Assembly (NCBI GenBank): GCA_017624715.1
Contig: JAGAMN010000026.1
Span: 1-32,485 of the forward strand
Reading direction: 5' to 3'
DNA from: Oscillospiraceae bacterium
GTDB taxonomy: Bacteria > Bacillota > Clostridia > Oscillospirales > Oscillospiraceae
DNA length: 32,485 bases
The notes under the pieces were generated by a model. The model saw nothing but the letters and a program-made list of their open reading frames with translations, did not search any database and had not been told where the DNA came from. Below, one piece after another: positions 1-32,485 of the stretch; within the stretch, counting starts at the first letter, position 1, and the number at the start of each line of letters is the position of its first letter. The position numbers and the translations under genes are program-made.

Positions 1-49
1 CAAGTTTTTGTTCCTTTGTCCATACTCGTTTTCTTTGGCCTTTTCTCAT
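1..49 (-). CDS. N-terminal start of a probable transposase or HTH protein (runs off the window)
   Basis: On the minus strand an ATG at 49-47 is preceded by a good ribosome binding site (GGGGGTG, about 56-62). It opens a reading frame beginning MRKGQRKRVWTKEQKL, which continues past the window edge. The very basic start followed by WTKEQKL resembles the N-terminal helix-turn-helix of OrfA/transposase proteins of IS3-like elements, but only 16 residues are visible. An assembly contig ending in an insertion sequence would be ordinary. It could instead be another small DNA-binding protein. Confidence 0.4.
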   Translation of the reverse strand, partial: MRKGQRKRVWTKEQKL

Positions 50-86
50 TTCTTCACCCCCTGTTACTCTGATTTTAGCATAAAGA

Positions 87-126
87 AAAGGTAGACACAC
101 GGGTTCTTTTCCGTATGTCTACCTTT
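87..126. repeat. Long imperfect hairpin next to the edge fragment (terminator or IS end)
   Basis: The arms AAAGGTAGACA (87-97) and TGTCTACCTTT (116-126) pair perfectly, and an inner ACGG/CCGT pair extends the stem. On the minus strand the hairpin is followed by TTTTCTTT, so it could be a terminator in that direction. It also sits just upstream of the truncated transposase-like gene, so TGTCTACC could be the end of that element. The sequence alone does not decide. Confidence 0.5.
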
Positions 127-240
127 AGTTTACACCTTCACTGCAAATTTGCAGCAGGCTTTTTTGCTCCAGGCTTTTCCTGAAATGGAGGGCTTGGCGG
201 AGGAGCAATGCTCACCCCTAAGATTCCATCGGGGTTGGAT

Positions 241-312
241 GTAGGGCGGGGGGTTACTCCCGCCGGGAAGAACAGCATATTTCGGTTCGGCGGGACCAAG
301 GCCCCGCCCTAC
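241..312. repeat. Nested inverted-repeat intergenic element
   Basis: The outer arms GTAGGGCGGGG (241-251) and CCCCGCCCTAC (302-312) enclose a second pair, CCCGCCG and CGGCGGG, giving a two-tier GC-rich hairpin of about 72 bp. It sits between the carboxypeptidase terminator and the window-edge fragment. A 74-codon open frame across it (130-354, minus) is low-complexity and has no ribosome binding site. A mobile or REP-type intergenic element is the likeliest reading. Confidence 0.6.
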
Positions 313-335
313 AGATTTGAATAAGGGGATAGTAA

Positions 336-362
336 AAGGGCCGGTGTGATCCACCGGCCCTT
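336..362 (-). terminator. Rho-independent terminator of the carboxypeptidase gene
   Basis: AAGGGCCGGTG (336-346) pairs with CACCGGCCCTT (352-362). Read on the minus strand the stem follows the stop codon at 368 by a few bases and is followed by TTTTACT. Confidence 0.85.
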
Positions 363-367
363 AAAGG

Positions 368-1822
368 TTATTCGGTTGGGATGGGTTCTTCTGTAGGCTC
401 TGAAGTGGGTTCAATAGTAGGTTCGGTTGTCGGATCGATAGAAGGATCGACAGTGGGCTCCACAGTAGGCTCCACAGTAGGCTCCACGGTTGGTTCGGTG
501 GATGGTTCCACGGTGGGTTCTATTGTAGGCTCTGTGGTAGGCTCTATCGTCGGATCGGTGGAGGGTTCGACAGTAGGATCGATGGTGGGCTCTACCGTCG
601 GATCGGTAGAGGGATCAACGGTGGGCTCAAGAGTTGGTTCGTCCGTAGGCGTTTGCGTAGGCTCTTCCGAGGGATCGGTGGGTTCGGACACGGGAGTGTC
701 CTTGAAATAATCGAAGAGCTTGGTGGCGCACTGATACCGGGAATTGAAGGTGGGCCCCTGGAAAACGCCGATCAGTATGTAGCGGTCATTAACCCAAAAA
801 GCGGAGAGCAGGCAAGCACCGGCGGCGTTGGTGGTGCCGGTTTTGATGCCTCTGGCTTCTGCCCGGTAGAAGGAAGACTTGGGGTTGAGCAGGTAGTTGG
901 TACTGGTCAAGGTGCGGTGTCTGCCGTCGGCATAGTACATCTTGACCTTGTGATTGCAGACAATATCCCGCATAGTGGGCGTGTTCAATACTTGGGTGGC
1001 TATGGTGACCAAATCTGCCATGCAAGTGTAGTGGTAGTAATCCGTGTAGCCGTCACAGTTGACAAAGTGGGTATTGATAAGACCCAGCTTGGCTACCTGG
1101 CGGTTCATTTCTTCCACAAACCGGTCTTCCGCTTGCTGGGCGGGGAGATTGGGATCGTTTGCCAGGACACGGCCGGCGGAGACCGCAAGGATATGAGCCG
1201 CATCGCTGCCGCTGGCTACCAGCGTGCCGAGGATTACATTATAGACGGTCATTCGGTCACCGGCATAGAAACCGGCCTTGGAGGTATCACCGGGGACAAG
1301 GCTGGACATGCCGGCATCTACGGTAATGACGGTGTCCAGATCCAGTATTTGCAGAGCGGTGTACACATTCATCAGCTTAGTAATGCTGGCAGGGTACAGC
1401 TTGGCATCCAGCTCGCTCTTTTGGTACAGGTAAGTTTCGGAGGCACAATCGTAAACGAAAGCCTTTTTGACGTTGATACCGGAAATGTTGGGACCGATGT
1501 AAACGGTTTGGGAAGACCAAGGCTCCGGAGGCAGAGGTTGGGTGGGCTCTGTGGGAGGCTGGGTTGGTTTCGGTTCGGTGGGAGGTTCGGTGGAGGGCTC
1601 GGTTGCCGGTTCGGTAGAGGGCTCCGTCACCGGTTCGGTAGAAGGTTCGGTAGACGGCTCCGTAGAAGGTTCGGTGGGCAGGGTCGTAGGAATGGTGCTA
1701 GGTTCGGTTGATACGTGGGTGCTTTCCGTTGCGGGGGAAGCAGGGGTCGTGGGACAGCCTGCCAAACAGGACAGAAGAATCGTCAAGGTCAGAAGAATTG
1801 CTGACAATCGGCGAAAACGCAT
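368..1822 (-). CDS. Lipoprotein D-alanyl-D-alanine carboxypeptidase with Thr-Glu-Pro tracts
   Basis: A 484-residue penicillin-binding protein of the peptidase S11 (DacA/DacF) family, which trims the terminal D-Ala from peptidoglycan stem peptides outside the membrane. Residues 1-23 form a lipoprotein signal ending in LAGC with Cys23 as the lipidation site. Residues 31-100 are a Thr-Glu-Pro-Ser linker. The catalytic domain carries SITK (146-149), SGS (204-206) where the family usually has SGN, and KTG (327-329). The usual C-terminal membrane-anchoring domain is replaced by a roughly 105-residue Pro-Thr-Glu tail (378-484) built from near-identical short units. The lipid anchor probably substitutes for that domain. 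The start is set by an AAAGGAGGT site 8 bases upstream. It is transcribed alone, divergently from the phage head genes. Confidence 0.9.
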   Translation of the reverse strand: MRFRRLSAILLTLTILLSCLAGCPTTPASPATESTHVSTEPSTIPTTLPTEPSTEPSTEPSTEPVTEPSTEPATEPSTEPPTEPKPTQPPTEPTQPLPPEPWSSQTVYIGPNISGINVKKAFVYDCASETYLYQKSELDAKLYPASITKLMNVYTALQILDLDTVITVDAGMSSLVPGDTSKAGFYAGDRMTVYNVILGTLVASGSDAAHILAVSAGRVLANDPNLPAQQAEDRFVEEMNRQVAKLGLINTHFVNCDGYTDYYHYTCMADLVTIATQVLNTPTMRDIVCNHKVKMYYADGRHRTLTSTNYLLNPKSSFYRAEARGIKTGTTNAAGACLLSAFWVNDRYILIGVFQGPTFNSRYQCATKLFDYFKDTPVSEPTDPSEEPTQTPTDEPTLEPTVDPSTDPTVEPTIDPTVEPSTDPTIEPTTEPTIEPTVEPSTEPTVEPTVEPTVEPTVDPSIDPTTEPTIEPTSEPTEEPIPTE

Positions 1823-1854
1823 CGTTGCCCACCTCCTTTCAAAAGATAAAGACC

Positions 1855-1883
1855 ATTATAAGTTGTTTTTCGACAAAAGTCAA
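1855..1883 (-). promoter_or_regulatory. Sigma-A promoter of the carboxypeptidase gene
   Basis: On the minus strand TTGACT (1883-1878) and TATAAT (1860-1855) are separated by exactly 17 bases, about 33 bases upstream of the start codon. Confidence 0.85.
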
Positions 1884-1927
1884 CAAATGGGGCCTATGGA
1901 ATTATTTGGATTTTTTAATATTTTTTT

Positions 1928-1960
1928 GCGAGTTGCACAAAAATGTGCAACTCGCTTTTT
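1928..1960 (+). terminator. Terminator-type hairpin in the leader of the phage head module
   Basis: GCGAGTTGCACA (1928-1939) pairs perfectly with TGTGCAACTCGC (1944-1955) around an AAAA loop and is followed by TTTTTATTTT. It terminates in the plus direction only. The neighbouring gene upstream is divergent, so no plus-strand gene needs it. It may be an attenuator for the head genes or a leftover from a lost upstream gene. Confidence 0.8.
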
Positions 1961-1992
1961 ATTTTGCGCTGCTTGTGAAAAGGAGGGGCACA

Positions 1993-2313
1993 ATGAACAA
2001 TCAAACCATTCCGTCCTTGAATCAACGAATCCGCAAGGGACGGCTTACCAAAGAGGATGTAGCCCGGCGGCTGGCAGAGTTGGCTTTTGGAAAAGCCAAT
2101 GACTGCGTCCGGCTGGTGCTGGAGGAAAAAGCAGAGCTGGGAAAGTTGGATTTAAGTCTGCTCAGCGAGGTCAAGCGCAATGACAAGGGTACAGTAGAGG
2201 TGAAGCTGGTGGATCGGCTGAAAGCACTGGAGCAGTTGGCGCTGCTGGCCCAAGAGAATGGAGAGGACCTGGAATCCTTCCTGAAGGCGCTGCAAGGGGA
2301 GAACGGCCAATGA
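1993..2313 (+). CDS. terS: Putative phage terminase small subunit
   Basis: A 106-residue charged, helical protein beginning MNNQTIPSLN. The ATG at 1993 follows AAGGAGGGGCACA, and its TGA stop overlaps the start of the large terminase (ATGA). Position and size fit the small terminase, which recognises the packaging site and loads DNA onto the large subunit. No motif is diagnostic on its own: the call rests on synteny with the terminase, portal, protease and capsid genes that follow. Residues about 10-40 could form a DNA-binding helical region. An upstream in-frame extension to 1708 has no ribosome binding site and runs antisense to the carboxypeptidase, so I reject it. Confidence 0.65.
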   Translation: MNNQTIPSLNQRIRKGRLTKEDVARRLAELAFGKANDCVRLVLEEKAELGKLDLSLLSEVKRNDKGTVEVKLVDRLKALEQLALLAQENGEDLESFLKALQGENGQ

Positions 2314-3563
2314 GCTACACCAGTTTTTCCGCAAAGCAGAGAACGGTGCTGACCTGGTGGATGCCGGGCAATCCCTATGCGGGCAAGGAAGCTATTGTGT
2401 GTGATGGAGCGGTGCGGTCGGGGAAGACCCTGGCCATGGGCCTGTCCTTTTTTCTGTGGGCTATGACTTGCTTTGATGGGCAACGGTTCGGCGTTTGCGG
2501 GAAGACCATCTCATCTCTAAGGCGAAATGTCTTGTCGGAAATATTGCCCAGGATCAAGGCGCTGGGTGGCACCTGGAAGGAAAAACGGACAGAGAATCTG
2601 GTAACGGTGACGTTTAAGGGACACAGGAACCAGTTTTACATCTTTGGCGGACGGGATGAAAGCTCTGCCAGTTTGATCCAGGGCATTACCTTTGCTGGGG
2701 TGCTGATGGATGAGGTGGCGCTGATGCCCCGCAGCTTTGTGGATCAGGCCTGTGCACGGTGTTCGGTGGAGGGAAGCCGGCTATGGTTTAACTGCAATCC
2801 TGCCGGGCCCAGTCATTGGTTTTACAAAACATGGATCCAGGAGGCGGAGCAACGAAATTGTCTGCGGCTGCATTTTACCATGGAGGATAATCCGTCATTG
2901 ACGGAGCAGATCCGGCAACGGTATCAAAGGCTATATACCGGGGTGTTTTACCGTCGGTTTATCTTGGGTCAATGGGCTCAAGCCGAGGGCCGGGTTTACG
3001 ATTTCTTTGGCCCGGATATGGTCAAGCCCGTTCCTCTGGGAGCGTATGAAAAGTGGTATGTTTCCTGCGATTACGGCACGGTCAATCCCACATCTATGGG
3101 TTTATGGGGGCTGATGGATGGGGTTTGGTATCGGGTGCGGGAGTTTTACTTCAATTCCCGGGAGGCAATGCGGCAGATGACCGACGAGGAATATGCTGCG
3201 GCATTGGCGGATTTGGCAGGACACAGGAAATTGACGGCGGTGATCGCAGATCCTTCGGCGGCCAGCTTTATTGAAACATTGCGCCGGAAGGGCTACCGGG
3301 TTATCAAGGCAGATAACGATGTACTATCCGGAATCCGACTGACCTCGGATTGCTTGAAGGATGGCAGAATCGTGATCTGTGAGGGCTGTAAAGACTGCCT
3401 CCGGGAAATGGACGAGTATGTATGGGATTTGGGAAGCGAAGCCAAGGATCGGGTCAAGAAGGAAAACGATCACGCCATGGATGATATGCGTTATTTCGTT
3501 GCCACAGTACTCAAAACTCCGGAAGCGGGGTTTGCTGCCTGTGCTGTGGCACGGAAAAAATGA
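2310..3563 (+). CDS. terL: Phage terminase large subunit (ATPase and nuclease)
   Basis: A 417-residue packaging motor that pumps DNA into the prohead and cuts it. The ATPase half shows Walker A GAVRSGKT (33-40), Walker B VLMDE (131-135) with the catalytic Glu, and a coupling motif FNCNP (160-164). The RNase H-like nuclease half has three acidic clusters: Asp254 in VSCDYGT, Asp314 in VIADPS, and Asp391/392 in NDHAMDDMRY. The order, length and motifs match PBSX/SPP1-type large terminases. All catalytic positions are present, so the gene looks functional and not decayed. It overlaps terS by 4 bases and abuts the portal gene. Confidence 0.93.
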   Translation: MSYTSFSAKQRTVLTWWMPGNPYAGKEAIVCDGAVRSGKTLAMGLSFFLWAMTCFDGQRFGVCGKTISSLRRNVLSEILPRIKALGGTWKEKRTENLVTVTFKGHRNQFYIFGGRDESSASLIQGITFAGVLMDEVALMPRSFVDQACARCSVEGSRLWFNCNPAGPSHWFYKTWIQEAEQRNCLRLHFTMEDNPSLTEQIRQRYQRLYTGVFYRRFILGQWAQAEGRVYDFFGPDMVKPVPLGAYEKWYVSCDYGTVNPTSMGLWGLMDGVWYRVREFYFNSREAMRQMTDEEYAAALADLAGHRKLTAVIADPSAASFIETLRRKGYRVIKADNDVLSGIRLTSDCLKDGRIVICEGCKDCLREMDEYVWDLGSEAKDRVKKENDHAMDDMRYFVATVLKTPEAGFAACAVARKK

Positions 3564-3577
3564 AAGGAGCGATCAAT

Positions 3578-4729
3578 TTGAAACAAAAGAAAAAAGATGT
3601 GCCGATGACGGCCAGGGCATGTCAGCTGCGGAACACCCAAAGCTATCCCTTTGGGGCGCTGCACAGCTTTGTGCCCCTGGGCACCGGTGAAGAAGTAGTA
3701 TACCGCAAACTCAGGGAGGCCATTCCTGTACTGGATGCGGCGGTGGGAAAGCTGGTTCGGCTGACCGGTGGTTTTCGGGTCAAGTGCCGCAGTCAGGAAG
3801 CCCAGAAACGGCTGGAGCAATTCCTGCGGTATGTACCCTGCGGTCGGGGACAGGAGGGTATAGACAGCTTTTTGAGCGGCTATCTGGACAGCTTGCTGAC
3901 CTACGGCAGAGCGGTGGGTGAAATGGTGGTGGCAGGCAATCATCTTCGGGCAGTCTGCTGGGGTGATGTCACCGCATTACAGGTGCAGGAGGGGGACAAC
4001 GCCCTGGAGACGGTACTGTATGGTCCTGATGAAAATGGGTATATGCGGCCACTGCCGTATCCCCATCTGCTGCTGTTTACTGCCTTGAATCCGGAACCTG
4101 CCCATCCCTACGGTGTAAGCTTATTCCGAGGGATGCCTTTCCTGGCGGATATATTGATGAAGATCTATGCCACCATTGGAAGCAACTGGGAGCGGGCCGG
4201 CAATGTACGGTACAGTGTGGTTTGTAGGAATACGGAAAACATGGATGCGTCCCAAATTCAGCAGCGAGGGGTCCAGATGGCTAACGAATGGGCCAAGGCC
4301 ATGGAGGACTGTAAGAACGGCACGGTTCGTGATTTCGTGGCGGTGGGAGATGTGCAGATCAAGGTTATTGGCGGTGATGCACCGATCTTGGATTCTCAGA
4401 TCCCGGTACGGCAGATGTTGGAGCAGCTGGTGGCAAAGACCGGCCTACCGCCTTTTCTGCTGGGATTGCACTGGAATTCTACAGAACGGATGAGTGCCCA
4501 ACAGGTGGATATTCTCACCGCGGAGCTGTGGGCTCTGCGCCGGGCGGTGGAGCCTGTCCTGCGGAAAATTTGTAAAACCTATCTGTCCCTGGAGGGGCTG
4601 GACGACCGGGTGGACATCCAATGGGAGGACATCAGCCTGCAGGATATTACCCGGGAAGCACAGGCGGAGCTTTACAAGGCGCAGACTGAGAAGCTGCGCC
4701 GGGAAATGGATGCCGAAAGGCAAAATTAA
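3578..4729 (+). CDS. Phage portal protein
   Basis: A protein of about 383 residues that forms the dodecameric ring through which DNA enters and leaves the capsid. A TTG at 3578 is the preferred start because AAAGGAGC (3563-3570) lies 7 bases upstream. The in-frame ATG at 3560 overlaps the terL stop and would place that site inside the gene. The C-terminal half has the long helical stretch and the segment TGLPPFLLGLHWNSTERMSA typical of portal proteins, in which the leader to the tunnel loop follows a phage 'GLPP' motif. The tail (DITREAQAELYKAQTEKLRR) is a coiled-coil crown-like helix. Its place between terminase and protease is the standard order. Confidence 0.85.
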   Translation: MKQKKKDVPMTARACQLRNTQSYPFGALHSFVPLGTGEEVVYRKLREAIPVLDAAVGKLVRLTGGFRVKCRSQEAQKRLEQFLRYVPCGRGQEGIDSFLSGYLDSLLTYGRAVGEMVVAGNHLRAVCWGDVTALQVQEGDNALETVLYGPDENGYMRPLPYPHLLLFTALNPEPAHPYGVSLFRGMPFLADILMKIYATIGSNWERAGNVRYSVVCRNTENMDASQIQQRGVQMANEWAKAMEDCKNGTVRDFVAVGDVQIKVIGGDAPILDSQIPVRQMLEQLVAKTGLPPFLLGLHWNSTERMSAQQVDILTAELWALRRAVEPVLRKICKTYLSLEGLDDRVDIQWEDISLQDITREAQAELYKAQTEKLRREMDAERQN

Positions 4730-4747
4730 CATATCAAGGAGGCAATT

Positions 4748-5644
4748 ATGGAGATCAAAAAGGAAACCCAGGTGCACAGCAGCGGTGTTCCTACCCAGGT
4801 GCAGCTGGAGGCCATCAATGCCCAGGCCAGGGCAAAAATGACTGCAGAGCAGGTTTATGTGTTCTCTCTGCGGCTTTGTGATGACCAGGTAGACCGTGAT
4901 TATGAGCGGTTCGATACGGCTGCGCTGCCTACATTGGCGAGAATGTTCATCGGCAAGACCGGTATTGTGGATCACCGCTGGAGCAGCGATTCTCAGGTAG
5001 CACGGATCTTTGCGGCAGAAGTGGTCCGGGAGGAGGGTGTGAGCTACATCAAGGCCTGGGCTTATATCCGCAGAGGCGGCAATGCTGATGAGATCATTGC
5101 CGATATCGAGGCAGGTATCAAGAAGGAAGTCAGTGTTGGCTGCTCCATGGGCTTTTCCAAATGCTCTGTCTGTGGCGGCGAATACGGTATTTGCGGCCAT
5201 CAGAAGGGTGAAAGCTACGATGGGCAGGTTTGCTGCGCAATCCTGCAGGAGCCGATGGATGCCTATGAATTTTCCTTTGTGGCTGTGCCTGCACAACGAT
5301 CTGCCGGTGTGATCAAGGGCATGGGCGGCAAGCAGATGTGTCTGAAGGAACTGGCGGAGAATTTTGGGGCGCAGGCGGAATACCGCACACTTTACAAACA
5401 GGCCCAGTTGGGCATTGCCTATGAAAAGCAGCTTCGCAGCGATGTGGTGCGGCTGTGTCTGTCTTTGGAACTGGGGGTGGAAGAACCGGTTCTGCGCAGT
5501 GTCATGGATAAGGCCGGGGCAGAAGAACTGGTGAAGCTGAAGACGGCTTTGGAAGCGCGCATCCGGGAATACATGCCCGTGGTGACCCAGCTGGGACTGG
5601 GCAACAGCAAACAGGAAACTGTGGAAAGCGGTTTTTTAATCTAA
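4748..5644 (+). CDS. Prohead (capsid maturation) protease with a cysteine-rich insert
   Basis: 298 residues with AAGGAGG 4-10 bases upstream of the ATG. The first 190 residues resemble HK97-type prohead proteases: an early DRDYERF segment, His76 in GIVDHRWS, a candidate nucleophile Ser129 in KKEVSVGCS, and the closing YEFSFVAVPAQ strand. Between Ser129 and that strand lies Cys139-x2-Cys142, Cys149-x-His151 and Cys162-Cys163, a probable zinc-binding insert. Residues 195-298 are helical and could be the scaffolding part that is removed at maturation, as in fused protease-scaffold proteins. No separate scaffold gene exists here, which fits that idea. The catalytic assignment is by motif, not alignment. 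Confidence 0.78.
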   Translation: MEIKKETQVHSSGVPTQVQLEAINAQARAKMTAEQVYVFSLRLCDDQVDRDYERFDTAALPTLARMFIGKTGIVDHRWSSDSQVARIFAAEVVREEGVSYIKAWAYIRRGGNADEIIADIEAGIKKEVSVGCSMGFSKCSVCGGEYGICGHQKGESYDGQVCCAILQEPMDAYEFSFVAVPAQRSAGVIKGMGGKQMCLKELAENFGAQAEYRTLYKQAQLGIAYEKQLRSDVVRLCLSLELGVEEPVLRSVMDKAGAEELVKLKTALEARIREYMPVVTQLGLGNSKQETVESGFLI

Positions 5645-5659
5645 GCATTTGGTGAGATG

Positions 5660-5695
5660 GATTCTTCGACTCGCATTCGCTCGCTCAAAATGACA
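5660..5695. repeat. Half-copy of a dispersed REP-like repeat inside the head operon
   Basis: The sequence GGATTCTTCGACTCGCATTCG followed by CTCGCTCAAAATGACA is the same family, in the opposite sense, as the repeats at 11952-12028 and 20469-20598. It lies in the 115-base gap between the protease and capsid genes. Confidence 0.75.
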
Positions 5696-5759
5696 AGTTT
5701 TAATTAGGTTTTGCCGGCAAAAGTCGGTGACCATATATTACACAAGGAGGAAAATAAAT

Positions 5760-6785
5760 ATGGGTTATGAAAATCTGAGACTGGAAAAGGGCATGTACCG
5801 CCAGGCGGGCATGAACTTTACCCAGGTGCTGGAATCTCTCGATCCCAGCGAAAACTATCGCGGCACTGCGCTGGAGGGCACCGATGCCTTCCAGCGTCAG
5901 CTGAAGCGTTTTGGCATCCGTGCCAAGGGTGCAGGCTCTTCCAAGGTGGAGAAATTCTTTTCTACCATGGACAGTGCTGTTTTGTTCCCTGAGTACATCG
6001 CACGGACCGTTCGTCAGGGTATGGAGGAGAATGATATTCTGCCTGCTATCACTGCAACCACCACGGTAATCGATTCTAAGGATTATCGCTCCATCTACTC
6101 TGTTCCCACAGAGGAGGATCTGTGCAGCCATTGGCTGAGTGAAGGTGAGAAAATTCCTGAGACCGAAGTCAAGACCAAGGAAAACCTGGTTTCTCTGACT
6201 AAGCGGGGCAGAATGCTGGTGGCTTCGTACGAGGCAATCCGTTATCAGAAGCTGGATCTGTTCGGCGTCATGCTGCGCCAGATCGGCGCCCACATCCAGA
6301 AGCAGCAGCTGAGTGATGCTGTCAATGTTTTGATTGATGGCGACGGCAATGACAATGAGTCTGTAGAATATGTTGTTGGCAATACACCTATTGCAGGGCC
6401 TTCCGGTACCCTGGGTTATGAACAGCTGGTGGATTTCTGGGCACAGTTTGATCCCTTTACTATGAATACCATTCTCTGCAATAACAATATGCTGACCAGA
6501 ATGCTGAAGATCCCGGAACTGCAGAATCCTATGACCGGCCTGAATTTCCAGGGCACCGGCAAGCTGGGTACACCTCTGGGCGCACAGATGTATCGCTTGA
6601 ATATGGTACCTGAGGATATTATCATCGGTCTGGATAACCGCTATGCGCTGGAGATGGTGAAGGCCGGTGATGTGATGGTCGAGTATGATAAGCTGATCGA
6701 CACCCAGCTGGAGCGGGCTGCCATTACCTTTATTTCCGGTTTCGGCAAGATCTGCAAGGGCGCTTCCGCACATCTGAGCGTATGA
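5760..6785 (+). CDS. Phage major capsid protein (HK97-fold type)
   Basis: A 341-residue shell protein. The ATG at 5760 follows AAGGAGGAAAATAAAT; an in-frame ATG at 5727 would bury that site. A flexible N-terminal region (about 1-60) precedes the folded part. Features fitting the HK97 fold are the glycine-rich central region, the hydrophobic strand-rich C-terminal half and the closing ITFISGFGKI segment. The position directly after the protease supports the call. Its TGA overlaps the next gene's ATG. A REP-like fragment just upstream separates it from the protease without touching its ribosome binding site. Sequence motifs for capsid proteins are weak, so synteny carries much of the weight. 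Confidence 0.8.
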   Translation: MGYENLRLEKGMYRQAGMNFTQVLESLDPSENYRGTALEGTDAFQRQLKRFGIRAKGAGSSKVEKFFSTMDSAVLFPEYIARTVRQGMEENDILPAITATTTVIDSKDYRSIYSVPTEEDLCSHWLSEGEKIPETEVKTKENLVSLTKRGRMLVASYEAIRYQKLDLFGVMLRQIGAHIQKQQLSDAVNVLIDGDGNDNESVEYVVGNTPIAGPSGTLGYEQLVDFWAQFDPFTMNTILCNNNMLTRMLKIPELQNPMTGLNFQGTGKLGTPLGAQMYRLNMVPEDIIIGLDNRYALEMVKAGDVMVEYDKLIDTQLERAAITFISGFGKICKGASAHLSV

Positions 6786-7138
6786 TTTTGACGGAAAGAA
6801 TCGTCGCCCAGGCGAAGCTTCTGATTCGGGATTTTGAGGAACAGAATCTTCCAATGCTGGAGCTGCTGTGCAGATCGGCTGAGACTACCCTGAAGGCAAA
6901 GCTCCGGGATGGCATTCGTGCAGAGGATTGCATTGCGGATTTTGTGGCTTCTGCGGCATTGTTCGCTGTGGCGGCAATGACAGAGTTGGATGAAATCGCC
7001 CAAATGGAGATGGTCACGGTAGGCGATTTGACTTTGCGCCGCAAGAGTACCGACGCGGCAGCTTGCTGCCTGCGGTATCAGGCGGAACTGCTGATGTCAC
7101 CCTATATGGCAGATACCTTTGCGTTTGTGGGGGTGTAA
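6782..7138 (+). CDS. Putative head-tail connector protein
   Basis: A 118-residue, mostly helical protein that starts in a 4-base ATGA overlap with the capsid gene. Small helical proteins in this position usually form the connector ring under the portal (HK97 gp6 / SPP1 gp15 class). No residue motif identifies it with certainty. The C-terminal part has a cluster of Cys (AAACCLRY). Confidence 0.5.
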   Translation: MILTERIVAQAKLLIRDFEEQNLPMLELLCRSAETTLKAKLRDGIRAEDCIADFVASAALFAVAAMTELDEIAQMEMVTVGDLTLRRKSTDAAACCLRYQAELLMSPYMADTFAFVGV

Positions 7139-7140
7139 GC

Positions 7141-7479
7141 ATGCAAAGTACCGTGGAAAAAATTCTGCGTAAGTACGGCAGGGAAATCACGGTGGAGCGT
7201 GGGGAGGAAAGCCTTGTTTTTCAAGGCTTCTTTCACCACACCGGATCTAAAGACTGGCATAATATGGAAAAGGCATACACAGTGCTGGGTCAGATCCCCA
7301 GAGGCCAATACCTTGTAATGGCTCCTACATGGATAAAACTGGCTATGGGTGATAGGATCTGCTGTGACGGAAAACGCTATTCTGTCCGCCGGGTAGAGGG
7401 CGAGACATTCCAGGAAGAACGGATTTACAGCTGGGCGCTGTGCGTAGAGCTGGGCAAGGAGGACACATGGCCGATATAA
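7141..7479 (+). CDS. Small phage head-completion or head-tail joining protein (unrecognised)
   Basis: 112 residues starting MQSTVEKILRKYG, 2 bases after the previous stop, with GGGGGTG upstream. The composition is strand-rich with a late conserved-looking stretch (GDRICCDGKRYSVRRVE). Head-closure or stopper proteins of siphophages have this size, place and beta content (SPP1 gp16 class), but I cannot name it from sequence alone. An in-frame start at 7063 lies inside the previous gene and is less likely. It overlaps the next gene by 13 bases. Confidence 0.5.
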   Translation: MQSTVEKILRKYGREITVERGEESLVFQGFFHHTGSKDWHNMEKAYTVLGQIPRGQYLVMAPTWIKLAMGDRICCDGKRYSVRRVEGETFQEERIYSWALCVELGKEDTWPI

Positions 7480-8132
7480 TGTCAAATGTAACTTCGGTGC
7501 TGCGTTCTGCCGGATATCGGACCGGTAATGCAAACCCCGGCAGCGTTATGCCGGAAATCACAGAGCCTGTTGTGGCTGTGAATTTGGAACGGGCCGATAT
7601 GGAGGCCCGTACAGCGGTTGTACGGGTTACGGTTGTGGCACCCTTGGTTTTGGGTGCCAGGTCCTGCGAAGAACAGGGCTTGGAAATTTGTAGGGTTCTG
7701 TCTGGATTGGGCGGAAAATGCGAATTACAGCCCTGTAAGTTCAATGCCAAAACCGAGATGTTCAGCACGGCAATACTGGTAACTTTTCAGGGAAATGTGC
7801 TGGACGATAACTGGGTGATGGGAGATCTGTGCCAGGTGCGGTTTGGGTCGGGCTACTATTTGAACAAGGTGATATCGTTTACCTCCTGGCAAGAGTCAGA
7901 GGAAGGAAAAACCTTGGCAGATAGCAGCTGGAAGATCCGGGTGGAGGAGCAGCTGGATGCCATCCGATTGGAGGAAGTGCCTTCTGGAGTCACTAAAATT
8001 ACGGTGACTTTCGAAGATGGTCAGGAGGCGTACAATGAATGTAAGCTCACCGGCAGGAAACGGATCATTCAAGACGGTACATTGGTGCAGGTCTGGGATG
8101 CGACAGCATTGAACAGGACAATCGATTCCTAA
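7467..8132 (+). CDS. Last gene of the head module, possible tail-completion-type protein (unrecognised)
   Basis: 221 residues; the ATG at 7467 follows CAAGGAGGACAC. The first 110 or so residues (MADIMSNVTSVLRSAGY...) have the size and alternating pattern of tail-terminator or neck proteins. The second half contains a strand-rich segment (VRFGSGYYLNKVISFTSW) and ends TALNRTIDS. It could be two small domains fused. It is the final gene before a strong terminator. In an intact siphophage the major tail protein, tape measure and later genes would follow here, and none do. The function is not established. Confidence 0.4.
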   Translation: MADIMSNVTSVLRSAGYRTGNANPGSVMPEITEPVVAVNLERADMEARTAVVRVTVVAPLVLGARSCEEQGLEICRVLSGLGGKCELQPCKFNAKTEMFSTAILVTFQGNVLDDNWVMGDLCQVRFGSGYYLNKVISFTSWQESEEGKTLADSSWKIRVEEQLDAIRLEEVPSGVTKITVTFEDGQEAYNECKLTGRKRIIQDGTLVQVWDATALNRTIDS

Positions 8133-8140
8133 AAAGGAAA

Positions 8141-8166
8141 GCAGGGTGTTAGCACCCTGCTTTTTT
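8141..8166. terminator. Bidirectional terminator between head module and rrf2
   Basis: GCAGGGTG (8141-8148) pairs with CACCCTGC (8153-8160) around TTAG, followed by TTTTTTATTT on the plus strand and TTTCCTTTTT on the minus strand. It ends the head module and the convergent iscS-iscU-rrf2 operon. Confidence 0.85.
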
Positions 8167-8581
8167 ATTTGGTTACATGGTCTTTCAGTAGATCGGCAAG
8201 GGTAATTCCCTCAAAGAAATCGTCGATCATTCTGTCTAACCGATCCCACATAGGTTTGGTTTGGCAGCATTCGGTACGGGAACAGGCTGCCGGACCCTGG
8301 CTGGTACAGGATACCACTGCAAGAGAACCCTCGGTCAGCTTCAAAATACTGCCGATGGTGTAACCCTCTGCAGGGCGATTCAAGCGGTAGCCGCCGCCTT
8401 TGCCGTGAACGGCATCCAGAAATCCTGCCTTGCTCAAAACGGTCATGATGGACTCCAGATATTTTTGAGAAATGTGCTCACTTTCGGCAATTTCCTTCAA
8501 GGGCACAAACTCTTCCGCCGGCCGCTGTGCCAGGCACACCATGACCCGAAGGGCATATCGTCCTTTTGTTGATACGATCAT
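8165..8581 (-). CDS. Rrf2-family regulator (IscR-like)
   Basis: A 138-residue winged-helix regulator. The N-terminal STKGRYALRVMVCLA and the HISQKYLESI recognition region are standard Rrf2 features, as is GKGGGYRL in the wing. Cys92, Cys100, Cys105 and Cys106 are placed like the cluster ligands Cys92/98/104 of IscR, so it probably senses Fe-S status. It starts 3 bases after the iscU stop without a clear ribosome binding site, suggesting translational coupling. It is the last gene of the iscS-iscU operon and the likely occupant of the palindrome over that operon's promoter. Confidence 0.88.
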   Translation of the reverse strand: MIVSTKGRYALRVMVCLAQRPAEEFVPLKEIAESEHISQKYLESIMTVLSKAGFLDAVHGKGGGYRLNRPAEGYTIGSILKLTEGSLAVVSCTSQGPAACSRTECCQTKPMWDRLDRMIDDFFEGITLADLLKDHVTK

Positions 8582-8584
8582 GGC

Positions 8585-9013
8585 TTAGTGGCAATGAGCG
8601 CAGTTTGCGCAGTCGGGGAACTGGTTTTTGTCGTAGGGAATGTTGTTCTTGTCGAAGTAGTCCTTCAGCGCATTCTTGATCGCTTCCTCGGCCAGAACAG
8701 AGCAGTGGAGCTTGTGTGCCGGCAGACCGTCCAGAGCCTCGGCAACGGCCTTGTTAGTCAGTGCCATGGCCTCATGAATGGACTTGCCCATGATCATTTC
8801 GGTAGCCATGGAAGAAGATGCAATGGCGCTGCCGCAGCCAAAGGTCTCGAATTTTACATCCACGATGGTTTCGTTTTCAATCTTCAGGTAGATCTTCATG
8901 ATGTCGCCGCACTTGGCGTTGCCTACCTCGCCGACACCGTCGGCATTTTCAATCACACCAACATTTCTGGGGTTGGTGAAATGGTCCATAACTTTTTCAC
9001 TGTAAAGTGCCAT
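8585..9013 (-). CDS. iscU: Fe-S cluster assembly scaffold (IscU/NifU N-terminal type)
   Basis: A 142-residue scaffold on which Fe-S clusters are built from sulfur delivered by the desulfurase next door. The three cluster ligands are Cys35 (NAKCGD, with the adjacent Asp37), Cys60 (FGCGSA) and Cys104 (KLHCSVL). After the normal end of the fold there is an extra C-terminal tail with Cys135, Cys138 and Cys141 followed by His (CANCAHCH). That looks like a second metal site and is not part of the classical scaffold. It lies 14 bases downstream of iscS. Confidence 0.93.
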   Translation of the reverse strand: MALYSEKVMDHFTNPRNVGVIENADGVGEVGNAKCGDIMKIYLKIENETIVDVKFETFGCGSAIASSSMATEMIMGKSIHEAMALTNKAVAEALDGLPAHKLHCSVLAEEAIKNALKDYFDKNNIPYDKNQFPDCANCAHCH

Positions 9014-9027
9014 AACTAATTCTCCTC

Positions 9028-10215
9028 TTACAGAATAAATTCGCGCTTACCGGTCATCAGGTCTCTCCAGACCGGGCTCATGTTACGAAGGGTCTGCACC
9101 ACCTGGGGTACAACGGTAAGGATGTGGTCGATCTCTTCGTCGGTGTTGTACTCGCTCAGAGACAGCCGCAGGCTTCCGTGGGCCACATCGTGGACTCTGC
9201 CGATGGCCAGCAGCACATGGCTGGGGTCCAGACTGCCGGAAGTGCAGGCGGAGCCGGAAGAAGCGCAGATGCCCTTCATATCCAGCATCAGAAGCAGTGC
9301 TTCGCCCTCAATGCCTTCAAAGCAGAAACTCACGTTGCCCGGCAGGCGGTTGACACGGTCGCCGTTCAAATCGCAATGGGGGATCTGAGAAAGACCGGCG
9401 ATGAGCTTGTCCCGCAGGGCGGTGATCTTGGCGGTATTGGCCTCCAGGTTGGTGCAAGCCTCTTCCAAAGCAGCCACCATGCCGCAGATGCCGGGAAGAT
9501 TCTCAGTGCCGGCGCGTTTGCCCCGCTCCTGGGCACCGCCGTCAATGACGTTGGTCAGAGGGAAGCCCCGGCGGCAGTACAGCGCACCCACGCCCTTGGG
9601 GCCATGGAACTTGTGGGCGGACAGGCTCAGCATATCGATGTTCATGGCCTTTACATCAATGGCCAGGTGACCGACGGCCTGGACAGCATCGGTGTGGAAG
9701 GGGATACCGGCTTCCTTACAAATTGCGCCGATCTCAGCGATGGGCAGGATGGAGCCGATTTCGTTATTGGCGAACATCACGGTGACCAGGCAGGTGTCTT
9801 CCCGGAGGGCATCCTTGACCTGCTGGGCGGTAATGTTGTGGTTCTGCGTCACATCCAGATAGGTAACGGAGAAGCCTTCCTTTTCCAGTTTCTGGAGGGT
9901 GTGCAGCACAGCGTGGTGCTCAAAGGCGGTGGAGATGATGTGCATCTTGCCCTTGCGCTGACCCAACCGGGCGGCGGAAAGAATTGCCTGATTATCCGCT
10001 TCGCTGCCGCCGGAGGTAAAATAGATTTCCCGGGGTTCGCAGCCAAGGCACTTGGCTACCCGGGCACGGGCATCCTCCAGCACTTCCTTGGCTTCCTGGC
10101 CAACGGTGTGCAAGCTGGAGGGATTTCCGTAGTATGTTTCAAAACAGGGCATCATAGCCCGAAGCGCGGCGTCACTGATTTTTGTGGTGGCCGCGTTATC
10201 AGCATAAACCTGCAT
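9028..10215 (-). CDS. iscS: Cysteine desulfurase
   Basis: A 395-residue PLP enzyme that removes sulfur from L-cysteine and passes it as a persulfide to the scaffold. Visible features are the PLP-binding Lys202 in SAHKFHGPKG, the phosphate-binding TSGGSEADN (67-75), and the catalytic Cys324 in the loop CASSGSACTSGSLD. That longer loop before the cysteine is the group I (IscS/NifS) type. It is first in the operon iscS-iscU-rrf2. The ribosome binding site is weak (AAAGG). Confidence 0.95.
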   Translation of the reverse strand: MQVYADNAATTKISDAALRAMMPCFETYYGNPSSLHTVGQEAKEVLEDARARVAKCLGCEPREIYFTSGGSEADNQAILSAARLGQRKGKMHIISTAFEHHAVLHTLQKLEKEGFSVTYLDVTQNHNITAQQVKDALREDTCLVTVMFANNEIGSILPIAEIGAICKEAGIPFHTDAVQAVGHLAIDVKAMNIDMLSLSAHKFHGPKGVGALYCRRGFPLTNVIDGGAQERGKRAGTENLPGICGMVAALEEACTNLEANTAKITALRDKLIAGLSQIPHCDLNGDRVNRLPGNVSFCFEGIEGEALLLMLDMKGICASSGSACTSGSLDPSHVLLAIGRVHDVAHGSLRLSLSEYNTDEEIDHILTVVPQVVQTLRNMSPVWRDLMTGKREFIL

Positions 10216-10254
10216 AAAATCAACCTTTCTGAGACTTTCTTTATTTCCTAGGGT

Positions 10255-10292
10255 ACTATACCATTATTTACCTACTCTGTCAATAGGTAAAT
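10255..10292 (-). promoter_or_regulatory. iscS promoter with overlapping palindromic operator
   Basis: On the minus strand TTGACA (10283-10278) and TATAGT (10260-10255) are 17 bases apart. A perfect 9-bp inverted repeat, ATTTACCTA (10266-10274) and TAGGTAAAT (10284-10292), straddles the -35 box with 9 bases between arms. Binding there would block RNA polymerase. The Rrf2 protein encoded at the end of the operon is the obvious candidate; this is inferred from position. Confidence 0.8.
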
Positions 10293-10331
10293 CAAAGAAA
10301 GCGATGTCTTCCCTGAAGGGAAGACACGGAA

Positions 10332-10784
10332 TTATCCAAACAATGCCTTTTCAAGAATTGTCACGAATTGCGTAAGGCCATCCCGGTCAAACTCTGTAAA
10401 GCGATTGAAAGTTGGACTATCGATATCCAGTACGCCCCACACAGCACCGTTCTTGCGAATGGGCACCACAATTTCAGAATTGGATGCGCTGTCGCAGGCG
10501 ATGTGGCCGGGAAATGCGTGGACATCCGGAACCAGCTGTGTGGCATTTTGTGCTGCGGCTGTTCCGCAGACACCTTTTCCAAAAGGAATTTCAATGCAGG
10601 CAGGCTTGCCCTGGAAGGGGCCTAAATACAGCACATTGCCTTCTGTCAAGTAAAAACCTGCCCAGTTGATATCCGGTAATTCCTGCCACAAAAGTGCAGC
10701 CGCATTGGCAAGATTGGAAATGGGATAGGGAATATCCTGGGTCAGAGCACGCAGTTGGGTGCATAAAGAATCGTAATTTACCAA
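10332..10784 (-). CDS. Free methionine-(R)-sulfoxide reductase (GAF domain)
   Basis: A 150-residue GAF-fold enzyme that reduces free Met-R-sulfoxide. The family signature runs through the protein: INWAGFYL, LGPFQGKPAC with Cys63, GKGVCG with Cys73, and VPDVHAFPGHIACD with Cys97, the three cysteines of the fRMsr catalytic system. A TTG at 10784 is the preferred start because AAGGAGG lies 8 bases upstream. The longer in-frame ATG at 10856 would add 24 residues not typical of the family and would place the ribosome site inside the gene. It appears to be a single-gene unit. Confidence 0.9.
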   Translation of the reverse strand: MVNYDSLCTQLRALTQDIPYPISNLANAAALLWQELPDINWAGFYLTEGNVLYLGPFQGKPACIEIPFGKGVCGTAAAQNATQLVPDVHAFPGHIACDSASNSEIVVPIRKNGAVWGVLDIDSPTFNRFTEFDRDGLTQFVTILEKALFG

Positions 10785-10951
10785 ATCGATCGCCTCCTTA
10801 GTATGAACCATCATACAGGAAAAATGCTCCTGTGGCAAGTATTTTGTAAAAATCACAAAATTCCCAGTTATACCCTATTTTTTCGACTTTTGCTGGGGTT
10901 ACAACGCAAGCAATGTTGGTATATTAAGAGGGCAGGCAAGGAGGGAAGAAC

Positions 10952-11917
10952 ATGAATGCATTTATAAAGAGTATTGCAGTTGCAATGCTGTGTTTACTTT
11001 TATTACCGGTGGCAGTCCAGGCAAAGGACTTGGTGCCGGTGGGGCAAGTGGTAGGGCTGGAATTACAAAGCGGCACGGTGACCATAGAGGATTTTGATAC
11101 GCAGATGGGTGCGGCAGCTAAAGAAGCCGGGCTTCGCCTGGGGGATGTACTGGTAAAGATCAACGGAAAGAACATCCACTGCAGCGAGGATGTTCGGCAG
11201 GCTTTGAAACAGTCCACAGGTACTGTGCGGATTACCGTCAAACGGGGAAATAAAACGGAAAACTGCACGGTTAAGCCCCAGATCACCGCCGATGGTCCGA
11301 AATTGGGCTTGTATTTGCGGCAGGGTGTAACGGGTATTGGCACGGTGACTTGGTACGATCCGGAAACCGGGGATTTTGGAGCGCTGGGTCACGGCGTCAA
11401 CAGCAGCGACGGGGGATTGCTGCCCATTACCGGGGGTAATGCATACAGCGCCAAGGTGGTGACGGTGAAAAAGGGTATGTCTGGAAAACCGGGACAGTTA
11501 GTCGGATCCGTTGAAAATGCCGATCCGGCAGGTACTTTGCGTAAAAACACCGCCCAGGGCGTTTTTGGCAAGGCACAGCGGCCTTGGGAGAAGCCGACTA
11601 TGCAGGTCGCTGAAATTGGGGAAGTAAAAACCGGCAAGGCCACCATTTTATCCACGGTGGATGGAAAAGGTGTTCGTGAATATTCTGTGGAAATTTTGAA
11701 AATTTATCCGAAATCTCGACAAAGCGGGCGAAATCTGCTGCTTCGGGTCACAGATCCGGAATTGCTGCAGATCACCGGGGGGATCGTCCAGGGAATGAGC
11801 GGCAGTCCCATTATTCAGGATGGTAAGCTTGTGGGAGCCGTCACCCACGTTCTGGTGAACGACCCCACAACGGGGTATGGGATTTTTATTGAGAATATGC
11901 TGGATGCGGCAGCGTAG
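10952..11917 (+). CDS. spoIVB: SpoIVB-like serine peptidase with PDZ domain
   Basis: 321 residues with an N-terminal signal/anchor (about 4-24), a PDZ domain (about 28-105; LRLGDVLVKINGK) and a SpoIVB peptidase S55 domain. The triad is visible as His147 (LGHGVN), Asp268 (VTDPE) and Ser283 (QGMSGSPI). The 15-residue Asp-Ser spacing matches that of Bacillus SpoIVB. In sporulation this protease passes from the forespore and triggers processing of pro-sigma-K through SpoIVFA/BFA. It implies a sporulating or recently sporulating lineage. The usual neighbours recN and spo0A are not here. AAGGAGGG precedes the ATG. Confidence 0.9.
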   Translation: MNAFIKSIAVAMLCLLLLPVAVQAKDLVPVGQVVGLELQSGTVTIEDFDTQMGAAAKEAGLRLGDVLVKINGKNIHCSEDVRQALKQSTGTVRITVKRGNKTENCTVKPQITADGPKLGLYLRQGVTGIGTVTWYDPETGDFGALGHGVNSSDGGLLPITGGNAYSAKVVTVKKGMSGKPGQLVGSVENADPAGTLRKNTAQGVFGKAQRPWEKPTMQVAEIGEVKTGKATILSTVDGKGVREYSVEILKIYPKSRQSGRNLLLRVTDPELLQITGGIVQGMSGSPIIQDGKLVGAVTHVLVNDPTTGYGIFIENMLDAAA

Positions 11918-11918
11918 G

Positions 11919-12028
11919 AAATTGAAAATGGAAAGTTGAAAATTGAAAATTGTGCTTCGCACTGCGCTCAGGATGACAAACAGAAAAAACTGTCATTCTG
12001 AGCGAGCGGAGCGAGTCGAAGAATCCGT
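11919..12028. repeat. AATTGAAAA tandem tract and paired REP-like repeat
   Basis: 11919-11950 repeats GAAATTGAAAATGGAAAGTT-like units. It is followed by two inverted arms: GCTTCGCACTGCGCTCAGGA then TGACA (ending 11978), and TGTCATTCTGAGCGAGCGGA then GCGAGTCGAAGAATCC. The arms match the repeats at 5660 and 20469. Confidence 0.75.
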
Positions 12029-12048
12029 AACAATAGTGAGGAGAAGAA

Positions 12049-12237
12049 ATGATGGACTTCTACAAAGTACCCATTGGGTTTGGCTTGGCGTTGGCTGGAA
12101 ATACGGCAGCAATGAACCGTTATTCCCGCATGACGGAGCAAGAAAAACGGGAGATTCTGAACAAGGCGCACAATGTCCGCTCAGAAAAGGAAATGTATTC
12201 CCTGGTGGCAAGCCTCGCAAACGGGACGATGGAATAA
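12049..12237 (+). CDS. Small 62-residue protein of unknown function
   Basis: It begins MMDFYKVPIGFGLALAGNTA; GAGGAGAAGAA lies just upstream, so the first or second Met is the start. The first 20 residues contain a short hydrophobic stretch (VPIGFGLALAGNTAAM). The rest is charged and helical (MTEQEKREILNKAHNV, SEKEMYSLVASL). A terminator follows directly. The good ribosome binding site and coding-like composition favour a real gene, but I do not recognise a family. It lies just after the REP-like repeat pair, without a clear promoter. Confidence 0.6.
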   Translation: MMDFYKVPIGFGLALAGNTAAMNRYSRMTEQEKREILNKAHNVRSEKEMYSLVASLANGTME

Positions 12238-12244
12238 AGAAAGG

Positions 12245-12264
12245 GCGGTCGTTGACCGCTTTTT
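12245..12264 (+). terminator. Terminator after the 62-residue gene
   Basis: GCGGTC (12245-12250), GTT loop, GACCGC (12254-12259), then TTTTTCTC. Confidence 0.7.
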
Positions 12265-12286
12265 CTCGTTGACCAACCCAAAAATG

Positions 12287-12315
12287 TTGACATTCTTTCT
12301 GTTTTTTTGTAAAAT
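12287..12315 (+). promoter_or_regulatory. Sigma-A promoter of the DUF4956-VTC-CotH operon
   Basis: TTGACA (12287-12292) and TAAAAT (12310-12315) with a 17-base spacer, 37 bases before the first start codon. Confidence 0.85.
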
Positions 12316-12351
12316 CAAAACAGAATTCTAAACAAAAATGGAGGTTTTCTT

Positions 12352-13020
12352 ATGGGCGACATTTTTAAAGATTCTGTTTTGGATAAGCTCCAAGCCGGTG
12401 AGCTGACCATGACGGCTATTGCTATCACATTGGGCATTGCCCTTGCGATGGGCGTGTTTCTCTACGTTATCTATCGGCTGAATACCCGCAACAGCTTTTA
12501 CAACCGCAGCTTTAATAAGTCTCTGGCAATTCTGCCGGTGATCACTGCGGCAATCATGCTGGCTATGGGCAGTAACCTGACCATCAGCTTGGGTATGGTG
12601 GGCGCGCTGAGTATCGTCCGTTTCCGTAATGCTGTTAAGGATCCCTGCGATCTGACCTACCTGTTCTGGAGCATTACCCTGGGTATCGTTATCGGTGCAG
12701 GATTGTTTGAACTGGCTATTCTGCTGAGCCTGGCAGCTACGATTTTGGTTTTCGTGCTGGATCTGATTCCTTCCTTCAGGGCACCCTGCCTGCTGGTGGT
12801 ATCCGGCGAAAATGCAGCGGTGGAGCATGCGCTAATTGAATGCGTCAAGTCTCACACCAAGGCAGTTAAGATTCGCAGCAGAAATGTCAGCACCAAGGGC
12901 GCTGAGTGGATCCTGGAGCTGCGGGTGCGGAAGGAAAATGACCTGGTGCAGCAGGTGGCTGCCCTGGAAGGCGTGCGCTCCGTACATATGATGACCCACG
13001 ACGGCGAAGTCCGGTTCTGA
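12352..13020 (+). CDS. DUF4956 membrane protein
   Basis: 222 residues with four hydrophobic segments in the first 150 (about 18-42, 56-80, 100-122, 124-146) and a soluble C-terminal domain (150-222) of alternating strands and helices. The segment LGMVGALSIVRFRNAVKDP is the hallmark of DUF4956, a membrane family of unknown function. Genes of this family commonly accompany VTC-domain and CotH-like genes, as they do here. GGAGG precedes the ATG, and a near-consensus promoter lies 37 bases upstream. It is probably the membrane partner for the soluble VTC protein next door; that is inference. Confidence 0.85.
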   Translation: MGDIFKDSVLDKLQAGELTMTAIAITLGIALAMGVFLYVIYRLNTRNSFYNRSFNKSLAILPVITAAIMLAMGSNLTISLGMVGALSIVRFRNAVKDPCDLTYLFWSITLGIVIGAGLFELAILLSLAATILVFVLDLIPSFRAPCLLVVSGENAAVEHALIECVKSHTKAVKIRSRNVSTKGAEWILELRVRKENDLVQQVAALEGVRSVHMMTHDGEVRF

Positions 13021-13030
13021 TAGTGGCGGG

Positions 13031-13738
13031 GTGAGCACCATCGAATACAGAGTTGAGCAAAAATACCTGGTTTCTGACCTGGATCTTGCGTTGATCGCCG
13101 GCAGGCTGAAGGCTGTGATGAAGGCCGATATCCACCAGGATGGCGATTGCTACGAGGTGCGCAGCATCTATTTGGATGATATCTGGGACAGCTGCATGAA
13201 CGAAAATGAGGACGGTGTGGATAACCGGAAAAAGTACCGGATTCGCACCTACGATACCCCCGGTGCGCCATTGCGGTTGGAGATCAAGGAAAAATACCGG
13301 GGCTTTACGAAAAAATCCAGCGCGATTTTGGATCAGCAGACCTATGAAGGAATCCTTTCCGGGGATGATCTGCCGGAATTTGGCAGCAATCCGGTGGTGA
13401 ATCAATTGCTTTTGCAAATGCGCCGCCGTAAGTTGCAGCCCAAGATTGCGGTGGTATATCAGCGAACCGCATTTGTGTACCCCACCGGCAATGTGCGGAT
13501 CACCTTTGACCGGAATATCATGGCCACCCGTGACTTGAGTTCTTTTTTGGATCCTCATGTCAGTGGCCTGGTACCGGTGTTACCAACAGGCATGCATGTG
13601 CTGGAAGTGAAGTATGATGAATTGCTCCCGGATGTGATCGCCGGGCAATTGGAGATCGGCAAGCTCCGCCAAACCGCTTTTTCTAAGTATTATTTGGGTA
13701 GATTAGCGGTGAATGGAGAGTTTCCTATAGGAAAGTAA
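13031..13738 (+). CDS. VTC-domain protein (polyphosphate-polymerase-like)
   Basis: 235 residues. The triphosphate-tunnel fold is indicated by EYRVEQKYLV at the N-terminus, the paired-charge strands YEVRSIYLD, KYRIRTYD and LRLEIKEK, KKSSA, and the late VLEVKYDELLPD. VTC domains in yeast make polyphosphate from ATP inside a basic tunnel, and bacterial homologues are presumed to act on nucleotides or polyphosphate. The start is GTG at 13031, with GGCGGG close upstream and 10 bases after the DUF4956 stop. It has no membrane segment, so it probably works with the DUF4956 protein at the inner membrane face. Confidence 0.85.
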   Translation: MSTIEYRVEQKYLVSDLDLALIAGRLKAVMKADIHQDGDCYEVRSIYLDDIWDSCMNENEDGVDNRKKYRIRTYDTPGAPLRLEIKEKYRGFTKKSSAILDQQTYEGILSGDDLPEFGSNPVVNQLLLQMRRRKLQPKIAVVYQRTAFVYPTGNVRITFDRNIMATRDLSSFLDPHVSGLVPVLPTGMHVLEVKYDELLPDVIAGQLEIGKLRQTAFSKYYLGRLAVNGEFPIGK

Positions 13739-13756
13739 GAAAGCAGGAGATGACAA

Positions 13757-15292
13757 ATGGCAGGAAAAACCATTGGTAAGATCATATTGCTGCTGTGCGC
13801 TGTTGCTGCCTTTGCCGCTGTGCTGGGCGCGTTTATCCAAGAGGAACGCAGTAATTGTATGGGCATCCAGCTGTTGGATGAAAAAGCTGTGAACCTGGAT
13901 AAAAAAATGGGCGACTTCGACTTGAATCATCTGACCTTTGATGGTCAGCCGGTGGCTTTTGACAAGACCCGCGGAATCGTATATATTTCTCAATCTCCAG
14001 CTAAAATCGGCAATTATTACACGATGGAGGGTGAGTTGCGGTGGAATGACCCGGATTCGGAAGTATGGTTCGTTAAGAACGAGCAGTTGATGAATCTGGA
14101 GGAAGCCATCAAGGATAATGAGCCTCTGCAGATGTACATCGCCAACGGAAAGCAGTACCAGTTGGTCAAGGTGGTAATCACGACCTTGCCGGTGATTCGT
14201 ATTGACGGCGAAATTACCCACAAAAATGAGGACAATCGGTATGTGTATACCGGAAACCTTTGCATGTGGACCGGAAAAGATCCCAGCACCGGCATTTATT
14301 CCGTAAAAACCAGCAACCTGGAATGGCACGTCCGGGGCAATACTACGGCCAAGAAACCCAAAAAACCATGGAAGCTGTCCTTAAAGGATGAAAACGGCGA
14401 AAATCTGAATATGGATTTTTTGGGGCTGGGCGCCGATGACGACTGGATCCTCAATTGCCTGACCATGGACGACACCAAGATGAAGGAAAAGCTGTTCATG
14501 GACTACTGGAATACCCTGGCTGCCCGGGAAGACCATATGTTTAAAATGTCTACCGGTGAGTATGTGGAAGTGGTTATCAACAACAAATATTTGGGATTGT
14601 TCCTAATGCAACGCAGAGTGGATGCCAAGTATTTGGAACTGGCTGAGGATGATGTTCTGCTGAAGGTGGTCAATTACGGCCTGACCAAGGCAGAGGAAGC
14701 CTACGAATTTATTACACCGCCGGTCAACGAAAAGCAGATTTACGCTACCATGCAGAAGGTTTTGGATCAAAAGGACAGCAGCATGTATAACCTGGACAAC
14801 ATGATCGACACGAACCTCATGATGCAGTTTACGGCGGCGCTGGACAATCAAGGCCTTAAGAATATGTTCCATGTACTGATCCCAAAGGGTGATACCTATG
14901 AGCATTATTTTGTTCCCTGGGATACGGATCAGAGCCTGGGCGTAGTCTGGAGTAATGAGAAGAAAAACTTTGACTACGATTTTTTCCGGGCCAGAAAAGA
15001 GCGTATCCAACGCAAGGAAACCGTAGCAATGGCAAAGCTCCATCCGGATTATTATCAGATGGAAGCGGTGCGTTGGTTCGAACTGCGGCAGGAACTGCTG
15101 ATCGAGGAGGACATCCTCCGCTACGTGGATGAAATGTATGCATTTCTGTCCGACTGCGGCGCGTTCGAGCGGGACACAAAACAGTGGGGTATTCGTTATG
15201 AAGGACAGGATACAGTCAAAGCCTTGAAACGGTTTATTTCTGCCCGACTGGAATACCTGGACGAATATTATACAGATCTGTTGGAGCGATAA
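13757..15292 (+). CDS. CotH-like protein kinase, membrane-anchored
   Basis: 511 residues with an N-terminal transmembrane anchor (about 8-26), an extracytoplasmic region (30-180) and a CotH domain. Family features are HVRGNTTAKKPKKPWKLSL near residue 190 and VPWDTDQSLG near 386-394, which holds the acidic metal-binding residues. CotH of Bacillus is an atypical secreted/spore-coat protein kinase. Here the gene closes the DUF4956-VTC-CotH set, so a sporulation-only role is less likely than an envelope role. A CAGGAG site precedes the ATG. The first 180 residues match nothing I recognise. Confidence 0.85.
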   Translation: MAGKTIGKIILLLCAVAAFAAVLGAFIQEERSNCMGIQLLDEKAVNLDKKMGDFDLNHLTFDGQPVAFDKTRGIVYISQSPAKIGNYYTMEGELRWNDPDSEVWFVKNEQLMNLEEAIKDNEPLQMYIANGKQYQLVKVVITTLPVIRIDGEITHKNEDNRYVYTGNLCMWTGKDPSTGIYSVKTSNLEWHVRGNTTAKKPKKPWKLSLKDENGENLNMDFLGLGADDDWILNCLTMDDTKMKEKLFMDYWNTLAAREDHMFKMSTGEYVEVVINNKYLGLFLMQRRVDAKYLELAEDDVLLKVVNYGLTKAEEAYEFITPPVNEKQIYATMQKVLDQKDSSMYNLDNMIDTNLMMQFTAALDNQGLKNMFHVLIPKGDTYEHYFVPWDTDQSLGVVWSNEKKNFDYDFFRARKERIQRKETVAMAKLHPDYYQMEAVRWFELRQELLIEEDILRYVDEMYAFLSDCGAFERDTKQWGIRYEGQDTVKALKRFISARLEYLDEYYTDLLER

Positions 15293-15300
15293 GACACAAT

Positions 15301-15957
15301 ATGGAGAAAATCGGAATTTTATTTGACTTGGATGGCACGTTGATGGATACCATCCAGGATTTAACGGATTCGGTGAATTTTGCCCTTTCCCAATTTAATC
15401 TGCCCCTGCGGGAAAACTGGCAGACCCGGAAGGTTTTGGGCAATGGCGCAAAATCTCTGATCACCCAGTCTATGCCCGGCAGGGAGGATGATCCCCCGGT
15501 GGATGATGTTCTGGCGGTGTTCAAGGCGCATTATGCCGAACATTCCCAGGACAAAACCCGGCCCTACGATGGCATAACGGAAGTAGTGGGAAAGCTGTCT
15601 CGGGATTACCCGGTGGCCATTGTGTCCAACAAGCCGGATTTCGCAGTAAAAAGTCTGTGCGATGAGTTTTTTCCCGGCATCTATGCCCGGGGTGAACGGC
15701 CGGACTGTCCCAGAAAGCCTGCACCGGATATGCTCCTGCGGACTATGGAGGAGCTGGGCGTGGAGCGCTGCGTCTATGTGGGGGACAGCGAAGTGGATGT
15801 GACTACTGCCCGGAATGCAGGTTTTCCCTGTGTAACGGTGCTGTGGGGCTTCCGGGATGAACCGGAACTGCGCCAGGCCGGCGCGGATCGACTTTGCCGC
15901 CAGGTCAGCGATTTGTACGATATGCTGCTTGGTACGATTCAAGAACTGTCTGAATAA
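15301..15957 (+). CDS. gph: HAD hydrolase, phosphoglycolate-phosphatase-like
   Basis: A 218-residue haloacid dehalogenase-type phosphatase with a helical cap. Motif I is FDLDGTLMDT (Asp9, Asp11), motif II VSN (Ser109), motif III RKP (Lys139), and motif IV GDSEVD (Asp162, Asp166). The Gph/PgmB branch removes phosphate from 2-phosphoglycolate or a sugar phosphate; the substrate cannot be fixed from sequence. It lies 8 bases after cotH and has only a weak ribosome site, so it is probably co-transcribed with the cassette. Confidence 0.85.
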   Translation: MEKIGILFDLDGTLMDTIQDLTDSVNFALSQFNLPLRENWQTRKVLGNGAKSLITQSMPGREDDPPVDDVLAVFKAHYAEHSQDKTRPYDGITEVVGKLSRDYPVAIVSNKPDFAVKSLCDEFFPGIYARGERPDCPRKPAPDMLLRTMEELGVERCVYVGDSEVDVTTARNAGFPCVTVLWGFRDEPELRQAGADRLCRQVSDLYDMLLGTIQELSE

Positions 15958-15960
15958 AAA

Positions 15961-15990
15961 AACAGGTGCCATTTGGCACCTGTTTTTTGC
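15961..15990. terminator. Bidirectional terminator
   Basis: AACAGGTGCC (15961-15970), ATTT loop, GGCACCTGTT (15975-15984), then TTTTTGC. On the minus strand the stem follows the membrane protein gene and ends in a T-rich run. Confidence 0.85.
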
Positions 15991-15998
15991 TTGATTTT

Positions 15999-16940
15999 TT
16001 AATCTTCTTCCATCAGGGCATTGTACACTTGTGCGTAAGTGACATTGACTTCGTTCTTTCGCCAGTAGTGCAGTGCCAACTGGGCGGCTGCATAAATGCC
16101 GAAACACGCGAATGTAACTACCTCCCGGGGTAGAGGAAGCGCAATGCCCAAAGACGGCAGGATCAGATCCATGAAGCACAGGGCAGCTGCCAGCACTTCG
16201 CAGGCGTAGAACCACCAGAAGCTGAGATCCAGCTTAAAAATCTCCATCCGCTGGCCTTTGGTCAGGATCCGGCTGTTGCGCATGGCGGCCAGAGCCATGG
16301 TCTGCTCGTCGTCCAGCAGGCTGTACATAGCCAGCCGGTAGCGGTAGAAGAAGGGCGCACACAGGCCAATGTAAAGCACCAGGGTGATGATGGTCAGAGG
16401 AATCGCATACTCGCGGGTGGCGGCCAGAAGCATTTCGTCGGTGTATTCTACGCCTTGCTGGATGGCTTCCGCAATCTCAATCATGGGCTGCGCCCACGGG
16501 GTGGCCATAAAAATGGTGGTACTGATATTGGAGGCGGCAATGCCGATGAGCAGATACAGGGCAAGCTGCAGTAGCAGCAGACGCAGCACCGGGCCCAGGC
16601 GCAAGAATCCTTCGGTCAGTGTTTTAAAACTGACGGGCTCGCTTTGGGAAAGCCGCAGAGTCAGATATGTGTAGCCAACCTGCCAGAAGGGGATCACAGC
16701 CAGCTCTGCCAAACGCAGAGCGGATTGAATCGTTACCAAAGTAGACCGGGTGCTGATACCGCCCAGACCACCGGTGGCGCTGATTTTTTGAGATAGTAAA
16801 AGATCGATCAGCATCAATGCAAAGGTGACAGCCAACATGACGCCGCTGTGTATCAAAACAAGTTTTTTGTGATTACTTTGGGTTTCTGCTAAGGTCTGCT
16901 TAGCGGTGCGCTTTACTTCGTTACGATCAAAGAGTGTCAT
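15999..16940 (-). CDS. Polytopic membrane protein, DUF975-like
   Basis: A 313-residue protein with about five to six hydrophobic segments. The Met at 16940 is the start because AAAGGAGGCTTTAT precedes it; an in-frame ATG at 16994 has no such site. The N-terminal NEVKRTAKQTLAETQSNHKK and the late KLDLSFWWFYAC segment resemble DUF975 integral membrane proteins, which are common in Firmicutes and have no known function. It is transcribed divergently from the regulator at 17072, which may control it. The family call is moderate. Confidence 0.65.
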   Translation of the reverse strand: MTLFDRNEVKRTAKQTLAETQSNHKKLVLIHSGVMLAVTFALMLIDLLLSQKISATGGLGGISTRSTLVTIQSALRLAELAVIPFWQVGYTYLTLRLSQSEPVSFKTLTEGFLRLGPVLRLLLLQLALYLLIGIAASNISTTIFMATPWAQPMIEIAEAIQQGVEYTDEMLLAATREYAIPLTIITLVLYIGLCAPFFYRYRLAMYSLLDDEQTMALAAMRNSRILTKGQRMEIFKLDLSFWWFYACEVLAAALCFMDLILPSLGIALPLPREVVTFACFGIYAAAQLALHYWRKNEVNVTYAQVYNALMEED

Positions 16941-17042
16941 ATAAAGCCTCCTTTCCTTTACTTCTATGGTAATCGAAAAGCAAGAAAATAGCAAATGAAT
17001 TTTTTGTAACAGTAGTATTTTTAAATGATATGTGCTACAATG

Positions 17043-17061
17043 GGGTAAATGACAATTACCC
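17043..17061. promoter_or_regulatory. Inverted repeat in the divergent regulator/membrane-protein region
   Basis: GGGTAA (17043-17048) and TTACCC (17056-17061) are separated by 7 bases, just upstream of the regulator start codon. It could be an autoregulatory operator or part of the ribosome-site hairpin. Weak on its own. Confidence 0.35.
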
Positions 17062-17071
17062 GGAGGCTACT

Positions 17072-17773
17072 ATGACCATTGGACAACGGCTAAAGGAAGC
17101 CCGGCTGGCTGCGGGACTTTCCCAGCGGCAGCTTTGCGGCGATACCATTACAAGAAATATGCTCTCACAAATCGAAAACGGCGTGGCACGGCCATCTATG
17201 GATACCCTGCAAACTCTGGCTAAGCGATTGGGGAAACCAATCAGTTATTTCCTGGAGGAGCAAAGCAGAGATGGCGAAGAACATCTGATCAAAGCTTTGC
17301 AGTATCTGGAGTTGGCAGAACAAGCTGTGGCCCAGGGACGGCTGCCTTATGCCGCTTCCTTGCTGGAAGATTGCGCCGCAGCAGGTAAGCAAACCCCCTA
17401 TTTTTTGCCGGTTTTGGAACGCCGCCGCTTGGTACTGCTTGCCAAAGCCCGGTTGGAGGCGGCAGAGGAGATTTTGGCGGCACTACCGCCTATGGATGAA
17501 GAATTACTCCTCCGGGCGCGAGTGGCGCTAACGCATCAGGAGGGCGCTCTGGCGGCTGCGCTTTTAGATGCGGCCCAGGATCAGAAATCCCTGGAGTGGT
17601 ATATGCTCCGGGGACAAGCGGCCTTTCAACAGGAGGAATACCGGGCTGCTGTGGAATTCTTTCAACAGGTGGAGAAAGCCGGAGATACAGGGGCTTACAG
17701 TTGGCTGGAGCAATGCTATCAGCGGCTGGAGGACTACAAAATAGCATACCACTATGCCTGTAAGCAAAAGTAA
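17072..17773 (+). CDS. Helix-turn-helix (XRE) regulator with TPR-like domain
   Basis: A 233-residue regulator. Residues 1-60 form a Cro/C1-type helix-turn-helix (IGQRLKEARLAAGLSQRQL, then SQIENGVARPSMDTL). Residues 85-233 are repeated helix pairs rich in Leu-Ala-Glu with TPR spacing (AEQAVAQGRLPYAASLLEDC; QEEYRAAVEFFQQVEKAG). This layout is that of RRNPP/Rgg-type regulators, whose TPR part can bind a peptide. No peptide gene is evident nearby. The ATG at 17072 follows CGGAGG; a longer in-frame start at 17030 lies upstream of the promoter-like region. Confidence 0.82.
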   Translation: MTIGQRLKEARLAAGLSQRQLCGDTITRNMLSQIENGVARPSMDTLQTLAKRLGKPISYFLEEQSRDGEEHLIKALQYLELAEQAVAQGRLPYAASLLEDCAAAGKQTPYFLPVLERRRLVLLAKARLEAAEEILAALPPMDEELLLRARVALTHQEGALAAALLDAAQDQKSLEWYMLRGQAAFQQEEYRAAVEFFQQVEKAGDTGAYSWLEQCYQRLEDYKIAYHYACKQK

Positions 17774-17775
17774 AG

Positions 17776-17806
17776 AAAAAGCTGTCGCAATTGCGACAGC
17801 TTTTTT
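17776..17806. terminator. Bidirectional terminator between regulator and CapA-like gene
   Basis: GCTGTCG (17781-17787) and CGACAGC (17794-17800) form a perfect palindromic stem, with AAAAA before and TTTTTT after. Confidence 0.85.
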
Positions 17807-17808
17807 GC

Positions 17809-19197
17809 TTATTCAACACCCAAGGCCATTTCTGTTTGGAATTTCTGTTGTGCCAGGTATTCTTTAGCATCCGTCAGGCCGCTACCGACGATGGCCATGG
17901 TGCGGTCATAGGAAGCATTGGCATTTTGCAGCATGGTGTCAGATAAATCAAACTGAGTCTTCCAATCCTCAATCTGTTTGTCCAGGGGCAGAATGGGGTA
18001 GATCCATTTGCCCTGGGCGTTGGCCCGATGATTGACCCACAGAGGCAGAATGTTTGCATCGGAGAGAATCACGGTGCCGTCAGAATATTTGGTGAAGGTG
18101 ACACTGAACAGCACGCCGTCTTCCGTGTGGCCGGTTTTCAGATTCATTTGGCTGATGCGCTGATTGGAAACGGCATTACCCATGGAGTAAAGGCACACCG
18201 TCTTATGACTGCCGTCTGCAGCGGTCAACAGCTCCAACGGCTGAACAACATGGGGGTGTCCGCCAATGATCACATCCACGCCCAAATTGCAAAGATTTTG
18301 CGCGATATCCGTTTGGAGAGTGTTTTGCTGGATTTTATATTCGCTGCCCCAGTGGATGAACATCACCACAGCATCGACTTCTGCGGCTGTCATATCCGCC
18401 ATGTTTTTTGCCATTTCCCCGTAGAAAAGAGGCAGGTTGGAGTAGTCAAAGGTATTGATCAAGGCGGCATCTTCCGGGGTCATTTTGTGATCGTTGGGAG
18501 CTTTTCCGGTGGGGGAGGCATCATTTTCGTAGGTATAGCACAGCATGCCGATCCGGATGCCGTTGACATCTGCAATGAGGTAATTGGGCGTATCGGCGGT
18601 GGGCTTCGTGCCTAAATGGGAAAGGCCAATATCCGCAATCACCTGCTGGGTACGCCGCAGACCGATACTTCGGGTATCATAGGAGTGGTTATTGGAGGTT
18701 AGCAGCGTATCAAAGCCGGCATTTTTCAGACCTGTAACGATCCTGTCCGGGCAGTTGAATTGGGGATAGCCCTTATATTCATAGCCATTATCCAGGCCGG
18801 CAAGAGTGGTCTCCAGGTTGGCGACCGCGTAGTCCGCAGAGGTGACATAGTCGGCAAAATAGGTGAAGATGCTGGAAAAATCATAGTCACCATTGACCAT
18901 TAAACCGGATCGGATCACCGGGCCGTGCATCAAAACATCACCGGTGGCGGCCAGGGTGGCTGTGGATTCCAGGAAGATGGGCGGTTGGGTGGGCTCGGTA
19001 TCCGGGGGGACAGAGGGTTGTGTGCTCTGGGTGCTTTCTGTGCCCAGGGAAATGGTTGGATTCGTGGGTTCCGTTCCGGGGGCAGAATTCTCCGGCAGGG
19101 AAACGGCTACAATCAGCAGTACCACCAGCACCAGGGACAGTACCAGTGTAAGGCCGGTTAAATTGCGGTTGTTATACTTGCGTCGGCGAGGGGGCAT
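17809..19197 (-). CDS. CapA-family (PgsA-like) metallophosphatase-fold surface protein
   Basis: 462 residues. It has a signal anchor (about 14-34), a Thr/Glu/Pro linker (40-75), and then a CapA domain: LAATGDVLMHG, NLETTLAG, TSNNHSYD, VMFIHWGSEY and IGGHPHVVQP. These contain the Asp, Asn and His positions of the calcineurin-like fold. CapA/PgsA proteins are linked to poly-gamma-glutamate synthesis, but no pgsB or pgsC is present, so the role here is unknown. It follows alr by 15 bases with AAGGAGA upstream, so the two are co-transcribed and an envelope role is likely. Confidence 0.88.
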   Translation of the reverse strand: MPPRRRKYNNRNLTGLTLVLSLVLVVLLIVAVSLPENSAPGTEPTNPTISLGTESTQSTQPSVPPDTEPTQPPIFLESTATLAATGDVLMHGPVIRSGLMVNGDYDFSSIFTYFADYVTSADYAVANLETTLAGLDNGYEYKGYPQFNCPDRIVTGLKNAGFDTLLTSNNHSYDTRSIGLRRTQQVIADIGLSHLGTKPTADTPNYLIADVNGIRIGMLCYTYENDASPTGKAPNDHKMTPEDAALINTFDYSNLPLFYGEMAKNMADMTAAEVDAVVMFIHWGSEYKIQQNTLQTDIAQNLCNLGVDVIIGGHPHVVQPLELLTAADGSHKTVCLYSMGNAVSNQRISQMNLKTGHTEDGVLFSVTFTKYSDGTVILSDANILPLWVNHRANAQGKWIYPILPLDKQIEDWKTQFDLSDTMLQNANASYDRTMAIVGSGLTDAKEYLAQQKFQTEMALGVE

Positions 19198-19212
19198 AGG
19201 GGCATCTCCTTT

Positions 19213-20367
19213 TTATCGGTCCAGCAGGTAATGTACCGTGTGAACGGCCTTGCCGTTTTGGTAGTACACGCGGGGTACTCTGCGGCTGATACCGCAAACA
19301 AATTCGTAATTAAAGCTGTCCGCGGCGGCTGCGATCTGCTCAACGGTGATCTCCTCATTGCCGCTGCGGCCCACCAGAATGACGGTATCTTCCGGGGCAA
19401 CATCGGGGATGTCGGTGACATCCACCATCATCTGGTCCATGCAGACCCGACCCAGGATGGGTGCCTTCTGACCCTTGATGAGCACGTAGAATTTGTTGGA
19501 CAGGCTTCTGCGGTAACCATCGGCATAGCCGACAGGAACAGTGGCGACTTTGGTGGGACGGCTGGTGACAAAGGTGCCGCCGTAGCTGATCTCCCGGCCG
19601 GGTTCCAGCCATTTTACATGGGTCACACGGCTGCGCCACTGGAAAGCAGGGCGAATACCGAGCAGGGAGGGGGCAACCTCGCTGCTGGGGTACATGCCGT
19701 AGGTAACGATGCCGCTGCGGACCATCTCGTAGTGGTTGGGGAAATTCATAATGCCGGCGGAATTATCCAGGTGGCGGATGGGGATCTCCACGCCACGCTG
19801 CTTCAGCATGGCATCAAAGCGGTCAAATAGGTCAGACTGGGCTTTCGCCTTGGTCAGGTCGGCACAGTCAGCGGTGGCAAAGTGACTGAAAAGGCCTTCT
19901 GCGTGCAGATTCGGCAGCTTGGCGATGTCAGCGCAAATGTCGGCCGCTTCTTCGGTAACGGGGAAGCCGATACGGCTCATGCCGGTATCTACCGCAAAGT
20001 GGAAATTGGCGATTTTGCCCTGACGGACAGCTTCCTCGGACAAAGCAACCGCATCTTCATAGCGGAAGATAGCCGGGCGAACATTTTCTGCCACGGCGAT
20101 GGGGTATGTGCCCACCGGGGTGTGGCCCAAAATCAGAATGGGTTTTTGGATGCCGGTCAGGCGCAGCTCCTGAGCCTCCAGCATGGAGGAGACACCGAAA
20201 AAGGCGCACTTATCCTCTAATAGCCGTGCTACCTGAATAGCACCGTGGCCGTAGGCATCGGCCTTGACCACTGCCATGACGGCGGTGCCGGCCTTTTGAC
20301 GGACGGCTTCAAAGTTTTCGGCAATGGCATCTAAGTCAATATTCACATAGGTGTTGTCAGTGTGCAT
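19213..20367 (-). CDS. alr: Alanine racemase
   Basis: A 384-residue PLP enzyme converting L-Ala to D-Ala for peptidoglycan. The PLP lysine is Lys35 in VVKADAYGHG, and the second catalytic base is Tyr262 in ISYGGTF. CMDQMMVDVTD is also typical. The protein starts MHTDNTYVNIDLDAIAENF with AAAGGGAG upstream. A promoter with TTTACT and TACAAT 17 bases apart precedes it. It heads the alr-capA unit and links functionally to the D-Ala-D-Ala carboxypeptidase elsewhere in the window. Confidence 0.95.
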   Translation of the reverse strand: MHTDNTYVNIDLDAIAENFEAVRQKAGTAVMAVVKADAYGHGAIQVARLLEDKCAFFGVSSMLEAQELRLTGIQKPILILGHTPVGTYPIAVAENVRPAIFRYEDAVALSEEAVRQGKIANFHFAVDTGMSRIGFPVTEEAADICADIAKLPNLHAEGLFSHFATADCADLTKAKAQSDLFDRFDAMLKQRGVEIPIRHLDNSAGIMNFPNHYEMVRSGIVTYGMYPSSEVAPSLLGIRPAFQWRSRVTHVKWLEPGREISYGGTFVTSRPTKVATVPVGYADGYRRSLSNKFYVLIKGQKAPILGRVCMDQMMVDVTDIPDVAPEDTVILVGRSGNEEITVEQIAAAADSFNYEFVCGISRRVPRVYYQNGKAVHTVHYLLDR

Positions 20368-20401
20368 GAAGACAGCTCCCTTTGGTATGTATATTTAAGT
20401 T

Positions 20402-20430
20402 ATTGTAGCACGATTTGCCGCAAAAGTAAA
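20402..20430 (-). promoter_or_regulatory. Promoter of alr
   Basis: Minus strand TTTACT (20430-20425), a 17-base spacer and TACAAT (20407-20402), about 35 bases before the start. The -35 box directly abuts the terminator stem at 20431. Confidence 0.6.
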
Positions 20431-20453
20431 GCCCACCGCAAGCGGTGGGCTTT
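20431..20453 (-). terminator. Terminator upstream of alr
   Basis: GCCCACCGC (20431-20439) pairs with GCGGTGGGC (20442-20450). On the minus strand it is followed by TTTACTTTTG, so it would end transcription arriving from the IS or phosphoribosyltransferase side. Confidence 0.65.
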
Positions 20454-20468
20454 CTGTGTGTATTCCGA

Positions 20469-20598
20469 TGTCATCCTGAGCGAGCCGTAAGGCGAGTCGA
20501 AGGATCCGTATCTTTGCGGTGAACAGCACCACATCGGTTTATCGGCAGGAGAAAACGGATTCTTTGGCTTCGGGCTACGCCCTCCGCTCAGAATGACA
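20469..20598. repeat. Paired REP-like repeats
   Basis: TGTCATCCTGAGCGAGCCGT... GAGTCGAAGGATCCG (20469-20508) and its inverted partner CGGATTCTTTGGCTTCGGGC...CCGCTCAGAATGACA (20556-20598) flank 47 unique bases. They are the same family as 5660-5695 and 11952-12028. Nothing else is evident in the 20454-20637 gap. Confidence 0.75.
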
Positions 20599-20637
20599 GA
20601 CGGGCGACCGCTCCTACTTGAAGTAAAACACAGAAAA

Positions 20638-20662
20638 AAGAGCGCCGCAACGCGGCGCTCTT
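20638..20662. repeat. Left copy of the 25-bp terminator palindrome flanking the IS
   Basis: AAGAGCGCCGCAACGCGGCG then CTCTT, identical to 22183-22207 and in the same orientation. The palindrome is a terminator stem. Flanking bases differ from the right copy, so the repeat is exactly 25 bp. Confidence 0.85.
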
Positions 20663-20675
20663 CAGTCTGTCAAAG

Positions 20676-20710
20676 AACCCCCTGTTTTCGTTAAGCGAAA
20701 ACAGGGGGTT
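20676..20710. terminator. 15-bp hairpin at the IS left end containing the transposase stop codon
   Basis: AACCCCCTGTTTTCG (20676-20690) pairs perfectly with CGAAAACAGGGGGTT (20696-20710) around the 5-base loop TTAAG. The TTA at 20691-20693 is the transposase stop on the minus strand. The hairpin lies just inside the inverted repeat. It could stop outward or inward transcription. Confidence 0.8.
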
Positions 20711-22115
20711 TGGGCATATTAGGGCTAAACAACAGGCATATTGTGGAGAAAAAGGAGTTATCCCAACTCCAATTTGCCAGCTTTTTCAGATTCATGGCAG
20801 CATATTTAAGCCTGACCCATCTCGTGACTGCGGCCAAGCCTCTATGGTGTGTATATCGCATCGCATGCTTCTCTTTTGCATCCGCAAAGACACGTTCAAT
20901 CGTTTCTTTGCGCTGTGCATAAATTCTCTTAGCACGCTCTGTCTTTCGTATCTGTTCTACCAGATCCAGATACTCTTGCCAAATATGAGCTGTGAATATC
21001 TTTTGTCCCTTTTCGTTAGCTCCACACTTTGCTTTACAAGGACAATTTGCGCAATCCTTGGGTGTGCTGCGGTATGTTCTTTTGCCATCCCGGTCTGTAG
21101 TGGTATGCCGTAACACACCTCCACGAGGGCAAATATAGGTGTCATTTACGGGATCGTAGGTGTATTCCCAGGGTTTATAACGTTCCTGACTTCCATGGTA
21201 TCTTGTGTAGGGCAGAATCGGTACTTTTCCGTCGTCAAAGGTCTTCTTCGCTATCCAGGGGGTCTTATAGCCAGCATCCATTGTTACGAATTGAACATTA
21301 TGCTTTTGAGTAACTTCGTCGTAGAGTTTATCCCAGGCTACACTGTCGTGCACATTACCTGCTGTTACTTCTACACCAAGAATAAATCCTCTGCTGTCGC
21401 AAGCGGTGTGCGCTTCGTAGGCAAACTGCCGCTCATGCTCGCCTTTTACAAACATTCCGCTTTCCGGGTCAGTCGTCGATACCGTCTTTTCTACGGTTCC
21501 ACCGCTGGTAGGATTCTGGGGATCGTTGTCATCCTCATCATCTTCAATAGGTTTCTTGCCTAGCTTCTCACGCTCTGCATTTACCTCACGACGCAGCTGG
21601 CCGGAATATACCTTTGCAGCTTTCCTTACCTGTTCCTTCTGGTATTTCTTCTTGTTGGCGCTGGCTTTGATATGCGTGCCGTCAATGAAAATGGTGCTGG
21701 GATCTACCATGCGGTTGTTTAATGCCTTGTTAAGAATGTGCTCAAAGATTTCTGTGGTCAGCTCATCCGGAAACCGCTTGCAAAAGGCGTAGCTCACCGT
21801 TGCAAAGTGAGGAATATTATCCAGCAACCCATATCCCAAAAACCAACGATATGATAGTGTATCCTGTATCCGTTGATATGTCTGTCGCAGGGAGGGTATG
21901 CCATACAAATGCTGTATGACTACCATCTTTATTAAAACAACTGGATCCGTGCCAGGTCTGCCGTTGTCATGGCAGTAGTACGGATCTAACCGCTCATACA
22001 GCCATTCGTAATCCATAACCTTTTCAATCTTACGTAGCAAATGATCTTGCGGTACTAGGGCCTCCAAATCCACGATGATTGCTTCATTTCTTGCATCTTT
22101 TCGCCACTGCTCCAT
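20691..22115 (-). CDS. IS1182-family transposase
   Basis: A 474-residue DDE transposase. The N-terminal domain (HLLRKIEKVMDYEWLYERL, PYYCHDNGRPGTDPVVLIKM) is the DUF772 region of IS1182/IS5-like elements. The catalytic part has FIDGTHIKA (first Asp, about residue 145), TMDAGYKT (second Asp), and an ERVFADAKEKHAMRYTHHRG (C-terminal Glu) segment. A zinc-ribbon-like Cys cluster (CPRGG, CANCPCKAKC) lies between. The Met at 22115 follows GGGGGTG; an in-frame start at 22178 would begin inside the terminal repeat and is less likely. The stop codon sits in the hairpin loop at 20691-20693. Confidence 0.93.
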   Translation of the reverse strand: MEQWRKDARNEAIIVDLEALVPQDHLLRKIEKVMDYEWLYERLDPYYCHDNGRPGTDPVVLIKMVVIQHLYGIPSLRQTYQRIQDTLSYRWFLGYGLLDNIPHFATVSYAFCKRFPDELTTEIFEHILNKALNNRMVDPSTIFIDGTHIKASANKKKYQKEQVRKAAKVYSGQLRREVNAEREKLGKKPIEDDEDDNDPQNPTSGGTVEKTVSTTDPESGMFVKGEHERQFAYEAHTACDSRGFILGVEVTAGNVHDSVAWDKLYDEVTQKHNVQFVTMDAGYKTPWIAKKTFDDGKVPILPYTRYHGSQERYKPWEYTYDPVNDTYICPRGGVLRHTTTDRDGKRTYRSTPKDCANCPCKAKCGANEKGQKIFTAHIWQEYLDLVEQIRKTERAKRIYAQRKETIERVFADAKEKHAMRYTHHRGLAAVTRWVRLKYAAMNLKKLANWSWDNSFFSTICLLFSPNMPKPPVFA

Positions 22116-22182
22116 AAAATACACCCCCGTTTCCACTATTATAGCAGAAATGAGGGCTTGTTGGAAGTTTTTTGACAAGCTG

Positions 22183-22207
22183 AAGAGCGCCGCAACGCGG
22201 CGCTCTT
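22183..22207. repeat. Right copy of the 25-bp terminator palindrome
   Basis: Identical to 20638-20662. It lies 7 bases beyond the 3' end of the phosphoribosyltransferase gene, so this copy is probably its original terminator. On the minus strand it runs into the IS end. Confidence 0.85.
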
Positions 22208-22214
22208 AGGATCA

Positions 22215-22769
22215 TTAACCCATGACCGTTCCGTCGGGGTGGAACAGGGGCAGCACTTCCAGATAGATCAGGTCATCCCGATCCTGGGCATCGCCCTCGG
22301 CCAAAATTGCCATCCGACCGCAGATGTTACCGCCGGCCTTGCTGACCAGGGCTTCCAGGGCAGCCAGGCTTTCACCGGTGGAGATCACATCGTCCACGAT
22401 CAGGATGTTCTTGCCCTTCATCAGTTCGGCATCCGCACCGTCCAGGTACAGGTGCTGCTCCTTGGCGGTGGTAATGGAACGGACAGCCACTTCCATAATG
22501 TCCCGCATGTACAGCTTGGGGCCCTTGCGAGCCAGGATGTACTTGCTGTCGCCGGCCTGGCGAGCCATCTCGTGGGCCAGGGGAATGCCCTTTGCCTCAG
22601 CGGTAATGATGTAGTCGTACTTGGGGGCCTTAGCCAGCAGATCCCGGGCGCAGGCAACGGTCAGCTCCGGATCGCCAAAGATCACGAAACCGGCGATGGA
22701 CAGATTTTCAGTAACGGGGCAGATGGGAAGATCCCGCTCTAAGCCCGCAATTTTCATACGATAGAACAT
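22215..22769 (-). CDS. Phosphoribosyltransferase (adenine/xanthine type)
   Basis: A 184-residue type I phosphoribosyltransferase of purine or orotate salvage. The PRPP-binding motif is NILIVDDVISTGESL (121-135). The preceding ITAEAKGIPLAHEMAR (55-70) is the flexible region found in Apt-like enzymes. The N-terminal KIAGLERDLPICPV is typical of a clostridial subgroup annotated only as phosphoribosyltransferase. The substrate base is uncertain. GGAGCG lies upstream of the ATG. The gene lost its normal downstream spacing to the IS. Confidence 0.85.
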   Translation of the reverse strand: MFYRMKIAGLERDLPICPVTENLSIAGFVIFGDPELTVACARDLLAKAPKYDYIITAEAKGIPLAHEMARQAGDSKYILARKGPKLYMRDIMEVAVRSITTAKEQHLYLDGADAELMKGKNILIVDDVISTGESLAALEALVSKAGGNICGRMAILAEGDAQDRDDLIYLEVLPLFHPDGTVMG

Positions 22770-22804
22770 AAAAAGCGCTCCTTTTTCAGTATCAGAACAT
22801 AATT

Positions 22805-22832
22805 ATTATACTACACCGGGGCGGAATGTCAA
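22805..22832 (-). promoter_or_regulatory. Promoter of the phosphoribosyltransferase gene
   Basis: Minus strand TTGACA (22832-22827), a 16-base spacer and TATAAT (22810-22805). Confidence 0.8.
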
Positions 22833-22839
22833 GAATGGC

Positions 22840-22956
22840 ATGGAAAAAGTCCGCTACAAAAATGTAGCGGACTTTCTCGCAATAATTTGGAAAGAAGAGA
22901 GGTAGAAAAAGGGGTCTTTCTACAAAAGGAGGCGGATCACGGCTTCCGCAACCTTT
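22840..22956 (-). ncRNA. Candidate small RNA with anti-Shine-Dalgarno segment
   Basis: Downstream of the histidine kinase, the minus strand carries TTGTGT (22990-22985) and TGTAAT (22967-22962), 17 bases apart. About 115 bases later there is a strong terminator (22846-22875). The implied transcript has a GCGGA/TCCGC hairpin, a GTAGAAA/TTTCTAC hairpin (22902-22924 region) and an unpaired CCGCCTCCTTTTG, which contains the complement of a Shine-Dalgarno site. It has no coding frame. The promoter is not perfect and no known RNA family is recognised. Confidence 0.35.
22846..22875 (-). terminator. Terminator after the two-component operon or small RNA
   Basis: AAAGTCCGCTACA (22846-22858) pairs with TGTAGCGGACTTT (22863-22875) around AAAA. 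On the minus strand TTTTTCC follows. Confidence 0.85.
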
Positions 22957-23022
22957 CTGCTATTACAATACCCCCAGGTTTTGAACACAAAATAACGAAA
23001 TTGAAAACAAAATGCAACAAAA

Positions 23023-25083
23023 TTATGAACAGCTACCGGCCGGGAAAACCAAGGTCACTTTGAACAGATCGCCATCCGCCACCAGCTGCAAGCGTCCTTG
23101 CTGGACATCCATAAGTGTCTTGGCGATATTCAGACCCAGACCGCTGCCCTCCGTATTCCGGGAGGTATCACCCTGGGCAAAACGCTCCAAAAGATATTCG
23201 GAGCTGGCCCGAAGCTTTTCTTTGGAAACGTTTTTCATAGAGATTAGCACCTTGTCCTCGTGCTGCGCCAGGTCGATATAGAGTCTGGTGCCGGGCATGG
23301 CATATTTTACGGCATTGCCCAGCAGATTGCTGATGACGCGCCAGAAAAGTTTGCCGTCAGCGATCATGGTAATGCTTTCTTCCGGGGCGGTGAATACGGG
23401 GACCACATCCACTGCCTCCAGCCGTTCGGAAAACTCGCCCAAGGCTTGGTTGACGGCTTCTACTGCATCCATGGGTGTCAGCTCTACCTGCAGGCTGCCG
23501 GAGGATGCCTTGCTCAGCTCAATCAGATCATCGATCAGTCGCTTCAGCCGATGGGATTGATTGGACAAAATATCAAGATACTGGGCTTTTTCAGTTTCCG
23601 TCCGAGCCTGTTTCAAAAGATCCACATAATTGATGATGGAGGTCAAAGGTGTTTTAATGTCGTGGGAAACATTGGTGATCAGGTCAGCCTTGGTACGCTC
23701 TGCCCGCAGGTGTTTTTGGGCGGTTTCCATGGCAGTGCCGGAAAGGGCATTCAGCCACTGGCCGAAATGACGGAATTCACCGAAGAGGTATTTGGTGGGC
23801 ACTTGGTGACTTAGTTCACCTTGGGACATTTTCTGCACACCGGAGAGCAAAATGCCGAAGGCATAGCCTACATAGCCAACAACCAGAAAACACAGGACCA
23901 GGTCTGCAATCAGAAGCCACTGGACAAGCGGTGCGCCGCCGGGTGCCAATAAAAAGAGCACGACAAGACTGATAAGCAGAACAAAGGATACCAGCAGCCA
24001 ACGCCACAGCAGAGGTACCAGGGACATCAGATGCCGCAGACCTTTCATCAGCAGAGTAACGCCCCGGAAAAACCAGATCAGCAAAAAACCGATAAGGCTG
24101 TGACGGAATAAATAGTAATTACCCATTTTGACTTGGGCAGCGATGGCAGCGATATAGCCGATACCCAGAATGAATATCGCCAGCAGGTTCAGGCCCAGCA
24201 AACTCAGGTTACCCATGTGAGGGCCTTCATCGGTGACCCAGAAATAAAGCCGGCTGTAAAGCCGCGACAGCGCAAAGATTCCCACTATGGTAAGAACCGC
24301 ATATATGTCTGCAGGTATCCGATTAAAGGCTGCAGGTTGGATCGTGCCGTCAACAGTGCGACCCGCCTGGTGGCAGAGGAATACCAAACCGGCAGCGGCC
24401 AGCGCGACGCCAATGGCTACAATGGCAATAAAGCTGTTGCGGTAGGGGTACATGGCGGTCAGCAGGTGCAGGGAGCTACTTTCCAGCACTTCCTGCTGCA
24501 TATAGATGGTGATGGTATACTCCGGTGCTTCATAATAGTAAAGATCGTAGCTTTCCAACTGACCGTTAATCCAAAGGGTTTCAGTTTGGCGATACAGGTA
24601 GCCGGTGGGAATCTGCACATCGTCATAGATAGAACCGGATGTGGGATCGGTAGGATCTTCCGGCTGTTCCGGGGGATCTTCTTTCGGTGTTTCGGCCATG
24701 ATGGGATATTCCGGAACGATCGTATACTCCTGTGCAAATACGCAATTATTCAACACCGCCGGCTCTACCAGCACCTCATCACCCTGGGTCAGCTTTACCG
24801 TCCAATAGCGGGCATCAGCACGGGAAAAAGGATTGGTGAAGAGAGCATTTCGGACGGAGTAGGGCAGGTTGCCTAAATGTCGGACGGCATAGAAGGTTGC
24901 GTATTGATCGGCTATGGATTCTGCAATGCTGTTAAACTGCTGATCTTGCAGCTCGTCCAGGCCATTGACATACAAGGTTGCAGATTCCATGGCAACGATA
25001 CCGGCAACACCAGCCACCGCGGCCACCAAAGAACAGCCGGTCAGCAGAATCACCAGGAATTTGATGACAAGACCGTGCTTCAT
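23023..25083 (-). CDS. Sensor histidine kinase
   Basis: A 686-residue membrane kinase. A first transmembrane segment (9-31) is followed by an extracytoplasmic sensor region (about 32-220). This region includes a Pro/Glu/Asp stretch (EDPPEQPEDPTDPTSG), and several membrane segments follow (about 210-430). HAMP/HisKA follow with the phospho-acceptor His474 in NVSHDIKTPL, then an ATPase domain with an N box around NLLGNAVKYA and GSGLGLNIAKTL as the G2 box. It is translationally close to the response regulator (2 bases after its stop), with AAGGAGA upstream. The large multi-pass sensor suggests an envelope signal, but the ligand is unknown. Confidence 0.92.
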   Translation of the reverse strand: MKHGLVIKFLVILLTGCSLVAAVAGVAGIVAMESATLYVNGLDELQDQQFNSIAESIADQYATFYAVRHLGNLPYSVRNALFTNPFSRADARYWTVKLTQGDEVLVEPAVLNNCVFAQEYTIVPEYPIMAETPKEDPPEQPEDPTDPTSGSIYDDVQIPTGYLYRQTETLWINGQLESYDLYYYEAPEYTITIYMQQEVLESSSLHLLTAMYPYRNSFIAIVAIGVALAAAGLVFLCHQAGRTVDGTIQPAAFNRIPADIYAVLTIVGIFALSRLYSRLYFWVTDEGPHMGNLSLLGLNLLAIFILGIGYIAAIAAQVKMGNYYLFRHSLIGFLLIWFFRGVTLLMKGLRHLMSLVPLLWRWLLVSFVLLISLVVLFLLAPGGAPLVQWLLIADLVLCFLVVGYVGYAFGILLSGVQKMSQGELSHQVPTKYLFGEFRHFGQWLNALSGTAMETAQKHLRAERTKADLITNVSHDIKTPLTSIINYVDLLKQARTETEKAQYLDILSNQSHRLKRLIDDLIELSKASSGSLQVELTPMDAVEAVNQALGEFSERLEAVDVVPVFTAPEESITMIADGKLFWRVISNLLGNAVKYAMPGTRLYIDLAQHEDKVLISMKNVSKEKLRASSEYLLERFAQGDTSRNTEGSGLGLNIAKTLMDVQQGRLQLVADGDLFKVTLVFPAGSCS

Positions 25084-25087
25084 AGGC

Positions 25088-25777
25088 TTATTCTCCTTCT
25101 AGTTTGTAGCCCTGTCCCCAGATGACCTTCAAATACCGGGGATCGGAGGGGTTGATCTCGATCTTTTCCCGCAAATGGCGGATATGCACAGCCACAGCAC
25201 CTTCTGCGCCCAGGGCGGTTTCCTGCCAAACAGCTTCATACAGGGCCTTGGTGGAATAGACCTTACCGGGGTTATTCATAAGAAGCTTCAGAATGCTGTA
25301 TTCCGTGGGAGTCAGGCTTACATCCACACCGTCTACGGTGACGGCCTTGGTTCGGTCGTCCAGGCAAATACCGCCGATGGTCAGCGTGGCTTCTTCCGCA
25401 GGTCGGCTGCCCAGGCTGGCGTAGCGCCGCAGTTGAGAGCGCACCCGTGCCAGTACTTCTGCCGGCACGAAAGGCTTGGTGATGTAATCGTCAGCACCGG
25501 CATTCAGGCCGTTGACCATGTCGCCGGTCTCGGATTTCGCGGTAAGGAAGATAATGGGCACATTGGAAACTTCCCGAATTTTCCTGGTAGCGGCAATGCC
25601 GTCCAGAACAGGCATCATAATGTCCAGCAGGATTAAATGAATATCTTCCCGGCTTACGATGTCCAGGGCTTCCCGGCCGTTATAGGCTTCAAAAAGCTGA
25701 TAGCCTTCCGGGGCGAGGTATATTTTTAAAGCATTGACGATGTCCGCTTGATCGTCACAAATCAAGATGTTATACAT
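25088..25777 (-). CDS. OmpR/PhoB-family response regulator
   Basis: 229 residues: a receiver domain with acidic pair Asp8/Asp9, phospho-acceptor Asp52 (LLLDIMMPVLDG) and Lys101 (TKPF), then a winged-helix DNA-binding domain (about 130-229; HIRHLREKIE, LKVIWGQGYKLEG). It is partner to the kinase immediately downstream. A palindrome overlaps its promoter. GGAGG lies upstream of the ATG. Confidence 0.95.
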   Translation of the reverse strand: MYNILICDDQADIVNALKIYLAPEGYQLFEAYNGREALDIVSREDIHLILLDIMMPVLDGIAATRKIREVSNVPIIFLTAKSETGDMVNGLNAGADDYITKPFVPAEVLARVRSQLRRYASLGSRPAEEATLTIGGICLDDRTKAVTVDGVDVSLTPTEYSILKLLMNNPGKVYSTKALYEAVWQETALGAEGAVAVHIRHLREKIEINPSDPRYLKVIWGQGYKLEGE

Positions 25778-25813
25778 ACGCGCCTCCTATTATGTAATAA
25801 GATCGTTGCATAC

Positions 25814-25855
25814 ATTATAGCAGAAATTTTGCAATTAGGAAAGAGAAACTTTCCT
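25814..25855 (-). promoter_or_regulatory. Response-regulator promoter with overlapping inverted repeat
   Basis: The minus-strand -10 TATAAT (25819-25814) is preceded by TG for an extended -10. The -35 region TTTCCT (25842-25837) is poor. It lies within the inverted repeat AGGAAAG (25837-25843), AGAAA, CTTTCCT (25849-25855). A regulator bound there could control this operon and possibly the divergent mscS promoter 19 bases away. Confidence 0.55.
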
Positions 25856-25873
25856 TAAGATGGAAAAACGCCC

Positions 25874-25901
25874 TTGATTCTAAGGGAAATACTGATATAA
25901 T
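25874..25901 (+). promoter_or_regulatory. Promoter of the MscS channel gene
   Basis: TTGATT (25874-25879), a 16-base spacer and TATAAT (25896-25901), 33 bases before the start codon. Confidence 0.75.
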
Positions 25902-25933
25902 GATGGAGGAATTATGATAAAGGAGATAAAAAT

Positions 25934-26737
25934 ATGTGGGAAGCCATTAAAAACTGGGCTATGAACCAAGGCCTTTCTTTGGCTACCAGGGTACTGGTAG
26001 CGGTGACAATTCTGGTTGTAGGCATTTTGATCTGTAAGATAATTTTGCGGGTTGTCAATGCGGCACTGAAAAGATCCAAGCTGGATCCGGCGGCGTATTC
26101 GTTGATCCGAACGGTGATCAAGACAATTCTGTATGTTCTGCTGGCGTTGATCGTGGCATCCGCTTTGGGCATTGATGTGACCGGCATCGTGGCATTGGCA
26201 TCGGTGGCAACATTGGCCATTTCTCTGGCACTGCAGGATCTGCTGGGCAATGTGATCGGCGGCTTCACCCTGCTGTACACCGACCCCTTCAGCTCTGGCG
26301 ATTATGTAGAAATCGCGGGTCAGTCCGGTACTGTGAAGGAAGTTGGTATCGCCTACACCAAGCTGGTAACACCGGATAATAAGCTGGTATCTATCCCCAA
26401 CAGCGCGGTGGTGGCAGCGGAAATCGTCAACTACACCGTCCTGGGCACACGCCGGGTGGATATCGTTGTCAGCGCATCCTACGATGCCCCGGTTTCTAAG
26501 GTGGAAGCTGCACTGATGGAAGCTGCCAAGGTCGAAGGCATCCTGGAAGACAAGGATATCTATGTGTCCCTGGGCAGTTATGGCGACCATGCCATCAGCT
26601 ATAACGTCCGTGTTTGGACGAAAACCGATAACTATTGGCCGGTACATCGTGAGATTACCCACCGCATCAAGGATATCTTTGAGCAGCAGGGCATCGAAAT
26701 GACCTACCCGCATCTGAATGTGCATATCGAAAAATAA
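25934..26737 (+). CDS. Small-conductance mechanosensitive channel (MscS family)
   Basis: 267 residues that open as an osmotic safety valve when the membrane is stretched. It has three hydrophobic segments (about 15-40, 60-82, 86-108), the last being the pore-lining helix with alternating small residues (VALASVATLAISLALQDLLGNVIGG). The beta domain follows, with GFTLLYTDPFSSGDYVEI and the downstream NSAVVAAEIVNY motif. The length and order are those of a minimal MscS. AAAGGAGATAAAAAT precedes the ATG. Confidence 0.93.
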   Translation: MWEAIKNWAMNQGLSLATRVLVAVTILVVGILICKIILRVVNAALKRSKLDPAAYSLIRTVIKTILYVLLALIVASALGIDVTGIVALASVATLAISLALQDLLGNVIGGFTLLYTDPFSSGDYVEIAGQSGTVKEVGIAYTKLVTPDNKLVSIPNSAVVAAEIVNYTVLGTRRVDIVVSASYDAPVSKVEAALMEAAKVEGILEDKDIYVSLGSYGDHAISYNVRVWTKTDNYWPVHREITHRIKDIFEQQGIEMTYPHLNVHIEK

Positions 26738-26741
26738 AAAA

Positions 26742-26777
26742 ATACAGGCAGTCTTTTGGCTGCCTGTATATTTTTTT
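26742..26777 (+). terminator. Terminator after the channel gene
   Basis: ATACAGGCAG (26742-26751) pairs with CTGCCTGTAT (26760-26769), then ATTTTTTT. Confidence 0.85.
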
Positions 26778-26779
26778 GA

Positions 26780-27025
26780 AGACTGCACACAATAGCTTCG
26801 GACAGAAAAAACAGTACCATTTCTGTGACGACGGATAAACACTGTACATTCTGTCAAGTGTGTCGCCGTAAAGCGCAACGGTGTGACGCGAAAAGGCGGA
26901 CAGGGAACGGTCCGCCGATACATATGGGGTAGAATTGTGGTAAAAGGCTACCCAAAACACAATATACTGTGAGCAACCAAAAATTGGCACGGTTTTTGTC
27001 AAAAATTGTTTAGACAAAAGCCGTT
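26780..27025. ncRNA. Structured intergenic region, possible RNA upstream of dnaD
   Basis: No gene is supported in this gap. It holds several stems: ACAGAAA/TTTCTGT; GGCGGAC/GTCCGCC (about 26895-26916); and an interleaved pair GGGTAG...TTGTG...CTACCC...CACAA (26934-26972) that could form a pseudoknot. The last is a 12-bp stem ACGGTTTTTGTC (26989-27000) with GACAAAAGCCGT (27013-27024), one G-T pair. The dnaD promoter begins at its right edge. No known RNA family is recognised and the transcribed strand is not clear. Confidence 0.3.
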
Positions 27026-27052
27026 GTTCTTGGGAAAAACCTGTGATATAAT
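27024..27052 (+). promoter_or_regulatory. Promoter of the dnaD operon
   Basis: TTGTTC (27024-27029), a 17-base spacer and TATAAT (27047-27052), 34 bases before the dnaD start. Confidence 0.75.
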
Positions 27053-27085
27053 GGCTGTAACTGACGAATTTTACGAGGAAATGCC

Positions 27086-27964
27086 ATGAACACAGAACCC
27101 ATTCAAATCAGCGCGGCAGACCTTCGCAAGCTGCTGTTGGCCACAAGCCCGGACGCAGCGCTGCTGTATCTGTATATCTATAGCGGCAACGACCCGAAAC
27201 ATGCGGAGAAAGAACTGCGTATGACGGCTACCCGGTTTTCCTGCGCCAGCGCTACCTTACGGCAGCTGGGGCTGTGGCCGGAAGAGCAGAAGCAGATCAT
27301 CCGCAGCGGTCAGCGGCCGGAATATTCGGAAGAGGATGTGCTGGATGCCATGGATCACGATGGCGGCTTCCGGATGCTTTACGGCGAAGTCCAGCGGCTG
27401 CTGGGTCGGTCCATGAACACCGAGGAGCTGAAGATCCTGCTGTCCTTTGAGCGGTATTTGGGCCTACCGGCGGAGGTGACCTCTGTACTGGTGTCTTACT
27501 GCAAGGACAAGGCTCGTCAGCGGGGCAGCCTGCGCAATCCGTCTTTGCGTGCTATTGAAAAGGAAGCTTATTTCTGGGCGGAGCAGGGGATTGACACCCT
27601 GGAGTCCGCCGCGGCATTTATTCACAGCCAGAATGCGAAAAATTCTCAGCTGGAGCATATGAAGAAGCTGCTTCAGATCCGTGGCCGGACGCTGACTCAG
27701 GCAGAGGAGCGGTATGCTAACGGCTGGCTGGAAATGGGCTTTGATGATGAAGCAATTACCATGGCCTATGAGCGTACCTGCTTAAACACCGGTGGGCTCA
27801 ACTGGCCGTACATGAATAAAATATTGACGAGATGGCAAACCGCTGGATTCAAAACCGGCGAACAGGTTCGTGCCGGCGACCGCAAGCCGGTGCCCCAGGG
27901 TGCTTCCGGACAGCTGGGACAGGCGGAGCTGGAAGCCATCCAGCGTGTACTTAGGGAGGGATAA
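27086..27964 (+). CDS. dnaD: DnaD-like primosome protein
   Basis: 292 residues. An N-terminal region (about 1-80) resembles the winged-helix part of DnaD, which helps open the origin and recruits DnaB. Two DnaB_2-type helical modules follow (about 105-175 and 195-270). The second carries the conserved pattern YANGWLEMGFDDEAITMAYE, then GGLNWPYMNKILTRWQTAG. In Firmicutes, DnaD works with DnaB and DnaI to load the replicative helicase, and here the DnaI-like gene follows by 2 bases. GAGGAAATGCC precedes the ATG. Confidence 0.88.
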   Translation: MNTEPIQISAADLRKLLLATSPDAALLYLYIYSGNDPKHAEKELRMTATRFSCASATLRQLGLWPEEQKQIIRSGQRPEYSEEDVLDAMDHDGGFRMLYGEVQRLLGRSMNTEELKILLSFERYLGLPAEVTSVLVSYCKDKARQRGSLRNPSLRAIEKEAYFWAEQGIDTLESAAAFIHSQNAKNSQLEHMKKLLQIRGRTLTQAEERYANGWLEMGFDDEAITMAYERTCLNTGGLNWPYMNKILTRWQTAGFKTGEQVRAGDRKPVPQGASGQLGQAELEAIQRVLREG

Positions 27965-27966
27965 CC

Positions 27967-28950
27967 ATGGCATACAGCCAGGAAGTTGTGAAACGGGCAC
28001 GAGCCCGACTGGCCCAGGAAAAGGCGGATCGGGAGTCCGAAAATCTGCAGCATTTGCAGCAGGCTTATGCGCGCGTACCTCGGCTGCGGCAGATCGATCA
28101 GCAGCTGCGCATGACCATGGCGAAGACTGCTCAACTGGCCTTTACCACCGGCGGCGATATTACTGCGGCTTTGGCACAGGTCAAAGAGGAGAATCTTGCT
28201 CTGCAGGCAGAGCGGGAAATGCTGGTGCGCACCCATTTTGAGGAAGGCTATTTGGATGACAGCAGTATCTGCAGCCGCTGCGGCGGCTCCGGTTACCTGG
28301 GCAGCACCATGTGCGAGTGCCTGGCAGAGCTGTGCCGCCAGGAGCAGAAGAAGGAGTTGACCATCCTTTCCGGCAGTAAGGAGAATTTCGGCCAGTTCCG
28401 TTTGGATTACTATTCTGACCAGTATGACAGCCGCTATGGCGCAAGCCCCCGGGCCATCATGGAGCGGAATTTCAAAAAGTGTCGGCAGTATGCCGCATCC
28501 TTCACAGAGCACGCAGGCAATCTGCTGTTTGTTGGCGGCACGGGCTTGGGTAAGACCTTCCTGTCTGCCTGCATTGCCGGTGCGGTGGCCGACAAAGGCT
28601 ATTCCGTCATGTACGAAACGGCATCCCATTTGTTTACCAAGTTGGAAAAAGCAAAGTTCGGTGGCAGCGAGGAAGACCGCCAGGCAGTGGAGAAGCTGAA
28701 CCGCTGCGATCTGCTGATCGTCGACGATCTGGGCACGGAAATGCCCGGCCAGTTTGTCACCGCTGCCCTGTATAACCTGCTAAATGATCGGCTTTTAGCG
28801 GGTAAACCTATGGTGATCTCCACGAATTTGAATGTGGATGAGATGGCCCGGCGGTATTCTCCCCAGATTGCATCCCGTCTCCACGGAAGCTTTGACCGGC
28901 TGACCTTCGTGGGCGAGGATATCCGGGTGATGAAGAACCGGGGTCTGTAA
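27967..28950 (+). CDS. DnaI/DnaC-like helicase-loader ATPase
   Basis: 327 residues. The N-terminal helicase-binding part (1-100) is helical and is followed by a zinc-binding Cys cluster (Cys102-x2-Cys105, Cys116, Cys118). The AAA+ domain has Walker A GGTGLGKT (190-197), Walker B LLIVDDLG (249-256) and a sensor I region (VISTNL). The Zn-binding N-domain and position after dnaD support a chromosomal DnaI-type loader over a phage IstB-like protein. It starts 2 bases after the dnaD stop, with AGGGAGG upstream. Confidence 0.9.
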   Translation: MAYSQEVVKRARARLAQEKADRESENLQHLQQAYARVPRLRQIDQQLRMTMAKTAQLAFTTGGDITAALAQVKEENLALQAEREMLVRTHFEEGYLDDSSICSRCGGSGYLGSTMCECLAELCRQEQKKELTILSGSKENFGQFRLDYYSDQYDSRYGASPRAIMERNFKKCRQYAASFTEHAGNLLFVGGTGLGKTFLSACIAGAVADKGYSVMYETASHLFTKLEKAKFGGSEEDRQAVEKLNRCDLLIVDDLGTEMPGQFVTAALYNLLNDRLLAGKPMVISTNLNVDEMARRYSPQIASRLHGSFDRLTFVGEDIRVMKNRGL

Positions 28951-28972
28951 GATACATACACGAGAGGAAATT

Positions 28973-29548
28973 ATGGCCAACGAATTTTACGCCCTGCTGG
29001 GCAGAATGCGCTACATCACCCGATGGGGTCTGATGCGCAATACCTATTCCGAGAATATTCAGGAGCACAGCCACCAGGTGGCGGTGCTTGCCCACGCATT
29101 GGCTTTGATCCGCCGCCATGTTTTAAAACTGGATGGCCCGGATCCGGACCGCTGCGCTGTGGCAGCGCTGTATCACGATGCGTCGGAGACGCTGACCGGT
29201 GATATGCCCACGCCCATCAAGTACTATAATCCCGATATTAAGGATGCCTATAAGCAGGTGGAGCGAATCGCCGGTGAACGGCTGCTGGATATGCTGCCCC
29301 AGGAGCTGCGCAGCTGCTATGAGCATGATGTGTTGGAAGATGACCCGGCGGTGCTTCCTACCATCAAGGCGGCGGATAAACTGTCGGCATATATCAAGTG
29401 CATCGAAGAGCAGAAGGCCGGCAATACGGAATTTGATTCTGCGGCAATTCAGACCATGCGGTCCATGCAAGAAATGCAGATGCCGGAGCTGAACTGGTTT
29501 ATTGAGAATTGTTTAGAGCCCTTTAGCCTAAATATCGACCAGTTGTAA
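28973..29548 (+). CDS. yfbR: HD-domain 5'-deoxynucleotidase (YfbR family)
   Basis: A 191-residue phosphohydrolase that removes the 5' phosphate from deoxyribonucleoside monophosphates. The sequence follows YfbR closely: RMRYITRWGLMRNTYSENI, EHSHQVAVLAHAL, ALYHDASETLTGDMPTPIKY, and KAADKLSAYIKCIEE. Metal ligands are His34, His68, Asp69 and Asp135. It is 22 bases downstream of the DnaI-like gene with AGAGGAAATT upstream, probably in the same operon. The link to replication initiation may be through dNTP balance; that is inference. Confidence 0.92.
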   Translation: MANEFYALLGRMRYITRWGLMRNTYSENIQEHSHQVAVLAHALALIRRHVLKLDGPDPDRCAVAALYHDASETLTGDMPTPIKYYNPDIKDAYKQVERIAGERLLDMLPQELRSCYEHDVLEDDPAVLPTIKAADKLSAYIKCIEEQKAGNTEFDSAAIQTMRSMQEMQMPELNWFIENCLEPFSLNIDQL

Positions 29549-29549
29549 C

Positions 29550-29578
29550 TTGACGGCAACGGGAAAATGTGATACCAT
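29550..29578 (+). promoter_or_regulatory. Promoter of tRNA-Leu
   Basis: TTGACG (29550-29555), a 17-base spacer and TACCAT (29573-29578), 15 bases before the tRNA start. Confidence 0.6.
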
Positions 29579-29593
29579 ACCTGCTGTACACTT

Positions 29594-29680
29594 GCCGCTG
29601 TGGTGGAACAGGCAGACACAAGGGACTTAAAATCCCTCGGAGTAAAATCCGTACCGGTTCGATCCCGGTCAGCGGCACCA
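29594..29680 (+). tRNA. tRNA-Leu (anticodon TAA)
   Basis: Acceptor arm GCCGCTG pairs with CAGCGGC, followed by discriminator A and an encoded CCA. The anticodon stem is AGGGA/TCCCT with loop CTTAAAA, giving anticodon TAA. A long variable arm (CGGAGTAAAATCCG) and T arm CCGGTTCGATCCCGG complete a type II leucine tRNA. Confidence 0.97.
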
Positions 29681-29715
29681 AGAAAAGGGATACCCCATCG
29701 GGGTATCCCTTTTCT
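29681..29715 (+). terminator. Terminator of tRNA-Leu
   Basis: AGAAAAGGGATACCCC (29681-29696) and GGGGTATCCCTTTTCT (29700-29715), a perfect 16-bp stem that begins at the end of the CCA. Confidence 0.85.
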
Positions 29716-29864
29716 TAATGCCGCCGGGTGAAAACCGGAGATGAGATCCCGGGGAGCGACCCGAGCGCCGCCGGTGGCGGATGAAGCGAGGGGAGCGAGT
29801 GGCAGCGGTCGGCGAGGGACGATGGCGTTCGCGCCAAGGACAATCGCCGGGCACCGCAACAGGA
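29716..29864. other. GC-rich noncoding stretch between the tRNA and a duplicated tRNA end
   Basis: No coding frame with a ribosome site is seen. It has small GC-rich inverted repeats (CCGGGTGAAAACCGG; GCGCCGCCGGTGGCG) and AGCGAGGGGAGCGAGTGGCA, which resembles the core of the local REP-like repeats. I see nothing else in it. Confidence 0.5.
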
Positions 29865-29875
29865 CAGCGGCACCA
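29865..29875 (+). repeat. Duplicated 11-bp tRNA-Leu 3' end
   Basis: CAGCGGCACCA here is an exact copy of the last 11 bases of tRNA-Leu (29670-29680). Both copies are followed directly by a terminator. It could be the tail of a lost second tRNA or one end of an integration scar. Confidence 0.65.
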
Positions 29876-29901
29876 AAAGCACCCCAAACGGGGTGCTTTT
29901 T
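29875..29901 (+). terminator. Second terminator after the duplicated tRNA end
   Basis: AAAAGCACCCC (29875-29885), AAAC loop, GGGGTGCTTTT (29890-29900), then TTGC. Confidence 0.75.
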
Positions 29902-29911
29902 GCTTTCCGTA

Positions 29912-29939
29912 TTGCACATTTGGCATGGTATGCTATAAT
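29912..29939 (+). promoter_or_regulatory. Promoter of the DUF2927-like lipoprotein gene
   Basis: TTGCAC (29912-29917), a 16-base spacer and TATAAT (29934-29939), 27 bases before the start. Confidence 0.7.
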
Positions 29940-29965
29940 AAAGAAAACGGATAGGGGGAACTGTT

Positions 29966-30781
29966 ATGAAGAAAACTGCTGTTTTTTTGCTGATTTTGGC
30001 CATGCTTTTTTGTGGTTGCACACCGAAAACACCGGCACAAAATACTGAACCTACTACGGAGCCTACGGAAAATAGCAGCGTTCCAACCACTGAGGCTACC
30101 GAGCCGGAGCCTTCCACAATGCCTACCACTGTGCCCACAGAGCCGCCCCACTCGGCTTTGTATCTGCCCCAGTACAGCCAGCAGAAGGTGCTGGAGTTCT
30201 TTAACGAAGTGGTGCTGAACATGGAGTACTCCGACGGAACCGGTGATACTACCCTGGTCCAAAAGTGGCTTACGCCCATTTATTACAGGTACTATGGATC
30301 TCCTACTAATGAAGATAAGACTGTGCTGGAAACGCTATTTGCCCAACTCAATGCAATTCCCGGTTTCCCGGGTATTTATCCGGTGGAGAATGCCTATCAG
30401 GAGAACCTGAGCCTGAACTTTTTGAATGCGCAGGATTTCAAAAACAGTTTTTCCGATATGGTACATGGAGAAGATGCCTGGGGCGCTACCCAGTTCTGGT
30501 ACTGGACGGAAACCAATGACATCTACACCGCCCGGATCGGTTACCGCGCGGACATTGACCAGGTGACACGCAACTCTATCCTTCTGGAAGAGATCATCAA
30601 CACCCTGGGCATCAGCGATACGGTATTGCGGCAGGATAGCATCGTATACCAGTACTCTAACGATAATTTGGCTTTGAGCGATGTAGATTGGGTGATTTTG
30701 AAGATCCTCTACGATCCGGAAATTCAATGCGGCATGGATGTGGCAGCTTGCGCTGAAATCATTCAGAGGTTGTATTATTAA
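29966..30781 (+). CDS. Lipoprotein with DUF2927-like domain
   Basis: 271 residues. The signal ends in FCGC with lipidated Cys18. A Thr/Glu/Pro linker (22-66) follows, and then a globular domain. The C-terminal segment SILLEEIINTLGISDTVLRQ, then DVDWVILKILYDPEIQCGM, resembles DUF2927, a zincin-like family of unknown function. No HExxH motif is visible, so catalytic activity is uncertain. It has its own promoter and terminator. Confidence 0.75.
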   Translation: MKKTAVFLLILAMLFCGCTPKTPAQNTEPTTEPTENSSVPTTEATEPEPSTMPTTVPTEPPHSALYLPQYSQQKVLEFFNEVVLNMEYSDGTGDTTLVQKWLTPIYYRYYGSPTNEDKTVLETLFAQLNAIPGFPGIYPVENAYQENLSLNFLNAQDFKNSFSDMVHGEDAWGATQFWYWTETNDIYTARIGYRADIDQVTRNSILLEEIINTLGISDTVLRQDSIVYQYSNDNLALSDVDWVILKILYDPEIQCGMDVAACAEIIQRLYY

Positions 30782-30808
30782 AAAAGTCCGCCTTTTGGCG
30801 GACTTTTT
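30782..30808. terminator. Bidirectional terminator between two lipoprotein genes
   Basis: AAAAGTCCGCC (30782-30792), TTTT loop, GGCGGACTTTT (30797-30807). It touches the 3' end of the minus-strand gene at 30808. Confidence 0.85.
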
Positions 30809-31230
30809 TAGTCGCTTTCCATTTGCCCCAGCAAGAGACTCAATTCCTCCGCCCGGGTGGGGTCGATGGTCTTCCAATCGCCGCCGTCGATCTGCATATA
30901 GCGGTCAGCTTTTTGCCGGTAGATCTTGCTGCTGCCGTCTGAATAGGCCAGCTCAATGTGAAAATGGCTGCCGCCTATGATCTCCGGATCTACTGCCGGA
31001 CGGCCGTATGGATCGATCAGCCGCAGGTAATTGAGTACCTGCTTCATTTTTCCGGCGTCCTCGTAATGCCGCTGGGTGTGGATATTGCCGTTTTCATAAG
31101 TGATGTTGATATGGGTTACCACCCTGACCGGCGCTTCCGCAGGCCGGGAAACAAAATGCATACAGCCCCCTAAAAAGGAGCACAATAAACTGAGTATAAA
31201 AATTGCGCAAATAGATTTGACGAGTTTCAC
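30808..31230 (-). CDS. Small lipoprotein of unknown function
   Basis: 140 residues with a lipoprotein signal ending in LGGC (Cys23). The mature part is strand-rich (VRVVTHINITYENGNIHTQRHYED; SHFHIELAYSDGSSKIYRQK), a small beta domain I do not recognise. The start is GTG at 31230 with GAGGAGGG upstream. A TATAAT box (about 31273-31278) lies upstream without a good -35. It sits between convergent and upstream genes with its own terminator. Confidence 0.75.
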   Translation of the reverse strand: MKLVKSICAIFILSLLCSFLGGCMHFVSRPAEAPVRVVTHINITYENGNIHTQRHYEDAGKMKQVLNYLRLIDPYGRPAVDPEIIGGSHFHIELAYSDGSSKIYRQKADRYMQIDGGDWKTIDPTRAEELSLLLGQMESD

Positions 31231-31317
31231 GATGATCCCTCCTCAAAGCTAGGATGTGTCTGCCTCGAGGGGATTATATGTGAAAAAATCAGTAAAAAAT
31301 AACGGAAAAAACCACAA

Positions 31318-31347
31318 AAAAATGCCACCCAAATGGGTGGCATTTTT
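31318..31347 (-). terminator. Terminator of asnS
   Basis: AAAAATGCCACCC (31318-31330), AAAT loop, GGGTGGCATTTTT (31335-31347). On the minus strand it follows the stop at 31350 directly. Confidence 0.85.
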
Positions 31348-31349
31348 GG

Positions 31350-32345
<996 letters not shown>

Positions 32346-32485
32346 CTGGAAAACTTCCAGGAGATCTCCAAGATCAATATCGGCGCAGCTCTCATTGTCA
32401 AGGGCATCGTGGAGCTGACTCCCAACGGTCAGCAGCCCTTTGAGATCCAGGCCAGCACCGTCACTGTGGAAGGTCCCTCCACCGG
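32346..32485 (+). pseudogene. asnS: asnS N-terminal anticodon-binding-domain fragment on the opposite strand
   Basis: The plus-strand frame reads [20 protein letters not shown], then [20 protein letters not shown] and VEGPST to the window end. It matches the OB-fold part of AsnRS (GxSVIVxGxVxxSPxxxQxFEIQA in bacterial enzymes). It should lie upstream of and on the same strand as the catalytic domain at 31350-32345, but it points the other way. About 70 codons normally between the two pieces are absent at the junction. This is an inversion breakpoint or an assembly chimera. Confidence 0.85.

Follow-up and report, generated by a model that had tools for sequence, protein, structure and literature searches.

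A conserved head and packaging operon in Oscillospiraceae as a probable part of a dispersed, domesticated system resembling gene transfer agents

The window, a stretch of 32,485 nucleotides from an Oscillospiraceae genome, contains an operon that is probably the head and packaging part of a dispersed, domesticated and vertically inherited system resembling gene transfer agents (GTAs), with a collapsed tail. Its genome is a MAG of 2.27 Mb and 86% completeness, and the presence of two rpoB copies (G000:C3 and G000:C44) indicates that the MAG is slightly mixed. Judging by sequence, the genus is most likely Candidatus Faecousia (Oscillospiraceae), and the portal identity of named Faecousia genomes, 68–72%, lies inside the range of the window's genus-mates. 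The operon (1993-8132, plus strand, 6.1 kb) consists of eight packed open frames, none of them broken, and ends at a strong terminator hairpin, as the original prediction had stated. The features are:

368-1822, minus strand: Peptidase_S11 carboxypeptidase (dacA), the left flank, divergent from TerS
1928-1965, plus strand: leader hairpin GCGAGTTGCAC-loop-GTGCAACTCGC before TerS, with the stem at 1928-1955 and then a T-rich run
1993-2313, plus strand: TerS (small terminase), 106 aa; Terminase_2 profile match from model position 54 of 141
2310-3563, plus strand: TerL (large terminase); Terminase_6N/6C profile match, motif residues retained
3560-4729, plus strand: portal; phrog_30703, E 6e-148
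4748-5644, plus strand: head protease by position; phrog_16951, a family of unknown function
5760-6785, plus strand: major capsid protein; phrog_3922 (major head protein), E 2e-100, and Phage_capsid_4
6782-7138, plus strand: head-tail connector by position, 118 aa; present in 36 loci, profile-less
7141-7479, plus strand: head-tail connector or stopper by position, about 112 aa; present in 36 loci, profile-less
7467-8132, plus strand: fused tail terminator (residues 1-114) and tail tube (residues 118-221)
8135-8166, plus strand: intrinsic terminator, the hairpin closing the operon; fold z -4.7
20691-22178, minus strand: DDE transposase (DDE_Tnp_1_6, DUF772), 12.5 kb from the module

The expected flanks, a cell-wall gene and an Fe-S operon, are both present: the Peptidase_S11 gene lies on the left, and on the right an Rrf2/IscR gene (by profile) is followed by IscU/IscS (by sequence). 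The carboxypeptidase bears Pro-Thr-Glu repeats (PT repeat) at both ends. Ten further genes were scanned, between 10.3 and 19.2 kb and near 20.7 kb; all belong to the host (GAF, SpoIVB, VTC, CotH and others) except for one transposase. Among the window genes scanned there is no tail-length, integrase or replication gene beside the operon, and the distant DDE transposase is the sole mobile-type gene.

A PF03354 search of the genome was empty; TerL belongs instead to the Terminase_6 group, and the window copy is the single TerL match in its whole genome. Residues R36, S37, G38, K39, D134, E135, D254, D314, D387 and D391 are invariant in 41/41 relatives, which bears out the expectation that the motif residues are present; the choice of which of them are catalytic is our assumption. 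The counterpart of the protease-position gene in a Tepidibacter plasmid (L072) is annotated as an XkdF-like serine protease. Neither of the two small connector genes has a Pfam or PHROG match at E <= 0.01.

In a search of 149 relatives, the portal was found in 45 of 91 same-genus genomes, as a single copy in each and with 66–83% identity to that of the window (the window itself excluded), and in 4 genomes of other genera. G056 is a 46th carrier, with TerS and the leader near a contig end and no portal match. An evenly drawn, order-wide set gave 70 positive genomes out of 394, from 41 of 168 genera, always with a single copy. The portal has no match in 46 of the 91 genus genomes, complete ones among them (G019, 100%; G001 and G013, 99%); the system must hence be either dispensable or frequently lost.

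Gene order is identical in 37 same-genus loci (the window and 36 fetched), as far as the contigs extend. An extra gene of about 112 aa lies upstream of the capsid gene in 7/37 loci, and another of about 120 aa lies downstream of the last gene in 17/37, at least three scanned copies of which match DNA_circ_N. Operon neighbours are common to related species and differ in other species. The position between dacA and iscR is kept in the nearest species only, with both sides in L032, the iscR side in L066 and, on one side of L040, a dacA relative. Five loci belonging to one clade (L036, L037, L038, L042 and L045) encode an M23 peptidase two genes beyond the end of the operon. The 25 commonest families among the neighbour genes (99 scanned of 194 listed, 26 loci) are host families, and integrase and replication families are absent from them.

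A single-sequence portal scan of viral_contigs found no relative, while an alignment query returned 366, of which 80 were retained (L156-L235, about 4–18 kb). Many of these may be chromosomal clusters labelled viral. The same cluster is present in L074 (MT835769) and L075 (MT835952), both labelled 'Bacteriophage sp.'. Their flanks are host-like by eye (recG-like, thymidylate synthase-like; rRNA-methylase-like), so that both look like fragments of bacterial chromosomes.

The module is inherited vertically and co-diversifies with its host. Module distances, calculated from concatenated TerL, portal, protease and capsid, follow those of rpoB (Mantel r 0.735; 0/2000 permutations as high, the highest being 0.551). 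The comparison covers 24 of 29 Faecousia genomes, leaving out G003, G020, G025 and G049 (fragmentary rpoB) and G030 (truncated module). The two trees have 9/22 splits in common, where chance would give 0.14 on average. Four module splits with good support are missing from the rpoB tree, and occasional exchange is therefore possible.

These results bear on the proposal that the module is a capsid-forming phage satellite, which would package itself in its own capsids and borrow the tails of a helper. Such satellites (cf-PICI) encode packaging and capsid proteins but no full set of tail genes, and the window likewise has this gene set and no full tail. However, the agreement between the module and rpoB trees points to vertical inheritance rather than mobility between hosts, and the operon has no adjacent regulator or integrase, the latter being absent both from the window genes scanned and from the commonest neighbour families. 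We regard a satellite, which the original prediction had raised while noting that the missing integrase argues against a complete one, as very improbable.

Selection on the operon is purifying. Median omega is 0.12 for TerS, 0.09 for TerL, 0.08 for the portal, 0.12 for the protease and 0.065 for the capsid, with the last three genes at 0.30, 0.20 and 0.22 (Nei-Gojobori, 13 chosen pairs, 9–13 of them with dS < 1.5). For host genes, one pair gave 0.05 for iscS, 0.025 for iscU, 0.11 for the SpoIVB/PDZ gene and 0.22 for dacA. Frames stay open at rpoB divergences of up to 20%, and interruptions were seen in the portal (4/41 loci) and in the 7141-7479 gene (1/36).

It is conceivable that the operon is the fossil of an old prophage, persisting because loss takes time. 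Its patchy presence, the lost tail genes, the loss of the tube half in five loci and the broken portals would suit such a history. Low omega, however, is a strong argument against neutral decay of the head genes: five genes have values of 0.065–0.12, measured over pairs that are substantially diverged at synonymous sites, far below the dN/dS near 1 that had been named in advance as the mark of an ordinary remnant. Open frames and a conserved leader with compensatory changes, described below, also speak against decay, and broken or shortened genes are limited to the portal, one connector and the tube half (5/36). A fossil is thus very unlikely. The idea of a domesticated module gains from the single copy per positive genome, the rpoB agreement, the purifying selection and the lack of an integrase among the genes seen. 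The operon has several traits of a GTA, namely phage-derived structural and packaging genes that are chromosomal and vertically inherited, purifying selection, and a structural cluster with no replication or integration genes among those scanned.

Three connector-type genes had been predicted at the end of the operon. Two small ones stand by position, but the third encodes a fusion of tail terminator and tail tube, as indicated by predicted fold and profile. The fusion is found in 31/36 loci. In the other five (L046, L058, L066, L067 and L069), the last gene encodes 103–130 aa corresponding to the terminator half, with no tube half downstream. The tail genes have been reduced to a single terminator-tube protein, of which some relatives retain the terminator half alone. 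Tail genes elsewhere in the genome had been put forward as a sign of a rearranged prophage; no baseplate J was found in the window's own genome (an 86% complete MAG), nor in 20/23 genus carriers searched. In an Oscillibacter cluster, a 193-aa protein at the tape-measure position (L136:16677-17258) has no Pfam/PHROG match; a tape measure of this size would imply a very short contractile tail.

So small a tail, together with the lack of baseplate J, could also indicate that the capsid was domesticated for another use, with DNA-filled or empty particles serving in killing, DNA repair or nucleoprotein export, in the manner of PBSX or encapsulins. PBSX is described as packaging DNA without injection (in the available text of PMC12946183). 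On the other hand, the conserved terminase and portal point to DNA packaging, and fibres with a common base and differing C-termini suggest target binding. We consider this use unlikely, although it deserves more weight than a satellite or a fossil.

The TerS proteins provide a further link to GTAs. In 5/5 genus members, TerS lacks its N-terminal part, with the Terminase_2 match starting at 50-54 of 141 model positions; in five others (Oscillibacter-type, rumen Oscillospiraceae and Tepidibacter), the match starts at 2-7. TerS is also short in L074, another relative, where the match runs from model position 58 and is below the cut-off, and the TerS of L052 has no Terminase_2 match. The part absent from the Faecousia-type TerS is presumably the DNA-binding one. 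Truncation is common to the window operon and known GTAs, and argues against a satellite. The TerS of RcGTA has lost its N-terminal DNA-binding domain, and this loss was proposed to be characteristic of GTA TerS, according to the available text of Sherlock et al. 2019 (PMC6854486), on which our assignment of the missing part also draws.

The original prediction missed a hairpin at 1928-1955, in front of TerS. Its core, GTTGC-N10-GCAAC, ends 41 nt upstream of the TerS start, and occurs in 30/37 Faecousia loci and in 0/4 loci of other genera in the same set. A looser form of the pattern has 37 occurrences in total across 865 kb of loci. Since the gene upstream of TerS is divergent in the window, there is no obvious transcript arriving from upstream that the hairpin could terminate, and because the T-run is missing in several members, the label 'terminator' may not fit every leader.

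The outer and inner pairs of the hairpin covary, with 35 double-change cells against 10.1 in shuffles (0/500). When the partner strand is slid along, pairing falls from 91% to 34–44%. Pairs changed on both sides number 6 against 4.5 in shuffles (64/500), which is not unusual. The 30 leaders in this test were chosen by the GTTGC/GCAAC core pattern, so the invariance of the five core pairs follows from this choice. A role as a DNA operator only is set back by the covarying inner pairs. We also trained a covariance model, R1, on 29 head leaders plus five lysis and fibre leaders. In other genera, it detects the hairpin before TerS in 7/55 loci (E <= 0.014), plus a weak eighth, at distances of 16 to about 160 nt from the TerS start. 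The clade with the M23 peptidase (L036, L037, L038, L042, L045) has a diverged leader, TTTTGCA...TGCAAAA, upstream of TerS, and the fibre genes of G051, G076, G029 and G084, from the same or close species, have another conserved upstream stretch in common. In L494 and L497 (G476 and G389, other genera), a similar hairpin lies upstream of related genes of unknown function (MTEENYNYRTSQ...).

The hairpin leads to probable further parts of the system. In the window's own genome, it precedes the head operon, a lysis cassette and a BppU-like fibre gene, which are its three best hairpin loci (the window, G000:C20 and G000:C31). The cassette encodes an amidase and two small membrane-type proteins. 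A stranded or head-only module, as raised by the original prediction, is not supported by these loci. Hairpin pairing at lysis and fibre loci recurs in relatives, and we infer that these loci are co-regulated with the head operon through the common leader. This shared leader, the dispersed lysis and fibre genes and the module's own terminator-tube protein set the system further apart from cf-PICI.

The association is not exclusive. Of 19 strong hairpin sites away from TerS (E <= 1e-3), six do not adjoin phage-type genes, and one was scored as phage-type merely by resemblance to the small partner of the window genome's amidase. Outside the R1 training set, 9/15 strong non-TerS sites precede lysis-type or fibre genes. 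G056 was moved from the portal-negative genomes (n=9) to the carriers, its TerS lying behind the hairpin, and the eight non-carrier genomes gave no strong match. The fibres share a common base and differ in their C-termini. The exact hairpin is missing at 18/30 fibre genes, some of which have degenerate forms; one clade has a diverged leader. Fibre genes occur in 24/45 carriers against 11/46 non-carriers of the genus, an association that is no more than suggestive, because prophages too contain BppU-like domains. Profiling the window genome's amidase across the 149 relatives was uninformative, since endolysins of differing types follow the hairpin. A hairpin scan of 26 other-genus genomes found no lysis cassette or fibre site; weak matches lie upstream of a fragment resembling lysozyme by eye in G257 (E 0.02) and of a gene resembling phage terminase by eye in G321 (E 0.03). 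The fibre gene adjoins an rplS-like gene (by eye) in L450, L451 and L457, and a sigma-70-family gene in the window's own genome (L346).

For the GTA-like system, we envisage the following mechanism. A factor would act on the hairpin, as an attenuator, an antitermination site or a protein target, and switch on the head, fibre and lysis loci together. TerS and TerL would fill small capsids through the portal with unselected chromosomal DNA by a headful mechanism. The stopper and terminator would then close the neck, together with a tube ring in systems that have one, and the closed neck would be the attachment site of the BppU-like fibre. Lysis by the amidase and the two small membrane-type proteins would release particles, which would attach to related cells and deliver DNA to them. 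Particles, random packaging and delivery are predictions, and neither a baseplate nor a tape measure that would serve in delivery is known.

More tentatively, a family of such systems in Oscillospiraceae may have shrunk stepwise from a contractile-tailed prophage. The series would start from Oscillibacter, with sheath, baseplate and the 193-residue protein at the tape-measure position, and proceed from separate terminator and tube genes to the Faecousia fusion and, in some species, to a lone terminator half. The units for head, fibre and lysis would have scattered yet remained one regulon, each led by the hairpin as the target of a trans-acting factor that fires gene transfer and lysis. This account has, in our view, somewhat less than an even chance of being right.

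The operon family is a candidate for the missing GTA operons of Oscillospiraceae, and the common hairpin offers a route to finding the dispersed parts of a GTA from sequence. As the tail of a particle that packages DNA, the terminator-tube fusion would be very small. If DNA is delivered, a widespread gut lineage would have a built-in route of gene exchange.

PBSX/Xkd-type myophages have the same gene order, TerS-TerL-portal-XkdF protease-capsid-connectors, as seen in the Tepidibacter plasmid (NZ_CP120734, L072), whose portal is 46% identical. There, the annotation of a single cluster includes a roughly 796-aa tape measure, a DNA circularization protein, baseplate J, a holin and tail proteins. 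RcGTA (Rhodobacter capsulatus) and CcGTA (Caulobacter), compared by description, likewise are domesticated phage structural clusters, but of another phylum than the window's bacterium. Both, we assume, have a tail with a tape measure and a baseplate hub. The control proposed here might have an analogue in CcGTA, a lead that we draw from its antitermination. The available text of PMC11150451 places CcGTA accessory genes elsewhere and describes control through termination/antitermination.

Our literature search found no paper joining Faecousia or Oscillibacter with a gene transfer agent. The closest known system is FpGTA of Faecalibacterium, compared by description and not by sequence; no Faecalibacterium-named record is among the best 80 of 582 relatives. 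The available text of Borodovich et al. (Nat Commun 2026, PMC12946183) describes two operons and 40-nm particles with no identifiable tails and about 9 kb of DNA, and a TerS with no obvious DNA-binding domain. It also reports GTA-like packaging of Oscillospiraceae (Onthomonas) DNA in human faecal particles and, among four MAGs searched, one of them Oscillospiraceae, a candidate operon in the Faecalibacterium MAG only. The words 'hairpin' and 'promoter' are absent from its main text. As described there, FpGTA and the window system come from gut relatives, and both have a head and packaging operon with TerS, TerL, portal and capsid, and fibre and lysis genes away from it. FpGTA I, however, has ten genes in 10.5 kb, including a head scaffolding gene, against eight genes in 6.1 kb in the window, and FpGTA II consists of a single operon of 5.5 kb that includes a baseplate gene, whereas the window genome has separate lysis and fibre loci and no baseplate J found (PMC12946183). 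In contrast to FpGTA, the terminator-tube fusion and the common leader hairpin are features of the window system.
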